A DNA stretch of 64,000 nt from Clostridiales bacterium (GTDB lineage Bacteria > Bacillota > Clostridia > Christensenellales > QALW01). A model generated the notes under the pieces. It was not told the DNA's origin. It made no database searches and was given only the letters and a program-made list of their open reading frames with translations. Below, one piece after another: positions 1 through 64,000 of this stretch. Each line of letters opens with the position of its first letter. Positions within the stretch are counted from its first letter, which is position 1. The stretch is taken from the NCBI GenBank assembly GCA_015069575.1, contig SVIH01000005.1, positions 60,712 to 124,711 of the forward strand, written 5' to 3'. A program made the translations under genes and the position numbers.

Positions 1-639
1 TCAAAGCAAAAACCCGACCTTGTACTTTTAGATATTATTATGCCTCAGCTTGATGGATTTGGAGTTATGGAATATTTAGTAGAACATAATATTATGCCCG
101 AAGTGATTGTTATATCCGCTTTAACACAGGAAAACTTTATATTCCGCGCATTAAATTTAGGCGCTAAATATTACATAGCAAAACCTTTTGAATCTGAAAA
201 TATTAAAAATCGTATTCGCGATGTAATTTCACTTAAAAAAGGAACTACCCCTTTAAATTTAAAACAGGATAATCGAGCAAGCACCTCGCTTGATGAAAAA
301 ATTTCCAGCGTGTTTATTTCAATAGGCATACCTGCGCACATCAAAGGCTATCATTTTTTACGCGAAGCCGTTAAAATGGTAGTTGAAAATCCTGATTCCA
401 TTAATCGTATAACTAAGGAATTATATCCCGGTATTGCCCGCAAATTCACAACTTCATCAAGCAAGGTTGAAAGAGCTATCCGCCACGCAATCGAAGTTGC
501 ATGGACAAGGGGTAAAATTGAAAACATCAATGAACTTTTTGGTTTTAAAGTTTATGGTAAAAATGATAAACCAACTAATGGCGAATTTATAGCCTTAATT
601 GCAGATAAACTTACTTTAGAAAATTTAGCGGCAAAATAA
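1..639 (+). CDS. spo0A: Sporulation response regulator Spo0A, 5'-truncated by window edge
   Basis: Frame 1 is open from base 1, so the gene starts upstream; the ATG at 40 is internal. What remains is the second half of the receiver domain (the phosphoacceptor region PDLVLLDIIMP, then a K-P-F motif near the receiver end) followed by the Spo0A-specific DNA-binding domain, recognised by the near-invariant TSSSKVERAIRHAIEVAW helix. In spore formers Spo0A~P switches on early sporulation genes, including spoIIGA-sigE, which are also in this window. A strong terminator follows directly. Identification is secure; only the N-terminal third or less is missing. Confidence 0.97.
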   Translation, partial: SKQKPDLVLLDIIMPQLDGFGVMEYLVEHNIMPEVIVISALTQENFIFRALNLGAKYYIAKPFESENIKNRIRDVISLKKGTTPLNLKQDNRASTSLDEKISSVFISIGIPAHIKGYHFLREAVKMVVENPDSINRITKELYPGIARKFTTSSSKVERAIRHAIEVAWTRGKIENINELFGFKVYGKNDKPTNGEFIALIADKLTLENLAAK

Positions 640-655
640 AAATTTTAACAAACGC

Positions 656-686
656 AAAAAAAGGAAGGTAAAAACCTTCCTTTTTT
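656..686. terminator. Bidirectional intrinsic terminator between spo0A and the PBP gene
   Basis: A GGAAGG/CCTTCC stem with an A-rich loop is flanked by an A run on the left and a T run on the right, so it can end transcription of the two converging genes from either side. Confidence 0.85.
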
Positions 687-687
687 A

Positions 688-3609
688 TTATGTTGGTGCA
701 GTTTGATTACCGCTATGATCAACTTTACAACTGTTCATATTAACAACAGGCGTTCCTGCAACAGATACAAAGTATTGATAATAATTATAGTAAACATAAT
801 TAAACATACCTTTTTCAGGAATAAGAACAACTGTTTGCTTTTTACGTTTTTCCGTTGGGCAATTTTCAGTTGCAAGTGCCCCTGAATCAGAACATATTTC
901 TACTGTTTTATGCATATCACAAGTTTGCATACTTCCAGGTGCGCCATAATCAGAATGAACTTGTGTACAAGCCTCTGAAGCAAGTTTACCTGAAACTGAA
1001 CAATAATTAACCATTTGTACTCCTATACTTTCAGGATCAACATCGCTGAATGCTTTATTTGGCAAACCTTTATGTATTGCATTCATAACTGCAGCAAATA
1101 ACGGGCCTGCAAACTGGCTTCCCTGTGCGCTTGACTGCAAGGGTTTATATGCATCAGAACCTATCCAAGAACAACAAGTATAATATCCTGTAAAGCCCGC
1201 AAAGAACACACCGCGTGATTCAGAGTTTGTACCTGTTTTACCATAAACCGTCTGCCCGGAAACTGCTACCCTGTTGGCAATACCGCTTGTTGCAACATCA
1301 CGCATCATTGAGGCAACCTGCCATGCGGTACTTTCAGAAAATACTTTGCGTTTATCCTGTCCACCAAGCATATCAACAATAGTATTGCCATTTTGGTCAA
1401 CAACTTTGGTAAACGCTATAGGTTCAATATAAGTTCCAAGATTTGCTATGGCAGAAAAAGCGCCTGCCATTTCTAATGGTGTTATACCCGAACTGCCTAA
1501 TGCAAGCCCTGAACCCGTTGCGCTTATATGTTCAGCATCAACGCCAAGATTTTTAAGGGTATTAACTGAATTTTCAATACCAACATCATATAAAAGCGCT
1601 TGTGCTGCCGAAGTATTAAGTGAGTTTACAAACGCCTTGCGCATAGTTACTTTACCTGAAAATGTACGGTTATTATTTAAAGGATAACCGTTAACTGAAT
1701 CCCATCCGTTAATTTTGATTCCCTGATCATAATATACTGTACCTGTGCCTAATCCGTTTTCGATGGCAGGGGCATAAACGGCAATGGGTTTTATAGAAGA
1801 ACCTACAGGCATTGTAGACTGATATGCCCTGTTAAACTGCAATGATCCTGTTGGTGCTTGCCTTCCGCCAACAAGTGCAACGATATATCCGTTATGATAA
1901 TCAACTACCGCCACTGCCGCCTGCGGTTGTGTTAAACGAATAACCGTTCCATCAGGGTTTCTTCCTGCAACTGTATATGAATCTGATTCATATCTCATTT
2001 TAGGATAGTTTTTAAAATCATATACTGCCTTTTCTGCGGCTTTTTGTTTATCGCCATCAATGGTAGTATATATTTTGTAACCTGATGTGCGGATTTCTTT
2101 TCTTATTTCGCTGCGATTTTTTGAATTATCTTCTAAATTTCTGTCTTCCAATATTTCGGAAACAACACTGTCAATAACATAATCAGTAAAATATATCATT
2201 CCCGTTTCTGTAGAATACGGTGAACTCTCTAATACCGTTAATTTGTCATTTCTTGCTGCCTGATATTTTTCTTCATCTATTAAACCGTTATCGCGCATCT
2301 CATAAAGCACAAGATTTGTACGGTTATTTGTTCTTGCAGGATTGTTTCTTGAATAAAAATTAGTGCGTGGATTGTACCTTGACGGATTTTGTATCATACC
2401 GGCCAAACAAGCACATTCCCTTAATGTAAGCTGACTTAAATCTTTACCAAAATAGTCCTTTGCCGCTGTTTTTACGCCATAACAGGATCCGCCCATATAA
2501 ATAGTGTTAAGATAGGCTTCTAAAATATCTTCTTTTGAATACTTGCGCTCAAGTTCAAGTGCCAAAGAAGCCTCCTGAATCTTGCGCTTATATGTTTGTT
2601 CAAACGAAAGAATCGTATTTTTTATAAGTTGCTGTGTTATGGTTGAACCACCTTGCATAGAACCGCTTGTAAGGTTTGATAGCGCAACTGAAAATAATCG
2701 TTTGAAATCAATGCCCATATGGCGTTTAAACCTTACATCTTCAATGGCAATAACAGCGTTTTCAAGTTCATCAGGAATTTCTTCCAATTTTGCCCATTCG
2801 CGATTTTCCATATTGTAGTAGTTTACCAACAAATCGCCGTTAACATCCATTAAAACTGTCGCCTGATCCTGATCTTTAACTACGCCAAAATCAAGTTCAG
2901 GAACTGTTTCAAGATAAGATTTGGACATTCCAAGTAAAAATCCTATACCTGAAATGCATATTATAAGCAAACAAACAAGGAACATTTTAAAAGTAACTAT
3001 AAGCAAATTCACAAAATAATTGCTGTTACCTGTTTTTTCAGTAAAAAATCTTGATGTTTCTTCTATCTGCGCCCGTTTTTCATAGTAAATTCTTTGTTTT
3101 TGTTCATTTGTTTTTTCAACTTGCTGTTTTCTTACAGAAGAAACATTATCAGTTTTCTGTATTCTTTCACGGACTACTTGCTGTTGTGGCCTTTTATTTA
3201 CGCTAACTTGAAGATTACTTTGCCTTTGTTCTCTACGGCGTTTAATTTCTTCAAGTTCTTCTTTTGTCCTTTGTGGTCTTTTTTGTGTTGCGGTATTATT
3301 TTGCCTTTCTTCCCTGTTTGCCTGAGATAAATCGCGTTCTTTTTCCTTTACCTGTCTTAAAGCACGATGGCGTTTTATTAACTCTTTTTCGCTTTCAGTC
3401 AGAGGTCCGCTTAACTGCTCGCCCCTTTGCGCGCGCTTCTTTTTAATTAATGCAATTTCTTCCTGTGTAAGTTGGCTTTTTTTCGTATTTTGCTTTTGTT
3501 CAGACGCGTTTTCAGGGGAACTTCCGCTTTGCGATGACCTTACAGGTGTTACCTGAAAGCCCGAAGCATGTGTCTGTCTTTTATCATCAGTATAATCTAT
3601 GCGCTTCAT
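688..3609 (-). CDS. ponA: Class A penicillin-binding protein (PBP1A type), bifunctional glycosyltransferase/transpeptidase
   Basis: This bifunctional enzyme polymerises lipid II glycan chains and cross-links their peptides outside the membrane. The 973-residue product has a very long basic, Gln-rich cytoplasmic tail (1-195), one membrane segment (about 198-228), a GT51 domain with the EDVRFKRHMGID motif (Glu290) and a transpeptidase domain with SSIK (Ser604), SLN (663-665) and KTGT (791-794). The tail holds three related helical repeats around 47-65, 70-86 and 114-130, of the form T-x-x-E-x-x-x-I-K-x-x-R. The RBS AAAGGGG supports the annotated ATG. It is a single gene convergent with spo0A. 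The enzyme call is secure; the ponA symbol is by analogy. Confidence 0.95.
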   Translation of the reverse strand: MKRIDYTDDKRQTHASGFQVTPVRSSQSGSSPENASEQKQNTKKSQLTQEEIALIKKKRAQRGEQLSGPLTESEKELIKRHRALRQVKEKERDLSQANREERQNNTATQKRPQRTKEELEEIKRRREQRQSNLQVSVNKRPQQQVVRERIQKTDNVSSVRKQQVEKTNEQKQRIYYEKRAQIEETSRFFTEKTGNSNYFVNLLIVTFKMFLVCLLIICISGIGFLLGMSKSYLETVPELDFGVVKDQDQATVLMDVNGDLLVNYYNMENREWAKLEEIPDELENAVIAIEDVRFKRHMGIDFKRLFSVALSNLTSGSMQGGSTITQQLIKNTILSFEQTYKRKIQEASLALELERKYSKEDILEAYLNTIYMGGSCYGVKTAAKDYFGKDLSQLTLRECACLAGMIQNPSRYNPRTNFYSRNNPARTNNRTNLVLYEMRDNGLIDEEKYQAARNDKLTVLESSPYSTETGMIYFTDYVIDSVVSEILEDRNLEDNSKNRSEIRKEIRTSGYKIYTTIDGDKQKAAEKAVYDFKNYPKMRYESDSYTVAGRNPDGTVIRLTQPQAAVAVVDYHNGYIVALVGGRQAPTGSLQFNRAYQSTMPVGSSIKPIAVYAPAIENGLGTGTVYYDQGIKINGWDSVNGYPLNNNRTFSGKVTMRKAFVNSLNTSAAQALLYDVGIENSVNTLKNLGVDAEHISATGSGLALGSSGITPLEMAGAFSAIANLGTYIEPIAFTKVVDQNGNTIVDMLGGQDKRKVFSESTAWQVASMMRDVATSGIANRVAVSGQTVYGKTGTNSESRGVFFAGFTGYYTCCSWIGSDAYKPLQSSAQGSQFAGPLFAAVMNAIHKGLPNKAFSDVDPESIGVQMVNYCSVSGKLASEACTQVHSDYGAPGSMQTCDMHKTVEICSDSGALATENCPTEKRKKQTVVLIPEKGMFNYVYYNYYQYFVSVAGTPVVNMNSCKVDHSGNQTAPT

Positions 3610-3724
3610 AATTTTCCCCTTTCGTATTTTATTTAATCTATTATATCAAATATAAAAAAATTTTTCAACCATTTAATAATATTCAACCAAAAACAGTGCA
3701 AAATATTATAAAAGGAGTGATTTT

Positions 3725-3805
3725 ATGACAAACGATAAAAATTATTTTATAATTGTTTGCATGCTTTTAGCGATTTCCTGTTTTGCATTAACCGTTTTAT
3801 TTTAA
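3725..3805 (+). CDS. Putative 26-residue membrane peptide
   Basis: This short ORF is below the track cutoff. It has an RBS-like AAAGGAG eight bases before an ATG, encodes 26 residues with a polar N-terminus (MTNDKN) and a single hydrophobic stretch ending in LTVLF, and is followed within 10 bases by a strong terminator (CCCCCG...CGGGGG plus T-rich tail). A ribosome site, a clean start and stop and a dedicated terminator argue for a real small transcript. I know of no family for it. It lies in the gap between the divergently placed PBP start and the groEL 3' end. The function is unknown. Confidence 0.5.
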   Translation: MTNDKNYFIIVCMLLAISCFALTVLF

Positions 3806-3813
3806 ATATATAA

Positions 3814-3841
3814 AACCCCCGATTTTACGGGGGTTTCTATT
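3814..3841. terminator. Intrinsic terminator downstream of groEL and of the 26-aa ORF
   Basis: The stem AACCCCCG/CGGGGGTT has T-rich sequence on the right and A-rich sequence on the left, and lies between two converging genes. Confidence 0.8.
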
Positions 3842-3859
3842 TTAAATTTTTTAAATTGT

Positions 3860-5778
<1,919 letters not shown>

Positions 5779-5800
5779 TGTTTACACATCCTTTCATGAA

Positions 5801-5827
5801 TTAGCACTCTTGCCTTTAAAGTGCTAA
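5801..5827 (-). promoter_or_regulatory. CIRCE operator (HrcA binding site)
   Basis: TTAGCACTC, nine bases, then AAGTGCTAA. This matches the CIRCE consensus TTAGCACTC-N9-GAGTGCTAA with one mismatch. It sits between the promoter and the groES start, as in other Bacillota. Confidence 0.96.
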
Positions 5828-5834
5828 CGCTCAT

Positions 5835-5863
5835 ATCATACTTATTTTACCATTTATTTGCAA
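5835..5863 (-). promoter_or_regulatory. Sigma-A promoter of groES-groEL
   Basis: On the minus strand, TTGCAA, 17 bases, TATGAT, placed just upstream of the CIRCE element. Confidence 0.75.
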
Positions 5864-5960
5864 TTCTTATTCTATGATGTTTATAGGTAAAATACTGTGT
5901 TTTTTAAAGTTTTTCTCTGTTTTTCTCTTGTTTTTGGCTGTTTTTACATTTTTTAAGATT

Positions 5961-6926
5961 TCATCTGTTTTTCACAAGAAATTTCTGCTCATCTTCAAGG
6001 CGTTTTACTCTAGCTTTCAAACTTTTAATTTCTGCCTGTAATGAAAACAAAGTTCTTTGTTGCATATAAACCTCTTGTTGAAGTCCTCCATTACCTGACC
6101 TTTGCGGTTCAAATGTTATATACGGAAAAGGTGAAGACAGCAATATTTTCTTATCTTGATTTCTTTTGCATAAAATGTATTCTACTGCCCCTTTAGGTAT
6201 TAACGCTTGCCCTGAATATCTTATATCACCATCAATAATATATTCCCGCAGTGTTTCACCGCTTTTTATGGTTATGCGCTTTCCGTCAATGGCGTATATT
6301 CCCTGTCCGTTTGATATTTCTGTTTGATTATGGTAAACAGTTTCTCCTGCTTTAAATACTACGCCTTCAAATACGCCCTGCACATCCTTTATCTCTAAAC
6401 TTGACACAAACAGTTCTTCTTCAGGCTTATATGCATTTATGAGCATATATAAATTATTAATTTTCTTTACTACATAGCAATCATTTTTATTCTTTTTAAC
6501 ATACAATATCGTCATATCTTCAGCGCAAGTATAAAGATTTTTACCCTGCCAGGAATCCCCTTGTTTAGTATACTCAATTATTGCTGTGCCATCTCTGCTT
6601 TTAACGCAGTAATTAAGCCGAAGTTGCTTTTCAACATTAATAATTACACTTGTGATGCTGAATTTTTCAGGAAGATGCATTAAATGTACGGTGCTTGTCT
6701 TTTTGTCACTATATTTAATATAAGTAAGTGTTTCTTTGATCACTGCCGCAATATGTATGTCTCCGTTTTCGTCAATATCAGCAGAAAACATATGGCACTT
6801 ATGTTTAGTTAAAGGAACTGTTAATATTGTAACATCTCTTGATCCAACACACAACATTAAGCACCCTGAAGTATTGACCCCTATTTTATAAATCTGATCC
6901 TTATCAACAAGAATATAATCTTTCAT
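5961..6926 (-). CDS. Protein of unknown function, 321 aa, beta-rich with C-terminal coiled coil
   Basis: I do not recognise this protein. It has no signal peptide or membrane segment. Residues 1-270 alternate short hydrophobic and polar stretches with repeated aromatic/Gly turns, which suggests a beta-propeller-like or beta-sandwich fold. Residues 280-321 form a heptad-like helix (LQAEIKSLKARVKRLEDEQ) that ends the protein and suggests oligomerisation. It is transcribed as a single gene, in the same direction as groESL but upstream of the CIRCE promoter, so it is not part of the heat-shock operon. It begins MKDYILVDKD, and its codon use looks like that of its neighbours. Confidence 0.7.
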   Translation of the reverse strand: MKDYILVDKDQIYKIGVNTSGCLMLCVGSRDVTILTVPLTKHKCHMFSADIDENGDIHIAAVIKETLTYIKYSDKKTSTVHLMHLPEKFSITSVIINVEKQLRLNYCVKSRDGTAIIEYTKQGDSWQGKNLYTCAEDMTILYVKKNKNDCYVVKKINNLYMLINAYKPEEELFVSSLEIKDVQGVFEGVVFKAGETVYHNQTEISNGQGIYAIDGKRITIKSGETLREYIIDGDIRYSGQALIPKGAVEYILCKRNQDKKILLSSPFPYITFEPQRSGNGGLQQEVYMQQRTLFSLQAEIKSLKARVKRLEDEQKFLVKNR

Positions 6927-7017
6927 AAAAACACACTTTCAATAACATATTTTCTATAAATTATATTGAATTAAATATAAAATTATGATATCATATATTA
7001 AATATTGCGAGGTTTAT

Positions 7018-7713
7018 ATGAAGATTTTTGCTGTTTCTGACCTTCACTTACCCGGCACGATGGATAAAACCATGGATATGTTTGGGGTTAAGTGGCAAGG
7101 TCATTTTGAAAAAATTAAAGATGACTGGCTTAATAAGGTTAGTGAAGATGATATTGTTTTAATTGCAGGTGATATTTCCTGGGCAATGCATTTAAGTCAG
7201 GCGGAACCTGATTTAAACTTAATAAGCGAGCTTCCCGGCAAAAAAATACTTATCCGCGGCAACCATGATTTTTGGTGGAGCAGTGTTTCCCGTGTCCGCG
7301 ATAAGTTAAAGGAAAATATATTTGTTTTGCAAAACGACGCTATAAAAATCGGCGATTACGTTTTTGCAGGCACAAGGGGTTGGATGGACAGTGAAGGCGA
7401 AGACAACAAAAAAATCTTTGCCCGTGAAGAAATCCGCCTTGACCTTACCCTTAAATCCGCAAAAAAATTAATGGATGAAAGTTCCACGTTAATTACAATG
7501 CTTCATTATCCCCCCATAATAAACAAAACAAAAGCAACAGCTTTTTGCGATATTATGGAAAGCTACGGTGTTAAATATTGCGTTTACGGGCATCTTCACG
7601 GTGTTGACAAAAAGGAAGCCGAAATTTTTACCCGTAACGGTATAACATACATACTTTCTTCTTGCGATATGATTGATTTTACTTTACGGGAAATTGAAAC
7701 AAAAAAGGACTAA
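7018..7713 (+). CDS. Calcineurin-like metallophosphoesterase (COG1768-type predicted phosphohydrolase)
   Basis: This is a dinuclear-metal phosphoesterase of 231 residues. Motifs in order are DLHL (8-11), GD (51-52), RGNHDFWW (GNHD 81-84) and YGHLHG near the C-terminus, the full metallophosphatase set. The ORF track starts at 6985, but the ATG at 7018 follows GCGAGG at good spacing and starts the domain directly (MKIFAVSDLHL). The upstream extension overlaps the probable promoter (TTGAAT-17-TATCAT at 6966-6994). The substrate is unknown. It is six bases upstream of the DUF4380-like gene, so the two are probably co-transcribed. Confidence 0.9.
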   Translation: MKIFAVSDLHLPGTMDKTMDMFGVKWQGHFEKIKDDWLNKVSEDDIVLIAGDISWAMHLSQAEPDLNLISELPGKKILIRGNHDFWWSSVSRVRDKLKENIFVLQNDAIKIGDYVFAGTRGWMDSEGEDNKKIFAREEIRLDLTLKSAKKLMDESSTLITMLHYPPIINKTKATAFCDIMESYGVKYCVYGHLHGVDKKEAEIFTRNGITYILSSCDMIDFTLREIETKKD

Positions 7714-7719
7714 AAAACA

Positions 7720-8616
7720 ATGGTTAAAATTTACGAATCAGCTTACGGTGGTTGGCAGAAATGCCTTTTTATTGAAAACGAAATTGTTCAACTTGTTGTA
7801 ACATTAGAAGTTGGACCAAGAATTATCCGTTATGCTTTACAAAAAGGCGAAAATATGTTTTGTGAAGTTAAAGATCAAATGGGCACAACAGGTGGAGATA
7901 ATTGGAAAATCTACGGTGGTCACAGGCTTTGGCATTCGCCTGAAAACAAACCAAGAACTTATATTAACGATAATTTCCCCGTTAAATATACTGTTGATGG
8001 CAACTCTGTTACCGTTACCCCTGAAAACGAAGATTATTCCCGCACACAAAAGGAAATGGCTATTACTTTAAGTGAAAATTCAAGCAAGGTAATAATTGAA
8101 CACCGTATAACAAACACAGGCGCTTGGGATATTGACCTTGCACTTTGGGCACTTACCGTTTGCGATAAAGGCGGACTTGAGGTTTTAGGTGAGCCTGAAA
8201 AATACAGGGCGCTTTTACCTAACCGCAGAGTTTCACTTTGGCCTTATTCAAAAATGAACGACCATAGGGTTTATTGGGGCGATAAATATATTACTCTTAA
8301 TTCTGACCCTACGCTTAAAGAACCATTTAAAATGGGCATTGATAACCATTTAGGTTGGGCGGCAATATTTAATAAAGATTGTTTATTCTTAAAGCGCTAC
8401 CCTGTTGAGCCTGAGGTTGAATACACAGATTTCGGCGTTTCCTTTGAAACTTATATCTGCGATTATATGACAGAGTGCGAAAGCCTTTCACCCCTGATGC
8501 GCCTTACCCCCGGTTCAATGGGTATCCATGTTGAAGAATGGGAACTTTTTAAAGAAGAACGCCCTGACGCAAAGGACGAAGAAGCCATTAAAAAGATTAT
8601 GGATAAATACATGTAA
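7720..8616 (+). CDS. DUF4380-like protein of the aldose-epimerase/mutarotase fold
   Basis: The 298-residue cytoplasmic protein begins MVKIYESAYGGWQKC, with the GPRIIRY strand and the GGHRLWHSPE block typical of galactose-mutarotase-superfamily proteins annotated DUF4380. It has no signal peptide, so any sugar substrate is intracellular or bound without secretion. A conserved catalytic His/Glu pair cannot be assigned without an alignment. The gene starts six bases after the metallophosphoesterase stop and ends at a strong terminator, forming a two-gene operon. A sugar-binding or sugar-epimerising role is inferred from the fold only. Confidence 0.72.
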   Translation: MVKIYESAYGGWQKCLFIENEIVQLVVTLEVGPRIIRYALQKGENMFCEVKDQMGTTGGDNWKIYGGHRLWHSPENKPRTYINDNFPVKYTVDGNSVTVTPENEDYSRTQKEMAITLSENSSKVIIEHRITNTGAWDIDLALWALTVCDKGGLEVLGEPEKYRALLPNRRVSLWPYSKMNDHRVYWGDKYITLNSDPTLKEPFKMGIDNHLGWAAIFNKDCLFLKRYPVEPEVEYTDFGVSFETYICDYMTECESLSPLMRLTPGSMGIHVEEWELFKEERPDAKDEEAIKKIMDKYM

Positions 8617-8620
8617 AACA

Positions 8621-8644
8621 AAAAGCACCGCAAGGTGCTTTTTT
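8621..8644 (+). terminator. Intrinsic terminator of the phosphoesterase operon
   Basis: The stem AAAAGCACC/GGTGCTTTT is followed by a T run. The same GCACC/GGTGC terminator core recurs at 8821, 39838 and 41786. Confidence 0.9.
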
Positions 8645-8820
8645 AGTGAATAGTGAATAATGAATAGTAAATAACGAATAATGATGGTGTTGCTGCGCCA
8701 CAAACTTTATATACGGTAAGAAAATTAACGTTTGTAGGTGCGACCATTGGTCGTCCGCATATAATATCCGTACCAACGGCACACCTTTCCTATTACTTCT
8801 TACCTTTTACTTCTTTCCTA
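8645..8820. repeat. Degenerate intergenic repeat element with AT-rich microrepeats and short hairpins
   Basis: The gap holds no credible gene. The left part is a run of imperfect heptamers (GAATAGT/GAATAAT). The middle has a GGTGTTGCTGCGCCAC stem and GCGACCATTGGTCGT, a stem with an ATT loop. The right part is a pyrimidine-rich CTATTACTTCTTACC tract. From memory, this order (AATAATGAATA repeats, GTAGGgGCGaCCNNNGGtCGcCCGC hairpin, CTAATTCC-like tail) resembles elements scattered in Clostridia intergenic regions, here degenerate. Confidence 0.55.
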
Positions 8821-8848
8821 AAAAAAGCACCTCACGGTGCTTTTTTAT
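8821..8848 (-). terminator. Terminator downstream of murG
   Basis: The stem AAAAAAGCACC/GGTGCTTTTTT, flanked by A and T runs, is usable on the minus strand just after the murG stop. Confidence 0.8.
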
Positions 8849-9900
8849 TTTATACTTTCTTTAATAACCTCCAAAACCTTATCCCTACCCTTATGGGCGC
8901 CGCTTTTTTGCATTGTTTCAATAAATTTATTACGGTTATCGTAAAGGTCTTTTATAGAGTTAACTAAAATATCTTGGGTAATATTTTCTTCTAAAAGCTT
9001 CATAGCGTAGCCTAAAGATTCAAATTCATCAGCATTAACTAATTGATCGCCCCTTGAATGAAGCGCGGGCAACGGTATTAAAAGCATTGGTTTATTAAGT
9101 GCTAAAAATTCGTTGATACTGTTTGAGCCTGCACGGGAAATTACAATATCAGCCAGTGCCATAATATCAGGCAGTTCTTCGTTTACGTATTCAAGCTGAA
9201 TATATCCGTTTTTCTTAATGCTTTCATCCTGTTTACCTTTTCCGCAAATATGTACTATGTTAAAAATAGGCAGTAATCTATCTAAAACAAGACGGATATT
9301 ATCATTTATTCCCTTTGCGCCTAAACTGCCGCCCATAATTAAAATTACGGGTTTATTATCTAATTTAAGTTTTTTGCGCGCAATATCTTTACTTCCAAAG
9401 AAAAGATTATCCCTTAAAGGCGTACCTGTGCAAACACCTTTTTTGCCTAAATTTCTGGCAGTTGTTTTAAAGGTGGTGCAAGCCTTTTTTGCATAAGGCA
9501 AACAAAGTTTTGTGGCAAGGCCGGGAGTCATATCAGATTCATGAATAACGATGGGCACTTTGTGTGCTTTTGCCGCCATTACAACAGGAACGGAAACAAA
9601 TCCGCCTTTTGAAAATAACCCTTTTGGCTTAATTTCCTTAATTAAATTAAGCGCTTGAAAATAGCCCTTAATTACCCTGAAAGGATCGGTAAGGTTTTTA
9701 ATATTATTATACCTTCTTAATTTACCGGCGCTGATACCGTGGTATATAACGCCTGGCATATTTTCAATTAAATCCTTTTCAATACCTTCGTATCTGCCGA
9801 TATAATGAACGGTATATCCCATCTCTTGAATTTTAGGAATAAGCGCAATATTAGGTGTAACGTGCCCTGCGGTACCACCGCCGGTGAAAACAAAATTCAT
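8845..9900 (-). CDS. murG: MurG: UDP-GlcNAc--undecaprenyl-PP-MurNAc-pentapeptide GlcNAc transferase
   Basis: MurG converts lipid I to lipid II at the inner face of the membrane. The 351-residue GT-B protein carries the N-terminal GGGTAGHVTP loop (7-16), KGGFVSVP, the GGSLGAKGIND loop at the start of the second Rossmann domain and the UDP-binding RAGSNSINE. All are MurG signatures. It lies outside a division/cell-wall cluster, paired with dCMP deaminase (3 bases apart), so it could be a second murG copy as some Bacillota have. The deaminase is upstream in the same operon. Confidence 0.93.
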   Translation of the reverse strand: MNFVFTGGGTAGHVTPNIALIPKIQEMGYTVHYIGRYEGIEKDLIENMPGVIYHGISAGKLRRYNNIKNLTDPFRVIKGYFQALNLIKEIKPKGLFSKGGFVSVPVVMAAKAHKVPIVIHESDMTPGLATKLCLPYAKKACTTFKTTARNLGKKGVCTGTPLRDNLFFGSKDIARKKLKLDNKPVILIMGGSLGAKGINDNIRLVLDRLLPIFNIVHICGKGKQDESIKKNGYIQLEYVNEELPDIMALADIVISRAGSNSINEFLALNKPMLLIPLPALHSRGDQLVNADEFESLGYAMKLLEENITQDILVNSIKDLYDNRNKFIETMQKSGAHKGRDKVLEVIKESIK

Positions 9901-9903
9901 AAA

Positions 9904-10383
9904 TTAAATCTCCAAAGTGATCTTTCTGCCGGTCATTTCATAGGGGGTAAGCTTTACGCCAACCATATTGAACATCTGCTTTGATGCAATTGTGCCTTCG
10001 GTACAAGCGTATTTATCAGAAAGATAAATAACCTCACTGATACCTGACTGAATTAAAGCCTTTGCGCATTCGTTACAAGGGAAAAGTGTTGTATAGCACT
10101 TTGCACCCTTTAAAGAAGCCCCTGCATTATTTAAAATAGCGTTAAGTTCAGCATGGCAAACAAAAGCGTATTTACTTTCTAACATTCCGCCTTCCCTGCC
10201 CCAAGGCATATCGTCATCACAGCAGCCTCTTGGCATTCCGTTATAGCCAACGGTTAAAATCTTATTATCCTGGCTTACGATACAAGCGCCAACCTGTGTG
10301 CCTGCATCCTTACTTCTTTCAGCGGATAAAAGAGCGATGCCCATAAAATATTCGTCCCACGAAATGTAATCGGTACGTTTCAT
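9904..10383 (-). CDS. dCMP/cytidine-type deaminase, zinc-dependent
   Basis: The 159-residue enzyme has the deaminase zinc site HAE (77-79) and PCNEC (Cys103, Cys106), plus the longer N-terminal block (WDEYFMGIALLSAERS) and a Cys/His-rich insert (NGMPRGCCDDDMPWGREGG) typical of dCMP deaminase rather than free cytidine deaminase. It would supply dUMP for thymidylate synthesis, or act as a ComEB-like homologue. It is first of a two-gene operon with murG, with AAAGGAG upstream of the ATG. Confidence 0.92.
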   Translation of the reverse strand: MKRTDYISWDEYFMGIALLSAERSKDAGTQVGACIVSQDNKILTVGYNGMPRGCCDDDMPWGREGGMLESKYAFVCHAELNAILNNAGASLKGAKCYTTLFPCNECAKALIQSGISEVIYLSDKYACTEGTIASKQMFNMVGVKLTPYEMTGRKITLEI

Positions 10384-10470
10384 AAATAAATCTCCTTTAA
10401 ATATATTCGCAAATTATTTGTTCTATTATATAATACATTTAAAAATTTTGCAATAGCAGGTAAATTAAAA

Positions 10471-10499
10471 TTGACTTTACGTTTATTTAGTGATATAAT
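10471..10499 (+). promoter_or_regulatory. Sigma-A promoter of the SCIFF locus
   Basis: TTGACT, 17 bases, TATAAT. The RBS TGGAGG and the SCIFF start codon follow about 30 bases downstream. Confidence 0.85.
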
Positions 10500-10531
10500 T
10501 TATCCATAAATATTGTTGGAGGTATTCTTAA

Positions 10532-10681
10532 ATGGAACATATTAAGACTATTAAGACTCGTTCTTTATGCGAAAGCGCTAAAAACGGCGGTTGTGGTGAA
10601 TGCCAGACATCCTGTCAGTCCGCTTGCAAAACAAGCTGCGGTATTGCAAATCAACAGTGCGAAAATAAAAAAGAGAACTAA
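10532..10681 (+). CDS. SCIFF ranthipeptide precursor (six cysteines in forty-five)
   Basis: The 49-residue peptide is absent from the ORF track because of its size. It opens with MEHIKTIKTRSL and contains the near-invariant core GCGECQTSCQSACKTSC followed by QQCE, which identifies the SCIFF family; these peptides receive Cys-to-alpha-carbon thioether links from the adjacent radical SAM maturase. Besides the six conserved cysteines (21, 24, 28, 32, 36, 43) there is a seventh at position 13 in the leader. The RBS TTGGAGG is well placed. A terminator-like hairpin separates it from the maturase gene, which fits excess precursor over enzyme. Confidence 0.97.
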   Translation: MEHIKTIKTRSLCESAKNGGCGECQTSCQSACKTSCGIANQQCENKKEN

Positions 10682-10688
10682 TAAAAAT

Positions 10689-10714
10689 CGCCGCCTAAAA
10701 GGGCGGCTTTTTTT
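10689..10714 (+). terminator. Partial terminator/attenuator between SCIFF precursor and maturase
   Basis: GCCGCC, TAAAA loop, GGGCGGC and seven T residues form a classical intrinsic terminator. No second promoter is obvious before the maturase, so read-through is likely how it is expressed at a lower level. Confidence 0.85.
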
Positions 10715-10725
10715 AAGGAGAAAAT

Positions 10726-12099
10726 ATGATACATCAGTATAAACTTAACGGTTATAATATCGTGCTTGACGTTTGCTCAGGCGCTGTTCACGCCGTTGAT
10801 GAAATTGCCTACGATATAATTGCTTTGTTTGAAAACAATGATAAAAATTTTGTTGTAAGTGAAATCGCAAAAAAATATCCTGAACTTTCAAATAGCGAAA
10901 TTGAAGAATGTTATAATCAGGTGCTTTCTTTAAAACAAAACGGTCAGCTTTTTACAGAAGACACCTTTGAAAATATGGCAGGCGAATTAAAGCAAAAGAC
11001 TGCGGGTGTTATTAAGGCACTTTGCTTGCATATTGCCCACACCTGTAACCTTAATTGTTCGTATTGCTTTGCTTCGCAAGGTCATTACCAAGGCGAGCGC
11101 GCAGTTATGAGTTTTGAAGTTGGCAAGCGCGCCCTTGATTTTTTAATTGAAAATTCAGGCACCCGCCGTAATTTAGAGGTTGACTTTTTTGGTGGCGAAC
11201 CGTTAATGAACTTTCAGGTGGTTAAGGATCTTGTTAAGTATGCAAGAAGCATTGAAAAGGAACATAACAAGAATTTTCGTTTTACCTTAACCACAAACGG
11301 CGTTTTAATTGATGATGATGTTATTGATTTCTGCAACAAGGAAATGAGCAACGTTGTTTTAAGCCTTGATGGCAGAAAAGAGGTCCACGACCGTTTTCGT
11401 GTGGATTACAATAACAAAGGTAGTTACGATAAGATTGTGCCCAAGTTCAAAAAACTTGTTCAGGCAAGGGGCAACAAAAACTATTATATGCGTGGTACTT
11501 TCACCCACCATAACCCTGACTTTTTAGAAGATATTAAGGCTATGCTTGATTTAGGTTTTACTGAATTAAGTATGGAGCCTGTTGTTACTAAAAAAGGCGA
11601 GCCTTCTGAATTAACTGATGAAGACCTTCCCGTTGTTTTAAAGCAGTACGAGGACCTTGCAAAGTTAATGCTTAAAAAAGATAAAGAAAACAAGCCTTTT
11701 ACTTTCTATCACTATATGATTGATTTAACTGAAGGCCCCTGTATTTATAAAAGAATTTCAGGCTGCGGTTCAGGAACGGAATATATGGCGGTTACCCCTT
11801 GGGGCGACCTTTATCCCTGCCATCAGTTTGTTGGGGATGAAAAGTTTAAGTTAGGCGATATTTTTAATGGCGTAAACAATAAAAAAATCATTGACGAATT
11901 TTTATCCTGTAATGTTTATGCTAGGAAAGATTGTAAAGATTGTTGGGCAAAATTATACTGTTCAGGCGGTTGTGCCGCCAACGCTTACCACGCCACAGGA
12001 AAGATTACAGGCGTTTATGATTACGGTTGTAAACTTTTTAAAAAGCGTATGGAATGTGCAATTATGGTTCAGGTTACCCGTATTTTAGGTGATGAATAA
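10726..12099 (+). CDS. SCIFF radical SAM maturase (thioether cross-link forming, CteB type)
   Basis: The 457-residue enzyme has an N-terminal RRE-like leader-binding region (1-90), the radical SAM motif C107-x3-C-x2-C114 (CNLNCSYCFA), the TIM-barrel GGEP block (FFGGEPLMNF), and a C-terminal SPASM region (CGSGTEYMAV...YPCHQF...CKDCWAKLYCSGGC) for two auxiliary [4Fe-4S] clusters. Members of this family install sactionine/ranthionine thioethers in SCIFF. The start follows TTAAGGAG. It lies directly after its precursor, and its stop abuts the start of the decarboxylase gene (TAA then ATG with no gap), so those two are translationally coupled. Confidence 0.97.
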   Translation: MIHQYKLNGYNIVLDVCSGAVHAVDEIAYDIIALFENNDKNFVVSEIAKKYPELSNSEIEECYNQVLSLKQNGQLFTEDTFENMAGELKQKTAGVIKALCLHIAHTCNLNCSYCFASQGHYQGERAVMSFEVGKRALDFLIENSGTRRNLEVDFFGGEPLMNFQVVKDLVKYARSIEKEHNKNFRFTLTTNGVLIDDDVIDFCNKEMSNVVLSLDGRKEVHDRFRVDYNNKGSYDKIVPKFKKLVQARGNKNYYMRGTFTHHNPDFLEDIKAMLDLGFTELSMEPVVTKKGEPSELTDEDLPVVLKQYEDLAKLMLKKDKENKPFTFYHYMIDLTEGPCIYKRISGCGSGTEYMAVTPWGDLYPCHQFVGDEKFKLGDIFNGVNNKKIIDEFLSCNVYARKDCKDCWAKLYCSGGCAANAYHATGKITGVYDYGCKLFKKRMECAIMVQVTRILGDE

Positions 12100-13425
12100 A
12101 TGAACACCCCTATCTGTGATTTTGTTAAAAATTACATATCTAAAAAACCGTTAAGGTTTCATATGCCCGGGCATAAAGGCAAAAACCTTTTAGGCTTTGA
12201 AAAATATGATATAACGGAAATTAACGGTGCCGATAGTTTATTTCAGGCTAAAAGTATTATTAAGGAAAGCGAAAATAACGCAAGCAAGATTTTTAATGCA
12301 CATACTTTTTATTCTTGCGAAGGCTCTTCCCTTTCAATTAAAGCAATGGTTTATCTTGCGCTTTTGTGGGGCAGGGAAAACAACCGTGCGCCCTTAATCT
12401 TGGCAGGCAGGAACGCCCACAAAAGTTTTTTAAATGCATGTGCATTAAACGATACAGATGTTTTATGGCTTAAATCCAAAGAAGAATCATATCTTTCCTG
12501 TAATATTGATATTGATTTTTTAGAAGATTATTTAAAATCAGCCAAAGTGTTACCTTGCGCGGTTTATATTACAAGCCCTGATTATTTAGGCAATATTACT
12601 GATTTATGCACGATTGCTCAAATATGCAAAAAATATAAAGTGCTATTTTTGGTTGATAACGCACACGGTGCTTACCTTAATTTTTTAAATATGCATCCAT
12701 TAAATTTTGGCGCAGATTTAGTCTGCGATTCAGCACATAAAACCTTGCCTGTTTTAACAGGTGGCGGATACTTGCATATTTCAAAAAAAGCACCTAAAAC
12801 AATAAAAAACAATGTTAAAGATGCATTAAGTTTATTTGCTTCAACTTCTCCATCTTATTTAATTTTACAATCCCTGGATAAGTTTAACGGGCAAACTGAA
12901 AAGTTTAAAAAAGAACTTAATTCCATTTTACCCCATATTGAAAATGCAAAAAATGTTTTAACAAAAAGCGGCTATACTCTTTATGGAAATGAGCCTTTAA
13001 AATTAACCATTAAAACCAAACTTTATGGATATTTGGGCACAGAGTTTTCGTCAATTTTAGAAAAGCAAAATATCTTTTGCGAATTTTCCGATCCCGATTT
13101 TTGCGTATTTATGCTAACCTTAAACAAAAGAGAATTGCAAAAACTAGTTAAAACGCTTTTAAAAATCAAACAGAAATCACCCATTGAAAAAACACCCCCC
13201 GTTTTAGCGGAAACTGAAAAAGTTTTAAGTCCAAGAGAAGCATTATTTTCACCTTGTGAAACCGTAAAAATTAAAAATGCGCTAAACAGAATTCTGGCTA
13301 TGCCATCAGTTTCTTGCCCCCCTGCAGTGCCGATAATTTCTTTAGGCGAAAAGATTAACGAAAGCGCAATAGAAGCATTTAAGTATTATGGCATTAAGGA
13401 AGTTAAAGTAACAAAAGAAGGTTAA
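12100..13425 (+). CDS. Orn/Lys/Arg decarboxylase-family PLP enzyme
   Basis: The 441-residue fold-type I PLP enzyme starts with the family motif FHMPGHKGK (20-28), has the PLP-pocket DNAHG (186-190) and the Schiff-base lysine K214 in CDSAHKTLP. It belongs to the group that includes SpeA/YaaO-type arginine or lysine decarboxylases of Bacillota, which lack the N-terminal wing domain. Substrate specificity cannot be read from sequence alone. The start codon touches the maturase stop; it may be a SCIFF-locus passenger or a genuine partner. The stop codon lies in the loop region of its own terminator. Confidence 0.88.
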   Translation: MNTPICDFVKNYISKKPLRFHMPGHKGKNLLGFEKYDITEINGADSLFQAKSIIKESENNASKIFNAHTFYSCEGSSLSIKAMVYLALLWGRENNRAPLILAGRNAHKSFLNACALNDTDVLWLKSKEESYLSCNIDIDFLEDYLKSAKVLPCAVYITSPDYLGNITDLCTIAQICKKYKVLFLVDNAHGAYLNFLNMHPLNFGADLVCDSAHKTLPVLTGGGYLHISKKAPKTIKNNVKDALSLFASTSPSYLILQSLDKFNGQTEKFKKELNSILPHIENAKNVLTKSGYTLYGNEPLKLTIKTKLYGYLGTEFSSILEKQNIFCEFSDPDFCVFMLTLNKRELQKLVKTLLKIKQKSPIEKTPPVLAETEKVLSPREALFSPCETVKIKNALNRILAMPSVSCPPAVPIISLGEKINESAIEAFKYYGIKEVKVTKEG

Positions 13426-13441
13426 AAACCTTCTTTTTTAT
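13413..13441 (+). terminator. Intrinsic terminator overlapping the decarboxylase stop codon
   Basis: The stem AAGAAGG/CCTTCTT has a T run. The TAA stop codon falls inside the loop. Confidence 0.85.
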
Positions 13442-13507
13442 TTTTCATTTGTGTTTTATGATTAATTGTGCTAAAATCAATATATACTTAATTTTAAGGA
13501 GACCTTT

Positions 13508-14698
13508 ATGGATTATTATTTCACACCCCAGGCAGATAAATTAAAACCTTCTGCAATAAGAGAAATTTTAAAACTTTCTTCCGCCCCTGATATTATTCCT
13601 TTTTCAGCAGGCAACCCTTCGCCCGAAGCATTTCCTACTGAAATTGTTGAAAAAATTACTACTGATATTTTAAAGGAAAATCCTATCGGTGCCCTTCAAT
13701 ATTCAGTTACCGAAGGATATATGCCTTTAAGAGATTATTTAAAAAAATATATGCAGGAAAAATATCAAACAGGCACCAATGACGATGATATTTTAATTAC
13801 ATGTGGCGCACAACAGGTTATGAGCCTTAGCGCAAACGCTTTAGCCGGTGTTGGCGATACTATTTTGTGCGAAAGCCCAAGTTTTGTTGGTTCACTTAAC
13901 GCTTTAAAACTTTCAGGCGCTAATTTAGTTGGTATTCCCATGGAAGAAGACGGTATGGATATTTCCGCTTTGGAAAAAGCAATAAAAGAAAATAAAAACA
14001 TTCGTCTTTTATATATTATTCCTAATTTTCAGAACCCAACAGGGATTACAACTTCTTTAGAAAAGCGCCAAAAAATTTATGATTTAGCTAAAAAGCACGG
14101 CTTTTTAATTGTTGAAGACAACCCGTATGGTGACCTTTACTTTGATGAAGCGCCACCTGCAACAATTAAGAGTATGGATAAAGATGGCATTGTTATTTAT
14201 GCAGGCTCATTTTCTAAAGTACTTGCGCCCGGTCTTCGTGTTGGTTGGTGTATCGCACCTAAAAACTTAATTGCAAAATTTACTGCAATTAAACAAACAC
14301 AAGATGTTCATTCAAATATTTTGGCGCAGATGATTGCATACAAATTCATTACTGAATATGATTTTGAAAGCCACCTTGAAAAATTACGCGCTTTGTATGT
14401 AAAAAAAGCAAAACTCTGCTTTGATTTAATGGATAAACATCTTGCCCCTGAAATTGAGTTTCAAAAGGCAAAAGGCGGTTTGTTTGCCTGGTGTAAGTTA
14501 CCCGAAAATGTTGATATGCCAGAATTCTGCACAACTGCAGTTAAGGAATATAAAACTGCTATTGTACCGGGTTCAGCCTTTGATATTGCGCCATGCAAAA
14601 ATCAGTATTTCCGCATAAACTATTCTACCCCAACAGACGAACAAATAATTAAGGGTATGGCTAATTTAGAACAACTTAAATTACAGATCTTAAAGTGA
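13508..14698 (+). CDS. PLP-dependent class I/II aminotransferase (2-aminoadipate/MocR-like subfamily)
   Basis: The 396-residue fold-type I aminotransferase shows FSAGNPSPE near the N-terminus, NPTG at 176-179, the PLP-stacking Tyr in NPYGDLYF, the Schiff-base lysine K237 in SFSKVLAPGLRVGW, and the C-terminal Arg in YFRINYSTP. This pattern is typical of LysN/aromatic-type transaminases with broad specificity. It lacks an N-terminal GntR domain, so it is an enzyme rather than a MocR regulator. Good RBS AAGGAG. It is followed nine bases later by the HD-domain gene, so the two form an operon. Confidence 0.9.
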   Translation: MDYYFTPQADKLKPSAIREILKLSSAPDIIPFSAGNPSPEAFPTEIVEKITTDILKENPIGALQYSVTEGYMPLRDYLKKYMQEKYQTGTNDDDILITCGAQQVMSLSANALAGVGDTILCESPSFVGSLNALKLSGANLVGIPMEEDGMDISALEKAIKENKNIRLLYIIPNFQNPTGITTSLEKRQKIYDLAKKHGFLIVEDNPYGDLYFDEAPPATIKSMDKDGIVIYAGSFSKVLAPGLRVGWCIAPKNLIAKFTAIKQTQDVHSNILAQMIAYKFITEYDFESHLEKLRALYVKKAKLCFDLMDKHLAPEIEFQKAKGGLFAWCKLPENVDMPEFCTTAVKEYKTAIVPGSAFDIAPCKNQYFRINYSTPTDEQIIKGMANLEQLKLQILK

Positions 14699-14707
14699 GG
14701 AAAATCA

Positions 14708-15367
14708 TTGATAACTTTTGAAGATATACAAAACGATAAAAATATTAAAGTTTATATTACTGAGGCCGATAGCGCATTAAAGGCTTTAGGTTATACTGAA
14801 CATAGTTTTGCCCATGTTACAAAGGTAGCGCTTTTAGCGGGTGAGATACTTGAAACCCTTAGCTTTGATAAACGCCATATTGAACTTGCAAAAATTGCAG
14901 GATTTCTTCATGACATAGGAAATCTTATTAACCGCCACAACCACGCGTTAAGCGGTGCGCAAATGGCTTTTCGAATACTTGATCACCTGGATATGCCCCC
15001 TGAAGATGTTGCAATGATAGTTTCTGCAACAGGCAACCACGATGAAGATACAGGTTTCCCTGTAAACAGTATTGCTGCAGCTTTAATTCTTGCTGATAAA
15101 TCAGATGTAAGAAGATCCCGTGTGCGCAACACGGATATTCCGTCATTTGATATACACGACCGTGTTAATTATTCTGTTGAAAAATCCCAACTGATTATTA
15201 ACAAAGATAAAACTGAAATAACTTTGTTTCTTGATATTGATACTTCTTTAAGCAGCATTATGGATTATTTTGAAATTTTTCTTGATAGAATGGTGCTGTG
15301 CCGCAAAGCTGCGGAAGTTTTAAACCTAAAATTTAATCTTATTATCAACGGGCAGACGATAATGTAA
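14708..15367 (+). CDS. HD-domain phosphohydrolase, 219 aa
   Basis: The TTG start is supported by GTGAGG just upstream and by lack of a better in-frame start. The HD signature is complete: His36 (HSFAHVTKVALLAG), HD at 68-69 (GFLHDIGN), further His residues in RHNHALSG, and the later GNHDEDTG. The fold acts on nucleotides, cyclic nucleotides or phosphate esters; the substrate is unknown here. It is the second gene after the aminotransferase and ends at a perfect terminator. I prefer the TTG because the domain begins only 30 residues in. Confidence 0.85.
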   Translation: MITFEDIQNDKNIKVYITEADSALKALGYTEHSFAHVTKVALLAGEILETLSFDKRHIELAKIAGFLHDIGNLINRHNHALSGAQMAFRILDHLDMPPEDVAMIVSATGNHDEDTGFPVNSIAAALILADKSDVRRSRVRNTDIPSFDIHDRVNYSVEKSQLIINKDKTEITLFLDIDTSLSSIMDYFEIFLDRMVLCRKAAEVLNLKFNLIINGQTIM

Positions 15368-15370
15368 AAA

Positions 15371-15407
15371 AAGAACTATGATGTTTCGGTTCATCATAGT
15401 TCTTTTG
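15371..15407 (+). terminator. Intrinsic terminator after the HD gene
   Basis: A 13-bp perfect stem, AAGAACTATGATG/CATCATAGTTCTT, is followed by T-rich sequence. Confidence 0.9.
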
Positions 15408-15410
15408 TTT

Positions 15411-16165
15411 TTAATAGGCCTCTGATAATTTAGCAATTATCCTTAACAATTCCTTTGAATATTCCAATGCTTCATTGGTATCTTCTATTTCTAATTCAAT
15501 TTCATCAGCGCGTTCAGCCCACTCTGTCATTTCGGTAACTAACTCCATATATTCATTAAGCAACGCCATATCGGTGGGATTATTTTGATATTTTTTACTG
15601 ATATCTATATATTTATTAACCAGTCTTCGTAATCTTTTAAAAACTGCCGCCAATCACTTTTTTCTGTTGTGTTAACATTGTTGTTTATTGGCTGTGAAGT
15701 AGCTTGTGCTGTTGCCGTAGCTTGTGCTGTTGCCGTAGCTTGTGCTGTTGCCGTAGCCTGTGCTGTTGCGGCAGGCTCTTCTGTTTTTTTAGGTATTTCC
15801 TGACTATCAGATGTTTTTATAAGATATAACTTTAATCTATATCCATCATCAAGACAAAGTTTCTCATCAACAAAAGTGAGTTGCTCACCATCTAACACAA
15901 TACAGTCTTCTGTTTTAAACCAATCAACCAGGTCATCATATTCCCCATCAAATATGTAAGCCTTACCACCTTCTTTAAAAATAATATAAAAATTGGTAAA
16001 ATCTTCATCTTCCATATTGTTCCACTCAGTAATAGTAAATTTTGAACCTTCGTATTCAATAAATTCTACTTTCCAAGTTCCTTCAATACTGTCTTTCTTT
16101 TCTCCGCAAGCTGCAAATGATATTGCAAGTATAGCTACAAGCAACATGGTTAAAATTTTTTTCAT
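15411..16165 (-). pseudogene. DUF6591-like lipoprotein gene split by a one-base frameshift
   Basis: Two ORFs (15605-16165 and 15411-15653) overlap and together make one protein. The upstream part starts MKKILTMLL with lipobox SFAAC, preceded by GGAGG at good spacing (the track start at 16414 is too far upstream). It then has a globular region, four TATAQA-type repeats and the beginning of a C-terminal helical domain (SDWRQFLKDYEDW). The downstream frame continues that domain without a start of its own (NKYIDISKKYQNNPTDMALL...). One G added at the GG/CC of 15620-15621 restores DWVNKYID in frame. From memory the domain matches DUF6591. This is either a true lesion or a sequencing/assembly error. 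Confidence 0.85.
15700..15771 (-). repeat. Four tandem 18-bp repeats encoding Ala-Thr-Gln linker
   Basis: TAGCTTGTGCTGTTGCCG is present three times exactly and a fourth time with two or three changes. It encodes a low-complexity (A/T)-Q-A-T linker in the lipoprotein. It is prone to copy-number change by slippage. Confidence 0.95.
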
Positions 16166-16236
16166 CGTGGTTTCCTCCAAAAAAATAAAAAAGTGCGCAA
16201 GCAGAGCCCACGCACCGAAAAACGCACGCCCTACTG

Positions 16237-16353
16237 TTGCGACACAATTTCCACGTACTACAAGTATGCGAAAAAGAGCATATGCATTTTTACCATTAGT
16301 TAAAATGCACATACTTGCAAAAAAATATACGTGGTTATTTAATTGTGTCGCAA
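16237..16353. repeat. 117-bp imperfect palindrome, MITE-like
   Basis: Outer arms TTGCGACACAATT/AATTGTGTCGCAA are perfect. Moving inward, CCACGTA/TACGTGG, CAAGTATG/CATACTTG and TGCATTTTTA/TAAAATGCA pair in order, leaving a short ACCATTAGT-like loop. The element sits about 70 bp upstream of the lipoprotein gene start. I see no clear target-site duplication. Confidence 0.75.
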
Positions 16354-16415
16354 AATCATTATAACATGTTTTTTGCAGTGTTGTAAACATATTTTTATTA
16401 CAAAATTTCATCATA

Positions 16416-16460
16416 CAAACAACCCCAAAAAAGACAGTTCTTTTGGGGGGTTGTTTTTTT
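16416..16460 (-). terminator. Terminator at the 3' end of the Rnf operon
   Basis: AACAACCCC...GGGGTTGTT, with an extra inner pairing of AAAA/TTTT, is flanked by A/T runs and located just beyond the rnfB stop. Confidence 0.8.
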
Positions 16461-16468
16461 AATATTCT

Positions 16469-17275
16469 TTATTTTATTAACATAAGCAAATCAATGCACT
16501 TTTTGGGGCAGGCATCTTTACATATGCCACAACCTGTACATTTTAAAGGATCAACTGTTGCTAAAAAGTTTTCTACTGTTATTGCGCTTTCAGGACATTC
16601 TTTTTGACATTTTCCACAACCAATACAACTTACTTTGCAACTTTTTTGTGCAGCAGCACCTTTTTCTTTGTTTTTGCACATTACATATGCTTGTTTTTTA
16701 TTGGCTTCAATTAAAGAAATAAGTCCTTTAGGGCAAGCATTTATGCATTTTGTACAAGCACCGCATTTTGAAATATCTATTTTTGCAATGCCATCACAAA
16801 TAAAAATAGCACCATTATCGCATGCCGAAATACAATCACCATAACCAAGGCAACCATAAACGCATGTTTTTTGACCGCCCATCATTAAATGGGCTGCTTT
16901 ACAAGATTTTATTCCTGAATATTCTACCTTTTGCGGCGCAACATTACAATTACCTTTACAGGCAACAACAGCAACTAAAGGTTTGATTTCTTCTGCTTTT
17001 TTGCCTGTAATTTCAGCAATTTCATTAGCAACATCATTTCCGCCCGGAGTACAAAGTGATATATTCTGTGTTTCGCCTTTTGATATTGCCTGTGCATATC
17101 CATCACAACCTGAATACCCACACGCACCGCAGTTAGCGCCGGGCAAACATTCCCTTACTTTTTCTTCAATTTCGTCTTTTTTAACACCAAAAACGCTTGA
17201 AGCAAAAGATAATCCAACGCCTATTATTAACCCAATAAGAGAGACAATAACAACTGCTAATATGATTTCTTCCAT
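16469..17275 (-). CDS. rnfB: Rnf complex subunit RnfB, multi-iron-sulfur electron entry protein
   Basis: The 268-residue protein has an N-terminal membrane helix (about 4-27), the four-Cys cluster region CGACGYSGCDGYA characteristic of RnfB, a central Cys-rich ferredoxin-like block, and C-terminal CxxCxxCxxxCP motifs (CIGCGKCQKECP, CTGCGICKDACP). In the Rnf complex it accepts electrons from reduced ferredoxin on the cytoplasmic side, driving Na+ or H+ export with NAD+ as final acceptor. It is the last gene of the operon, with RBS AAGGGGGG and ATG. It is shorter than acetogen RnfB but has the full cluster set. Confidence 0.96.
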   Translation of the reverse strand: MEEIILAVVIVSLIGLIIGVGLSFASSVFGVKKDEIEEKVRECLPGANCGACGYSGCDGYAQAISKGETQNISLCTPGGNDVANEIAEITGKKAEEIKPLVAVVACKGNCNVAPQKVEYSGIKSCKAAHLMMGGQKTCVYGCLGYGDCISACDNGAIFICDGIAKIDISKCGACTKCINACPKGLISLIEANKKQAYVMCKNKEKGAAAQKSCKVSCIGCGKCQKECPESAITVENFLATVDPLKCTGCGICKDACPKKCIDLLMLIK

Positions 17276-17289
17276 TTATCTGTCCCCCC

Positions 17290-17877
17290 TTACAAAAAGA
17301 TACCTTCCACAATGCCTGAAAATCCCATAAATGAAACTGAAACAAGGCTTGCGGCAATTAATGTTATAGGAAGTCCTTTTAAAAATTCAGGAACATCACT
17401 GCTTTCTATTTTACTGCGCACCCCTGAAAACATAATCATTGCAACCATAAATCCTACGCCTGCGCCAAGGGAAGAAAACATTGATTCCATAAAATTATAG
17501 CCTTGTGAAACATTTAAAAGAACCACGCCAAGCACTGCGCAGTTAGTTGTAATTAACGGAAGATATATCCCAAGCGCATTATATAATGATGGAATATATT
17601 TTTTTAAAAGTATTTCAACAAGCTGAACAAGTGCAGCAATAACAAGAATAAATACTATGGTTTGTAAGTAAGCATACTTTTGGCCTAAAACAAACTGATT
17701 TATAGGATAACATACCGCTGTTGAAACTGCCATAACAAATATAACAGCAACACTCATACCCATAGCAGTATTAAGTTTTTTTGAAACACCTAAAAACGGA
17801 CAGATACCTAAAAACTGCGCTAAAACAAAGTTTTCAGTTAATATGCCTGTTAAAAGAATTGAAAATAATATTTTCAT
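17290..17877 (-). CDS. rnfA: Rnf complex membrane subunit RnfA
   Basis: The 195-residue integral membrane protein has six predicted transmembrane helices and starts MKILFSILLTGILTENFVLAQFLGICPFLGVSKK, a hallmark of RnfA/NqrE. The Cys in the GICPF segment and its inverted-topology partner in RnfE/NqrD bind an intramembrane Fe-S centre in this family. The start overlaps the rnfE stop, so the two are translationally coupled. Confidence 0.96.
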   Translation of the reverse strand: MKILFSILLTGILTENFVLAQFLGICPFLGVSKKLNTAMGMSVAVIFVMAVSTAVCYPINQFVLGQKYAYLQTIVFILVIAALVQLVEILLKKYIPSLYNALGIYLPLITTNCAVLGVVLLNVSQGYNFMESMFSSLGAGVGFMVAMIMFSGVRSKIESSDVPEFLKGLPITLIAASLVSVSFMGFSGIVEGIFL

Positions 17878-18587
17878 TAAATTTCACTCTCCTTTTCAGC
17901 GCATACTTTATTGCAATTATCTTTCATGGGGCATCCTGTACAGGCAAGCTCTGCCTTTGGTTTTCCCTTTTTTTGTGCAAAAGCATTAACCACAGCCATG
18001 AGAATACCAAACACAAAAAAGCCACCTGGCGGAAGAATAAATATAAGCAACGGATTTTCCTTTAAAAAAGGAATTTCAAATTTTAATCCTTCAACATAAC
18101 TTGTTAAATCTATTACCCCTGCGCCAAGCACTTCGCGAATAATTCCCATACACATTAATGCTGCAGTAAATCCAATTCCCATACCTAAGCCATCAAAAAG
18201 AGATGCTAAAACAGGATTTTTGCCTGCAAATGCTTCTGCCCTGCCTAAAATTATACAGTTTACAACTATCAAAGGCAAATACACCCCCAGTTGCGCATCA
18301 AGGAACGGAACAAAAGCCTTAACAAGCATCTGTATTATTGTAACAAACGAAGCGATAACAACTATGTACGCAGGTATTCTTACTTTTTGCGGAATCACTT
18401 TTCTTAACATCGATATAACAACATTCGAGCATGCAAGTACCAATGTTGCCGCAATTCCCATGCCTATCGCGGAAGAAAGACTTGTTGTAACTGCAAGTGT
18501 TGGGCAAGTACCTAAAACAAGCCTTAAAACAGGGTTTTCTTTTATTATGCCTTTAGAAAACTCTTTGGCTAACGATTTTTCTGCCAT
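17877..18587 (-). CDS. rnfE: Rnf complex membrane subunit RnfE
   Basis: The 236-residue membrane protein is homologous to RnfA/NqrD, with KGIIKENPVLRLVLGTCPTLAVT at the N-terminus (the Cys-containing half-helix), GVYLPLIVVNCIILGRAEAFA in the middle and six helices. The C-terminal tail is unusual: it ends with a Cys-rich CTGCPMKDNCNKVCAEKE segment after a Lys-rich stretch, which may bind a metal or Fe-S cluster on the cytoplasmic face. It overlaps rnfG by one base and rnfA by one base. Confidence 0.95.
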   Translation of the reverse strand: MAEKSLAKEFSKGIIKENPVLRLVLGTCPTLAVTTSLSSAIGMGIAATLVLACSNVVISMLRKVIPQKVRIPAYIVVIASFVTIIQMLVKAFVPFLDAQLGVYLPLIVVNCIILGRAEAFAGKNPVLASLFDGLGMGIGFTAALMCMGIIREVLGAGVIDLTSYVEGLKFEIPFLKENPLLIFILPPGGFFVFGILMAVVNAFAQKKGKPKAELACTGCPMKDNCNKVCAEKESEI

Positions 18588-19162
18588 TAGCTGTTACCCC
18601 CTAACACATTATAGGCTTCTATTGAATAGTTTACGCTTGTTATAACTGCCTGTGATGTAAAAGTGGCGCTTGTTACACCTGTAATATCATCACCTTCGCC
18701 GTTTGCCTTTACCCAGTTAAAAGGTCCTTTTTTATTATTAAACTGATTTAAAAATTCACCTTTTGCGGCATTTTGTCCAAGACCGGGTGTTTCATCGTCC
18801 ATAGAAAGTATTGCCGTTTTTAAAACATTACCGTTAATGTCAATACCCGTCATAACAGAAACCAATCCGCCATAACCTTTTGTTCCGCAAGTAAAAATAT
18901 ACCCTATTTTTTTGCCTGCGCCATCAAAAGCGGTGCAATATGATACCTGAACATCTTCAACCTGAACTTGTCCGAATTCACCAAAGGCACTTGCAGAAGA
19001 AAACACAATCTTTCTTGTTGCAATTTCTTCTTCCTGTAAATTTTGTTTAATTCTTTCCTTTGTTAAAAAGTTTGTGCCTGCCAATAATCCGGCAGAAACA
19101 AGACATATTATAAAAATTTTCAACGCCGGTGAAAAAATTTCTTTAAATTTAATTTTTGCCAT
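18587..19162 (-). CDS. rnfG: Rnf complex flavoprotein subunit RnfG
   Basis: The 191-residue protein has one N-terminal helix (about 11-31) and an extracytoplasmic FMN-binding domain. The covalent FMN site is the Thr in the TGVTSATFTS motif (Thr167), modified by ApbE, which is encoded at the head of this operon. RnfG carries electrons between RnfB/D and the membrane. The start overlaps the rnfD 3' end by 14 bases. Confidence 0.95.
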   Translation of the reverse strand: MAKIKFKEIFSPALKIFIICLVSAGLLAGTNFLTKERIKQNLQEEEIATRKIVFSSASAFGEFGQVQVEDVQVSYCTAFDGAGKKIGYIFTCGTKGYGGLVSVMTGIDINGNVLKTAILSMDDETPGLGQNAAKGEFLNQFNNKKGPFNWVKANGEGDDITGVTSATFTSQAVITSVNYSIEAYNVLGGNS

Positions 19163-20108
19163 TTTTAACCTCCTTCACCTTGCCAAAGTATTTAGGTAAA
19201 GTTAAATTATCTATATGAGGCGTTAAAATGTTCATTAAAAGAATTGAATAAGAAACTCCTTCGGGCAAAGAGCCAAACAGCCTGATTGCAACTGTTATAG
19301 CGCCGCAACCAATGCCAAATATCACTTTACCCCATTTTGTTATTGGGCTTGTTACATAGTCCGTTGCCATAAAAATTGCGCCGAGGAATAATCCGCCTGA
19401 AAGAATATGATATAATGCAAAATTCACATCAAAGCCTTTTAAAAAGGTTAAAACAAACACTGTGCCTATAAATGTTACAGGAATAATCGGTGAAATTACT
19501 TTTTTAATAATAAGATATATTCCGCCTAGCAACAATGCAATTACGCTTGTTTCACCGATACTGCCTGCGCGAACGCCAAGAAGCATTTCTAAAAATGTTG
19601 GCATTTCACCAACGCCTGTTGATAAAATTCCTAAAGGCGTTGCACCTGTTAAACCGTCAATATGTTCTTTATAGTTGGGGGTTACCCACGAAGTCATCGC
19701 GCCGGCAAAACAAAGCATTAAAATAATTCTTGCTGTAATTGCAGGGTTTACAAAATTCTGTCCTAAACCGCCAAAGAACTGTTTAACTACAACTATAGCA
19801 ACTATACTGCCAAAGACAGCCATCCATAAAGGAATATTTACAGGCAAATTAAGTGCAAGCAACACTCCTGTTACCACTGCGCTTAAATCACCGATAGTGT
19901 TATTTCTTTTCATTACCTTACGGCATATAAATTCACAAAGCACGGAAGAAATACTACAGGTTAATACAACTAAAAGTGCCCTGAAGCCAAAGAAGATTAC
20001 TGAAGCAATTATTGCAGGAATCAAAGCAATAATTACATCAAGCATTATTTTTGTAGTAGTATCTTTGCCCAAAATATGTGGCGAAGACGAAATAGTGCGT
20101 TTTGCCAT
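19149..20108 (-). CDS. rnfD: Rnf complex membrane flavoprotein RnfD
   Basis: The 319-residue polytopic protein (about nine helices) has the covalent FMN site GATPL (Thr157) in DGLTGATPLG. It is homologous to NqrB and takes part in the redox-driven ion pumping step. The sequence ends with a lysine-rich cytoplasmic tail overlapping rnfG. No residues look missing. Confidence 0.96.
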   Translation of the reverse strand: MAKRTISSSPHILGKDTTTKIMLDVIIALIPAIIASVIFFGFRALLVVLTCSISSVLCEFICRKVMKRNNTIGDLSAVVTGVLLALNLPVNIPLWMAVFGSIVAIVVVKQFFGGLGQNFVNPAITARIILMLCFAGAMTSWVTPNYKEHIDGLTGATPLGILSTGVGEMPTFLEMLLGVRAGSIGETSVIALLLGGIYLIIKKVISPIIPVTFIGTVFVLTFLKGFDVNFALYHILSGGLFLGAIFMATDYVTSPITKWGKVIFGIGCGAITVAIRLFGSLPEGVSYSILLMNILTPHIDNLTLPKYFGKVKEVKNGKN

Positions 20109-20109
20109 A

Positions 20110-21429
20110 TTACTTCTTTTCCTCTCTTAAAATTTGTTTTGAAAGACGCATATATTGCACAAGGGGTATTCCTGAAGGGCAAGAATATGCACAGCATCCA
20201 CACTCCATGCAAACCATAAGCCCAAGTTTTTTAAGTCTTGCCGCGTCTTTTTGCTCGCACGCCTTTTTAATAAACGAAGGCACCAGATTCATTGGGCAGG
20301 CTTCAACACACTTACCGCATTTAATGCATGGGCGCTCTTTTTTTATATCCGATTTATCAAAAGCAAGAATGGCATTGTTTTGTTTACAAACAGGTGCATC
20401 CAAATCATATATCGCACCACCCATCATAGGTCCGCCAAGAATCAATTTTTCAGCATCATATTTAAATCCGCCGCAAAAATCAATTACATCTCCTATTCTT
20501 GTACCAATAGGAACACGAACGTTTTTAGGCTCTTTTACTGCGGAGCCATCAACAGTTAATGAACGGCTTACAAGTGGCTTTCCTGTTTTAAGATACCTTG
20601 AAATAAAAGCAACTGTTGCTATGTTTATTACAATACAACCAACATCGCTTGGAAGTTTGCCTTCAGGCACTGTTCTGCCTGTAGCAGAGAGCACCATCAT
20701 TTTTTCTGCACCTTGAGGATACTTGCTTTTAAGCGCCATCACAGAAGTTTTACGGGCTTGTGTATCGCTTTTTTTCGCAATGGTTTTTAATATTTTTATT
20801 GCCTGTGGTTTATTATCTTCAACAGCAATAACAACATTTTCAATATTTAAAATTTCGCTTATTGTATAAACGCCTGAAAGTACATCCCACGAATTATCTA
20901 TAGCCTCGCGATAATCAACAGTTATGTAAGGTTCACATTCGGCGGCATTTATAATCAGCGTATCAATTTTTTTATCTTCAGGAATGTTAAACTTCACATG
21001 CGTGGGAAACCCTGCGCCGCCTAAGCCAACAACACCCGATTCCCTTACAGCCTTACAAAGATCCTGAACTGTTTCAACTACAGGTGGATGTATATCATTA
21101 AAAAGAGTCATATTACCATCTGATTCAATGGCAATTGCCTTTGTGATTAACCCGCTTGCAGTTTTAATTTCACCAATAGATTTAACCGTTCCTGAAACGG
21201 AAGAATGAACAGGCGCGCTGATATACTTATCACTATCACCTATTTTTTGCCCAACAAAAACCTGATCGCCTACTTTAACAATAGGTTCACAGGGCGCACC
21301 GATATTCTGCAATAAAGGAATAACTACCGTTTTAGGCGTTGGTATCCTTTGGGCGCTTAAATCTTTTGTGTTTTTGTGGTGGGGCACCATTACGCCCCCC
21401 GAAGCTTGCTTTTTTGCTTTTAAAATCAT
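20110..21429 (-). CDS. rnfC: Rnf complex NADH-oxidoreductase subunit RnfC
   Basis: The 439-residue peripheral subunit exchanges electrons with NAD+. It has the N-terminal glycine-rich barrel-like region, the NAD/FMN-binding GLGGAGFPTHVKF loop (about 140-152), a SLBB-like domain, and two C-terminal [4Fe-4S] motifs (CIKCGKCVEACP and CMECGCCAYSCP). It begins with an HHK-type soluble N-terminus and is typical in length. It is the first rnf gene, overlapping the Gx-type gene by four bases. Confidence 0.97.
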   Translation of the reverse strand: MILKAKKQASGGVMVPHHKNTKDLSAQRIPTPKTVVIPLLQNIGAPCEPIVKVGDQVFVGQKIGDSDKYISAPVHSSVSGTVKSIGEIKTASGLITKAIAIESDGNMTLFNDIHPPVVETVQDLCKAVRESGVVGLGGAGFPTHVKFNIPEDKKIDTLIINAAECEPYITVDYREAIDNSWDVLSGVYTISEILNIENVVIAVEDNKPQAIKILKTIAKKSDTQARKTSVMALKSKYPQGAEKMMVLSATGRTVPEGKLPSDVGCIVINIATVAFISRYLKTGKPLVSRSLTVDGSAVKEPKNVRVPIGTRIGDVIDFCGGFKYDAEKLILGGPMMGGAIYDLDAPVCKQNNAILAFDKSDIKKERPCIKCGKCVEACPMNLVPSFIKKACEQKDAARLKKLGLMVCMECGCCAYSCPSGIPLVQYMRLSKQILREEKK

Positions 21430-21932
21430 AAATCTTGCTCCCTTATTCTCTGAATATATGGTTTTAAAATTTTTATAATCACGCCTGTTACTGTTCCTGA
21501 AAAAAGTGAGAACACTACTAAAACAGGCAGATAATATATTAATGCAGGCGTTCCTGTTAAAAACATTGAAACACCTAACTGCGCTATATTATGTATTATT
21601 GCGCCGATTATTGATATGCCGATTATTGAAAAGGGGCATTTTTTCATTTTTAATAATACTGCCATTACAAGAAATGAAAGCAAACCGCCTGAAAAACTTA
21701 ATAAAAATGCGCTTACACCTCTTGTTAAAAGCGCAAAAACCGCTTTAACAGTTACAACGTATATTCCGCCCCAGAGATTTAAAACATTCAACGCAAAAAG
21801 CGTTATTACATTTGATAATCCTATCTTTGCACCAGGTGGTAAAAACGGCAGTGCAAAAAGACCATCAATAAACGAAACGGTAATGGCTAACGCGCCCAAT
21901 ATACCAAACAACGCTATCTTCTTTGCTTTCAT
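21426..21932 (-). CDS. Gx transporter-family membrane protein (heptaprenyl-diphosphate-synthase component I-like)
   Basis: The 168-residue membrane protein has five or six helices with the ECF S-component-like look: LPPGAKIGLSNVITLFAL and Ala/Gly-rich helices. The family (PF07456) is often next to rnf or apbE genes. It may transport a small precursor or be a structural partner. The substrate is unknown. It overlaps both neighbours by four bases, so it is part of the apbE-rnf transcript. Confidence 0.85.
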   Translation of the reverse strand: MKAKKIALFGILGALAITVSFIDGLFALPFLPPGAKIGLSNVITLFALNVLNLWGGIYVVTVKAVFALLTRGVSAFLLSFSGGLLSFLVMAVLLKMKKCPFSIIGISIIGAIIHNIAQLGVSMFLTGTPALIYYLPVLVVFSLFSGTVTGVIIKILKPYIQRIREQDL

Positions 21933-22285
21933 CCTGTTACCCCGTCAACATAATCGTTGCCTTCAACAATTAAAATCACTATTTTATTGGGAACGCAGGC
22001 AATAACCTGTCCGTTTTTATTTATTGCCCCTGTTTTGATGCAAACTTTATCAGGGCAATCAGAAGAATTCATCTGTATTTTACCGTTTTTTATAAGTATT
22101 TTTACCGTATCAATAATGATTTCTTTATCTTCACTAAGATTTATTCGTGTATATTCTTCGCCGTTTAAATATATTACCGCCTGCGCTTTTTCAGGGTTTT
22201 GAAACGAAAAAAAGCACAAAACCGCAGTTACAAGTATAACTGCAACAAGAATTATATCCCCTGTTTTAATTAACGGTTTTTTCAA
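21929..22285 (-). CDS. NusG domain II-containing membrane-anchored protein
   Basis: A short protein with one N-terminal membrane helix (ILVAVILVTAVLCFFSF) and a small extracytoplasmic domain of the NusG-II (KOW-like beta) type, with the recurrent SSDCPDKVCIKTGAI motif. This family accompanies apbE and rnf genes in Bacillota, often together with the Gx-type protein. The track start is a TTG at 22291 only three bases from AGGAG. The next TTG (22285, nine bases from AGGAG) is better spaced, so I use it. It overlaps the apbE 3' end by about 20 bases. Confidence 0.85.
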   Translation of the reverse strand: MKKPLIKTGDIILVAVILVTAVLCFFSFQNPEKAQAVIYLNGEEYTRINLSEDKEIIIDTVKILIKNGKIQMNSSDCPDKVCIKTGAINKNGQVIACVPNKIVILIVEGNDYVDGVTG

Positions 22286-23243
22286 AATCAATATCTCCTA
22301 CAACGGTTATTTCACCGTTTTTCGTAACAAAAATTCCCTGCGCGTTATATTCAGTTAATATACCCTTGCTTTTTTCTGAACCAACCATAAAGCACACAGT
22401 AGAAAGCGCATCAGACATAAGCCCATCGGGACAAACTACCGTCACGGAAACTAAATCCGTATTTACAGGATATCCTGTAGTAGCATCAATAATATGATGA
22501 TATTTTGTTCCGTTTTCTTCAAAAAAGCGCTCGTAACTGCCAGAGGTTGAAACAAAGCCTTCTTTAATATTAAAAGTACCAAGATATTTATTTGTATTAA
22601 ATGGGTCTTTTACCGCGCACACCCAATCTTTTTTTGAAGGATTTTGCCCGTAAAACAGAACACTTCCGCCAACGGTTATTACCGCGCCCTGAACTTTGTT
22701 TAAATCTAAAATTTCCTTTGCTTTATCTAATGCGTAGCCTTTTGCAGTTGCTCCTAAATCTACCTTTTGCCCTTTTAAAAGAGTTAAAGTGCCGTCTTTT
22801 AGCATAGTTTTTGAACCATCAACAAACTTAACGGCATCTTCAATTTCATTGTGTTCAGGCTTTTTTGCGTTTAGAAATCCTATGTTCCACAAAGTTGTAA
22901 GTGCACCAACGGTATAATCAAATTTACCTTCTGATTTTTCTAACAACGGTGTTATTTTTTCAACCTGTTCTGTTATATATTTATTATCCGTTGTGCCTGT
23001 TTCATTTAAAAGATTGATTTTGGAACCTTCTTTTGTTAATGAGCAGGCGTTTTCAATTTCATCAAACATATGAGAAATCTGAGTATAAACCACATCCGGG
23101 TTTTTACCGTATATTTTATATGAAATAACCGTGCCCATACCAGTAACTGTTCCGGAAAAACTTTCTTTAGATGCACACCCTGTAAAAATCAGCATAAAAA
23201 GACATAATATCGATATAATTTTAACAAAAACCCATTTTTTCAT
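22266..23243 (-). CDS. apbE: FAD:protein FMN transferase ApbE, lipoprotein form
   Basis: The 325-residue enzyme attaches FMN to the Thr of RnfG and RnfD. The N-terminus MKKWVFVKIISILCLFMLIFTGC is a lipoprotein signal (lipobox FTGC), placing the enzyme outside the membrane where those Thr sites are. Motifs include VDLGATAKGYALDKA, the GGSV segment and the C-terminal HHIIDATTGYPV and VTVVCPDGLMSDALST blocks. It is the first gene of the operon that contains its targets. A terminator shared with ychF lies upstream at 23309, so transcription starts between them. Confidence 0.96.
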   Translation of the reverse strand: MKKWVFVKIISILCLFMLIFTGCASKESFSGTVTGMGTVISYKIYGKNPDVVYTQISHMFDEIENACSLTKEGSKINLLNETGTTDNKYITEQVEKITPLLEKSEGKFDYTVGALTTLWNIGFLNAKKPEHNEIEDAVKFVDGSKTMLKDGTLTLLKGQKVDLGATAKGYALDKAKEILDLNKVQGAVITVGGSVLFYGQNPSKKDWVCAVKDPFNTNKYLGTFNIKEGFVSTSGSYERFFEENGTKYHHIIDATTGYPVNTDLVSVTVVCPDGLMSDALSTVCFMVGSEKSKGILTEYNAQGIFVTKNGEITVVGDIDFEKTVN

Positions 23244-23308
23244 AATATAATTATATCTTAAATAAAGCCATTTTTCAATCTATTTATAAGCGAATATTGT
23301 AAAAAAAA

Positions 23309-23341
23309 TAAAAAGTCCTTTTAAAACAAGGACTTTTTTAG
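23309..23341 (-). terminator. Terminator after ychF
   Basis: The stem AAAAAGTCCTT/AAGGACTTTTTT with loop TTAAAAC lies just beyond the ychF stop and separates it from apbE. Confidence 0.85.
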
Positions 23342-24430
23342 TTAAACATTAAACCTGAAAAGTGTTATATCGCCATCTTGCATAACGTATTCTTTGCCTT
23401 CTGAACGAACTAGTCCTTTTTCTTTAGCCTGGGTCATTGATTTATATTTCATAAATTCATCATAGGCAATAATCTCTGCACGGATAAAGCCGCGTTCAAA
23501 ATCTGAATGAATTTTACCTGCTGCCTGAGGCGCTTTTGTACCGTTTGTAATTGTCCAGGCGCGAACCTCACTTTCCCCTGCGGTTAAGAAGGAAATTAAA
23601 CCTAAAAGCTTATAACTTGCTTTAACAAGCCTGTTAAGACCGCTTTCTTCTAAACCGTATTCAGATAAAAACATTTCCTTTTCATCTGCTTCAAGCTGTG
23701 AAAGTTCTTCTTCAATTTTTGCAGAGATCACCATAACCTGATCCCCGTCTTTTTCAGCCATTTGCTTTAACGCTTTAACCCCATCATTTTCTGTGCCAAT
23801 TTCGCTTTCAGAAATATTTGCAGCATAGATAATAGGCTTGGTTGTTAAAAGGAAAAAGGTTTTTGCAAGTTCTTTTTCTTCCTTTGTCATATTCATTGAG
23901 CGCACAGGTTTTTCGCTTTCAAGCCAAGGAATCATTCTATTTAAAAGGTCAACTTCTTCCTGTGCCTGTTTATCGTTACCCCTTGCGGCTTTTACAGCCT
24001 TGTCCAAGCGTTTCTGCGCAGTTTCCATATCAGCTAAAATAAGTTCTAAATTGATAGTTTCAACATCACGAACAGGGTCAATAGTGCCGTCAACGTGAAT
24101 AATATCTGCATTTTCAAAACATCTTACCACGTGAACGATAGCGTCAACCTCACGGATATGGGAAAGGAATTTATTGCCTAAACCTTCACCCCGTGATGCA
24201 CCGCGAACAAGACCTGCTATATCAACAAACTCAATAAAAGCCGGTGTATATTTTTTAGGATTATATATTTTTGCAAGTTCATCAAGCCTTGCATCAGGAA
24301 CGGACACTACCCCAACATTTGGTTCGATAGTGCAAAACGGGTAGTTTGCAGCCTCAGCCCCTGCATTAGTAATTGCATTAAAAAGTGTGCTTTTACCAAC
24401 GTTTGGTAAGCCAACAACACCTAATTTCAT
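23342..24430 (-). CDS. ychF: Ribosome-associated ATPase YchF (Obg family, OLA1-type)
   Basis: The 362-residue P-loop protein has Walker A GLPNVGKST near the N-terminus, switch sequences FVDIAGLVRGASRGEGLGN, and a NxxE-type nucleotide motif instead of NKxD, which gives YchF its ATP preference. The C-terminal TGS-like domain (HSDFERGFIRAEII) completes it. I start at the ATG at 24430, preceded by GGAGG at seven bases; the track's extra 16 residues are not supported. It acts as a monocistronic housekeeping gene. Confidence 0.97.
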   Translation of the reverse strand: MKLGVVGLPNVGKSTLFNAITNAGAEAANYPFCTIEPNVGVVSVPDARLDELAKIYNPKKYTPAFIEFVDIAGLVRGASRGEGLGNKFLSHIREVDAIVHVVRCFENADIIHVDGTIDPVRDVETINLELILADMETAQKRLDKAVKAARGNDKQAQEEVDLLNRMIPWLESEKPVRSMNMTKEEKELAKTFFLLTTKPIIYAANISESEIGTENDGVKALKQMAEKDGDQVMVISAKIEEELSQLEADEKEMFLSEYGLEESGLNRLVKASYKLLGLISFLTAGESEVRAWTITNGTKAPQAAGKIHSDFERGFIRAEIIAYDEFMKYKSMTQAKEKGLVRSEGKEYVMQDGDITLFRFNV

Positions 24431-24545
24431 AAAACAACCTCCGTTAAAGCAAACTAACTTTTGTATATTATAGTACAAATTTGTAAAATTGGCAAAGAAA
24501 TATTTGACTTATGTATACTTCAGGTGTACAATAAAATAAATAAAT

Positions 24546-24658
24546 GCAGAGTAGATGGTATGCGCTGAAGCAATACGCTTCTGAAGTGTTAAGGGATGGG
24601 AAGTTGCCTTTAAACGAATAACCCTATCGGGTTAGCGATATACTGTTGCATCCGCTGC
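24546..24658 (+). promoter_or_regulatory. THF (tetrahydrofolate) riboswitch
   Basis: The sequence begins GCAGAGTAGATGGTATGCG and ends GTTGCATCCGCTGC, which are the conserved P1 and junction strands of the THF riboswitch class. The strands close with each other (GCAG/CTGC), the internal GTTAAGGGATGGG and GGGTTAGCGATA segments fit the pseudoknot arrangement, and the downstream gene is a folate transporter. A probe of the structure would distinguish it from other folate aptamers. Confidence 0.93.
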
Positions 24659-24673
24659 AGGATGTATCACACT

Positions 24674-24703
24674 ACTCTCCTAATTTAAAATAGGAGATTT
24701 TTT
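24674..24703 (+). terminator. Riboswitch expression platform: terminator that includes the folT RBS
   Basis: TCTCCTA and TAGGAGA pair around an A/T loop and are followed by seven T residues. The 3' arm contains the AGGAG used by folT (eight bases before its ATG), so folate binding could both terminate transcription and hide the RBS. Confidence 0.85.
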
Positions 24704-24704
24704 T

Positions 24705-25226
24705 ATGCAAAAAATAAAATCAGTAAAAACTCTTGTTATCTGCGCTTTTTTATCGGCGTTAAGCATTATTTTTGGTAAATTTTTAAATATCCCCATTGGT
24801 GAAACAATTCGTTTTTCTTTTGAAAACACACCTCTTTTTCTTTCAGGAATAATGTTTGGCCCCATTATTAGCGGAATCGTTGCTTTTGTTAGTGATATTT
24901 TAGGAAGTATTTTAAGGGGCTATGCCATAAATCCTATAATTACCTTAGGTGCAGTTTTCACATCAGTAACAGGCGCATTCTTATTCAAAATTTTTAAAAA
25001 ACTGCCCGTTTTTATAAGATTGATTTTAAGCGTGAGTATTGCACATATTGTAGGCTCAGTTATAATTAAAACATGTGGGCTTAGTATTTATGCAGGCACA
25101 AGTTTTATATCGCTTTTACCTATGCGCTCGGTAAATTATCTTATAATGATTGTTATTGATACTCTTGTTTTATTTTTCTTATTAAAAAACCGTTCTTTTA
25201 AAAAAATATTGGAGTTAAATTTATGA
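24705..25226 (+). CDS. folT: ECF transporter S component, folate-specific FolT
   Basis: A 173-residue membrane protein with six helices and the ECF S-component fold. The sequence shows KTLVICAFLSALSIIFGKFL, then ETIRFSFENTPLFLSGIMFGPI, with a Pro-Gly rich loop typical of folate S components. It would dock on the EcfA-EcfA'-EcfT energising module, which must lie outside this window. It is controlled by the THF riboswitch directly upstream and overlaps folC by four bases, so the operon couples uptake with polyglutamylation. Confidence 0.93.
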   Translation: MQKIKSVKTLVICAFLSALSIIFGKFLNIPIGETIRFSFENTPLFLSGIMFGPIISGIVAFVSDILGSILRGYAINPIITLGAVFTSVTGAFLFKIFKKLPVFIRLILSVSIAHIVGSVIIKTCGLSIYAGTSFISLLPMRSVNYLIMIVIDTLVLFFLLKNRSFKKILELNL

Positions 25227-26473
25227 ATTATTCAGAGGCCATTGAATATATACATTCAATAAACTGGACTTTTTGCAAGCCCGGGCTTGAACGCATAAAA
25301 ATTTTGCTTGATAAATTAAATAATCCGCAGGATTCACTTAAATTTGTTCATGTTGCAGGCACAAACGGAAAAGGTTCTTTTTGCAAAATGCTTCAACAGG
25401 CTTTAACTCTTTCAGGGTATAAAACAGGTCTTTTTACCTCACCATATATTAAAGTTTTTAATGAACGGATGCAGATTTCAGGGCAGATGATAGATAATGA
25501 TGAACTTGCCCTTATAACCGAATATGTACGTCCTTTTGCCGATGAGATGGATGACAAGCCAACAGAATTTGAACTTATAACTGCCATTGCTATGGAATAT
25601 TTCAACAGGCATAATTGCGATATTGTTGTTCTTGAAACAGGTATGGGCGGAAGGCTTGATTCAACGAACATAATTACCACTTCTGTTTTATCAGTTATAA
25701 CAGGTGTTGCCCTTGACCATACCCAATTTTTAGGCAACACAGTTGAAGAAATTGCAAAAGAAAAAGCAGGAATAATAAAACCTTTTGTACCTGTTTTATT
25801 TGGTGGAAAAGATAAAAGCGCCGAAAAAATCATATCAGATGTTGCAAAAGAACATTCATCACCATTTTATTCAATAGATTATAGTAACCTTCTTATTAAA
25901 AAAATGACTATTGAAGGCACTGTATTTGATTACAACAACTATTCAGATATTAAGTTATGCCTTTTAGGTGAATATCAACCTGAAAATGCATCTTTGGTGC
26001 TTAAAGCATCAGAAATTTTAGTTAAGCAGGGTTTTGAAATTTCTGAAAATGCTCTAAGAAAGGCTTTTTTAACTGTTTATTGGCCCGCAAGGTTTGAAGT
26101 TTTAAAAACTTCGCCCCTTGTTATTTTTGATGGTGCCCACAATCCGCAGGGCATTGAAGTTTGCATAAAGAGTATTAAAACATATTTTAATAGGCAGAAA
26201 GTACTTGTGATGACAGGAGTTTTAAAGGATAAGGACTATTTTTATATTGCAAAAAAACTTGCAGAAATAACTGACACTGCACTCATCTTTACACCGGAAA
26301 ATCCCCGTGCTCTTAAAAAAGAAGATTATGCCGTAGTATTAAAAGAAAACGGCATTAATGCCATAACTTTTGAAACTATAAAAGATGCTTACTCCTTTGG
26401 GCTGAAAGAGGCTAATGAAAAAAATATGCCTTTAATAATTTTAGGTTCACTTTATACTTACTCTTTTATTTAA
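25223..26473 (+). CDS. folC: Bifunctional folylpolyglutamate synthase/dihydrofolate synthase
   Basis: A 416-residue Mur-ligase-family enzyme that adds glutamate to folates and so traps them inside the cell. It has the P-loop VAGTNGKGS near residue 44-52, the FolC signature LETGMGGRLDSTN, TGVALDHTQFLGNT, and the C-terminal DGAHNPQG. Start overlaps folT stop (ATGA-type overlap); expression therefore depends on the THF riboswitch. It fills the family's usual length. Confidence 0.95.
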   Translation: MNYSEAIEYIHSINWTFCKPGLERIKILLDKLNNPQDSLKFVHVAGTNGKGSFCKMLQQALTLSGYKTGLFTSPYIKVFNERMQISGQMIDNDELALITEYVRPFADEMDDKPTEFELITAIAMEYFNRHNCDIVVLETGMGGRLDSTNIITTSVLSVITGVALDHTQFLGNTVEEIAKEKAGIIKPFVPVLFGGKDKSAEKIISDVAKEHSSPFYSIDYSNLLIKKMTIEGTVFDYNNYSDIKLCLLGEYQPENASLVLKASEILVKQGFEISENALRKAFLTVYWPARFEVLKTSPLVIFDGAHNPQGIEVCIKSIKTYFNRQKVLVMTGVLKDKDYFYIAKKLAEITDTALIFTPENPRALKKEDYAVVLKENGINAITFETIKDAYSFGLKEANEKNMPLIILGSLYTYSFI

Positions 26474-26478
26474 TTTTG

Positions 26479-26507
26479 TTGACATCTGTTTTTTACTGTT
26501 ATATAAT
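26479..26507 (+). promoter_or_regulatory. Sigma-A promoter of ribU
   Basis: TTGACA, 17 bases, TATAAT: full consensus. The FMN aptamer starts nine bases after it. Confidence 0.9.
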
Positions 26508-26515
26508 ATATTTGT

Positions 26516-26617
26516 TTCGGGGCAGGGCGCAATTCCCTGACCGGTGGTACAGTCCACGAGCCATTTTGGTTGATGCGGCGAAATTCCGCAACCGACGGTA
26601 TAGTCCGGATGATAGAA
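26516..26617 (+). promoter_or_regulatory. FMN riboswitch (RFN element)
   Basis: The element shows the RFN signatures GGGGCAGGGCGCAATTCCCTGACCGG, the GGTACAGTCCACGAGCC arm, the GATGCGGCGAAATTCCGCAACCGACGGTATAGTCCGGATGA block and the closing GATAGAAATA. It precedes riboflavin transporter ribU, as in many Bacillota. Confidence 0.97.
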
Positions 26618-26639
26618 ATAATATTTTATTGTTTCATAA

Positions 26640-26668
26640 TCCCCCGATTTTTTGGGGGATTTTTGTTT
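26640..26668 (+). terminator. FMN-riboswitch terminator stem
   Basis: The stem AATCCCCC/GGGGGATT is followed by a T run. It lies between the aptamer and the ribU RBS (AAAGGAG) and provides premature termination when FMN is bound. Confidence 0.9.
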
Positions 26669-26685
26669 TTTAAAGGAGACTTATT

Positions 26686-27270
26686 ATGAAAAACACACGC
26701 AAATTAATCGTTACTGCTCTTTTTTCTGCATTAAGTTACATCTTAATGTTGCTTGAATTTCCCTTACCGTTTATACCAAGTTTTATACAGTTTGATTTTT
26801 CTGAACTTCCCGCACTTATTTGTTGTTTCAGCGCAGGTCCACTTTGGGGCGGTGCGGTTTGTGTAATAAAGAACATTCTTCACGGTTTTTCTTCTTCAAC
26901 AATGTGGGCGGGTGAACTTTCAAATATGCTTTTAGGCTTATGTTTTGTTTTACCTGCAGGCTTTATTTACAAAAAACATAAAAGCCGCAAAAGCGCACTT
27001 TTAGGTTGTGTTGTTGGCGCATTTTTAACTGCAATTTTAAGCATATTTATAAATTACTTTGTAACTTATCCCGTTTATATGAAACTATTTATGCCAAAAA
27101 GTGTAATTTTAGGTATGTATCAGGCATTACTTCCTAGTGTTGACAGCATTTTAGAAGCCCTTTTAATATTTAACACACCCTTTAACTTTGGCAAATATAT
27201 GATTGTTGCACTAATTACCTTTTTAGTTTATAAACGCCTTTCACCCATAATTAAAGGAATAAAAAATTAA
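26686..27270 (+). CDS. ribU: ECF transporter S component, riboflavin-specific RibU
   Basis: A 194-residue membrane protein with six helices. The conserved RibU marks are KLIVTALFSALSYILMLLEFPLPFIPSFIQFDFSELPALI, with the FDFSELPAL loop binding riboflavin, and a KNIL/HGF segment in loop three. It is regulated by the FMN riboswitch directly upstream and is a single-gene unit ending in a strong terminator. It must share an EcfAAT module with FolT. Confidence 0.95.
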   Translation: MKNTRKLIVTALFSALSYILMLLEFPLPFIPSFIQFDFSELPALICCFSAGPLWGGAVCVIKNILHGFSSSTMWAGELSNMLLGLCFVLPAGFIYKKHKSRKSALLGCVVGAFLTAILSIFINYFVTYPVYMKLFMPKSVILGMYQALLPSVDSILEALLIFNTPFNFGKYMIVALITFLVYKRLSPIIKGIKN

Positions 27271-27280
27271 TATATTAATA

Positions 27281-27316
27281 CAAAAAGCCTTGATGAAAAT
27301 TCATCAAGGCTTTTTT
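27281..27316. terminator. Bidirectional terminator between ribU and the DUF896 gene
   Basis: AAAAAGCCTTGATGAA/TTCATCAAGGCTTTTTT, a 14-bp or longer stem with A and T runs on each side. Confidence 0.92.
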
Positions 27317-27326
27317 ATGTTTTAAA

Positions 27327-27542
27327 TTAGCATTTTGCATCGGGTTTTCTTTTAACAGGGGTTTTTGTTCCGTCAGGATACTGAATAACAGTGTTATCAA
27401 GTATGCCTGAAAGCCCAAGTTTAAAGGACGCCCTATATTCATTGCGCAAAACTTCTCTTTCTTTTAATTCTTCTTCAGTTAATCCTTCGTTTTTAGCTTT
27501 TTTTGCTAAAAAGTTAATTCTATCAATTTTCTTCTGATCCAT
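27327..27542 (-). CDS. DUF896 protein (YnzC/YneP family)
   Basis: A 71-residue helical protein, starting MDQKKIDRINFLAKKAKNEGLT and containing TEEELKEREVLRNEYRASFK. The DUF896 family is typical of Bacillota and is thought to bind nucleic acid or to be involved in the SOS-type response (YnzC lies in the yneA locus of B. subtilis), but no function is established. It lies six bases downstream of the alcohol dehydrogenase gene in the same direction. Confidence 0.9.
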   Translation of the reverse strand: MDQKKIDRINFLAKKAKNEGLTEEELKEREVLRNEYRASFKLGLSGILDNTVIQYPDGTKTPVKRKPDAKC

Positions 27543-27548
27543 AATTTT

Positions 27549-28694
27549 TTACCAAAGTTTTTTATAAATTGCAATAACTTCTTCCTTTGTAGGAATTCTT
27601 GGGTTAGTTTGGGTACATGCATCATTCATAGCAGCAACTGCCATTTCTTCAATATGGCTTTCATATTCTTCTTTTGTGCAAGAAAGAACTTCATTAAGGT
27701 GCATAGGAATTGACATTTCTTCTGCCATAAAACGCAAATAGTTGGCTAAAGAATGAATCGTCATAACTTCATTTGTACCATGGAGCCCTAAAAGATGCGC
27801 AATATTACAATATTTTCTTACACAGGGGTCATAATTCTGCCTTGAGCGTGAGCCCTGATTTATATTTGAATTATATTCAATAATCAAAGGTAAAAGCATA
27901 GCGTTTGCTCTGCCATGGGGAATATGAAAAGCAGCCCCAAGCTGATGCGCCATACCATGATTCAAACCTAATGATGCAGAGTTAAATGCAAGCCCGGCCA
28001 AGCATGCGGCAATATGCACCTTTCTTCTTGCGTGGGCATCATTATTATCCATATAGGACCTGTAAAGGAACTGACCGCAAATTTCAATAGATTTTTCAGC
28101 CAATGCACCTGAAAATTCGTTGTTATTTATACTTACATATGCTTCTATAGCATGGGTAAGAACATCCATACCCGTATCAGCCGTTACGCTTGCAGGCACA
28201 CTTTTAACTAAAACTTCATCTAAAATCGCTTCATCAGGAGTCATATCAGGTGATGCAAGAGGAATTTTTGAATGTGTTTCATTATCAGTTATAACTGAAA
28301 ATGATGTTACTTCACTGCCTGTACCGCTTGTTGTGGGTATAGCAATTAAACGCGGGTTAAAGTTTTTATCCATTTGCTGTGCTATTTTACGAATAGATTT
28401 AGCAAGATCCATAGCACTGCCGCCGCCAACTGCAATAATACATTCCGGGTTAACTTTTACTGCTGCCGCAATACCTGAAATAACTTTTTCTGTAGTAGGA
28501 TCAGCGCACACATCTGTATAAAGTTCATAATCAATGTTCGCCCTATCAAGAGGTCTTGTTATATGGCGGATTAATCCACTTTCAACAACAAACGGATCTG
28601 ATATAATAAATGCATTTTTATATTCAAGTTGGCTAAGCCTGTCTAAAGCATTTTCACCAAAGTAGATATCGGTAATAACTTTGAATTTTTTCAT
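27549..28694 (-). CDS. Iron-containing alcohol dehydrogenase (PduQ/1-propanol dehydrogenase-like)
   Basis: The 381-residue group III NAD(P)-dependent enzyme has a Rossmann-like GGGSAMDLAKS motif and the metal site made up of Asp (about 190s), His in THAIEAYVS, His in LNHGMAHQLGAAFHIPHG. It reduces short aldehydes to alcohols in fermentation. The ATG at 28694 follows GGGGTG at a suitable spacing; the track's GTG start at 28703 adds three residues. It is co-transcribed with the DUF896 gene, with no apparent pathway partner nearby. Confidence 0.93.
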   Translation of the reverse strand: MKKFKVITDIYFGENALDRLSQLEYKNAFIISDPFVVESGLIRHITRPLDRANIDYELYTDVCADPTTEKVISGIAAAVKVNPECIIAVGGGSAMDLAKSIRKIAQQMDKNFNPRLIAIPTTSGTGSEVTSFSVITDNETHSKIPLASPDMTPDEAILDEVLVKSVPASVTADTGMDVLTHAIEAYVSINNNEFSGALAEKSIEICGQFLYRSYMDNNDAHARRKVHIAACLAGLAFNSASLGLNHGMAHQLGAAFHIPHGRANAMLLPLIIEYNSNINQGSRSRQNYDPCVRKYCNIAHLLGLHGTNEVMTIHSLANYLRFMAEEMSIPMHLNEVLSCTKEEYESHIEEMAVAAMNDACTQTNPRIPTKEEVIAIYKKLW

Positions 28695-28811
28695 AAAACG
28701 CACCCCATAAAAAGCATTATAAACTATATCAAATTAATTATACCACTTAATAAAAAAAAGTCAACACAAAACAACACAAAACAAAAATATTTTATTATAT
28801 TTTTTTGATGT

Positions 28812-28856
28812 TTTTTAAAAATAATACCCCAACCTTTTATATTGATTGGAGTATTA
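28812..28856 (-). terminator. Terminator after the nfeD-floA operon
   Basis: AATACTCCAA and TTGGGGTATT pair on the minus strand, followed by T-rich sequence. It lies just past the 146-aa gene. The gap 28695-28811 holds only AT-rich sequence and the alcohol dehydrogenase leader. Confidence 0.8.
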
Positions 28857-28871
28857 ATGATTTATTAAATT

Positions 28872-29312
28872 TTATTCTTTCCACTTGGGTTTTGAAAGTA
28901 TTTCTGCCATAACTATACCTTTAACAAGGTTTTCCCTATTAAAATCAACAACTGTTTCATCTTTTATTTCAGTATCATAAACAGTATCTTCCATATGTTC
29001 TACTGCACAATGGTTTGCATTAGGCTCAATACATTCGCCTTCCTGACTTCCGTAACCTTCACTGCTTATAAAGTCAGGACGAATATTTGATTCATTTTTT
29101 ATTTTTGCGCCAAGTTTATCCCTGTTATATTCAGTAGAACGGGTGGTTCTTTCAAAATCAACCTTAGCCGTTGGTTCAGCTTTGGGTTCAGAATAAGTGT
29201 TTACCTTTATTTCTTCAGGTTCAGTACTGTTTTGCGCTGCGTTTTTTTGTGTTTTTTTAATAAGACGAATTATTACTATAGCAATTGTTGCTAAAGCTAG
29301 CAAAGTATCCAT
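28872..29312 (-). CDS. Membrane-anchored protein of unknown function next to floA
   Basis: A 146-residue protein with one N-terminal helix (LLALATIAIVIIRLI) followed by a long acidic, Glu/Asn-rich cytoplasmic tail without a recognisable domain. It starts one base into the floA stop, so it is coupled to FloA. Its position suggests it could be a FloA accessory or scaffold partner, but that is only contextual. No family recognised. Confidence 0.75.
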   Translation of the reverse strand: MDTLLALATIAIVIIRLIKKTQKNAAQNSTEPEEIKVNTYSEPKAEPTAKVDFERTTRSTEYNRDKLGAKIKNESNIRPDFISSEGYGSQEGECIEPNANHCAVEHMEDTVYDTEIKDETVVDFNRENLVKGIVMAEILSKPKWKE

Positions 29313-30331
29313 TATTCTGTTTTACCTTTTACATTAGGTTCTGCAATCGAAGCACGCATACGTGTATCTGCGATCACATTTTCCATCTTATAATAATCCA
29401 TAACGCTTAAATTACCGCTTTTTAATGCTTCAGCCATTGCTTTTGGAACTTCAGCCTCTGCCTCAACAACTTTTGCTCTCATTTCCTGAACCTGAGCCTT
29501 CATTTCCTGTTCTTTTGCAACAGCCATAGCGCGTCTTTCTTCTGCTTTTGCCTGTGCTATTTTCTTATCTGCTTCAGCCTGATCCATCTGAAGCTGTGCG
29601 CCGATATTTCTTCCAACGTCAACATCAGCAATATCAATAGAAAGAATTTCAAATGCTGTACCTGCATCAAGGCCTTTATCAAGAACTGTTCTTGAAATAA
29701 GATCAGGGTTTTCTAAAACTGCCTTATGGCTTTCAGCACTACCTGCAGTTGTAACTATACCTTCACCAACACGGGCAATAATAGTTTCTTCACCTGCGCC
29801 ACCAACAAGACGGTCAATATTAGCCCTAACTGTTACCCTTGCTTTTGCCCTTAATTCAATACCATCTTTTGCAATAGCGGCAATGATGGGAGTTTCAATA
29901 ACCTTAGGATTAACTGACATCTGTACTGCAGTTAAAACATCTCTACCTGCAAGGTCAATTGCTGCAGCGCGTTCAAAGTTAAGAGGAATTTCTGCGCGTT
30001 GTGCTGCAATCAAAGCATTAACTACCTTTTCAACATTACCTTTAGCAAGCAAATGTGCTTCAAGTTTGCTCATACTTAAATCAAGGCCAGCCTTGGTTGC
30101 CTGAATCATAGGATAAACTATCCTTTGAGGATTAACCCTTCTTAAACGCATTGTTGCAAGTTGGAAGATACCAACACGCACGCCTGAAAAAACTGCAGTC
30201 ATCCAAAGCCCTACAGGGAAAAGGCGCAAGAATAAAACAAGAAAAATAAAAGCGACAATCAAAATAACAATAACAGGTATCATAAATACCCCTTCGCCAC
30301 TTAATGCGGCAACAGCTAAACCGTTTAACAT
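29312..30331 (-). CDS. floA: Flotillin-like protein FloA (YqfA family)
   Basis: The 339-residue protein has two N-terminal hydrophobic helices (about 16-50), a PHB/SPFH-type domain and a long C-terminal coiled coil with [29 protein letters not shown] repeats. FloA forms membrane microdomains. The ATG follows GGAGAG at nine bases. Immediately upstream is nfeD, its common partner. Confidence 0.96.
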
Positions 30332-30337
30332 AATTTT

Positions 30338-30823
30338 TTACTCTCCTTTAAATTCATTTACTATAACTCGGCGCCCCTGAATACCTGAAACAAAAATTTT
30401 CGTTTCTTTTTTAATAAAGGCGCCATCAGTAACAACATCAACACGCTTGCCATCAATTTCGGCTATGCCTGAAGGTCTTAAATCAGTAATGGCTACACCT
30501 GATTTATTCATTAAATCATTGTTATCATCATTTGCTGAAAAGCCTTCTTCTTTACTTGTTTTTGCAGAAAGCACAAAGGGATTGATACCTTTATCGGCGC
30601 TGTTTGCAAAGAAATATATTACAAGCATTATCATAACTATTATTGCCATAATAACAAAAACTACATACCAGCCGATATATGGAATCAGGCAAACTATACC
30701 AAATATAGAAAGCGCAGCGCCGCTGATACCGGCAATGCCAATTCCGGGAATAAAACATTCAAGGCATAAAAGCGCGCAGCCGGCTATCAACGCCGCAATT
30801 ATCAACCCTAAAGGAATAAACAT
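30338..30823 (-). CDS. nfeD: NfeD family membrane protein
   Basis: A 161-residue short (NfeD1b-type) protein: three hydrophobic helices with ECFIPGIGIAGISGAALSIFG, then a C-terminal OB-fold domain (GVAITDLRPSGIAEIDGKRVDVVTDGAFI). It works with flotillins in membrane organisation. It lies six bases upstream of floA and four bases downstream of the 492-aa lipoprotein gene, so all are one transcription unit. Confidence 0.93.
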   Translation of the reverse strand: MFIPLGLIIAALIAGCALLCLECFIPGIGIAGISGAALSIFGIVCLIPYIGWYVVFVIMAIIVMIMLVIYFFANSADKGINPFVLSAKTSKEEGFSANDDNNDLMNKSGVAITDLRPSGIAEIDGKRVDVVTDGAFIKKETKIFVSGIQGRRVIVNEFKGE

Positions 30824-30826
30824 ATA

Positions 30827-32305
30827 CTAAACCTCCTGAACAAATTTTTTAATTTTTAAAGATGCATTCAAAATGCCCCAAGGAGTTGCAATATGCAATG
30901 TTTTATCATCATATTTTGCAACTGCAACGGTATCATCATAAGCAATAAATCCTATTTGTTTATCAACATTACTTATAAACGCCGTCACCTTTCCATTGGC
31001 ATCAGACATACAAAGATCGTTGTTTTCACCTATATAATAATACAAATTACTATAGTTGTAAAGAACATTGTTGCTTTGAATATTTCCAACTGTTTGCACA
31101 TTCATTTTATCTTTGAAAATCAACACTTCATAAGGGGGAGTTTTTCTTTTAAACAAAATCAGCGCTGTATCTGCATTTTGCACTGCATCAATATCCGTTA
31201 ACAAAACATCACTGACTTTTCCGTTTTCAAGAGCCCTGAATTTATTACCCTCCAGAATATATATATTTCCTTTGCAATAATAAATATTCTCAAGCGAACA
31301 ACTTTCGCCCAATAAAAATGCCATTAAATTATCAGTGTAATCAATAATATTTGTTTTTACAATATTATTTTCCATTGTTTCGTAGGCAAAAACATCTCTG
31401 TTTATTGAAATATATTTGCCCCATATAATATTTTTTGCTTTTAAAACTGCTTCACTTGAATCTATTCTGTAAAGATCATATGTTAATGTAGGTTCGTTTT
31501 CATTACAGGTAAGAACAAAAATATGCTTGTTTTGTTCAAACTGCGATAACACTACAGAAGGAAGTTCAAATAAAATCTCACCGTCTGCATAAACAAACAG
31601 CGTAGCCACCTGACATGAAGCCGTTCTTTTTTGTACAGTGTGCTTGTTTTTTATTATATAAGCCTTTCCATTAACGCTATCCGTTGCCAAAATATCAAGG
31701 CCATCCATCATATAATTACGGTAATCTCCTGTAGCGGAATAAATAGGATATAAATATTCCCCATCAACTTCCTTACCCTTTTTTAACCTGAACAAAAAAG
31801 TTTCTTCGTTTACAAACTCACTTTGTGCAACGCCTTCTTCAATTTTAATCACGATACCGTCACGGCGAAAAAATAAAGTGTCTTTTTCATCAACAAAAAG
31901 CATATCACCGTTATTCTGAAGCCGTAAACTTTCCAGTTTTATTTTTTCAGCAATAGTTTTTACTTGTTCCTGCCCGTTTTTTTGGCAGATATCAGCAATA
32001 GTCTGACCATTTTCAACTAAAATGTTTGTTGCAAAAATTACGGTGTCTTTTTCCTTTAAGTATCTTACAAAATTAAGTTCATTACTGCCTGAAACATAGT
32101 TTACCTTCTTTTTTAATGAATATGCACCGTGCCTTTCAATGCGCCAGAGCATATCATCTTCACCAATACAATAAAAAGGAAAAATATTGCTTTGTTCTGC
32201 AGTAAAAGAGTAAACTTGTGCCTGTTGAGTTTGATTATCATTTCTACAACCTGAAAATAACAACAAAAATATCAACAATAATGCAAAAATTTTATAAACT
32301 TTCAT
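30827..32305 (-). CDS. Lipoprotein of unknown function, 492 aa
   Basis: The protein has a lipoprotein signal (MKVYKIFALLLIFLLLFSGC, Cys about 20). The rest is beta-rich, with repeated 40-50-residue segments ending in short aromatic strands (as in DMLWRIERHGAYSL and NDLCMSDANGKV), which looks like an extracellular beta-propeller. I cannot assign a family. The 3' end is four bases from nfeD and the 5' end overlaps glgA by 14 bases, so it is in one chain with both. Confidence 0.75.
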   Translation of the reverse strand: MKVYKIFALLLIFLLLFSGCRNDNQTQQAQVYSFTAEQSNIFPFYCIGEDDMLWRIERHGAYSLKKKVNYVSGSNELNFVRYLKEKDTVIFATNILVENGQTIADICQKNGQEQVKTIAEKIKLESLRLQNNGDMLFVDEKDTLFFRRDGIVIKIEEGVAQSEFVNEETFLFRLKKGKEVDGEYLYPIYSATGDYRNYMMDGLDILATDSVNGKAYIIKNKHTVQKRTASCQVATLFVYADGEILFELPSVVLSQFEQNKHIFVLTCNENEPTLTYDLYRIDSSEAVLKAKNIIWGKYISINRDVFAYETMENNIVKTNIIDYTDNLMAFLLGESCSLENIYYCKGNIYILEGNKFRALENGKVSDVLLTDIDAVQNADTALILFKRKTPPYEVLIFKDKMNVQTVGNIQSNNVLYNYSNLYYYIGENNDLCMSDANGKVTAFISNVDKQIGFIAYDDTVAVAKYDDKTLHIATPWGILNASLKIKKFVQEV

Positions 32306-33722
32306 AAAGCACCTGATATTCTTTTGCGGAATTTTTCCAGGAATAATCCACGCTCATTGCCCGTTTAGCCATGGAATTCCACTGTTTTTTATCTTCATAA
32401 ACTTTTAAGGCATAACTAATTGTATTAAGCATATCGTGGGCATTATAATTACAAAAACTGAATCCTGTGCCTGTTTGTTCAAACTCATTAAAACTGATAA
32501 CAGTATCCTTTAAACCGCCTGTTTCCCTTACGATAGGTAATGTACCGTAACGAAGGCTCATAAGTTGCGAAAGCCCGCAAGGCTCAAATAATGACGGCAT
32601 TAAAAACGCGTCGCAACCTGCGTATATTTTATGGGAAAGTTCTTCACTGTAAAAAATATTTGCCTTTAATTTTTGCGGATATTTCTGCTGATAAAACTTA
32701 AACATATCCTCGTAACGCTTTTCCCCTGTACCAAGCACCACAAGTTGAATATCCTTTTGTAAAATTTCATCAAGCACACAGTCAATAAGATCAAAGCCTT
32801 TTTGATCGGTAAGGCGTGAAACAATACCTAGAAGCATTGTGTCTTCATTTTGAGGTAATCCCATTTCTTTTTGAAGTTCTTTTTTATTAATTTTTTTATT
32901 TAAAAAATTAACCTTGTTATAACAAGCATAAATTAACGGATCGCATTTAGGATCAAAAGTTTTATAATCTATCCCGTTAACGATTCCTATAAGGTCGTTT
33001 TGCCTTTTTACAATATAATCATTAAGACCTTCACCGTAAAAATCTGTTTTAATTTCCTGTGCATAACTTGCGCTTACAGTTGTTATCTTATCGCTTAAAC
33101 AAAGAGCACCTTTTAAAAGATTTGCGTTGCCGTGTTGTTGAAGCGTTCCGTTATCAAAATAACTGTTTGAAACGCCTAAAACATCTTCAATAATTTCTTT
33201 AGAATATATACCTTGAAATTTAAGGTTATGTATAGTAAATATAGTTTTTGTGTTTTTATAAAATTCAGTGTTTTTAAACTCGTCAAAAAGATACACAGGA
33301 ATCATTGATGCCTGCCAATCATGGCAATGAATTATATCAGGTTTAAAATCAATAATGGGCATAACCGATAAAACTGCACGGCAGAAAAAAGCGAACTTTT
33401 CAATATCCCCTCTTGCTTCACCATAAGGCGTTTCAGTTTTAAAATAGAACTCATTATCAATAAAATAATAAGTAATACCGTTATTTTGCGCCCTGAAAAC
33501 ACCTGCATATTGCATGCGCCAAGAAAGACGCACATCTATATGAAATAAAAATTCTAAATTTTCCTGGTTTTTTAAGCAAGCATACTTAGGCAAAATTACA
33601 CGAACATCGTATTTCCTTTTATCAAAATATTCAGGCAACGTGCCTGCAACATCTGCCAAGCCCCCTGTTTTTACAAAAGGAACTGCCTCAGAAGAAACAA
33701 AAAGAATTTTTTTCTTTGCCAT
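32292..33722 (-). CDS. glgA: Glycogen synthase (ADP-glucose GT5)
   Basis: The 476-residue GT-B enzyme has the N-terminal ADP-glucose motif VKTGGLADVAGTLP (KTGGL at 18-22), the HCHDWQ segment, and the C-terminal retaining-GT signature with SLFEPCGLSQLMSLRYGT and TGGLKDTV. It builds alpha-1,4-glucan storage polymer. No other glg gene is nearby. Its promoter (TGATATAAT on the minus strand) lies at the edge of the 138-bp repeat element. Confidence 0.95.
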   Translation of the reverse strand: MAKKKILFVSSEAVPFVKTGGLADVAGTLPEYFDKRKYDVRVILPKYACLKNQENLEFLFHIDVRLSWRMQYAGVFRAQNNGITYYFIDNEFYFKTETPYGEARGDIEKFAFFCRAVLSVMPIIDFKPDIIHCHDWQASMIPVYLFDEFKNTEFYKNTKTIFTIHNLKFQGIYSKEIIEDVLGVSNSYFDNGTLQQHGNANLLKGALCLSDKITTVSASYAQEIKTDFYGEGLNDYIVKRQNDLIGIVNGIDYKTFDPKCDPLIYACYNKVNFLNKKINKKELQKEMGLPQNEDTMLLGIVSRLTDQKGFDLIDCVLDEILQKDIQLVVLGTGEKRYEDMFKFYQQKYPQKLKANIFYSEELSHKIYAGCDAFLMPSLFEPCGLSQLMSLRYGTLPIVRETGGLKDTVISFNEFEQTGTGFSFCNYNAHDMLNTISYALKVYEDKKQWNSMAKRAMSVDYSWKNSAKEYQVLYESL

Positions 33723-33748
33723 AGTATCAAGCCTTTCATATAAGTTAA

Positions 33749-33886
33749 AATTATTATATCATAAGTAAAAATACTTGCTTGCAAGGGCATTTTTACGCCT
33801 TTATTCAATAAACTGCTGTGCAAAGCACAGTGTGCACGAAGTGTAAATTCTTGCCTTTTGCAATAATTTATATGTTTATTATATCA
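33749..33886. repeat. 138-bp intergenic hairpin element, copy A
   Basis: Aligned by eye with 52814-52951, the two are equal in length with four substitutions (about 97% identity). Contents include CTTGCTTGCAAG, the stem CTGTGC-AAA-GCACAG and ATTCTTGCCTTTTGCAA. Both ends carry a directly repeated TTATTATATCA. It lies upstream of glgA, on whose strand one end supplies a TATAAT box. Confidence 0.9.
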
Positions 33887-33928
33887 TATTTACTGCTGTT
33901 TTTCAACTTTTCATATTAAAAAGCGCAC

Positions 33929-33965
33929 TAAAAAATAATCACCTTGCCCATAAAGACAAGGTGAT
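33929..33965 (-). terminator. Terminator after ypeB
   Basis: ATCACCTTG...CAAGGTGAT with a 10-base loop and a T-run on the minus strand. Confidence 0.85.
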
Positions 33966-33973
33966 AAAACAAA

Positions 33974-35260
33974 TTAAACAGCCATCTTACCTGTTTCTGT
34001 ACTTAAAATACGGAAAGAGGTTTTTTCTTTTCCGTCTATTGCAGAAAAATATACGGCAAAATCAAGGTCGTTATATTTGCCGAAAAACTCATAGCAAAGT
34101 TGCTCTTTTTCATTTATGCTTATTAATGCAACACGGGAAGTTTCAACCATAAATCCTTCTTTTAAATTCTTTTGTGCCTGCTGTTTTGTTATTTTTATTT
34201 CATCTATTGTGCGATTATGATTATTCATTATATAACTTTTTCCTTCAAAAGCCACAACACTTCCATCATCAAGGGCGATTTTAACTTTAAATATATCCGG
34301 ATAAATTACCACATCATCAACAACAGGAACAAAATTAAACACAATAAAGTTGCCATAATATTCCTGCCACACATTTTTTACTTTGCCAAACCCAAGTTTT
34401 TTTACAAATTCATTTGCTTTTTGCTCGGCTTGTTCATTAGTTAAAACCGCATCTGATATTTCACGGTCAGAAAGCGCAAGATAAAGTAATCCGCCTTTTT
34501 TTGTAACCTGTAAAGTTAATGCATCACTTTCAAAAAGATATAGCGGTTGCTCACCTGTAATTTCATTTTTAAATGAACAATCAAAACCTAATTTTTTAAC
34601 ATATTCCTGCGCCTGTTCTACCGTTACTTCATTTCTATCCTGTTTAGGTGTATTTCTTTCTTGCCCATCAGAAAAAGGTCCATCAAAAATAACCGAAGGA
34701 TATTCTATAAGATTCTCACCAATACTTCCAAACATTCCGCTTGTTTCTGTTTTGCCGTCATTAACATTTAAAAGAGATATTTTTCTGCTTAATATATCTG
34801 CTTCAACCATATTAAGTTCTGCATTAACCTGTTTGCAGGTATCAAAAAATTCCTGAATTTGTTTATCAAAATTATCCGGAAGTTTAAATCCCTCAGAATA
34901 ATTTTTAATAACGGTAGTGCAATAAGAAGAAAGTTGATTAGTAAATTTTAAGGTATTCTGCACTCCCGTAGCAACAATAGGAAGGCGTGAAAGTTCCTGC
35001 CCGCAAGAAGCACTTTTTAACGCAACCACAGATAAAAGTTGATTAATAACCTTTTCATCTACTGAAATCATAAGTTTTGAAAGATCCGATTCAATGGTAC
35101 GCATACTGCTTATGGCTTCCTGCGTTGATGAAATTAAAGAGTTTTCATATTTTAATTTCACTTCGCTTAACTCGTTTGATTTAAATATGGTTACAACACT
35201 TAACGCAAGTATAGTTAAAGTTAAAACGCCTGTAATAATATAATATAAAAATTTTCTCAT
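33974..35260 (-). CDS. ypeB: Germination protein YpeB
   Basis: The 428-residue protein has one N-terminal helix (about 7-27), an N-terminal domain of coiled-coil character (EVKLKYENSLISSTQEAISSMRTIESDLSKLM) and three PepSY-like repeats at the C-terminus (about 220-428; e.g. TVEQAQEYVKKLGF, TNEQAEQKANEFVKKLGF). YpeB keeps SleB stable and inactive in the spore until germination. It follows sleB by nine bases, as in other spore formers. Confidence 0.95.
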   Translation of the reverse strand: MRKFLYYIITGVLTLTILALSVVTIFKSNELSEVKLKYENSLISSTQEAISSMRTIESDLSKLMISVDEKVINQLLSVVALKSASCGQELSRLPIVATGVQNTLKFTNQLSSYCTTVIKNYSEGFKLPDNFDKQIQEFFDTCKQVNAELNMVEADILSRKISLLNVNDGKTETSGMFGSIGENLIEYPSVIFDGPFSDGQERNTPKQDRNEVTVEQAQEYVKKLGFDCSFKNEITGEQPLYLFESDALTLQVTKKGGLLYLALSDREISDAVLTNEQAEQKANEFVKKLGFGKVKNVWQEYYGNFIVFNFVPVVDDVVIYPDIFKVKIALDDGSVVAFEGKSYIMNNHNRTIDEIKITKQQAQKNLKEGFMVETSRVALISINEKEQLCYEFFGKYNDLDFAVYFSAIDGKEKTSFRILSTETGKMAV

Positions 35261-35269
35261 TTTTTCTCC

Positions 35270-35896
35270 TTACCTGCAAAAAGAATGATTGCCAACTGAC
35301 AAGGTAACTTCTTTAGAGAGCATCCATTTATTTGTGGCGGTTTTAGGATTATAGTAATATAGGCACCCATTTGTTGGATCCCATCCGCCAAAGGCATCAC
35401 GGGCGGCACGAATACATTCTTCATCGGGGGTAAGATTTATTTGCCCATCGCTAACTGCATCAAAAGCGCCCGGCTGATATATTACCCCTGCAACAGAATT
35501 AGGAAAATTTGCATCCTTTACCCTGTTTAAAATTACTGCGCCAACTGCAACTTTGCCTAAATACACTTCACCACGCGCCTCACCATAAATACACCGCGCA
35601 AGTAAGTATACATCGCTTGATGAATTTGTGCTTTCCGTATTTATTTTAAGGGCATCAAGAGTTTTTACACCTGCAATACCATCAGGAACAAGCCCGTTAT
35701 CTTTTTGAAACTGTATAACTGCATTTCTTGTTTTTGAACCATAAATACCATCAACTGTAACACTGTATCCCCTGTCGTTTAACGCCTGCTGAAGTTTAAT
35801 TACTTCCTGTCCCCTTGTACCCTGGCTTAAGGTTGCCGCCGAAACAGAAACCGTTATAATTAGAAAAATCAGAATCAGCGATAAAGTTTTTTTCAT
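35270..35896 (-). CDS. sleB: Spore cortex-lytic enzyme SleB
   Basis: The 208-residue lytic transglycosylase has a signal peptide (1-23, ending SVSA), a peptidoglycan-binding domain (about 27-75; GTRGQEVIKLQQALNDRGY) and the SleB/CwlJ catalytic domain (about 95-208) with ARCIYGEARGE including its catalytic Glu. It cleaves cortex muramic delta-lactam glycan. Its stop is nine bases before ypeB; its start overlaps spoIIR by four bases. Confidence 0.96.
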   Translation of the reverse strand: MKKTLSLILIFLIITVSVSAATLSQGTRGQEVIKLQQALNDRGYSVTVDGIYGSKTRNAVIQFQKDNGLVPDGIAGVKTLDALKINTESTNSSSDVYLLARCIYGEARGEVYLGKVAVGAVILNRVKDANFPNSVAGVIYQPGAFDAVSDGQINLTPDEECIRAARDAFGGWDPTNGCLYYYNPKTATNKWMLSKEVTLSVGNHSFCR

Positions 35897-36387
35897 AAAA
35901 CACCTAACCTTTCAAGAATTTCAACAAAAAATGATTTATATTCAACCTTTTTTTCACTTGTTGTATAACACATATTAGGGAAAGCAACGCACCACCAATT
36001 TCTGCCTGCGCCTTCGCCAATTTCAATTATTAAAGCAGTGTATTCCCCTTCAGGATAAACAGTACCGTTATAATTTTTTCTAGGAAAATACTCTTGCCCC
36101 AATGTTACATTACAGTCCGTTTTTGAAACATCCTGCGCAATTTTCTGAAGCTCGGGCAACTGCTGTGTTAAAACTTCAACAGCCTGTTCTTTTGTTTCTA
36201 ACTGTTCTAAAACAGGCGCAAGATATTCGTTTACTTTATCCCTTACAAGCAGTTTGGTTGCCTGGTCCGATTCAGAATCAGAATTTGCCCTGATATGTAT
36301 CCTTACAATATCTTGTTTTAAATTTAAATTAAAAATTCCCACAACAGCAACTATTACGATAAGCATAAAAATTATAATTTTTTTCAT
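35893..36387 (-). CDS. spoIIR: Stage II sporulation protein R (SpoIIR)
   Basis: A 164-residue secreted signal protein that activates the SpoIIGA protease in the mother cell to process pro-sigma E. It has an N-terminal helix (MKKIIIFMLIVIVAVVGIFN) and the family marks RIHIRANSDSESDQATKLLVRDKVN and GEGAGRNWWCVAFPNMC. I use the ATG at 36387 (AAAGGAGAG upstream) rather than the track's 36411. Its target SpoIIGA and substrate SigE are encoded at 54.8-56.2 kb in the same window. Here it is grouped with sleB-ypeB, an unusual order. Confidence 0.95.
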   Translation of the reverse strand: MKKIIIFMLIVIVAVVGIFNLNLKQDIVRIHIRANSDSESDQATKLLVRDKVNEYLAPVLEQLETKEQAVEVLTQQLPELQKIAQDVSKTDCNVTLGQEYFPRKNYNGTVYPEGEYTALIIEIGEGAGRNWWCVAFPNMCYTTSEKKVEYKSFFVEILERLGVL

Positions 36388-36474
36388 TATTATCTCTCCT
36401 TTTCGCATCAAGTATTAACTGATATTTTTTGATTTATACCGTTTTTTTACAATCAAAAAAGTTTGTTTTTTTGC

Positions 36475-36503
36475 TTGACATAATAAAACATTAAGTATAT
36501 AAT
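36475..36503 (+). promoter_or_regulatory. Sigma-A promoter of tRNA-Pro
   Basis: TTGACA, 17 bases, TATAAT, a consensus promoter 12 bases before the tRNA. Confidence 0.9.
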
Positions 36504-36514
36504 ACTTTTGTTTT

Positions 36515-36591
36515 CTGGGTGTGGCGCAGTTTGGTAGCGTGCATGAATGGGGTTCATGAGGCCGGAAGTTCAAGTCTTCTCACCCAGACCA
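36515..36591 (+). tRNA. tRNA-Pro (anticodon GGG)
   Basis: Acceptor CTGGGTG/CACCCAG, anticodon stem CATGA/TCATG with loop ATGGGGT (anticodon GGG), T-arm with TTCAAGT, and genomically encoded CCA. 77 nt. Confidence 0.95.
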
Positions 36592-36593
36592 TA

Positions 36594-36632
36594 AAAACCG
36601 CATTTCATATAAAGAAATGCGGTTTTTTATTT
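36594..36632 (+). terminator. Terminator of tRNA-Pro
   Basis: AAACCGCATTTC/GAAATGCGGTTT with T run. Confidence 0.9.
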
Positions 36633-36635
36633 TAT

Positions 36636-36664
36636 AAAAAAAGCGTCCTGTAGGACGCTTTTTT
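36636..36664 (-). terminator. Terminator of the PHP gene
   Basis: AAAAGCGTCC/GGACGCTTTT with T tract on the minus strand directly after the stop codon. Confidence 0.85.
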
Positions 36665-37637
36665 AAATTTCATATGCCTGGCTGTGCGCATGATTGTTAA
36701 ATTCATCAATTACGGTTATTCTAAAATACCCATCACTTTCCTTTAATTTAAAGGTTGCTTTTGTTAAATCTTTGCCTGTTTTCGCATCACATCTTCTGCC
36801 TTTTGTTGAAATGCTTATGCGCTTTGCACTTGAACATTCAACCGTTACTTCATTACCTTTTTTAATTAAAGAATAAATTAACGGTCCTTGGCTTGAATAA
36901 AATTCACCGTTTTTAAGGGCAGTCATTATTGTATCGTAATTAAGTTCCGGGGCGTTTATCATAATAAAAGCGCCGAACATACTTTCTTTTTTGTGGCTAT
37001 CGTCTGCCATAGTAGCAAAAACTTTTTTGCCACTTCTTAAAATATCATCAAAAACTTTAATCTGATAGCCTTCACCGCCCTCGCAAGAACAGGTGTGATT
37101 ATAAATTTCAACAAAATCAAAGTTTTCGTATTGTAAATAATCCGTTGCATCTTCTAATGACCAATCGGGGTGATTATACGAAACTAAAAAGCCCTGTGAT
37201 TTTGCTTCTTTTATAATTGCGTTTATTCCATCTTTTGAATAAATACGGTTGTATTCACCGTTAAATTTGATTTTATCTTCAATGTTTGGGTTTTTAAAAT
37301 GGTCGTAAACTGAATTATAACAGGGCGTTACCACGTTGTGCTGATTTTGCGCATATAAATTAAGATGTGTAACGCGCATTAACGTGTTTTTTAAAGTGGA
37401 TTGTTTAGGGAATTCCTTAATTGCAATCTCACAGGAAGTAATTGTTAAAAAATCCTTATCATCTAAAAAAGAATTATCAATTAAATGCTCGTGATCGGTA
37501 AAAGCAACAACGGAATAGCCTTGCTTTTTAAACAGTTCCTTTTGTTCCTGAACAGATAATTTACCGTCAGAGTTAGTGCTGTGACAGTGCATCGCAGCCT
37601 TAAAAAAAGGCATATTTTTGTTAAGTAGAATTTGCAT
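36663..37637 (-). CDS. PHP-domain metallohydrolase (first paralogue)
   Basis: A 324-residue protein of the CehA/McbA-like PHP class: PHP motif I MHCHSTNSDGKLS at about 17, DH in VVAFTDHEHL near 45, SYNHPDWSLED in the middle and the C-terminal DDSH motif (MADDSHKKE), all metal ligands of the tri-nuclear site. The substrate is probably a phosphate ester or similar. It is a paralogue of the second PHP protein at 59506 (both read FK..xHCHxTxSDG..xx..GYSVVAFTDH). It is a single gene between tRNA-Pro and the tRNA-Ser repeat region. Confidence 0.88.
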   Translation of the reverse strand: MQILLNKNMPFFKAAMHCHSTNSDGKLSVQEQKELFKKQGYSVVAFTDHEHLIDNSFLDDKDFLTITSCEIAIKEFPKQSTLKNTLMRVTHLNLYAQNQHNVVTPCYNSVYDHFKNPNIEDKIKFNGEYNRIYSKDGINAIIKEAKSQGFLVSYNHPDWSLEDATDYLQYENFDFVEIYNHTCSCEGGEGYQIKVFDDILRSGKKVFATMADDSHKKESMFGAFIMINAPELNYDTIMTALKNGEFYSSQGPLIYSLIKKGNEVTVECSSAKRISISTKGRRCDAKTGKDLTKATFKLKESDGYFRITVIDEFNNHAHSQAYEI

Positions 37638-37711
37638 AAATTGGGATCCTTTTGAATAATACTGATGATTTCATTATATATCATCTAATAATGAAAGTCA
37701 ATCAATAGAAT

Positions 37712-37804
37712 ACCCACTTTGGTTTCAAAACTCCCCTATTACTATTGAACAACAAAAGACACCACATTTGTGATGTCTTTTATTATTGGCGGAGAAGGGG
37801 GGAT
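37712..37804. repeat. Direct repeat copy 1: tRNA-Ser terminator plus 3' end of tRNA-Ser
   Basis: ACCCACTTTGG...GGAGAAGGGGGGAT, 93 bp, matches 37913-38004 with few differences. It includes the AAAGACACCAC/GTGATGTCTTT terminator stem and the 18 bases that form the CCA end and acceptor arm of tRNA-Ser. Confidence 0.92.
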
Positions 37805-37912
37805 ACGCCTGTTTCACAGGCTTCCTGCTCGTTGACCGTTGCTTCGCAACAGTTCCCAACTCACAGTGCTTGGCTAAAAACAGTTTACTAAACTGTTTTT
37901 TATCGCCTGCGC
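37805..37912. other. Spacer between the direct repeats, hairpin-rich, no gene
   Basis: Contains GCCTGT-TTC-ACAGGC, GTTGC-TTC-GCAAC and a long AAAAACAGTTTA-C-TAAACTGTTTTT palindrome. The TTC loops match those of the arrays at 56.7 kb. The ORF called at 37786 runs across this and the tRNA, and is not a gene. Confidence 0.6.
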
Positions 37913-38004
37913 ACCCACTTTGGCTTCAAATCCCCCTGTTACTACTGAACAACAAAAGACACCACATTTGTGATGTCTTTTATTATTGGCGGAGAAGGGG
38001 GGAT
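37913..38004. repeat. Direct repeat copy 2, overlapping the intact tRNA-Ser 3' end
   Basis: 92 bp, one base shorter than copy 1, which starts about 200 bp earlier. It contains the true tRNA-Ser terminator and the tRNA 3' end from 37987. Confidence 0.92.
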
Positions 38005-38078
38005 TTGAACCCCCGCACGGTAATTAGCCGCCTACTGGTGTTCGAAGCCAGACCCTTCAGCCTCTTGGGTACTTCTCC
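37987..38078 (-). tRNA. tRNA-Ser (anticodon CGA)
   Basis: On the minus strand: acceptor GGAGAAG/CTTCTCC, long variable arm (CTGGTGTTCG and GGCGGCTAATT-type arm), anticodon loop TTCGAAC giving CGA, T-arm GTTCAAATC, CCA encoded. One C-A mismatch in the anticodon stem. 92 nt. Confidence 0.88.
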
Positions 38079-38127
38079 GTACGCAAAAATTATTATACAT
38101 AAAACTTAATATTTGTCAAGTTGACCT

Positions 38128-38292
38128 TTATAAAAGTCTGTTTAGCATATTTTCTTTTTTCTTTGATAAAATCTCATCGTCAAATTCAACATAAATACAT
38201 TGAGTGCACATTCCTGAATTATCAATACTTATATTTTCTAACTTGCAGTTTCCGTTTTCCTGATAAATGCAAAAAACGTTATCACATTCCAT
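38128..38292 (-). CDS. Small Cys-containing protein, 54 aa
   Basis: Not in the ORF track (below 60 aa). Starts MECDNVFCIYQENGNCKLENISIDNSG and has paired Cys motifs (C3, C8, C16 and CTQC near 29-32), suggesting a small metal-binding protein. The RBS AAAAAGGGG lies about eight bases upstream of its ATG. I recall similar short proteins with the MECxNxxCIYxxxGxCxLxxIxxxxxGxCxxC pattern in Clostridia, without assigned function. It runs between tRNA-Ser and the XRE regulator gene on the opposite strand. Confidence 0.78.
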   Translation of the reverse strand: MECDNVFCIYQENGNCKLENISIDNSGMCTQCIYVEFDDEILSKKKENMLNRLL

Positions 38293-38352
38293 ATTTATTT
38301 CCCCTTTTTACAATTCAAGTAAATTATAACATTATTTTTAAAATTACGCAAG

Positions 38353-38364
38353 CGCGTATACGCG
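38353..38364 (+). promoter_or_regulatory. Perfect 12-bp palindrome CGCGTATACGCG, likely operator
   Basis: A GC-rich island in AT-rich sequence, about 40 bp before the XRE regulator start and at the -35 position relative to a TACAAT box (38381). Consistent with an auto-regulatory operator. Confidence 0.6.
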
Positions 38365-38404
38365 GAAATGTAAATGGGCATACAATATTTTTGAGGTGAA
38401 TATA

Positions 38405-38647
38405 ATGAGCGTTAAAGATATTGTAGTAAAAAGATTTCAGGAAATCTTAAAAGAAAGAAACGTAAAAATAAACGAACTTGCCAATATTTCAGGCGTAACA
38501 CCGTCAACTGCTTACAGTATGATGGACAAAACAAGGCGAGACGTTTCAATTGTAACAATTAAAAAGTTTTGTGATGGGCTTGATATAACGTTGGGCGAGT
38601 TCTTTTCAACCAAAGAGTTTGATGAATTAGAACAAGAAATAAAATAA
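38405..38647 (+). CDS. XRE-family (Cro/C1 HTH) transcriptional regulator
   Basis: An 80-residue single-domain helix-turn-helix protein: VVKRFQEILKERNVKINELANISGVTPSTAYSMMDKTRRDVSIVTIKKFCDGLDITLGEFF. The ATG at 38405 follows GAGGTG. It probably binds the palindrome in its own promoter. Possible targets are the GH99-like gene downstream, or itself; there is no partner effector domain. Confidence 0.9.
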   Translation: MSVKDIVVKRFQEILKERNVKINELANISGVTPSTAYSMMDKTRRDVSIVTIKKFCDGLDITLGEFFSTKEFDELEQEIK

Positions 38648-38721
38648 TTCAATTTTAATTAATTTCCATCTTGCTCTTTTATTAAAGGCGTGTTAAAATG
38701 CATTTTAAGAGGTGAACGATA

Positions 38722-39831
38722 ATGAAAAAATATGATATTGCTGCATACGTTTGGCCTGCATATACAGGCGATGAAGAAAAAACAAGGATTTTCTGGGAAG
38801 AAGGCTATGGCGAATGGCAGACGGTTAAAAATTCTAAACCCAAGGCAAACGGATATAATTGGGGCAGAAAGCCACTTTGGGGCTTTGTAAACGAGGCTGA
38901 CCCATATGTTATGCAAATGGAAATTGAATCCGCGTTAGAGCACGGCGTAAATGTTTTTATTTACGATTGGTATTGGTATGATAACAGTCCTTTTTTAGAA
39001 AACTGCCTTAACGAAGGCTTTTTAAAAGCGCCTAACACCAACAAAATGAAGTTTTACATTATGTGGGCAAACCACGATGTAAACTATACCTGGGATATTC
39101 GCAATTCAAAGATGATTGATAAAACAACGCTTTATAAAGGGACAGTAACCTTTGAACAGTTTAAGGATATCGGCAAACGTTGGATTGAAATGTACTTTAA
39201 TAAGGAAAACTACTATACAATAGACGGTAAACCCGTTGTAAGTATTTATGACCTTAATAATTTTATTAAGGGATTAGGTGGTATGTTAAAGGCTAAAGAA
39301 GCGATTTCCTGGCTTCAGGAAGAAGCAACAAAAGCAGGGTTAAAGGGCGTGCATTTACAGTTTATCCGTTGGAATGGCAAAGCACAAAAGATTACAGGTG
39401 TTGATGGCGAAGTTATGGAAACCACCGCGGAAATCGTTGAAGATTTAGGGTTTAATTCACTTACCCATTATCAGTACTGTCACTTTACCAACATTAACAG
39501 AGATTATAACGTGATAATGGAAGACGTTAGAAATCAATGGAAAGAAATTGAAGCAGAATATAATATTCCGTATTATCCGCATATTTCTCTTGGTTGGGAT
39601 AATAACCCAAGATTTAAGGATTTTATTCCACATATTACCACAAATAACACTCCTGAAAACATTGAAACAGCATTAAGGCAAGCTAAAGAATTTGCAGATA
39701 AAAACAATGTAAACCTTATTACCGTAAACAGCTGGAACGAATGGACTGAAACAAGTTATCTTCAGCCTGATAATATTTACGGTTACGGGTATCTTCAGGC
39801 AATTAAAAAAGTTTTTAAAGATGAAGATTAA
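38722..39831 (+). CDS. Glycoside hydrolase family 99-like (WbsX-type) protein
   Basis: The 369-residue protein starts with the typical DIAAYVWPAYTGD, has Y(D)WYWYD in EHGVNVFIYDWYWYDNSPF, GxxHLQFIRWN, and the C-terminal NSWNEWTETSYLQPD signature. These are the marks of the Glyco_tran_WbsX/GH99-like family, found with polysaccharide or O-antigen genes. It has no signal peptide, so it acts inside the cell or on unexported saccharides. It is the only gene in its unit; a GCACC/GGTGC terminator follows. Confidence 0.88.
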   Translation: MKKYDIAAYVWPAYTGDEEKTRIFWEEGYGEWQTVKNSKPKANGYNWGRKPLWGFVNEADPYVMQMEIESALEHGVNVFIYDWYWYDNSPFLENCLNEGFLKAPNTNKMKFYIMWANHDVNYTWDIRNSKMIDKTTLYKGTVTFEQFKDIGKRWIEMYFNKENYYTIDGKPVVSIYDLNNFIKGLGGMLKAKEAISWLQEEATKAGLKGVHLQFIRWNGKAQKITGVDGEVMETTAEIVEDLGFNSLTHYQYCHFTNINRDYNVIMEDVRNQWKEIEAEYNIPYYPHISLGWDNNPRFKDFIPHITTNNTPENIETALRQAKEFADKNNVNLITVNSWNEWTETSYLQPDNIYGYGYLQAIKKVFKDED

Positions 39832-39835
39832 TTTT

Positions 39836-39868
39836 TAAAGCACCGGCAAGGTGCTTTATTTTTTTTAA
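39836..39868 (+). terminator. Terminator after the GH99-like gene
   Basis: AAAGCACC, GGCAA loop, GGTGCTTT and T-rich tail. Confidence 0.85.
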
Positions 39869-39874
39869 TTTTTA

Positions 39875-39903
39875 TTGACAAAACTAAAAAAGTGTTGTAT
39901 CAT
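39875..39903 (+). promoter_or_regulatory. Promoter of the GntR-ABC operon, with a possible operator
   Basis: TTGACA, 17 bases, TATCAT. From 39897 the sequence TGTAT...ATACA (39896-39924) is an imperfect inverted repeat over and just after the -10, where a YtrA-type GntR repressor would bind. Confidence 0.7.
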
Positions 39904-39943
39904 TATATTAGTCAAGTAATACAGCGCAAAAAAAGGAGAGGTT

Positions 39944-40303
39944 ATGTCTTTTACACTGGATAACAAATTACCTATATACTTGCAACTTGTAAACGAAATC
40001 AAAATAAATATAATTTCGGGCAAACTAAAAGCAGGAGAAAGAATACCTTCTGTGCGCGAACTTGCCTTGCAAAATCAGGTAAACCCAAACACCATGCAAA
40101 AAGCGCTAGCGGAATTAGAAGAACTTGGGCTTATTTATACCGAACGCACCAACGGTAAGTTTGTAACCACAGATAACGATTTAATAAAAAAATACAAAAA
40201 GGAATATGCATCTCTTTTAGCCCAGAACTTTTTTAAAGATATGGAAAATTTGGGATTCAATAAAGAAAAAGCCATAGACTATTTGAAAGGAGAAAACAAA
40301 TAA
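39944..40303 (+). CDS. GntR-family regulator, YtrA subfamily
   Basis: The 119-residue protein has a winged HTH (LPIYLQLVNEIKINIISGKLKAGERIPSVRELALQNQVNPNTMQKALAELEELGL) and only a short C-terminal tail, the YtrA layout. In B. subtilis YtrA represses its own operon with ABC transporter genes and responds to cell-wall antibiotics; here too the next two genes are an ABC ATPase and a permease. The start is supported by AAAAGGAGAGG. It overlaps the ABC gene by one base. Confidence 0.93.
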   Translation: MSFTLDNKLPIYLQLVNEIKINIISGKLKAGERIPSVRELALQNQVNPNTMQKALAELEELGLIYTERTNGKFVTTDNDLIKKYKKEYASLLAQNFFKDMENLGFNKEKAIDYLKGENK

Positions 40304-40998
40304 TGGCATTATTGCAAGTTAAAAATGTTTACAAATCTTTCAGCGATAAAAACGTTTTAAAAGATGTAAGTTTTTCTGTTGAAAGTGGCAGAATCGTAGG
40401 ATTATTAGGCAAAAACGGAACAGGCAAATCAACTTTAATTAAGTTAATTAATGACCTTTTAACCATAGATAAAGGGGAAATTTTAATTAACGGTGAAAAA
40501 GTTGGTGTAAAAACAAAAAATATAGTTTCATATTTGCCCGAAAGAACTTATCTTGATAAATCAATGACGGTAAAAAAAGCCATAGATTATTTCTCGGATT
40601 TTTACGAGGATTTTGATAAAGTTCTGGCAGAAAAATTACTTAATGACCTTAAATTAGATATTAATCAAAAACTTTCAAAAATGAGCAAAGGTATGCAGGA
40701 AAAAGTTCAACTTGTGCTTGTTTTATCCCGCAAGGCAGAACTTTATATTTTAGATGAACCTTTAGGTGGCGTTGATCCTGCAACAAGAGATTATATTTTA
40801 GATACAATTTTAAAAAACTTCAATATTGGGGCAAGCGTTTTAATTTCAACCCACCTTATAAGCGATATTGAACGGATTTTAGATGATGTTATTTTTATAG
40901 ACGATGGAAAAATAGTTTTAACCTGTCCAAGCGACGAATTAAGGAAAAAGGAAAACGCTTCCATTGACGAAATTTTCAGGAGGATGTTCAGATGTTAG
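40303..40998 (+). CDS. ABC transporter ATP-binding protein (YtrB-like)
   Basis: The 231-residue ATPase has Walker A GLLGKNGTGKST (about 32-43), a non-canonical signature MSKGMQEKV in place of LSGGQ, Walker B LYILDEPLGG and H-loop STHLI. It would power the following membrane protein, probably as an exporter or stress-sensing pair. It is coupled to the gntR gene and overlaps the permease gene by seven bases. Confidence 0.93.
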   Translation: MALLQVKNVYKSFSDKNVLKDVSFSVESGRIVGLLGKNGTGKSTLIKLINDLLTIDKGEILINGEKVGVKTKNIVSYLPERTYLDKSMTVKKAIDYFSDFYEDFDKVLAEKLLNDLKLDINQKLSKMSKGMQEKVQLVLVLSRKAELYILDEPLGGVDPATRDYILDTILKNFNIGASVLISTHLISDIERILDDVIFIDDGKIVLTCPSDELRKKENASIDEIFRRMFRC

Positions 40999-41783
40999 CA
41001 AAACTTTTAAAACACGAACTAAAGTATATGCTTAAATTCTTAAGCATCTTTTACAGCCTTGCTATTGTGTTCGCGCTGTTAACGCGCATATTCTTAAGTA
41101 TTGAAAACTCTTTTGTTTTTAACATTATTGGTGAGATTTGTTCAGGCGCCACAATTGCGATGATAGCAAACACCATAATAAATAACATTGTTCGTTATTG
41201 GGTGCGGTTCAGGCAGACAATGTACGGCGACGAAAGTTATTTAACCCACACCTTGCCTATTACAAAAGGCACGCTGTATTCTTCAAAAATGCTTGCAGGC
41301 TTAATTACAATGCTTATAAGTGTTATAGTTATTGCCATATCTGTGTTTATTGCTTATTATTCACAAGCAAATATGGAAATGCTTAAAACTATATTTAATA
41401 CCGTTGGCGTTGCCTTAGATGTTTCAGTTTCTACCTTAATTATTGTTATGGCGCTTACACTGTTCTTACAGTATTCTTGCCTGTTACAAAACGGTTTTAC
41501 AGGAATCATATTAGGCCATAAAATGCACGGCGGGAAAATCGGATTTTCATTTTTGTTTGGTTGCATAGTTTATTCTCTGTGGCAGATGCTTGGATTACTT
41601 TCACTTTTTATTACAGGCTTATTTAATAAAGATATACTGGATATGTTTACAACAAACAATATAGCGTCTATAGACGGATTAAAAACAATCTTTACTGTTA
41701 TATGTGTTTATTACGCATTAGCTGTTATTATTAACTTTATCCTAAATATAAAACTAATTAAAAAAGGAATTAATGTTGAATAA
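40992..41783 (+). CDS. ABC transporter membrane protein
   Basis: A 263-residue integral membrane protein with six helices starting MLAKLLKHELKYMLKFLSIFYSLA, as in ABC-2-type permeases of YtrC/YtrD operons. The Arg-rich RYWVRFRQTMYGDESYLTHTLPITKGTLYSSKM loop after helix two is typical of this group. No periplasmic binding domain is present, so an export or detoxification role is more likely than import. Confidence 0.88.
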   Translation: MLAKLLKHELKYMLKFLSIFYSLAIVFALLTRIFLSIENSFVFNIIGEICSGATIAMIANTIINNIVRYWVRFRQTMYGDESYLTHTLPITKGTLYSSKMLAGLITMLISVIVIAISVFIAYYSQANMEMLKTIFNTVGVALDVSVSTLIIVMALTLFLQYSCLLQNGFTGIILGHKMHGGKIGFSFLFGCIVYSLWQMLGLLSLFITGLFNKDILDMFTTNNIASIDGLKTIFTVICVYYALAVIINFILNIKLIKKGINVE

Positions 41784-41785
41784 AA

Positions 41786-41812
41786 AATAAAGCACCATAA
41801 GGTGCTTTATTT
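41786..41812. terminator. Bidirectional terminator between ABC permease and GltS-like gene
   Basis: AATAAAGCACC/GGTGCTTTATT with T/A runs. Confidence 0.88.
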
Positions 41813-41818
41813 TTATCT

Positions 41819-43198
41819 TTATTTTCGTTTTTTAAATATTTTACTTCTGAACAGAATAATGTTCATAATTATAAAGAACGGTATTAAAAGCGCCATTGTA
41901 AGCGGCGGATTTTCAGGCGCAAGATTAGCAAGTAACATCATAGGAAATCCAAATACGATGGCAGGAAAATTCTGATACACCATATTATCAGAAGCGGGAG
42001 TTTTAAATTCACCATCAATTTCCCTTAAAAGAATTGTGCCGGTACTTGCAGTACCTGTAAGCATACCGTACATCATCAAAAACTGTTCCTGCGGATAATC
42101 CTTAAACAAAGTTTTGGCAACAACAAGATTATAAATATATGTGCTCACAAGGCCAACAACACCTAAAATAAGCATTATTCCCCAGTACTTTTCCAACACA
42201 CCAAGCCTGATGGCAGCAACACCTGCAACAACCATAATATCAAAAAAGAAATTGCTGATTCGCGTCATCAAAAAATCATTAACATAACCATGGTTTATAA
42301 TCTTTTTCTTGCGCATTAAATTAATTACAGTTTTAAATAAAGTTGCACTTAACACACCTAAAATAAAGTTAAAACCAAATATTACCGACTTCATACCCGG
42401 CAAAACAAGCCCTAACAAAACCATCAGAAGATATGCAACAAAATACGCTGCAATAACAAAAGCTACCTGAATGGTCATTTTATCCATACTGTCCTGCATG
42501 GGAATTTCGTTGGCAGGCTGAATTTCCTGCAAAAACATAGTACCTTCATCTTTATCAGAAACAGTAATTTTGTTTTTCTTTCTTAAAATATTAAGGTGAA
42601 TAACACCGCCTACGCTTGCAGAAATAAATCCAAGCGCCGCAATAGTTAAGCCAAATGTTTTACCGCCTGTAAAACCGTATTCGGTTTCATAAATAGTACC
42701 GTAATTAAGCGCTTGCCCTGTACCCTGACCGTATCCAAAGGGCAAAAGAATGCCTGCTGAAGAAAAGAAACCTTCTATAAAATAAACGGCAACCATTGTT
42801 ATTCCAAAGCCAAGTATTGCCTGTAAAAGATATGTTGAAACAGTTGTAACGCCTGTATTAAAAATTTCAACTGTGCGCTTTTTTGTTAACGTTCCTTTTG
42901 AAGCCTTGAATGTTGAAGCAATAAAGCCTAAAGCAAGAGCGTGATATGTTATAATTTCTAACTTTTCGTAACCGTTACCGCCAAAAAATTTCGTTTCAAA
43001 CATAGGTGTTTTTGCAACAGCATCGTAGATGCCCACAATTATTAATAAAAGCACTCCACCTAAAACAGATGTTGGAATTAACGAATTCCTGAAGAATTTT
43101 ATTCTTCTTTTCATCATATTGGCAACAAGCAAACTTAATAAAAGCATAGCAATTAAACTGATTGTACCCCAAACATTATAATCCCAAAAATTTGACAT
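41819..43198 (-). CDS. GltS-like sodium/glutamate symporter family protein
   Basis: A polytopic protein of about 459 residues with ten or more helices. It shows the family's two inverted halves, GTGQALNYGTIYETEYGFTGGKTFGLTIAALGF in the first and MMYGMLTGTASTGTILLREIDGEF in the second. The family transports glutamate with Na+. The GTG start at 43207 is in the track; the ATG at 43198 follows GAGAGG at eight bases and is preferred. The gene overlaps the PlsC-like gene by 23 bases, so the two are translationally coupled. Confidence 0.87.
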   Translation of the reverse strand: MSNFWDYNVWGTISLIAMLLLSLLVANMMKRRIKFFRNSLIPTSVLGGVLLLIIVGIYDAVAKTPMFETKFFGGNGYEKLEIITYHALALGFIASTFKASKGTLTKKRTVEIFNTGVTTVSTYLLQAILGFGITMVAVYFIEGFFSSAGILLPFGYGQGTGQALNYGTIYETEYGFTGGKTFGLTIAALGFISASVGGVIHLNILRKKNKITVSDKDEGTMFLQEIQPANEIPMQDSMDKMTIQVAFVIAAYFVAYLLMVLLGLVLPGMKSVIFGFNFILGVLSATLFKTVINLMRKKKIINHGYVNDFLMTRISNFFFDIMVVAGVAAIRLGVLEKYWGIMLILGVVGLVSTYIYNLVVAKTLFKDYPQEQFLMMYGMLTGTASTGTILLREIDGEFKTPASDNMVYQNFPAIVFGFPMMLLANLAPENPPLTMALLIPFFIIMNIILFRSKIFKKRK

Positions 43199-44384
43199 CC
43201 GCTTCACCTCTCTTTATGTTTTTATATCTGTTAAACAAGTGCACATATTTTAATGCATTGAACCCTTTAAAAAGACCTTGTACCTGATAAACATTATCTT
43301 CAAAGTATACGTTTAAAATATTTTTACCTAAAACGGTTATAGCATCGGTGTTATCAAAATCAAATGCAAACTGAAGTACATCGTTTTCAAATATTTCTGC
43401 CTTAAAGCCATAAAGTTTTATTGTGCCGTCTTTTATTACTTCTTCTTTGTTTTTGTTAAGATTCACCTTTGAAAGTTTGATTTTTTCTTCATATAAAACA
43501 TTATTTTCATTTGTAAAATCACACGAATTTATAAAATCCTTCTGATATTCATACCAATCGTTTACAAAATTAAATTCCGATTTAAAACCAACGCCCTCAA
43601 TATGAGTATCTTCACAATATTTATATGTTTTTCCACATTGTGCGCATTTAAAAGTATCTTTATCACTTTTAAAAGTTGAAAGCCCGCAATCCTTACAAAC
43701 ATAAATTGCCCGTTCAAGATACTGCGCAAGTTCTTTATGTTTATAAATTTTTTCTCTGTTATTTTCTTCTACGGTAAGCCCTTGTTTTATAATTGCAAAA
43801 AGTTCTTCTGTTGATAAATTCTTATATTCTTGGGGTTCAACTACTTTATAAACATACGCTTTCATTTTACCCTTGCGAACTTTATCACTCCATCTTGGGT
43901 GAACGCCATATCCGCCTTCAATCCTGAAAAGCATTATAGGAAGCCCCATCTTTTTTGCTAACGATGCAATAGCAGGATTCATATATTCTGTTTTACCGCT
44001 GTAAGTTCTGTTTCCTTCAGTGGCAATAGCAATAGTTCCGCCTTCTTTGGCAACAAGAATACAGTTTTTTACTGCAGAAATATCAACAGTTTGTTTTTTT
44101 ATAGGAATAGGCGCAACTGCAAACCTTAAAAGATCTGATATAAAACCCTTGGAGAACAGGTCTTCCGAAGCAAGATAATACACAGGCTTTTTTAATGCCA
44201 TTCCAACAAAAAACTGATCAAAGGCAGTTTGATGATTATATAAAACAAGATACTGTTTTTGTTGATTTTCTTTATACCTTGTAATATCAACATTATATTT
44301 TAATTTTACATACGGATACAAAATGTAATAAGCAATTTTAGTTATAATTTCGTGCCTTTTCTTTATCCACTTTTTCTTTTTCAT
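43176..44384 (-). CDS. 1-acylglycerol-3-phosphate acyltransferase (PlsC-like) with C-terminal zinc ribbon
   Basis: The 402-residue protein has an acyltransferase domain with the NHQTAFDQFF motif I (about 50-60, H-x4-D) and the EGNRTYSG motif III (about 121-128). A C-terminal half contains a rubredoxin/zinc-ribbon-like pair CKDCGLSTFKSDKDTFKCAQCG, then a beta-rich end. It has no obvious membrane helix beyond the amphipathic acyltransferase start. The fusion is unusual; typical PlsC is about 200-250 residues. Coupled to the GltS-like gene. Confidence 0.85.
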   Translation of the reverse strand: MKKKKWIKKRHEIITKIAYYILYPYVKLKYNVDITRYKENQQKQYLVLYNHQTAFDQFFVGMALKKPVYYLASEDLFSKGFISDLLRFAVAPIPIKKQTVDISAVKNCILVAKEGGTIAIATEGNRTYSGKTEYMNPAIASLAKKMGLPIMLFRIEGGYGVHPRWSDKVRKGKMKAYVYKVVEPQEYKNLSTEELFAIIKQGLTVEENNREKIYKHKELAQYLERAIYVCKDCGLSTFKSDKDTFKCAQCGKTYKYCEDTHIEGVGFKSEFNFVNDWYEYQKDFINSCDFTNENNVLYEEKIKLSKVNLNKNKEEVIKDGTIKLYGFKAEIFENDVLQFAFDFDNTDAITVLGKNILNVYFEDNVYQVQGLFKGFNALKYVHLFNRYKNIKRGEADVKFLGL

Positions 44385-44489
44385 AATATTTTAATCCTGC
44401 AAAATCCAATATATAATCAAATTATAACATATTTTATTAAAAAAATCACTACTTGTTTTTAAAAACTTTTGTGGTTTTTTTAAAGTTCC

Positions 44490-44518
44490 TTGCGTGTTTG
44501 TGCAATTTATGTTAGAAT
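44490..44518 (+). promoter_or_regulatory. Sigma-A promoter of the HAD gene
   Basis: TTGCGT, 17 bases, TAGAAT. Its -35 box falls on the TTG used as start in the ORF track, which shows that start is wrong. Confidence 0.75.
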
Positions 44519-44549
44519 AATATTGATCTTTACGCTAGGAGGTTTTTCT

Positions 44550-45323
44550 ATGCAAGCATTACAGGATAAACTTGGTTTTATTTGTGATATGGACGGTGTT
44601 ATCTATCATGGTAACAAGGTGCTTGAGGGTGTTAAGGAATTTATAGAATGGATGATTGCCAATAATAAAAAATTTGTGTTTTTAACCAACAGCCCGGAAA
44701 AAACTCCTCACGAATTAAGCATGAAACTTTCCCGTATGGGTTTAGATGTTTCTGCAGACCACTTTTACACAAGCGCTATGGCAACTGCAGAATTTTTACA
44801 TTCACAAAAACCTGACAGCACTGCCTACGTTATAGGTGAAGCCGCACTTACAAAAGCCCTTTACGATCGTCATATATACATGAACGATGTTACACCTGAT
44901 TATGTTGTTGTTGGTGAAACAAGAACTTATAATTTTGAAAAAATCGAAAAAGCCATCGAACTTGTTAATAAAGGCGCAAAACTTATTGGCACAAACCCCG
45001 ATATTACAGGCCCGACAGAAAGGGGAATTATGCCGGCAACAGGCTCATTAATTGCTCCTATTGAAATTGCAACAGGCAAAAAAGCGTACTTTGTTGGCAA
45101 ACCCAACCCACTTATGTTGCGGCACGGATTAAAAAAATTAGATTGTCATTCACAGGATATCGCTTTTATTGGCGACAGAATGGATACTGATATTATCGCA
45201 GGTATTGAATCCAACGTTGATACAGTTTTGGTTCTTTCAGGCGTAACAGCACTTGATGATATTGAAAAATTCCCCTATCGCCCCAAATACATATTAAACG
45301 GTGTAGGTGAAGTAGTGAAATAA
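44550..45323 (+). CDS. HAD-IIA family hydrolase (NagD-like sugar phosphatase)
   Basis: The 257-residue protein has the HAD nucleophile motif ICDMDGVIYHGNKVL, the second motif FLTNSPEKT, a C2 cap and the C-terminal FIGDRMDTDIIAG acid pair. NagD-type enzymes dephosphorylate nucleotides or sugars. The ATG at 44550 is preceded by CTAGGAGG and starts seven residues before the domain. Single gene between two terminators. Confidence 0.93.
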   Translation: MQALQDKLGFICDMDGVIYHGNKVLEGVKEFIEWMIANNKKFVFLTNSPEKTPHELSMKLSRMGLDVSADHFYTSAMATAEFLHSQKPDSTAYVIGEAALTKALYDRHIYMNDVTPDYVVVGETRTYNFEKIEKAIELVNKGAKLIGTNPDITGPTERGIMPATGSLIAPIEIATGKKAYFVGKPNPLMLRHGLKKLDCHSQDIAFIGDRMDTDIIAGIESNVDTVLVLSGVTALDDIEKFPYRPKYILNGVGEVVK

Positions 45324-45325
45324 AA

Positions 45326-45355
45326 TTAAAGCGTCTTTTAAAGGCGCTTTTTTTA
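45326..45355 (+). terminator. Terminator after the HAD gene
   Basis: AAAGCGTCTTT/AAAGGCGCTTT with a T run; two G-U or mismatched pairs. Confidence 0.8.
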
Positions 45356-45366
45356 TATTTAAGATG

Positions 45367-45395
45367 TTGAATTTTAAACTTTTTTATGGTATACT
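45367..45395 (+). promoter_or_regulatory. Promoter of the MacB/FtsX-type ABC gene
   Basis: TTGAAT, 17 bases, TATACT; the RBS TTGGAGG follows. Confidence 0.7.
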
Positions 45396-45425
45396 TTTTT
45401 CACAAACAACTTGGAGGATTCTTTA

Positions 45426-48386
45426 ATGTTAGAAGTAAAAAATCTTAAAAAAATCTACAAAACAAAAAAAGGCGCTGATGTTTTTGCTTTAAACGGCGTA
45501 TCTCTTAAATTTAACGAAACAGGTATGGTGTTTTTGCTTGGTAAATCAGGCAGCGGTAAATCTACTCTTTTAAATCTTTGCGGTGGTCTTGATGCCCCTA
45601 CTGAAGGCGAAATAATCGTTAAGGGCAGAAGCAGCAAAGATTTTTCACAAAGTGATTTTGATTCATACCGCAACACCTTTGTTGGTTTTATTTTTCAGGA
45701 ATATAATATATTAAATGAGTTTTCTGTTGAAGATAATATTGCCCTTGCCCTTGAACTACAAGGCAAGCCAAAGGATAAAGCAAGTATTCAGACATTGCTT
45801 GACGAGGTTGACCTTGCAGGCCTTGCAAAACGCAAACCCAACACTCTTTCAGGCGGGCAAAAACAACGTATTGCCATTGCCCGCGCGTTAATTAAATCCC
45901 CAGAAATTATTATGGCTGATGAACCAACGGGTGCATTGGATTCAAAAACGGGAAAACAGGTTTTTGATACTCTTAAAAAATTATCAGAAAAAAAGCTTGT
46001 TATCGTTGTTTCCCATGACCGTGATTTTGCACAGCAGTACGGTGACCGTATTATTGAATTAAAAGACGGTAAAGTGCTTTCTGATATTACAAAAACGCAA
46101 ATTTCAAATAAACAGATTTCCGAAAACCTTAATTCTATCGGTGATGTACTTCACATAAAAAAAGGTGTTGAGCTAAGTGCTGAAGATATTAAAAAAATCA
46201 ACTCTTTTATAAAAGCAACAAGTGAAGACATTATTATCGCCACCAACAAAGATGATATTTTAAACTTTAAAAAAGCAAGCAGAATTAATGAAAACAACGA
46301 AAAAGAAATTTTTGTTGAAACTGATGAAAGTAAGCAAAAAGCCAAAACTTACACAAAAGAAGAAAGCCGTTTTATTCGTTCTAAACTCCCCTTAAAACAC
46401 GCTTTTAAAATCGGCGTTTCAGGTCTTAAAACAAAGCCTTTCAGGTTGTTTTTTACAGTTTTGCTTTGCACTGTTTCGTTTATCTTTTTCTCGTTGCTTT
46501 CAACATTAAGTTTTTATGATAGTGAAGCAACCTTCAGGCAAACACTTAACGACGCAAGTGTTCCTTTAATACAACTAGAAAAGCAATACCAAGCCCGTTC
46601 ACTTTGGTATGAATTTGGTGAGTTGTTAGGTGATAACGAAACTTATTATGATGGCGCATTCAACCAACAGGAATTAGAAAACTTTATTGCAACCCTTTCA
46701 CCTTCTGCCTTTGGCGGATATAAATATTATTGTTCGTTTAACATACGCCAGACAAACAACCGTTATTGGCAAAATGAAATCCGCGCTTTTGCATTTTTGC
46801 CTGAAAATAATTCTTTAAGGAACACTATTGAGGGCGAATATCCAAAAACTGATAGCGAAATCGTTATTTCTTCTTATTTTGCCAATCTTTTAAAGGAATG
46901 TACTGTTTATGATAATAACGGCAACGCCATTGAGGTTTCTTCTTTAGGCGAACTTATCGGTAAAACCATTACCTTACAGGATAATTCTTATACGATTACA
47001 GGCATTATCGAGAGCGGGGAAATTCCTGAAAAGTTTGAGCCCCTTAAAACTGCCGATGGCGCAACTAATTACAACTTGCAGAATGACTTTTATTCTTACC
47101 TTACCGATAGCCTTCATCAAATTGTTTTTGTAACAGAAAACAGGTTAGCCACCATTAAAGCCGATAATCCACAGTATATTGAAAAGATTTCACAGTACAC
47201 ATCAATTGTTATTGGTATTAAACGCGGGGATGAAACTGTTTATAATGATTGGACCTCAACCACATATGATAAGGCTTCAACCATTACAGGAAAAATAATT
47301 CCTATAACATCAGAAACTATTAAAGACGGTCAACTTTTAATGCCTTCTAACGCTTTTGCTTCTTACATTCGTGATATGGCTAATATTTTGGCAGAAAATG
47401 TTCCCCAAGACAAGTGGGAACAAAGGGAAAAATATTATTCTATCAGCACAATCTGTGATGAATTATTAGTAGGCGGTAATTATATTTATAGTGAAGATCC
47501 TGATAAAAAAGACGAAAAGCCTGAATTTATTGCGTTTACAAAGACTGAAATTGAACAAAAAATTGCTTCGCTTATTACCTTTGCAAAAGAAAATAAAATT
47601 CCGTTAACCGTTTCATACAAACTTTTTAATTCACGCAATCAATCGGCAATCGGTGATGGCTATAATTTTGAAATTGCAGGCGTTTATATTCCCCAATCAA
47701 GCCGTTACGGCAACGAAATTATCGGTGTAAGCGATGCTGATTTTGAAAAATTGTGGAATGAACAAAAGGTCTCATTTGATTATTATTCTGAAACCATTAC
47801 TTCTTATGTTGAACCTGCAAACGCCATTTACAGCGTTATATTCTTACCATACCAAAACAATGCCCAAGCCATTGACAGTTATTGGGAAATATATTCTAAC
47901 AAAGAATTTGGTGACAATTCATCACGCCTTGCCCTTACAGGAAACTTTATTTACAGCATTCAGAATGTTGATGAAATGGTAAAAAGTTTATCCATGGTAT
48001 TTCTTTACGTAGGCCTTGTACTTGCTGTTTTTGCTATACTTTTATTCTCTAACTTTATTTCTGTTTCAATTTCGCAAAAAACACGAGAGATTGGTATTTT
48101 AAGGGCAGTTGGCGCAAGAAGTTTTGATGTGTTCAAAATATTCTTCTCTGAATCCTTTGTAATAAGTGTTATCTGTGTTGCGCTTGCAACAATAGCAAGT
48201 ATCATTACATGTCATTTTATCAATGTTTCTCTTGCTTCAACCCTTGGTGCATCAATATTTGTGTTTGGTCCTGTATCCTTTATAATACTTGTGTTAATTG
48301 CATTTGCTACAGCAGTTATTTCAACTTTCCTGCCTGTTTATAATGCTGCAAGAAAAAAACCTGTTGATTCAATAAGATCATTATAA
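45426..48386 (+). CDS. MacB/FtsX-type ABC transporter, ATPase fused to permease
   Basis: A 986-residue protein. ATPase domain 1-225: Walker A LGKSGSGKSTLLNL, signature LSGGQKQR, Walker B IIMADEPTGALD. A linker rich in KES/EE follows, then one helix (about 336-358), a large extracytoplasmic domain (about 360-850) and three C-terminal helices of the FtsX domain with SVSISQKTREIGILRAVGARSFDVFKIFFSE. The form is single-chain; related transporters handle antimicrobial peptides or cell-wall hydrolase activation in Bacillota. I use the ATG at 45426 (TTGGAGG upstream) instead of the track's 45411. No two-component pair is nearby. Confidence 0.93.
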   Translation: MLEVKNLKKIYKTKKGADVFALNGVSLKFNETGMVFLLGKSGSGKSTLLNLCGGLDAPTEGEIIVKGRSSKDFSQSDFDSYRNTFVGFIFQEYNILNEFSVEDNIALALELQGKPKDKASIQTLLDEVDLAGLAKRKPNTLSGGQKQRIAIARALIKSPEIIMADEPTGALDSKTGKQVFDTLKKLSEKKLVIVVSHDRDFAQQYGDRIIELKDGKVLSDITKTQISNKQISENLNSIGDVLHIKKGVELSAEDIKKINSFIKATSEDIIIATNKDDILNFKKASRINENNEKEIFVETDESKQKAKTYTKEESRFIRSKLPLKHAFKIGVSGLKTKPFRLFFTVLLCTVSFIFFSLLSTLSFYDSEATFRQTLNDASVPLIQLEKQYQARSLWYEFGELLGDNETYYDGAFNQQELENFIATLSPSAFGGYKYYCSFNIRQTNNRYWQNEIRAFAFLPENNSLRNTIEGEYPKTDSEIVISSYFANLLKECTVYDNNGNAIEVSSLGELIGKTITLQDNSYTITGIIESGEIPEKFEPLKTADGATNYNLQNDFYSYLTDSLHQIVFVTENRLATIKADNPQYIEKISQYTSIVIGIKRGDETVYNDWTSTTYDKASTITGKIIPITSETIKDGQLLMPSNAFASYIRDMANILAENVPQDKWEQREKYYSISTICDELLVGGNYIYSEDPDKKDEKPEFIAFTKTEIEQKIASLITFAKENKIPLTVSYKLFNSRNQSAIGDGYNFEIAGVYIPQSSRYGNEIIGVSDADFEKLWNEQKVSFDYYSETITSYVEPANAIYSVIFLPYQNNAQAIDSYWEIYSNKEFGDNSSRLALTGNFIYSIQNVDEMVKSLSMVFLYVGLVLAVFAILLFSNFISVSISQKTREIGILRAVGARSFDVFKIFFSESFVISVICVALATIASIITCHFINVSLASTLGASIFVFGPVSFIILVLIAFATAVISTFLPVYNAARKKPVDSIRSL

Positions 48387-48388
48387 AA

Positions 48389-48420
48389 TAAAAATGGCGC
48401 TTATATAAGCGTCATTTTTT
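48389..48420 (+). terminator. Terminator after the MacB-type gene
   Basis: AAAATGGCGCTT/AAGCGTCATTTT with T-rich tail. Confidence 0.85.
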
Positions 48421-48426
48421 ATTTTG

Positions 48427-48455
48427 TTGACTTTTATCATTATTTAAAATATAAT
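48427..48455 (+). promoter_or_regulatory. Sigma-A promoter of the AEC carrier gene
   Basis: TTGACT, 17 bases, TATAAT; RBS AAAAGGGG follows. Confidence 0.85.
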
Positions 48456-48486
48456 TAGTTTCGATATTTTCAAAAGGGGTTTTTTT

Positions 48487-49431
48487 ATGGGCGTGTTTTT
48501 ACCAACTTTAAATCAAATGGCTTTTTTAATGATTTTAATAATCATTGGCTATATTATTGTTAAATTAAAGGTTGTGCAAAATGAGGGTACTGTTTTACTT
48601 TCGCGGCTTGAAAACAATGTTTTTGTGCCTGCACTTATATTAAACACTTTTGTAAATAACTTTACCCCTGAAACAATGAACGAGGCGTGGAAGTTTTTTC
48701 TGGGCGGCATTGTATTTTTAACCGTTATTACTCCCGTTGCTTTAATTATTGCCCGTTTTTTAACAAAGGACAAATATTTGCAAAAAATTTGCGCATACGG
48801 GCTTATGTTTTCAAACTTTGGGTTTATGGGTAACGCCATAGTTATGGCACTTTTCCCTGATATGTTTATGAATTATATTATCTTTGTTTTACCCCTTTGG
48901 TTCGCAATTTACGGTTGGGCTGTACCAATGCTTTTAATCCCCTCTACAGAAGGCAAGCAAACTGTTAAGGAAACATTTAAAGCCTTTTTGAACCCTATGT
49001 TTGTTTCAATATTGATCGGTGCAATTTTAGGGCTTACAAAGGCGCCATTACCCGATTTTCTGTTAACATCATTTTCTTCTTTAGGTGATTGTATGTCACC
49101 TGTAGCGATGATATTAACCGGTATGGTTATAGCAACAATCAATCTTAAAACAACTCTTAAAAACATTACAATATATATTATTTCACTGATTCGTTTACTT
49201 TTTATTCCGTTAACTGCAATAATAATTTTAATTTTTATTCCAATACCATATAGCATTAAACTTTGTGTTCTTTGCGCGCTAGCAATGCCTTTAGGGCTTA
49301 ACATAATCGTTGTGCCAAGCGCTTATGGAAAAGATGTTTCCGTTGCAGCAGGAATGACATTGATTTCCCACGCATTATCCTGCATAACAATTCCTATGAT
49401 TTTTACGATTTTTCAATTACTTATAAAATAA
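48487..49431 (+). CDS. Auxin efflux carrier (AEC) family transporter
   Basis: A 314-residue membrane protein with ten helices and inverted repeats typical of the AEC/MleP (malate) family: KVVQNEGTVLLSRLENNVFVPALILNTFVNNF in the first half and AMPLGLNIIVVPSAYGKDVSVAAGMTLISHALSCITIPMI in the second. It probably transports an organic acid. Substrate cannot be deduced. Single gene. Confidence 0.9.
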   Translation: MGVFLPTLNQMAFLMILIIIGYIIVKLKVVQNEGTVLLSRLENNVFVPALILNTFVNNFTPETMNEAWKFFLGGIVFLTVITPVALIIARFLTKDKYLQKICAYGLMFSNFGFMGNAIVMALFPDMFMNYIIFVLPLWFAIYGWAVPMLLIPSTEGKQTVKETFKAFLNPMFVSILIGAILGLTKAPLPDFLLTSFSSLGDCMSPVAMILTGMVIATINLKTTLKNITIYIISLIRLLFIPLTAIIILIFIPIPYSIKLCVLCALAMPLGLNIIVVPSAYGKDVSVAAGMTLISHALSCITIPMIFTIFQLLIK

Positions 49432-49432
49432 T

Positions 49433-49460
49433 AAAAAACACCGTTAAAACGGTGTTTTTT
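49433..49460. terminator. Bidirectional terminator between AEC carrier and DUF6320 genes
   Basis: AAAAAACACCGTT/AACGGTGTTTTTT, perfect stem. Confidence 0.92.
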
Positions 49461-50151
49461 ATATAAAGAACTTTCTTTCAACCTTTTCCCTTAAAGAAGG
49501 GATAATTGCCATTAATATTAAAAATCCGCCTATCAGGACAAATGTTACAAGCGGGTAAAAACTCCATCCTATAAAAGACAAGTTTTTAAATGTTACAACA
49601 AGCATAAATTCAATAAGCATCGCAAGTAATCCAAGCAAAATAAACATACCGCCAAATATATACAGTCTGCCGCCTTTAACATACCGTGTTAATGTTACAA
49701 CTGCCGTTAAAATCAGCATCATCACTGACGCAATAGGAAAAGCAAAACTTAAAAACCAATTTCCCCCTGTTATGATATTTATAAACAACAGATACAATAT
49801 TACGCCGCCAAAATTTGAAGGCACAAAAATTACAGGGTTTGGTTTTTCAAACCAGAAAGGCAAAATAAAAATACTATATAAAAGAATCAATGCTCCTATA
49901 ACATAGCCCGACCATGTTCCCATTGAAAAACGCATATCGCAAACAAGGCAGGTTAATGCAATAATTATAAATGATGCCGCTATTATTGCCAGAATCCCTT
50001 TAAGGCTCATTTTTCTTGGCGGATATTTATCACTTGGGTAAAGGCTTTCCCCTTGTGGTATTTTTATATGGGGATGATAAACCTTTGTTAAGCATAAAGG
50101 ACATACTTTTTCGCTGTCTTCAAGTTTAACACCACACGAAACACAATACAT
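49459..50151 (-). CDS. DUF6320-type zinc-ribbon membrane protein
   Basis: A 230-residue protein with an N-terminal zinc ribbon (MYCVSCGVKLEDSEKVCPLC) and six membrane helices. It belongs to the group that sits directly after alcohol acetyltransferase-like condensation proteins. The ATG at 50151 has GGAGAATA just before it, in the stop region of the preceding gene, so the track's N-terminal extension (MLQQLKVTELENN) is rejected. Function unknown; linked to its partner by two-base spacing. Confidence 0.82.
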   Translation of the reverse strand: MYCVSCGVKLEDSEKVCPLCLTKVYHPHIKIPQGESLYPSDKYPPRKMSLKGILAIIAASFIIIALTCLVCDMRFSMGTWSGYVIGALILLYSIFILPFWFEKPNPVIFVPSNFGGVILYLLFINIITGGNWFLSFAFPIASVMMLILTAVVTLTRYVKGGRLYIFGGMFILLGLLAMLIEFMLVVTFKNLSFIGWSFYPLVTFVLIGGFLILMAIIPSLREKVERKFFI

Positions 50152-50152
50152 A

Positions 50153-51466
50153 TTATTCTCCAATTCTGTTACTTTCAACTGTTGCAACAATTCCCATATC
50201 CATTAAACAATCATGGAATGCCTTTTCAAGATAAGGCTGTTTTATGTTGCGAATAAAATTTATATACACTGTATCATTAAAAGAAAGCACACCGCAGTTA
50301 TAAGGCGCCGTTGCCTGAACACCTAAAATAAAATCAAAACGCTCAATAAATTCCCGCATACTCTCCGGTACTTCAATTTTTCCAAGGTTTGAAAGGCTTA
50401 AACACGCCGTTCTTTCACCTACTGCATCAAATATCGCTTTCATCACAATATTCTTGATGAATAACGGCATCAGTTTAACAATAAGCGTTTCTTCGCTTTG
50501 AACATTGGTGGTTATCTTTTTTATCATCTGTTTTTGCGTAATATCCTGTCCCATTTTGCATTTGATGATTTTTAAAATCTCATCAAAATCATATTCCCCA
50601 AGCCTTGTTTCCATTTCAGGAGTGGTATAATACACAAAATTTCTTAATGTGTTGCTTTTTAAAAGTTTGCGCAAATTTACAGGAACAAGTACTTTTATGG
50701 GCTTGCGTTTTAATACATTTTTTACCCGTTCTTTTTGTAATTTCTGTAACGCCATCATCATTACTGCGCATAAATATTGCGTAACACTTGCGTTTTTCTC
50801 TTTTACTTTTTCTTTTAAAACAGAAATCGGAATTTTAAAACAAGTATTATTTAAAAATCCTGCAGGTTCGTTATCCCCGCCTAACCGCCAGGCAATAGAT
50901 TCTTTTCTTGATGCCTTTACGTTTCCTTTATATTTTAAAAAGCTATCTTCAAATTCACTTTCATCAGGTTTATCATCCCTTGAAAGTATTCCGAATTCAT
51001 CAGGAATTTTTACACCATATTTTTGCACAAAATATTCTGCCGCAAGGGTTTTCAAGAATACCATTGCACCGTTGCCGTCAGTTAAAGAATGGAATATCTC
51101 AACAGCCAGTCTTTTTTTGTATGCGATTATTCTGACAGCACTTTTGCGCGTTTCATTTTTATCCATTCTTGTTAAAGGATAACTGTTTTCCTGCATAATT
51201 TCAGGCGGTGAAGAAAGTTCCTCTAAATAATACCAAAACAGCCCCTTTTTCAGCCTTGCGCAGATAGAGGGAAAACGAACATAAGTTTTTTTAATGGCAG
51301 ATTCCAGAATATTTTTATCAATATCCTCTTTAAAAGTAACGCTTACCCGATAAACATTACTCCAATTCTGCCTTCTTGCTGCAGGATATATCTTTGCTGC
51401 GTTATCAAGACGCATCCATCTTAATTTTCTATTTTTAAGTTTTTGTTTTTCATACGATTTTTTCAT
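50153..51466 (-). CDS. Condensation-domain-fold acyltransferase (alcohol acetyltransferase/wax-ester-synthase-like)
   Basis: The 437-residue protein has the acyltransferase motif HSLTDGNGAM (H-x3-D-G) and the second-half SLSNLGKIEVPESM block seen in condensation-fold acyltransferases. The N-terminus reads WMRLDNAAKIYPAAR, typical of this subgroup. It may esterify a lipid or alcohol. The ATG at 51466 lies only about 10 bases after a TATAAT box (51477-51482), so the mRNA may be leaderless; the track start at 51490 is upstream of that box. It is followed by the DUF6320 gene two bases later. Confidence 0.82.
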   Translation of the reverse strand: MKKSYEKQKLKNRKLRWMRLDNAAKIYPAARRQNWSNVYRVSVTFKEDIDKNILESAIKKTYVRFPSICARLKKGLFWYYLEELSSPPEIMQENSYPLTRMDKNETRKSAVRIIAYKKRLAVEIFHSLTDGNGAMVFLKTLAAEYFVQKYGVKIPDEFGILSRDDKPDESEFEDSFLKYKGNVKASRKESIAWRLGGDNEPAGFLNNTCFKIPISVLKEKVKEKNASVTQYLCAVMMMALQKLQKERVKNVLKRKPIKVLVPVNLRKLLKSNTLRNFVYYTTPEMETRLGEYDFDEILKIIKCKMGQDITQKQMIKKITTNVQSEETLIVKLMPLFIKNIVMKAIFDAVGERTACLSLSNLGKIEVPESMREFIERFDFILGVQATAPYNCGVLSFNDTVYINFIRNIKQPYLEKAFHDCLMDMGIVATVESNRIGE

Positions 51467-51500
51467 AACAAGAACATTATAACATATCAAATTAAAATTG

Positions 51501-51535
51501 AAAAGCCGATAAGCAAGAAACTTATCGGCATTTTG
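51501..51535 (-). terminator. Terminator after the UxaB-like gene
   Basis: GCCGATAAG/CTTATCGGC with TTTTCAATTTT on the minus strand. Confidence 0.85.
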
Positions 51536-51540
51536 TTATG

Positions 51541-52779
51541 TTATTTTACCTTTTTTTCAAAAGCTTCCAGATCATTTTGTAAATAAGAAATATCTTCGCC
51601 CCATAATGTTTTATCTTTTAATATGTTTTTGCTTATTTTAAGTTTTGTTGAAAAACCATCATTTATATTCATAACGCTGTAGAGTTTTAATGTGCAAAAA
51701 AGAGCAAACACAAGATGTTTAGGGAACTTTTCATATAATTTATAAAAATTCTTAATTACAGGAATAATTGATTTTTTAAACTTATCCCCTAAATTTTCAG
51801 CGTAATCACGCCACTTAACAGTAACAGAAGCATCTTCAAACCGTTGAAGCATTTCTACCGTATAGGCTTGCGCCGTTTGAAAATTAACGTTGATTACCGG
51901 TACAATTTCTTCAAAAACAGAAACCGTCATTTGCTTAACAAGTTTTTCCCTGAACATAAAAGCGTCAAGGGTTAAAACTTCATGCAACAAAGAATATGCG
52001 CAGGCTGAACATAATGCGCCTTCATATATATGGGTTCTTAATGTGTAATAACCGGAAAGTTCTTCATCAACTGCTATAAATTTTGCATTTTTCAAAAGGT
52101 TGCTTTCTTTATCAAAAACACACAGAAAATATCTTTCCACATTAATGGTTAATTCTGCATCTATCTTTTGTGCGCCCACCCTTGTTTCAACAAAGGCATT
52201 GATAAAATTAACTTCCATTGTAAGCCAGTTTATAAAATCCATATTAAGCCCGCGCGCATGGGCATATTCAATTATTTCGCCTTTTAAAACCTCGCCATTG
52301 TGATCTTCATTTAATAACAAAATAACTTCAAACCCATGCATTTCAAGGCAAAACCGCCTGAAAAGCATCATGGTCAACTGCGCTAACAAATTATCATTTG
52401 TGTTTTTTATGGTGCCATCAGGATTAATCCAGTTCTTTTTTTCAGGAGCCCATAACACAGTAGTAATTTCACTGTTATCTGCAAGGGCAGAAAGGCGGTT
52501 ATAATCATTGAATCCATCAATAATTTCATTAATGCAGTTAACATCCATTAATGTTTCCTTTGCCCCGCGTTTAAACAGCAGATTAAATCTGTTAAACTGC
52601 CTTATGTTTTTATCCCCTGGATTATCCCTTATCATTACAGCGTTGGCATTAATATTATTCTCATCATTTGCCTTTTGCAGAATTCTTCCGCAAACGCCAC
52701 GGGCGTATCCATTATCGCCAAATATTACTGCTTTTATGGGGCGCTCAACAACCTCTGAAATTGTGATTTTTTTCTTCAT
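51541..52779 (-). CDS. Mannitol dehydrogenase/tagaturonate reductase (UxaB)-like protein
   Basis: A 412-residue protein. The N-terminal KAVIFGDNGYARGVCGRILQKANDE resembles the FGxGNFxRGF NAD-binding start of UxaB-like polyol dehydrogenases, with LNEDHNGEVLKGEIIEYA and NFINAFVETRVGA in the middle matching the second NAD lobe. The C-terminal helical half is diverged, and the standard lysine/asparagine catalytic set cannot be confirmed by eye. It starts just inside its own promoter next to repeat copy B. It might be a uronate-linked oxidoreductase but the substrate is uncertain. Confidence 0.7.
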   Translation of the reverse strand: MKKKITISEVVERPIKAVIFGDNGYARGVCGRILQKANDENNINANAVMIRDNPGDKNIRQFNRFNLLFKRGAKETLMDVNCINEIIDGFNDYNRLSALADNSEITTVLWAPEKKNWINPDGTIKNTNDNLLAQLTMMLFRRFCLEMHGFEVILLLNEDHNGEVLKGEIIEYAHARGLNMDFINWLTMEVNFINAFVETRVGAQKIDAELTINVERYFLCVFDKESNLLKNAKFIAVDEELSGYYTLRTHIYEGALCSACAYSLLHEVLTLDAFMFREKLVKQMTVSVFEEIVPVINVNFQTAQAYTVEMLQRFEDASVTVKWRDYAENLGDKFKKSIIPVIKNFYKLYEKFPKHLVFALFCTLKLYSVMNINDGFSTKLKISKNILKDKTLWGEDISYLQNDLEAFEKKVK

Positions 52780-52813
52780 TTTTCACCTCATGAAAAAATC
52801 ATAAGTTTATATA

Positions 52814-52951
52814 AATTATTATATCATAAGTAAAAATGCTTGCTTGCAAGGGCATTTTTACGCCTTGATTCAATAAACTGCTGTGCAAAGCACAGTGTGC
52901 ACGAAGTGTAAATTCTTGCCTTTTACAAGAATTTATATGTTTATTATATCA
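52814..52951. repeat. 138-bp intergenic hairpin element, copy B
   Basis: Differs from copy A (33749-33886) at four positions. In this copy the stems are more complete: AAAAATGC/GCATTTTT, AAATTCTTG/CAAGAATTT and CTGTGC/GCACAG. It lies upstream of the UxaB-like gene, as copy A lies upstream of glgA, both with the gene on the minus strand and the same TATAAT at the element edge. Confidence 0.9.
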
Positions 52952-52977
52952 CCTTTTGTAGAAAATTTCAACAGTAA

Positions 52978-53010
52978 AAAAACCGCTTAAAACAAGCGGT
53001 TTTATTTGTT
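52978..53010 (-). terminator. Terminator of small XRE gene (identical to rplI terminator)
   Basis: AAAACCGCTT/AAGCGGTTTT. The 33-bp sequence is identical to 53268-53300, exactly 290 bp away. Confidence 0.9.
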
Positions 53011-53202
53011 ATATTCAATTATATCCTTTATATCACAATTAAGCGCCTGACATATTCTATCAAGTACAAAACTATCATACCTTACAACTTTGTTTTTGTA
53101 ATAATTATCTATAATCTGATATTGTATCCCTGTACGCTTGGACAATTCATATCTGCTTATATTCTGTTTTTTTAACGCTTTTTCAAGTACTAACTTAATC
53201 AT
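53002..53202 (-). CDS. Small XRE-family HTH protein, 66 aa
   Basis: MIKLVLEKALKKQNISRYELSKRTGIQYQIIDNYYKNKVVRYDSFVLDRICQALNCDIKDIIEYNK: a single Cro/C1 HTH of the YozG type. The RBS is AGAGGTG. Its promoter (TTGACA-17-TAAAAT on minus strand) lies between it and rplI. It is flanked by two identical terminators. Regulator of unknown target. Confidence 0.9.
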   Translation of the reverse strand: MIKLVLEKALKKQNISRYELSKRTGIQYQIIDNYYKNKVVRYDSFVLDRICQALNCDIKDIIEYNK

Positions 53203-53267
53203 AATATATATTCTGCACCTCTGACTATATTTTATTAAAGATAGGCAAAGTTGTCAATACTGCAAAC

Positions 53268-53300
53268 AAAAACCGCTTAAAACAAGCGGTTTTATTTGTT
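53268..53300 (-). terminator. rplI terminator, second copy of the 33-bp repeat
   Basis: The same AAACCGCTT/AAGCGGTTT stem follows the rplI stop. Confidence 0.9.
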
Positions 53301-53740
53301 TAATTTACTTTTACTATAACCTGCATTTTTGCAGAAACTTCAGGAAAAAGTTTAAGGGTTACAGTGTATTCGCCTTCTGATTTCATAGAAGGAACATCGA
53401 TTTTCTTTTTATCAATATCAAGGCCGTGTTGCTGTTTAATAGCCTCGGCAACATCGCTTGCAGAAATCGAACCGAACATCTTGCCGTTTCCGCCTTTACC
53501 AATAACGGTTACGCTTAATTTGCTTAACTTGTTAGCATTTTCAATGGCTTCAGCCTTTAAAACTTCTTTGCGATGGGCTTCAGCCTTGTTCTGCACTTCA
53601 ACTGCGTTAATATTGGTGCTTGTGGCTTCTTTAGCAAGTTTTCTTGGGAATAAGAAATTCCTTGCATAGCCATCGTTTACATCAACAATCTGATTCTTTT
53701 TACCTGAACCTTTAACATCCTGTAAAAGAATAACCTTCAT
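53300..53740 (-). CDS. rplI: 50S ribosomal protein L9
   Basis: 146 residues, with [32 protein letters not shown], the L9 N-terminal domain, a long connecting helix and the C-terminal domain with [16 protein letters not shown]. It binds 23S rRNA near the L1 stalk. Preceded by AAGGAGTG. The only ribosomal protein gene in the window; typical partners dnaB and rpsF are absent. Confidence 0.98.
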
Positions 53741-53763
53741 TAAAAATCACTCCTTGTGAAAAA

Positions 53764-54612
53764 TTACTTGCTTATAAATAACACACCTAATGTACCGGCA
53801 CCGCAATGTGATGAAACAACACAACCGGCGCGGGTAATATAGATATTTTTAAATTTATTAAGGCCTGAAACATATGCATAAACATCGTCTATTATTGCTT
53901 GATCTGTACCTGAATGTGTAATAAATACTACTTCTTCATCAGCGTTTAAAATTGCTTCTTCTAAGCCTTGTGCATACTTCATTGTAGCAGAATGAATATC
54001 ACCGCGAACTTTTTTATCAACCTTAATAGAACCATCAACAACCTTAAGTGTTGGGCGGAGTTTTAATGCTGTTGCGCCAAAGGCTGCCATAGCAGAACAT
54101 CTTCCGCCTTTATGTAAGAATAAAACATCTTCAACTACAAAACCTGCGCGAACTTTAGGTATGATTTCGTTTATTTTGTTTACAACATCATCATAGTTTG
54201 CGCCTGCCTTAATCATTTCACCTGCAGTAACAATCTGTAATCCAATGCCTGTTGAAAGGTTACGGCTATCAATAATTGTTATTTTGCTTTCAGGAAATTC
54301 CCCTGCGGCGTTAGCGAAAGTTTGATATGTTGATGACATTTCGCTGCTGATAGTAAATGCAATAATATCGTATTCATCAGCATACTTGCCCATAAGTTCA
54401 ATAACGCTATCGGGACTTGGCGCGCTTGTTGTAGGTGTTTTACCGTTTTTATCTGCCCATGCATAAATTTCGTCGGGCTGAATATCAACACCATCAAAAC
54501 GGCTTTCATCCCCTAAATTTACCTGAAGCGGTAAAATGGCTATATCATATTTTTCAATCAGTTCTTTTGAAAGATCACTGGTTGAATCAGAAATAATTTT
54601 AATTGGTTTCAT
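53764..54612 (-). CDS. DegV-family fatty-acid-binding protein
   Basis: A 282-residue protein with the DegV start KIISDSTSDLSKELIEKYDIAILPLQV, then TSAPSPDSV and FTISSEMSSTYQ (fatty-acid carboxylate contacts), and the C-terminal HSGTDQAIIDDV...GAGTLGVLF. DegV/FakB-type proteins carry fatty acids for phosphorylation by a FakA kinase, which is not in the window. It shares direction with rplI, 23 bases upstream; they may be co-transcribed. Confidence 0.93.
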   Translation of the reverse strand: MKPIKIISDSTSDLSKELIEKYDIAILPLQVNLGDESRFDGVDIQPDEIYAWADKNGKTPTTSAPSPDSVIELMGKYADEYDIIAFTISSEMSSTYQTFANAAGEFPESKITIIDSRNLSTGIGLQIVTAGEMIKAGANYDDVVNKINEIIPKVRAGFVVEDVLFLHKGGRCSAMAAFGATALKLRPTLKVVDGSIKVDKKVRGDIHSATMKYAQGLEEAILNADEEVVFITHSGTDQAIIDDVYAYVSGLNKFKNIYITRAGCVVSSHCGAGTLGVLFISK

Positions 54613-54735
54613 ATTTTTCTCCTTAAAAATAATATATATAAGTTCAACATTATTATATCACAGCACAAAGAAAATTAAAAGAGAAATTTTTTCACATATT
54701 TTTTTACAAAAAATATTGTTATTTTCAACTGTAGA

Positions 54736-54743
54736 CCGACAAA
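54736..54743. promoter_or_regulatory. Possible Spo0A box upstream of spoIIGA
   Basis: CCGACAAA, whose complement TTTGTCGG differs by one base from the 0A-box core TTTGTCGA. It is about 40 bp upstream of spoIIGA, a known Spo0A~P target in other spore formers. Confidence 0.4.
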
Positions 54744-54783
54744 TCAAACAAGCAAAATAGTTTAAAATATCAGTGGTGATGTT

Positions 54784-55542
54784 ATGACGGTTTATATTGA
54801 AATAGTTTTTATTGAAAATTTTATTATAGATTATTATTTATTATTAGGTGCAAGTAAAATCACATATATTCCTTGTAAGCACGCTATCGGAGGCGCAATT
54901 TTTGGTGCATTATATGCTTGTATTATGCCTTTATTTTATTCAGTTGCGCCTGTTGTTCAAAGATTACTTGTTCTGTTATGTATGTGTGTTATAACATTCA
55001 AAACAAAAAATATCAAAACTTTGATTTTTACTTCTGTTGCTGTTTTATGTGCTTCTGCTTGTTTATATGGTATTGTAAATCTTTTATTCGGGCATTTTAT
55101 TGACGGGATTTTTTATACGGACAACGTATTTTTTATTATTGCATTGTGTTCATCATTTGCTTCGGTTTTAATCTACCGTATGCTTATACTTTTAATTAAC
55201 GAGAAAAAACTTAAAAACGCATATTGTCAGTTAAAAATTAACGAAATTTTGTTAAACGCTTTTATTGACAGCGGAAACTCGCTTTATTACAAATCCACCC
55301 CCGTTGTGCTTGTTAATAAAAATGTTTTTAAAGATTGCGAATTACCTATAAAACCTGTTATTATTCCCTATTGCTCCATAGAAAACAGCGGTGCTCTTTT
55401 GGGTTTTACGCCAAAAAGCGTTTCCTTGATATATTCTGATAAAACAGTTGAATTAAACTGTGTTATTGCATTATGCGATCATAAATTCAATAAAAAATAT
55501 GATGCGTTATTGCATCCTGATCTTGTAAGGGAGTGTGTTTAA
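54784..55542 (+). CDS. spoIIGA: Sigma-E processing peptidase SpoIIGA
   Basis: A 252-residue aspartic protease with five N-terminal helices (about 1-130) and a cytoplasmic domain. The active-site Asp is in [20 protein letters not shown]. When triggered by SpoIIR from the forespore it cleaves pro-sigma E. The stop codon overlaps sigE (TAATG), as in other spore-forming Bacillota. Confidence 0.96.
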
Positions 55543-56240
55543 TGAGCTTTGAAAAACTTTTAGATAAAATTCGTCAACTTTTTGAAAAAGAAAGCATATA
55601 TTATGTTGGTGGCGCACAAACACTTCCGCCGCCCTTAGAACAGGAAGAAGAAGATCAGGCTCTTATAGGTTTAAAAAACGGTGACCCCAAAGCAAGAAGT
55701 TTATTGATTGAGCATAATCTTCGTCTTGTTGTTTATATTGCAAAAAAATTTGAAAACACAGGAATTTCTGTTGAAGATTTAACAAGTATCGGTGCAATAG
55801 GCTTAATAAAAGCGGTAAATACATATAACACCGATAAGCAGATTCGCCTTGCAACATATGCTTCCCGTTGCATCGAAAACGAAATTTTAATGTACCTGCG
55901 GCGTACCGCAAAACTTAAAGGTGAAGTTTCTTTTGACGAGCCTTTAAAAGTTGATTGGGACGGTAATGCCCTGTTGCTTTCTGATATCTTGGGCACCGAA
56001 GCAGATATTGTATATAAAGATATGGATGATCGCGATGATATTAAACTGTTAAGGGGCTTAATTAATAAACTTAATGTGCGGGAAAAAGAAATTATTATGC
56101 TTCGGTACGGCATTGACTGTGAACGGGAATTTACTCAAAAAGAAGTGGCGCAAAAGCTTCAAATAAGCCAGTCTTATATTTCCCGCCTTGAGAAAAAAAT
56201 AATTAAAAAATTAAAAAAAGAAATGCAAAAAGTTATTTAA
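55542..56240 (+). CDS. sigE: Sporulation mother-cell sigma factor, pro-sigma E
   Basis: A 232-residue sigma factor with an N-terminal amphipathic pro-region ([32 protein letters not shown]), region 2 ([34 protein letters not shown]) and region 4 ([30 protein letters not shown]). It drives mother-cell gene expression. The ATG at 55542 overlaps the spoIIGA stop by one base. sigG, which follows in B. subtilis, is not present here; a tRNA operon comes next. Confidence 0.97.
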
Positions 56241-56247
56241 AAAACAG

Positions 56248-56276
56248 TTGACAAAAATTTTCTGTTATAATATAAT
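56248..56276 (+). promoter_or_regulatory. Sigma-A promoter of the tRNA operon
   Basis: TTGACA, 17 bases, TATAAT. Full consensus, 22 bases upstream of tRNA-Val. Confidence 0.92.
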
Positions 56277-56298
56277 AACAACGCTTTAAAGAGCACGT

Positions 56299-56374
56299 GG
56301 GAGCATAGCTCAGCTGGGAGAGCATCTGCCTTACAAGCAGAGGGTCACAGGTTCGAGCCCTGTTGTTCCCACCA
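56299..56374 (+). tRNA. tRNA-Val (anticodon TAC)
   Basis: Acceptor GGGAGCA/TGTTCCC (one G-U), loop CTTACAA with anticodon TAC, encoded CCA; 76 nt. Confidence 0.97.
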
Positions 56375-56379
56375 AAAGT

Positions 56380-56456
56380 GGCCCGGTAGCTCAGTTGGTT
56401 AGAGCGCTAGCCTGTCACGCTAGAGGTCGTGGGTTCGAGCCCCATTCGGGTCGCCA
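56380..56456 (+). tRNA. tRNA-Asp (anticodon GTC)
   Basis: Acceptor GGCCCGG/TCGGGTC, anticodon loop CTGTCAC, T-loop GTTCGAG, CCA encoded; 77 nt. Confidence 0.97.
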
Positions 56457-56466
56457 CTTTTTATTT

Positions 56467-56542
56467 GCGGTAGTAACTCAGCTGGTAGAGTGCCACCTTG
56501 CCAAGGTGGATGTCGCGAGTTCGAATCTCGTCTATCGCTCCA
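56467..56542 (+). tRNA. tRNA-Gly (anticodon GCC)
   Basis: Acceptor GCGGTAG/CTATCGC, stem CACCT/GGTGG-type arm around TTGCCAA, CCA encoded; 76 nt. Confidence 0.97.
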
Positions 56543-56545
56543 TAT

Positions 56546-56619
56546 GGCGCTATAGCCAAGCGGTAAGGCATGGGCCTGCAAAGCCTCCATCCCCGGTTCG
56601 ATTCCGGGTGGCGCCTCCA
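56546..56619 (+). tRNA. tRNA-Cys (anticodon GCA)
   Basis: Acceptor GGCGCTA/TGGCGCC, anticodon loop CTGCAAA, CCA encoded; 74 nt. Confidence 0.97.
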
Positions 56620-56620
56620 G

Positions 56621-56658
56621 AAAGAAAGACACGATGAAAATCGTGTCTTTCTTTTTGT
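56621..56658 (+). terminator. Terminator of the tRNA operon
   Basis: Perfect 15-bp stem AAAGAAAGACACGAT/ATCGTGTCTTTCTTT with a GAAA tetraloop and T-rich tail. Confidence 0.95.
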
Positions 56659-56660
56659 GT

Positions 56661-56833
56661 TTGTGTCCATAGGACACAACATCGTTTGCGAGTTTACTCG
56701 CAACATCATTTGACCGATAGGTCAACATCATTGTCCGCTTGGGGACACAAAACGATGTTGCCTTACGGCAAACAGTGTTGTGCTTCGCACAAACGATGTG
56801 GGCTAACGCCCAACGATGTTGCACTTCGTGCAA
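56661..56833. repeat. Hairpin array 1: eight unique hairpins with CATCGT/ACGATG linkers
   Basis: In order: TTGTGTCC-ATA-GGACACAA, TTGCGAG-TTTA-CTCGCAA, TTGACC-GATA-GGTCAA, TGTCC-GCTTGG-GGACA, TTGCC-TTAC-GGCAA, TTGTGC-TTC-GCACAA, TGGGC-TAAC-GCCCA, TTGCAC-TTC-GTGCAA. The linkers read CATCG, CATCAT, CATCAT, then AACGATG, ACAGTG, ACGATG, ACGATG, the reverse complement of the first half. Stems all differ, but most begin TTG and end CAA. Confidence 0.93.
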
Positions 56834-56847
56834 ATATATGGTATAAT
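56819..56847 (+). promoter_or_regulatory. Promoter of the four-helix-bundle gene, with -35 inside the last array hairpin
   Basis: TTGCAC, 17 bases, TATAAT. The TTGCAC is the left arm of the final hairpin TTGCAC-TTC-GTGCAA. Confidence 0.85.
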
Positions 56848-56872
56848 CTGTGTTACATGAGAGGTGTTAGCA

Positions 56873-57229
56873 ATGAAAGAGGATAAACTTTCGGATTTAT
56901 CTATGCAATTATCGGTTGATGTTTTGAAATTAACAAAAGAACTCCGTGCAAAACACGAAACTGTGATTTCAAATCAAATTGGCAGAAGTGCAACAAGCGT
57001 TTGTGCTAATATTGCGGAAAGCAAATACGGTCATAGTCGTGCGGATTTCATTGCTAAACTTGAGATTGCATTAAAAGAAGCAAACGAAACTAGCAAATGG
57101 CTTGAAATGCTTTTTAAATCGGACTATATTGATGAAGCCACCTATAAATCTATTGATAAAACTTGCGCAACAATTCGCATATTATTGATTGCTTCGATTA
57201 AGACAGCTAAAAGCAAATTAAATAAATAA
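56873..57229 (+). CDS. Four-helix-bundle protein (23S IVS/Avd-like family)
   Basis: A 118-residue helical protein starting MKEDKLSDLSMQLSVDVLKLTKEL, with the family's central ISNQIGRSATSVCANIAES turn, followed by two more long helices (DFIAKLEIALKEANETSKWLEML, DKTCATIRILLIASIKTAK). This family includes proteins encoded in 23S rRNA intervening sequences and is related to Avd, the accessory protein of diversity-generating retroelements; it forms basic pentamers that bind nucleic acid. No reverse transcriptase or rRNA gene is nearby. The ATG at 56873 follows GAGAGG, so the track's GTG is rejected. It is flanked by hairpin arrays and followed 17 bases later by a lipoprotein gene. Confidence 0.92.
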   Translation: MKEDKLSDLSMQLSVDVLKLTKELRAKHETVISNQIGRSATSVCANIAESKYGHSRADFIAKLEIALKEANETSKWLEMLFKSDYIDEATYKSIDKTCATIRILLIASIKTAKSKLNK

Positions 57230-57246
57230 CCCAAGGCGGTGATGAT

Positions 57247-57603
57247 ATGAGAAAACTATTAATTTTGTTTTTTGTGCTTCTTTTAGCCCTATCTGTGTGT
57301 GGATGCGGCGCTTCAACAACAGAATCAGATATCGGTTCTACGCCATCGGGCCCTGCTTCATCAACGAATGAAACTTCTAAAATTACTGAAGAAGAGGCTC
57401 TTGAAATTGCGTCACAACATTGGGGCATTAAAAACGGCGATAAAGATGAAGTAACGGGCTTTCCTTTTTTTATTATGCCAGTCGAGAGTTCAAACGATAA
57501 TATTGCAATAGCGCTTAAATGGCTTGTAGACAATCACCATTACTCCACAGTTGATTCAATTGAAATCGACCCTTATACAGGAAATATTGTAAATAGAGAT
57601 TAA
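57247..57603 (+). CDS. Small lipoprotein, PepSY-like
   Basis: A 118-residue protein with signal peptide MRKLLILFFVLLLALSVCGC (lipobox Cys at 18 or 20), a Ser/Thr-rich spacer and a single small domain (ITEEEALEIASQHWGIKNGD...VDSIEIDPYTGNIV), which resembles a PepSY module. It is 17 bases downstream of the four-helix-bundle gene, with RBS GGCGGTG, so co-transcription is likely. Secreted and membrane-anchored, with no recognised function. Confidence 0.8.
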   Translation: MRKLLILFFVLLLALSVCGCGASTTESDIGSTPSGPASSTNETSKITEEEALEIASQHWGIKNGDKDEVTGFPFFIMPVESSNDNIAIALKWLVDNHHYSTVDSIEIDPYTGNIVNRD

Positions 57604-57660
57604 GAAAATCATGTTTTCAGACATATTTCATTTCGTGTCATTAAGTTCAAAACTCCCAAA

Positions 57661-57696
57661 AATAAAGCACTTGTTTCGACAAGTGCTTTATTTTTA
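57661..57696 (+). terminator. Terminator after the lipoprotein gene
   Basis: AATAAAGCACTTGT/ACAAGTGCTTTATT with TTCG loop and T run, a perfect 14-bp stem. Bases 57604-57660 hold no feature. Confidence 0.95.
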
Positions 57697-57697
57697 T

Positions 57698-57855
57698 CCA
57701 ATCCGAAGGATTGGTATGTAATCGCCGTTAGGCGTATGTTATCACGCGAAGCGTGTATGTCATCACCGCAGGTGTATTTTCTTTGGATTGATTACATACC
57801 ACCTGCGGTGGATTGCATTCCGACTTCGTCGGATTACATACAATGCGACCCATTG
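57698..57855. repeat. Hairpin array 2: seven unique hairpins with TATGTAAT/ATTACATA linkers
   Basis: CCAATCC-GAA-GGATTGG, CGCC-GTTA-GGCG, CACGC-GAA-GCGTG, CACC-GCA-GGTG, then a 24-base centre without a hairpin, then CCACC-TGC-GGTGG, CCGAC-TTC-GTCGG and CAATG-CGACC-CATTG. Linkers are TATGTAAT, TATGTTAT, TATGTCAT on the left and ATTGCATT, ATTACATA on the right; the left and right sets are reverse complements. Confidence 0.92.
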
Positions 57856-57902
57856 ATTTATCACCGCTTTTTTGCTATAAAAGCTAAAAGATAGGTGGTT
57901 TT

Positions 57903-58364
57903 ATGAAATCTTTATTAAAATATATAAATATAAAAACAACCCTTTATTCACTTGGATTTTCCTGTGCAAGTGCCTTAACCCTTTGCTCACTTTATAATCT
58001 TTTTGTGATTGTTATTGCAGATTTGTCAAGCGCTTATCCTGAATTTGCTTCTTTAATATATATTTACCGCGCACTTTTTATTGCAAGCATAATCGGTGCA
58101 GTTATCGGCTTAATTTTTGGCAACTATTTTCGCTGTTATTTACATGCGTTTAAAGAAGAAATCTTTTACAAAAAAAGGTTTGATTATAGACATTGGTTTC
58201 AGCCTTATTTGTTTTCCGTTTTTCCTTTTAGTATTATCGTTTCTTTCAGGGTTACTAACGTTATAAGTAAAAAGGCTCCTTTATGGGAGCTCTTTTTCAA
58301 TTTAACATTGCACAATCTTTCAGAATATGTTAGAATATTAATACTGCTTAAATACAAAATTTGA
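57903..58364 (+). CDS. Membrane protein of unknown function, 153 aa
   Basis: The protein has about four hydrophobic helices (TLYSLGFSCASALTLCSLYNLFVIVIADL, YIYRALFIASIIGAVIGLIFGNYF, and two later ones) with a basic cytoplasmic loop and no signal cleavage site. The RBS is ATAGGTGG with a TATAAA-like box upstream. It is not recognised. It lies between array 2 and the ATP-grasp gene. Confidence 0.75.
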   Translation: MKSLLKYINIKTTLYSLGFSCASALTLCSLYNLFVIVIADLSSAYPEFASLIYIYRALFIASIIGAVIGLIFGNYFRCYLHAFKEEIFYKKRFDYRHWFQPYLFSVFPFSIIVSFRVTNVISKKAPLWELFFNLTLHNLSEYVRILILLKYKI

Positions 58365-58403
58365 ATATGCGTTATAATCGTTTTTTATTTTAGGAGGTAG
58401 AAA

Positions 58404-59396
58404 ATGCACTCTATTTTATATCAGCTTAAAAGTTTTGATAAATTCTACAAAATTCTAGCAAAAAAAGAGAAGCATAATCGCTTTTTAATATTTTGCGATT
58501 ATGTGTTTTCAATGTTTCTTTATGGTGCATCTGCTTCGGATTATTTTGACTTTGAGTTCTATAAAAAGAAACATTCTGTTCGCAACAAATATGTTTGTTG
58601 GAAACTTAAAAAACAGTTTATGCACACAGTAAATGATTATTCTCCTGAAAAAAATAAAATCTTTAACAAAAAAACTGAGTTTTTAAAGTGCTTTGACAAA
58701 TTTATCGGTCGCGACTGGTTAGATACTTCTGTTTGCAGTTTTGAAGAATTTTGCGTTTTTATAAAAAAGCACCCTTCGTTTATTATTAAACCTTCAAATA
58801 TGTCGCAAGGTAAAGGCATAAAAAAAGAAACCGTAGATGATTCACAGGATCTTCAACTTATTTTTGAAAATTATAAAAATGAAAAAATGTTGTTGGAAGA
58901 ACTTATAATCCAGCATCCCAGACTTAATGATTTATATCCCGGCAGCGTTAACACAGCGCGTATTGCAGCAGTAAACTGCAAAGGTGAACTTGTTATTTTA
59001 GGTACTTGTTTGCGTTTGGGCAGTGGTGGATCAGTAACGGATAACTTCAGTGCCGGCGGGCTTTCTGCTACTATTGATAAAGAAACCGGTATTATTACTT
59101 CTGATGGATATAATCACCTTCACGATACCATTGAAAAGCATCCTGATACAAACGAGACATTCCGCGGTTTTGAGATTCCATTCTGGCAAGAAGCAATCGC
59201 GATGATAAAGGAAGCTTCCACTATAGTTGAAGGCGTTAATTATATTGGTTGGGATGTTGCCTTTACTGAAAAAGGTCCTGTTTTAGTTGAAGGCAATTTT
59301 GAAGGTATGTTCCATGCAATTCAATCTAACAACAACTATTTAAAGAAAGACGTGCTTAAAATATTAAATATTTTCCGTAACGAAAAAGGCGCTTAA
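58404..59396 (+). CDS. ATP-grasp protein (sugar-transfer-associated type, PF14397-like)
   Basis: The 330-residue protein has IIKPSNMSQGKGIKKE (ATP lid) about 131-146, EELIIQHP, the metal-binding NTARIAAVNCKGELVILGTCLRLG, and the acidic GWDVAFTEKGPVLVEGNFE near the end, the pattern of ATP-grasp ligases linked to polysaccharide or cell-wall modification. The N-terminal 100 residues are helical. It has a good RBS (GGAGGT) and lies 40 bases after the membrane-protein gene; its terminator overlaps the stop. Confidence 0.88.
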   Translation: MHSILYQLKSFDKFYKILAKKEKHNRFLIFCDYVFSMFLYGASASDYFDFEFYKKKHSVRNKYVCWKLKKQFMHTVNDYSPEKNKIFNKKTEFLKCFDKFIGRDWLDTSVCSFEEFCVFIKKHPSFIIKPSNMSQGKGIKKETVDDSQDLQLIFENYKNEKMLLEELIIQHPRLNDLYPGSVNTARIAAVNCKGELVILGTCLRLGSGGSVTDNFSAGGLSATIDKETGIITSDGYNHLHDTIEKHPDTNETFRGFEIPFWQEAIAMIKEASTIVEGVNYIGWDVAFTEKGPVLVEGNFEGMFHAIQSNNNYLKKDVLKILNIFRNEKGA

Positions 59397-59412
59397 AAAG
59401 TGCCTTTTTTAT
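59384..59412 (+). terminator. Terminator at the ATP-grasp stop
   Basis: AAAGGCGC/GTGCCTTT stem plus T run, with the TAA stop inside the loop. Confidence 0.8.
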
Positions 59413-59505
59413 TGCAATCTTATTTGTTTTTCTTGCAAAATTGCTTGAAATTAACTGTTTAATCTTTTATAATATATTCACTAACATATAAGGCGGTTTT
59501 AAAAA

Positions 59506-60531
59506 GTGAAAAAAGTTCTTTTAACAAACGAAAAACCATATTTTAAGGCAAATTTGCATTGTCATACAACCATTTCTGACGGCAGGGTTTCAAAGGAAAC
59601 AATAAAAGAGCATTACAAGAAAAACGGATATTCTGTAGTTGCATTTACTGACCACGATGTTCTTGTGCCCCACCCTGAGTTAAATGACGAAAACTTTTTA
59701 GCGTTAAACGGCTATGAAATTCAATTAGACAAATGGGAAAGTGATGATTATGCTGACACAAAAACCTGCCATATCTGTTTTATCGCATTAGAAGAAGACA
59801 ACCGCTACCCCGCGTGTTTAAGGCGCACAGGCTATAAAGTTGGCGATGCAGACAAATACACCCATTTGTTAGAGTTTGAAGAGGGTCAAGAAGATTTTGA
59901 TGTTTCTTACGGGTTAAAGCAAGCAAATCTTGCTTTTAAATTAGGTAGAGAGCACGGCTATTTTGTAACCTACAACCACCCCACCTGGAGCCAGGAAAAC
60001 TATCCTATATATTCAAAATACGAAGGTATGTGCGCTATGGAAGTGTTTAACACTATGGAGTACCGTGATTACCTTACCTATAACCGCCATATTTATGACG
60101 ATTTTTTAAGACAAGGCAAGCGCATTTACTGTATTTATGCTGACGACACTCATTGCCATTACCCATTAGGTCATCCCATGAACGATGCCTGTGGCGGTTG
60201 GGTAAACATAAATGCGAACGAATTAAAATACCGCACAATAACCAAGGCGCTGGAAAACGGTGAGTTTTATTCTTCAAACGGACCTGAAATTTATAATCTT
60301 TATGTTGAAGACGGTAAAATACATATTGAATGTTCGCCTGTTAAGAGAATTATTTTTTCTGTTGGCAGGCGCAACAATAGTTCGCGTATTGAAACCGATA
60401 TGTGTTTAACAAGCGCTGAACATCCGTTAAACGCAGATGACGAATATATCCGCATTACATTAGTTGATGAAGAAGGCAAGTGTGCCGATACCAACGCATA
60501 TTTTATAGATGATCTTTTAGGAGAAGAATAA
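59506..60531 (+). CDS. PHP-domain metallohydrolase (second paralogue)
   Basis: A 341-residue protein starting with GTG after AAGGCGG. Motifs: ANLHCHTTISDGR, VVAFTDHDVL, YNHPTWSQEN, YADDTHCH, matching the PHP tri-metal site. A paralogue of the PHP protein at 36663 (shared start, fold and motifs, roughly 40-50% by eye in the first 80 residues). It overlaps the following large hydrolase gene by one base (TAATG), so the two are translationally coupled and probably work on the same saccharide-linked substrate. Confidence 0.88.
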   Translation: MKKVLLTNEKPYFKANLHCHTTISDGRVSKETIKEHYKKNGYSVVAFTDHDVLVPHPELNDENFLALNGYEIQLDKWESDDYADTKTCHICFIALEEDNRYPACLRRTGYKVGDADKYTHLLEFEEGQEDFDVSYGLKQANLAFKLGREHGYFVTYNHPTWSQENYPIYSKYEGMCAMEVFNTMEYRDYLTYNRHIYDDFLRQGKRIYCIYADDTHCHYPLGHPMNDACGGWVNINANELKYRTITKALENGEFYSSNGPEIYNLYVEDGKIHIECSPVKRIIFSVGRRNNSSRIETDMCLTSAEHPLNADDEYIRITLVDEEGKCADTNAYFIDDLLGEE

Positions 60532-63500
60532 TGCTTTTTAATAAAAAAGACGAAAAAGTTTTATCAGAAAACTTGTTTAAAAACCCTACAAACGAATATC
60601 GCGGTGCTCCATTTTGGTCCTGGAACACAAAATTAGACGATGAAACTTTGCTTGAACAGATTGATATGTTTAAGGAAATGGGCATAGGCGGATTCCATAT
60701 TCACGTTAGAACAGGAATGGAAACCCCATACTTAACAGATGAATATATGCACTTCATTAAACTTTGCAACGAAAAGGCTAAAAATGAAGGTATGCTTTGC
60801 TGGCTTTACGATGAAGACCGTTGGCCTTCAGGCGCGGCAGGTGGATACGTTTCTAAAAACTATCGTTTCAGGGCAAAACATTTCAGGCTTTCCTTTAATG
60901 ACCCAAGAAATCAAGATAACTTTGCAAAAGATTATGATGAATATTTAAAAATGACCAAAAACAACGGTATGTGCTCAGGTTATATGATTTCCCGCTACGG
61001 TGTTAAATTAGATTCTGACGGCTTTTTAGTTGACTATAAGCGCTTAAATGATAATGAAGATTACGATGGTGATATCTGGTACGGTTGGATGCATATTCAT
61101 CCCAGAAGCGGTTGGTATAACGGACAGGCTTACATAAACACCTTATCAAAACCCGCAGTTGAAGAATTTATGCGCACCACCTACGATGCGTATTATAACG
61201 CGGTAGGCGAAGATTTTGGCAAAAGTATTCCTGCAATTTTTACTGACGAACCGCAAGTTTTAAGGCACACATATCTTACTACTTCTTTTGATAAAACTGA
61301 AGCAAATCTTCCTTTTGTTGAAGATTTTGATAAAACTTACAAATCCGTTTACAATGAAAGCATATTAGATAAAATTCCTGAACTTGTTTGGGAAAAGAAA
61401 AATAACGGCTGTGCAAGAACACGCTACACCTATATGGATCACATGTGTGAACGTTTTGTTTCAGCATTTTCCGATACATTGGGTGCTTGGTGCGAAAAAC
61501 ACAATATTGCTTTTACAGGTCATATGATGCACGAAGGTTCTTTAGGTTTGCAAACAGATTCTTTAGGTGAAGCGATGCGTTGCTACCGCTCGTTTCATAT
61601 TCCAGGAATGGACCTTTTGTGTGACAGAATGGAATTTTCTACTGCAAAGCAGGTACAATCCACCGTTCATCAGTACGGCAGAGAAGCTATGCTTTCTGAA
61701 CTTTATGGCGTTACAGGCTGGGATTTTGCATTTAAAGGGCATAAGCGTCAGGGTGATTGGCAAGCTGCGTTAGGCGTTACAGTCAGGGTTCACCATTTAA
61801 CATGGGTTTCAATGAATGGTGATGCAAAGCATGATTATCCTGCTTCCATCGGTTATCAGTCGCCATGGTATAAGCAATATAATTATATTGAAGACCATTT
61901 TGCACGCCTTGCAACAGTGCTTTCAAGAGGCACGCCCGATGTTAAAATTGGCGTTATCCATCCCATCGAAAGTTTCTGGCTCTACACTGGACCTAACGAT
62001 AAAACTGCCCTTAAACGCACATATCTTGACGAACAATTTAAACTTTTAACAAATGCACTTTGCTTAGGCGGTGTAGATTTTGATTTTATTGCTGAATCTT
62101 TGTTACCCGAACTTTGCAAAAAAGGTTCTAACCCCTTAAAAGTTGGAAAAATGGAATACGATTGCGTAATCGTGCCTGTAATGGAAACAATGCGTTTTTC
62201 AACTTTAGAACGCCTTAAAGCCTTTGCAGAAACGGGTGGCAAAGTAATTCTTTTAGGTAAAGCGCCCGAACATTTAGATGCTGTTTTATCAGACGAAATT
62301 AAAAAAGCATCTGTTTCTTGGAAAAAAATTGATATTGATTATGTTAGATTAATTGATGAATTAAAAGATTTCCGCTTTGTTGATTTTATGGATAAAGATA
62401 CAGGCGTGCGCAGTAAAAACATCGTACATCAGCTTCGTAATGATAATGGTGATAAATGGTTGTTCTTCTGCCACGGTGAAGATCAGACCAACCGTTTAGG
62501 CTTTGTTCCTGCATTTTCACGGGAAAATATCCGCCTTACTTTTAACGGAAGATTTGATATAACTGAATACAACACAATAACCGGTGAAATTTATACGCCA
62601 AATTATAAAATAGAAAACGGCAAAACGGTTGTTGATGTTACAATGTTTAATGAGGACAGCTATTTATTTAAACTTTCCCCTGCAAACGAGGATAAAGAAA
62701 TTTTGGGTTCTGCACCAAAAAAAGCTATGCCTCTTGAATCAAATAACCCGTTAAATAAAAACTACATAAAACTAAACGATTATGTTGATTATTCGTTAGA
62801 TGAGCCTAACGCCATTTTGCTTGATTTGTGTGAGTATTCTTTTGATTCTGAAGATTATCTGCCCTTAGAAGATTCTGTGCGTGTTGCAGATTTAGGCAGA
62901 GAAAAATTTTATAAATCGCATAAAAATCAAACAAGCATTCAGCCTTGGGTGCCTGTTCCTGATGAATTAAAGAACGATTGCGGACACACAGTAAAACGCA
63001 AATTTACTTTTTATAGTGATATAACATTAAATAATATTCACCTTGCCCTTGAAGAAGCAGATAAAGCAACCATCTGGGTAAATGGCGAAAAAATTACAAA
63101 AGAATTTGACGGCTGGTACGTTGATAAATGTATTAAAAAGGTTAAATTGCCTACCCTTTCCCCCGGAAAACAGGTTATTGAAGTTGAAACACCCTTTTTC
63201 TTGCGTTCAAGAACCGAATGGCTATATATTTTAGGTGATTTTGGCGTAAAAGTAGCAGGTAAATTTGTTACTGCGGTTAAAAGGGCGGAAAAACTTGCTT
63301 TTGGTGATGTTGTTAATCAAACATTGCCTTTCTATACAGGTAATATCACCTACTCAACGAGTTATACTGAAACTGAAAAAGCAAACCGCACTATGCAGAT
63401 TGCCCAGTTTGGCGGTGCGTTAATACGCGTTAAAGTAGATGGCAAAGATAAGGGAATTATAGCAATTTCACCTAACACGATTAACCTTGGCGTGATGGAA

Positions 63501-63689
63501 AAAGGTGAGCACAAAATTGATATTACCGTCTTTGGCACACGCTTTAATGGGTTTGGCCCTGTTCATAACACAAGAAAAGTTACAGAAGATCACGGCCCAG
63601 GTTCATGGCGTACTTACGATAGCCCGATGTGGACTGATTGCTATCTGCTTCACCCTGCAGGAATTTTAAATAACCCAACAATTTATTAA
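60531..63689 (+). CDS. Large GH106-like (alpha-L-rhamnosidase-type) glycoside hydrolase
   Basis: 1052 residues, no signal peptide. The N-terminal (beta/alpha)8-type region has NEYRGAPFWSWNTKLDDETLLEQIDMFKEMGIGGFHIHVRTGMETPYL and WLYDEDRWPSGAAGGYV, characteristic of GH106-like enzymes. IFTDEPQV (about 245) and HEG/HQYGRE blocks supply the acid residues. Domain 2 is a glutamine-amidotransferase-like fold (KVILLGKAPEHLDAVL); the C-terminus has jelly-roll domains (IWVNGEKI...). It lacks a signal peptide, so it works on imported oligosaccharides. The operon partner is the PHP protein; the next feature is a strong terminator. Confidence 0.88.
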   Translation: MLFNKKDEKVLSENLFKNPTNEYRGAPFWSWNTKLDDETLLEQIDMFKEMGIGGFHIHVRTGMETPYLTDEYMHFIKLCNEKAKNEGMLCWLYDEDRWPSGAAGGYVSKNYRFRAKHFRLSFNDPRNQDNFAKDYDEYLKMTKNNGMCSGYMISRYGVKLDSDGFLVDYKRLNDNEDYDGDIWYGWMHIHPRSGWYNGQAYINTLSKPAVEEFMRTTYDAYYNAVGEDFGKSIPAIFTDEPQVLRHTYLTTSFDKTEANLPFVEDFDKTYKSVYNESILDKIPELVWEKKNNGCARTRYTYMDHMCERFVSAFSDTLGAWCEKHNIAFTGHMMHEGSLGLQTDSLGEAMRCYRSFHIPGMDLLCDRMEFSTAKQVQSTVHQYGREAMLSELYGVTGWDFAFKGHKRQGDWQAALGVTVRVHHLTWVSMNGDAKHDYPASIGYQSPWYKQYNYIEDHFARLATVLSRGTPDVKIGVIHPIESFWLYTGPNDKTALKRTYLDEQFKLLTNALCLGGVDFDFIAESLLPELCKKGSNPLKVGKMEYDCVIVPVMETMRFSTLERLKAFAETGGKVILLGKAPEHLDAVLSDEIKKASVSWKKIDIDYVRLIDELKDFRFVDFMDKDTGVRSKNIVHQLRNDNGDKWLFFCHGEDQTNRLGFVPAFSRENIRLTFNGRFDITEYNTITGEIYTPNYKIENGKTVVDVTMFNEDSYLFKLSPANEDKEILGSAPKKAMPLESNNPLNKNYIKLNDYVDYSLDEPNAILLDLCEYSFDSEDYLPLEDSVRVADLGREKFYKSHKNQTSIQPWVPVPDELKNDCGHTVKRKFTFYSDITLNNIHLALEEADKATIWVNGEKITKEFDGWYVDKCIKKVKLPTLSPGKQVIEVETPFFLRSRTEWLYILGDFGVKVAGKFVTAVKRAEKLAFGDVVNQTLPFYTGNITYSTSYTETEKANRTMQIAQFGGALIRVKVDGKDKGIIAISPNTINLGVMEKGEHKIDITVFGTRFNGFGPVHNTRKVTEDHGPGSWRTYDSPMWTDCYLLHPAGILNNPTIY

Positions 63690-63693
63690 AACA

Positions 63694-63724
63694 AAAAGTA
63701 TCGCAAGAACGCGATACTTTTTTT
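63694..63724 (+). terminator. Terminator after the GH106-like gene
   Basis: AAAGTATCGC-AAGAAC-GCGATACTTT with T run. Confidence 0.92.
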
Positions 63725-63750
63725 GCGACAATTTTTTCACAAAAAAAGAG

Positions 63751-63779
63751 TTGACATTTTACCTGTATTAACATATAAT
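63751..63779 (+). promoter_or_regulatory. Sigma-A promoter of tRNA-fMet
   Basis: TTGACA, 17 bases, TATAAT. Confidence 0.92.
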
Positions 63780-63808
63780 AAAAGCGTAATCAGTTGATTA
63801 CCCTATAT

Positions 63809-63885
<77 letters not shown>

Positions 63886-63914
63886 TGGTTGGCTACCAAA
63901 ATAGATGACAGCCC

Positions 63915-63952
63915 GAAAAACCCAGTAACCACAACGGTTTCTGGGTTTTTTC
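63915..63952 (+). terminator. Terminator of tRNA-fMet
   Basis: CCCAGTAACC/GGTTTCTGGG with T run. The remaining bases to 64000 hold no recognisable gene. Confidence 0.85.
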
Positions 63953-64000
63953 GTTCCCTAAACACCACTTGAATTAAAAAGATGCCACCTCCCTAAAATA

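Follow-up and report, generated by a model that had tools for sequence, protein, structure and literature searches.

A run of short hairpins joined by a near-constant linker stands directly upstream of an S23/IVP family gene in a Clostridiales genome, and near-identical copies of this combination of array and gene occur in differing contexts in related genomes. We put at about even the chances that the combination is a mobile module, in which the array acts as single-stranded DNA (ssDNA) bound by its cognate S23/IVP four-helix-bundle protein, and which carries passenger genes. Somewhat more tentatively, such modules may constitute a new class of mobile elements with linker-specific recognition by S23/IVP proteins, which reside behind the terminators of stable RNAs and acquire accessory genes, and of which the Gut-1 RNA would be a half-array. 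The array connects two long-unexplained things, the S23/IVP family and Gut-1 (since about 2010). Should these proposals prove true, they would also give a function to one clade of the S23 proteins, which are widespread. Provided that ssDNA is indeed their working form, the hairpins would define a mobile system that carries genes, is recognized by shape and belongs to neither the integron nor the REP/RAYT family. It would be common in uncultured gut Clostridia, since 37 of 151 genomes have Gut-1-type arrays.

Organization of the array locus

The array and its gene lie at positions 56661-57229 of the 64,000-nucleotide stretch of DNA that was analysed (hereafter the window; Table 1). An earlier note, made from the sequence alone, had described eight hairpins with eight different stems 5' of the gene, and these are found at 56661-56833. 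It had also correctly read the linkers as CATCGT or CATCAT followed by the reverse complement ACGATG; in order they are CATCGT, CATCAT, CATCAT, the centre CAAAACGATG, ACAGTG, ACGATG and ACGATG. The stems opening with TTG and closing with CAA to which it drew attention are frequent. Seven of the eight units are clean, perfect hairpins, and the fourth, at the centre, has a 6-nt loop. The loops of units 5-8 (TTAC, TTC, TAAC and TTC) read GTAA, GAA, GTTA and GAA on the - strand, and the centre contains a sequence, GGACACAAA (56743-56751), that is complementary to the 5' arm of hairpin P1. The 186-nt strand of this array, called array A, folds as DNA with a z score of -6.9, with none of 200 shuffles equally good, and as RNA with a z score of -6.1.

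The note was thus right about the array and the gene, and it overlooked a second array, the terminators 5' of both arrays, the strand polarity of the loops and the promoter that the last hairpin contains. The second array (DNA fold, z -6.96) has no adjoining S23 gene; in other genomes, arrays of its class sit upstream of a divergent IVP clade. A TTGATT-17-TATAAA arrangement (57853-57881) runs out of its last hairpin into passenger gene 2.

Table 1. Features of the array locus, in positions of the window
Feature	Position	Strand	Details
tRNA-Val, -Asp, -Gly, -Cys operon	56299-56619	+	Upstream of the module; Rfam tRNA, ARAGORN
Bidirectional intrinsic terminator	56621-56654	+	AAAGAAAGACACGAT-GAAA-ATCGTGTCTTTCTTT; immediately 5' of array A
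Hairpin P1	56660-56679	+	5' arm TTTGTGTCC (56660-56668)
Hairpins 2 and 3 (first half)	56686-56703, 56710-56725	+	Linker CATCRT; G..A-type loop in unit 3
Array centre	56732-56757		Linker orientation switches; fourth hairpin at 56732-56747
Units 5-8 (second half, inverted)	56758-56771, 56778-56792, 56799-56812, 56819-56833	-	Linker ACGATG
Gene promoter	56819-56847	+	-35 TTGCAC (5' arm of the last hairpin), 17 bp, -10 TATAAT
S23/IVP four-helix-bundle gene	56873-57229	+	118 aa; PF05635, TIGR02436
Passenger gene 1	57247-57603	+	Small lipoprotein; orphan in 60 relatives
Second bidirectional terminator	57658-57695	+	
Second hairpin array (class B)	57698-57855		Linker TATGTNATC/GATTACATA; two inverted halves
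Passenger gene 2	57903-58364	+	Membrane-like, 153 aa, no assigned family; 3' of the second array

The S23/IVP protein and the occurrence of arrays

S23/IVP proteins are found across bacteria, and structures have been solved since 2006-2007, but we know of no agreed function for them. The product of the window gene matches PF05635 (E 5e-27, 94.6 bits, cut-off 33.8) and TIGR02436 (E 1e-28, 99.6 bits, cut-off 24). Its predicted structure (pLDDT 94) aligns in Foldseek with 2rld (TM 0.9), 2gsc (TM 0.8) and Avd (4dwl/8ub7, TM 0.75), which bears out the earlier assignment to the Avd/S23-like four-helix bundles, and with a pI of 9.06 the protein is basic, as had been expected. The 2rld and 2gsc entries each contain chains A-E. 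No catalytic site is known in the S23/IVP protein.

In a tree of 68 proteins, the array-bearing ones are part of one clade, and the array-less ones are mostly outside it. Proteins with CATC-type (class A) linkers form one clade (99/98), and so do those with class B linkers (100/100). The linker class tracks the protein clade, although one genome (G013) carries several array classes; this congruence could result from physical linkage alone. At some loci (L031:2311-2646, L248 and L255) the S23 gene is frameshifted or truncated behind an intact array, the gene decaying while the array remains folded.

The earlier note had asked whether arrays are enriched next to the family and held that a lack of enrichment would speak against a connection. 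Each of the three PF05635 genes in this genome (G000) lies immediately downstream of an array that itself follows a tRNA operon, and the share of the 300 bp upstream that is taken up by hairpins is 41% in 80 related loci vs 5% in a downstream control. The enrichment holds for the one clade that bears the arrays and is missing for distant S23 proteins: all 29 that were sampled across the phylum lack arrays. When 520 kb of related loci were dinucleotide-shuffled, no run of at least four hairpins resulted. No repeated-linker array was found in 20 stretches (400 kb) from genomes without the IVP family, nor, besides those in the window, in 20 stretches (382 kb) of this genome. Solo arrays occur elsewhere in this genome, namely two of class C (C21:77367 and C1:41440). 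Like the second array of the window, those at L287 and L289 have no S23 gene beside them, which counts against the module that we favour.

The protein family is carried by 60 of the 248 genomes of the order. We found no relatives in the viral contigs searched, and in plasmids just distant S23 proteins (<60% identity). A literature search that reached few subscription journals and preprints returned no paper on such arrays beside the S23 family. At one contig end (L085:3920-4071), the unit TTGCGCTACGCGCAAATGATG recurs in several identical copies, which represents a recent amplification or an assembly artefact.

Gut-1 RNA corresponds to half an array

In the accessible text of its description, Gut-1 (Rfam RF01706) is an sRNA/non-coding RNA candidate without an assigned function, graded a certain RNA by its authors (Weinberg et al. 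2010, PMC2864571). It comprises three hairpins with the linker GUGAAAU and corresponds to a half-array of class C/D, sharing with these arrays both its anatomy and its group of gut bacteria. The RF01706 covariance model matches class C/D arrays in L245, L226, L098, L066, L250 and other loci, and gives no match in the window at E<=1. The model misses the inverted second half, and the portion of the source text that we could consult makes no link to a protein, a terminator or a mobile module.

We scored Gut-1 and S23 genes in 151 genomes, taken to be G000-G150, with which the listing is consistent. Both were present in 30 genomes, Gut-1 only in 7, S23 only in 8 and neither in 106 (odds ratio 57, p = 8e-18). 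An S23 gene is thus found in 30 of the 37 genomes with Gut-1-type arrays vs 8 of the 114 without. Five of the eight S23-only genomes are represented in the tree (G010, G033, G069, G076 and G087), all on array-less branches. The seven Gut-1-positive genomes without an S23 match are evidence against the module that we favour. Outside the order, among 250 genomes, Gut-1 was detected in one genome besides G000, and S23 in 44 others. Gut-1 copies number 20-30 in some genomes, which is a minimum, as only a few candidates were scored.

Single-orientation Gut-1-type arrays are also located directly behind the stop codons of protein genes (L275, L278 and L282), where they could serve as terminators or mRNA stabilizers.

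The hairpins as DNA, RNA or operators

On the CATC strand, the array loops are of the GNA (156) or GNNA (77) types, i.e. 233 in total, with no TNC or TNNC loop, and non-array hairpins in the same loci have no loop bias. We adopted this simpler count because a stricter one, based on splitting at the linkers, lost 39 of 169 units to mis-splitting; it also yielded zero TNC/TNNC. GNA and GNNA loops closed by G-C pairs form extraordinarily stable DNA mini-hairpins (PMC4686876), and the 233:0 loop polarity is the signature of such ultra-stable ssDNA mini-hairpins. Polarity switches at most once in 43 of 45 arrays, across all classes. Simple search handles are offered by the linker code and by the restriction of GNA/GNNA loops to one strand.

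Long-range pairing is also conserved. In 53 of 60 arrays (88%), but in 0.3% of shuffles, the 5' arm of P1 can form 9 or more base pairs with the centre, and compensating variants occur in these pairs (TTTGTGTCCGC/GCGGACACAAA, CATTTGTGCCGC/GCGGCACAAATG and CAATCCGAA/TTCGGATTG). Folding predicts a fishbone-like, long-range arrangement of the linkers, both halves carrying one motif.

The base pairs of the stems bear on the nature of the folded molecule. In array stems, 1.1% of the pairs are G-T, whereas the figure for tRNA stems from these loci is 5.7% (p = 1e-10), even though evolution is faster in the array stems. There are 12 G-T and 3 A-C pairs on the CATC strand, a weak difference (p = 0.035). 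With G-U pairs nearly absent, we regard it as rather unlikely that the array is transcribed as a structured non-coding RNA bound by the S23 protein, be it for autoregulation, for a type III toxin-antitoxin-like cassette addiction or as an RNA intermediate of movement. Such an RNA would be in keeping with the RNA fold score of array A, with the entry of Gut-1 in Rfam as an sRNA (a certain RNA, in the text available to us) and with the closest functional relative, Avd, which acts in a ribonucleoprotein with its RNA (8ub7). However, the array has a terminator on one side and, on the other, a promoter that points away from it, which argues against its transcription. The GNNA loops are frequently not of the GNRA type (GTCA, GTTA and GATA), and the inverted halves leave no one transcript with a uniform loop type. 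Because of the stable-DNA-loop type, the scarcity of G-T pairs and the location of the array outside predicted transcripts, we infer that a role at the DNA level, on the CATC strand, is to be favoured.

The order of the halves varies between classes (FR or RF), and single-orientation arrays also exist, so that no single model of a DNA end fits all. A central double-strand break, with the GNA strands as the two 3' tails, suits class A; we did not adopt this model because the order is reversed in class A' arrays.

An intrinsic terminator 5' of the array is a general pattern (63 after tRNA genes, 39 elsewhere). A -35/-10 arrangement is present in 68 of 79 loci (9.9 in shuffled sequences), with the -35 box within a hairpin arm in 39. 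It is usually the last hairpin that includes this box, at a distance of 17 bp from the -10. The -35 box in the last hairpin, the linker-to-linker spacing of mostly 19-25 bp and the different downstream genes driven by arrays would all suit a double-stranded regulatory region, with linkers about two helical turns apart serving as iteron-like operators for S23 or a host regulator and palindromes as cruciforms or insulators. We nevertheless hold this to be improbable, since it accounts neither for the strand-polarized loops, the variable, perfectly paired stems and the inverted halves, nor for the solo arrays that are found behind coding genes and in genomes with 20-30 copies.

Mobility, insertion sites and passenger genes

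Pairs of related loci show that array and gene have moved between related genomes, and that neither the terminator to their left nor the passenger to their right is tied to this movement. In the L050/L051 pair, the flank is 85.9% and the terminator 62% identical, vs 99.1% for the array and 99.4% for the gene, and the next gene is unrelated. Similarly, the L062 and L068 loci have 83% identity in the flank, 99.1% in the array and 98.3% in the gene. The proposal of the earlier note that array and gene form one mobile system is thus well supported for one S23 clade. At the tRNA-Thr/Tyr site, 22 congeneric genomes contain arrays of class A, A', B, C or D, or none, and some S23 genes at this shared site are broken. 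Congeners of the window's own genus, at 39% protein identity, are too diverged for synteny at the same site.

The L062 and L068 arrays are distinguished by a clean indel of 39 nt, which corresponds to two units gained or lost. The earlier note had proposed a comparison of strains for such changes; ordinary recombination at the linkers explains this one equally well. The difference downstream of the same two loci was suspected to be a cassette insertion, but the segment concerned has no array.

This two-unit change between 99%-identical arrays, the identical tandem units in L085 and the almost exclusively Watson-Crick stems are what one would expect of selfish or neutral palindromes, whose units would be duplicated by linker slippage and whose stems would be kept perfect by template switching, the gene being a mere frequent neighbour. 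That explanation seems very unlikely to us given the tight tie of the arrays to one protein clade and to the genomes that carry it, the fixed loop polarity and the conserved pairing of the first arm with the centre.

Most arrays are located 3' of the terminators of tRNA operons. Others follow 5S rRNA (L041), tmRNA (L211 and L227) or coding genes, and because 5S rRNA and tmRNA are among them, the target appears to be the terminators of stable RNAs and not tRNA genes specifically. Recombinases and transposases are not regular neighbours of the modules, with three motif matches in 80 loci, and this speaks against the favoured module, as does the lack of a known catalytic site in its protein; the tyrosine-recombinase motif was detected in one of the 80. 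A tail test identified copies of the tRNA tail, of the kind expected from an integrase, at three loci (L245, L257 and L096), the others being at control level, and a fourth copy was seen by eye (L242). There is, in our estimation, only a slim chance that the modules depend as satellites on tRNA-targeting tyrosine-recombinase islands, whose integrases alone would move them. The location 3' of tRNA genes, the four exact tail copies 5' of arrays and an ORF with an integrase motif near the L030 array would agree with it, but tail copies are at control level in most loci, and the arrays behind 5S rRNA, tmRNA and coding genes do not fit.

In L242, L245 and L096, a sequence of ~90 nt (GGTTCGCCTTGGCGGAGAYGCGAGGGACATAAAATGCGACGG...) precedes the array terminator and ends in an exact copy of the tRNA 3' tail. 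It is found at tRNA-Tyr and tRNA-Arg genes and resembles a separate, tiny element that duplicates tRNA tails. In L030, a tRNA Val-Asp-Phe-Gly cluster is duplicated around two small genes (1513-1934 and 3241-3723), next to the hairpin array and the integrase-motif ORF, in what looks like a hotspot of tRNA-array expansion.

The gene 3' of S23 varies by locus and often overlaps the S23 stop codon (ATGA). GNAT acetyltransferases are the commonest passengers (8 of 34), and NUDIX, methyltransferase, AAA, DUF4357 and DMP19 proteins also occur. Some units are arranged in tandem, certain of them without S23 (L031 and L078).

Proposed mechanism

In the mobile module that we favour, the hairpins would act as folded ssDNA on the CATC strand (C-GNA-G or C-GNNA-G), and the linker would confer class specificity. 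The basic four-helix bundle, as an oligomer, would bind the folded array in the manner of Avd on its RNA, and the bound protein may mark, protect or synapse the DNA during its transfer by an enzyme of the host or of a third party. Because recognition would be by shape and linker, the stems would be free to drift or be exchanged, hence eight hairpins that all differ in their stems. From its promoter, which lies in the last hairpin, the module would express the S23 protein and any gene behind it, and so provide accessory genes with a transportable means of expression. Arrays that lack a gene in cis would represent non-autonomous copies.

Comparison with known systems

REP elements are matched to a cognate RAYT protein gene. 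REPs and REPINs are short hairpins with a conserved tag, found as inverted pairs or clusters, and act as ssDNA (PMC3733652, PMC3116915). The arrays resemble them in their tagged hairpins, inverted pairs and cognate protein gene. However, their stems are not conserved and nearly all differ, with the linker as the constant part; they lie behind terminators and head passenger genes; and their protein is a four-helix bundle (PF05635) without an HUH/Y1 nuclease.

The attC sites of integrons are hairpins of variable sequence recognized by structure. Integron cassettes are similar to the arrays in these variable structured hairpins, in passengers such as GNATs and in their tandem arrangement; unlike them, each array unit has its own promoter. 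We found no attC-type boxes (RYYYAAC/GTTRRRY) on either strand of positions 56500-58000, and no adjoining integron integrase. As the earlier note had maintained, the array is not a CRISPR, the constant part being a linker of 6-7 nt and the variable parts self-complementary. Group II introns are often located behind terminators, but the window gave no Rfam match at E<=1 other than tRNA.

Avd and S23 have the same fold and belong to the same family as the window protein (PMC10053308), but hairpin arrays are not described for either. The array is not part of a 23S rRNA intervening sequence: positions 54000-60000 contain no rRNA, and the window gene is behind tRNA-Cys. The earlier note had suggested a mobile or diversifying system; there is no RT of the diversity-generating type, TR or VR beside the array. 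The sole RT match of the genome, on another contig (C5:15472), adjoins none of its three array loci. That RT (RVT_1; C5:15472-16062, locus L117) is preceded on its 5' side by a possible Avd-like protein of 137 aa, and together they probably represent a diversity-generating retroelement located by phage-like genes.
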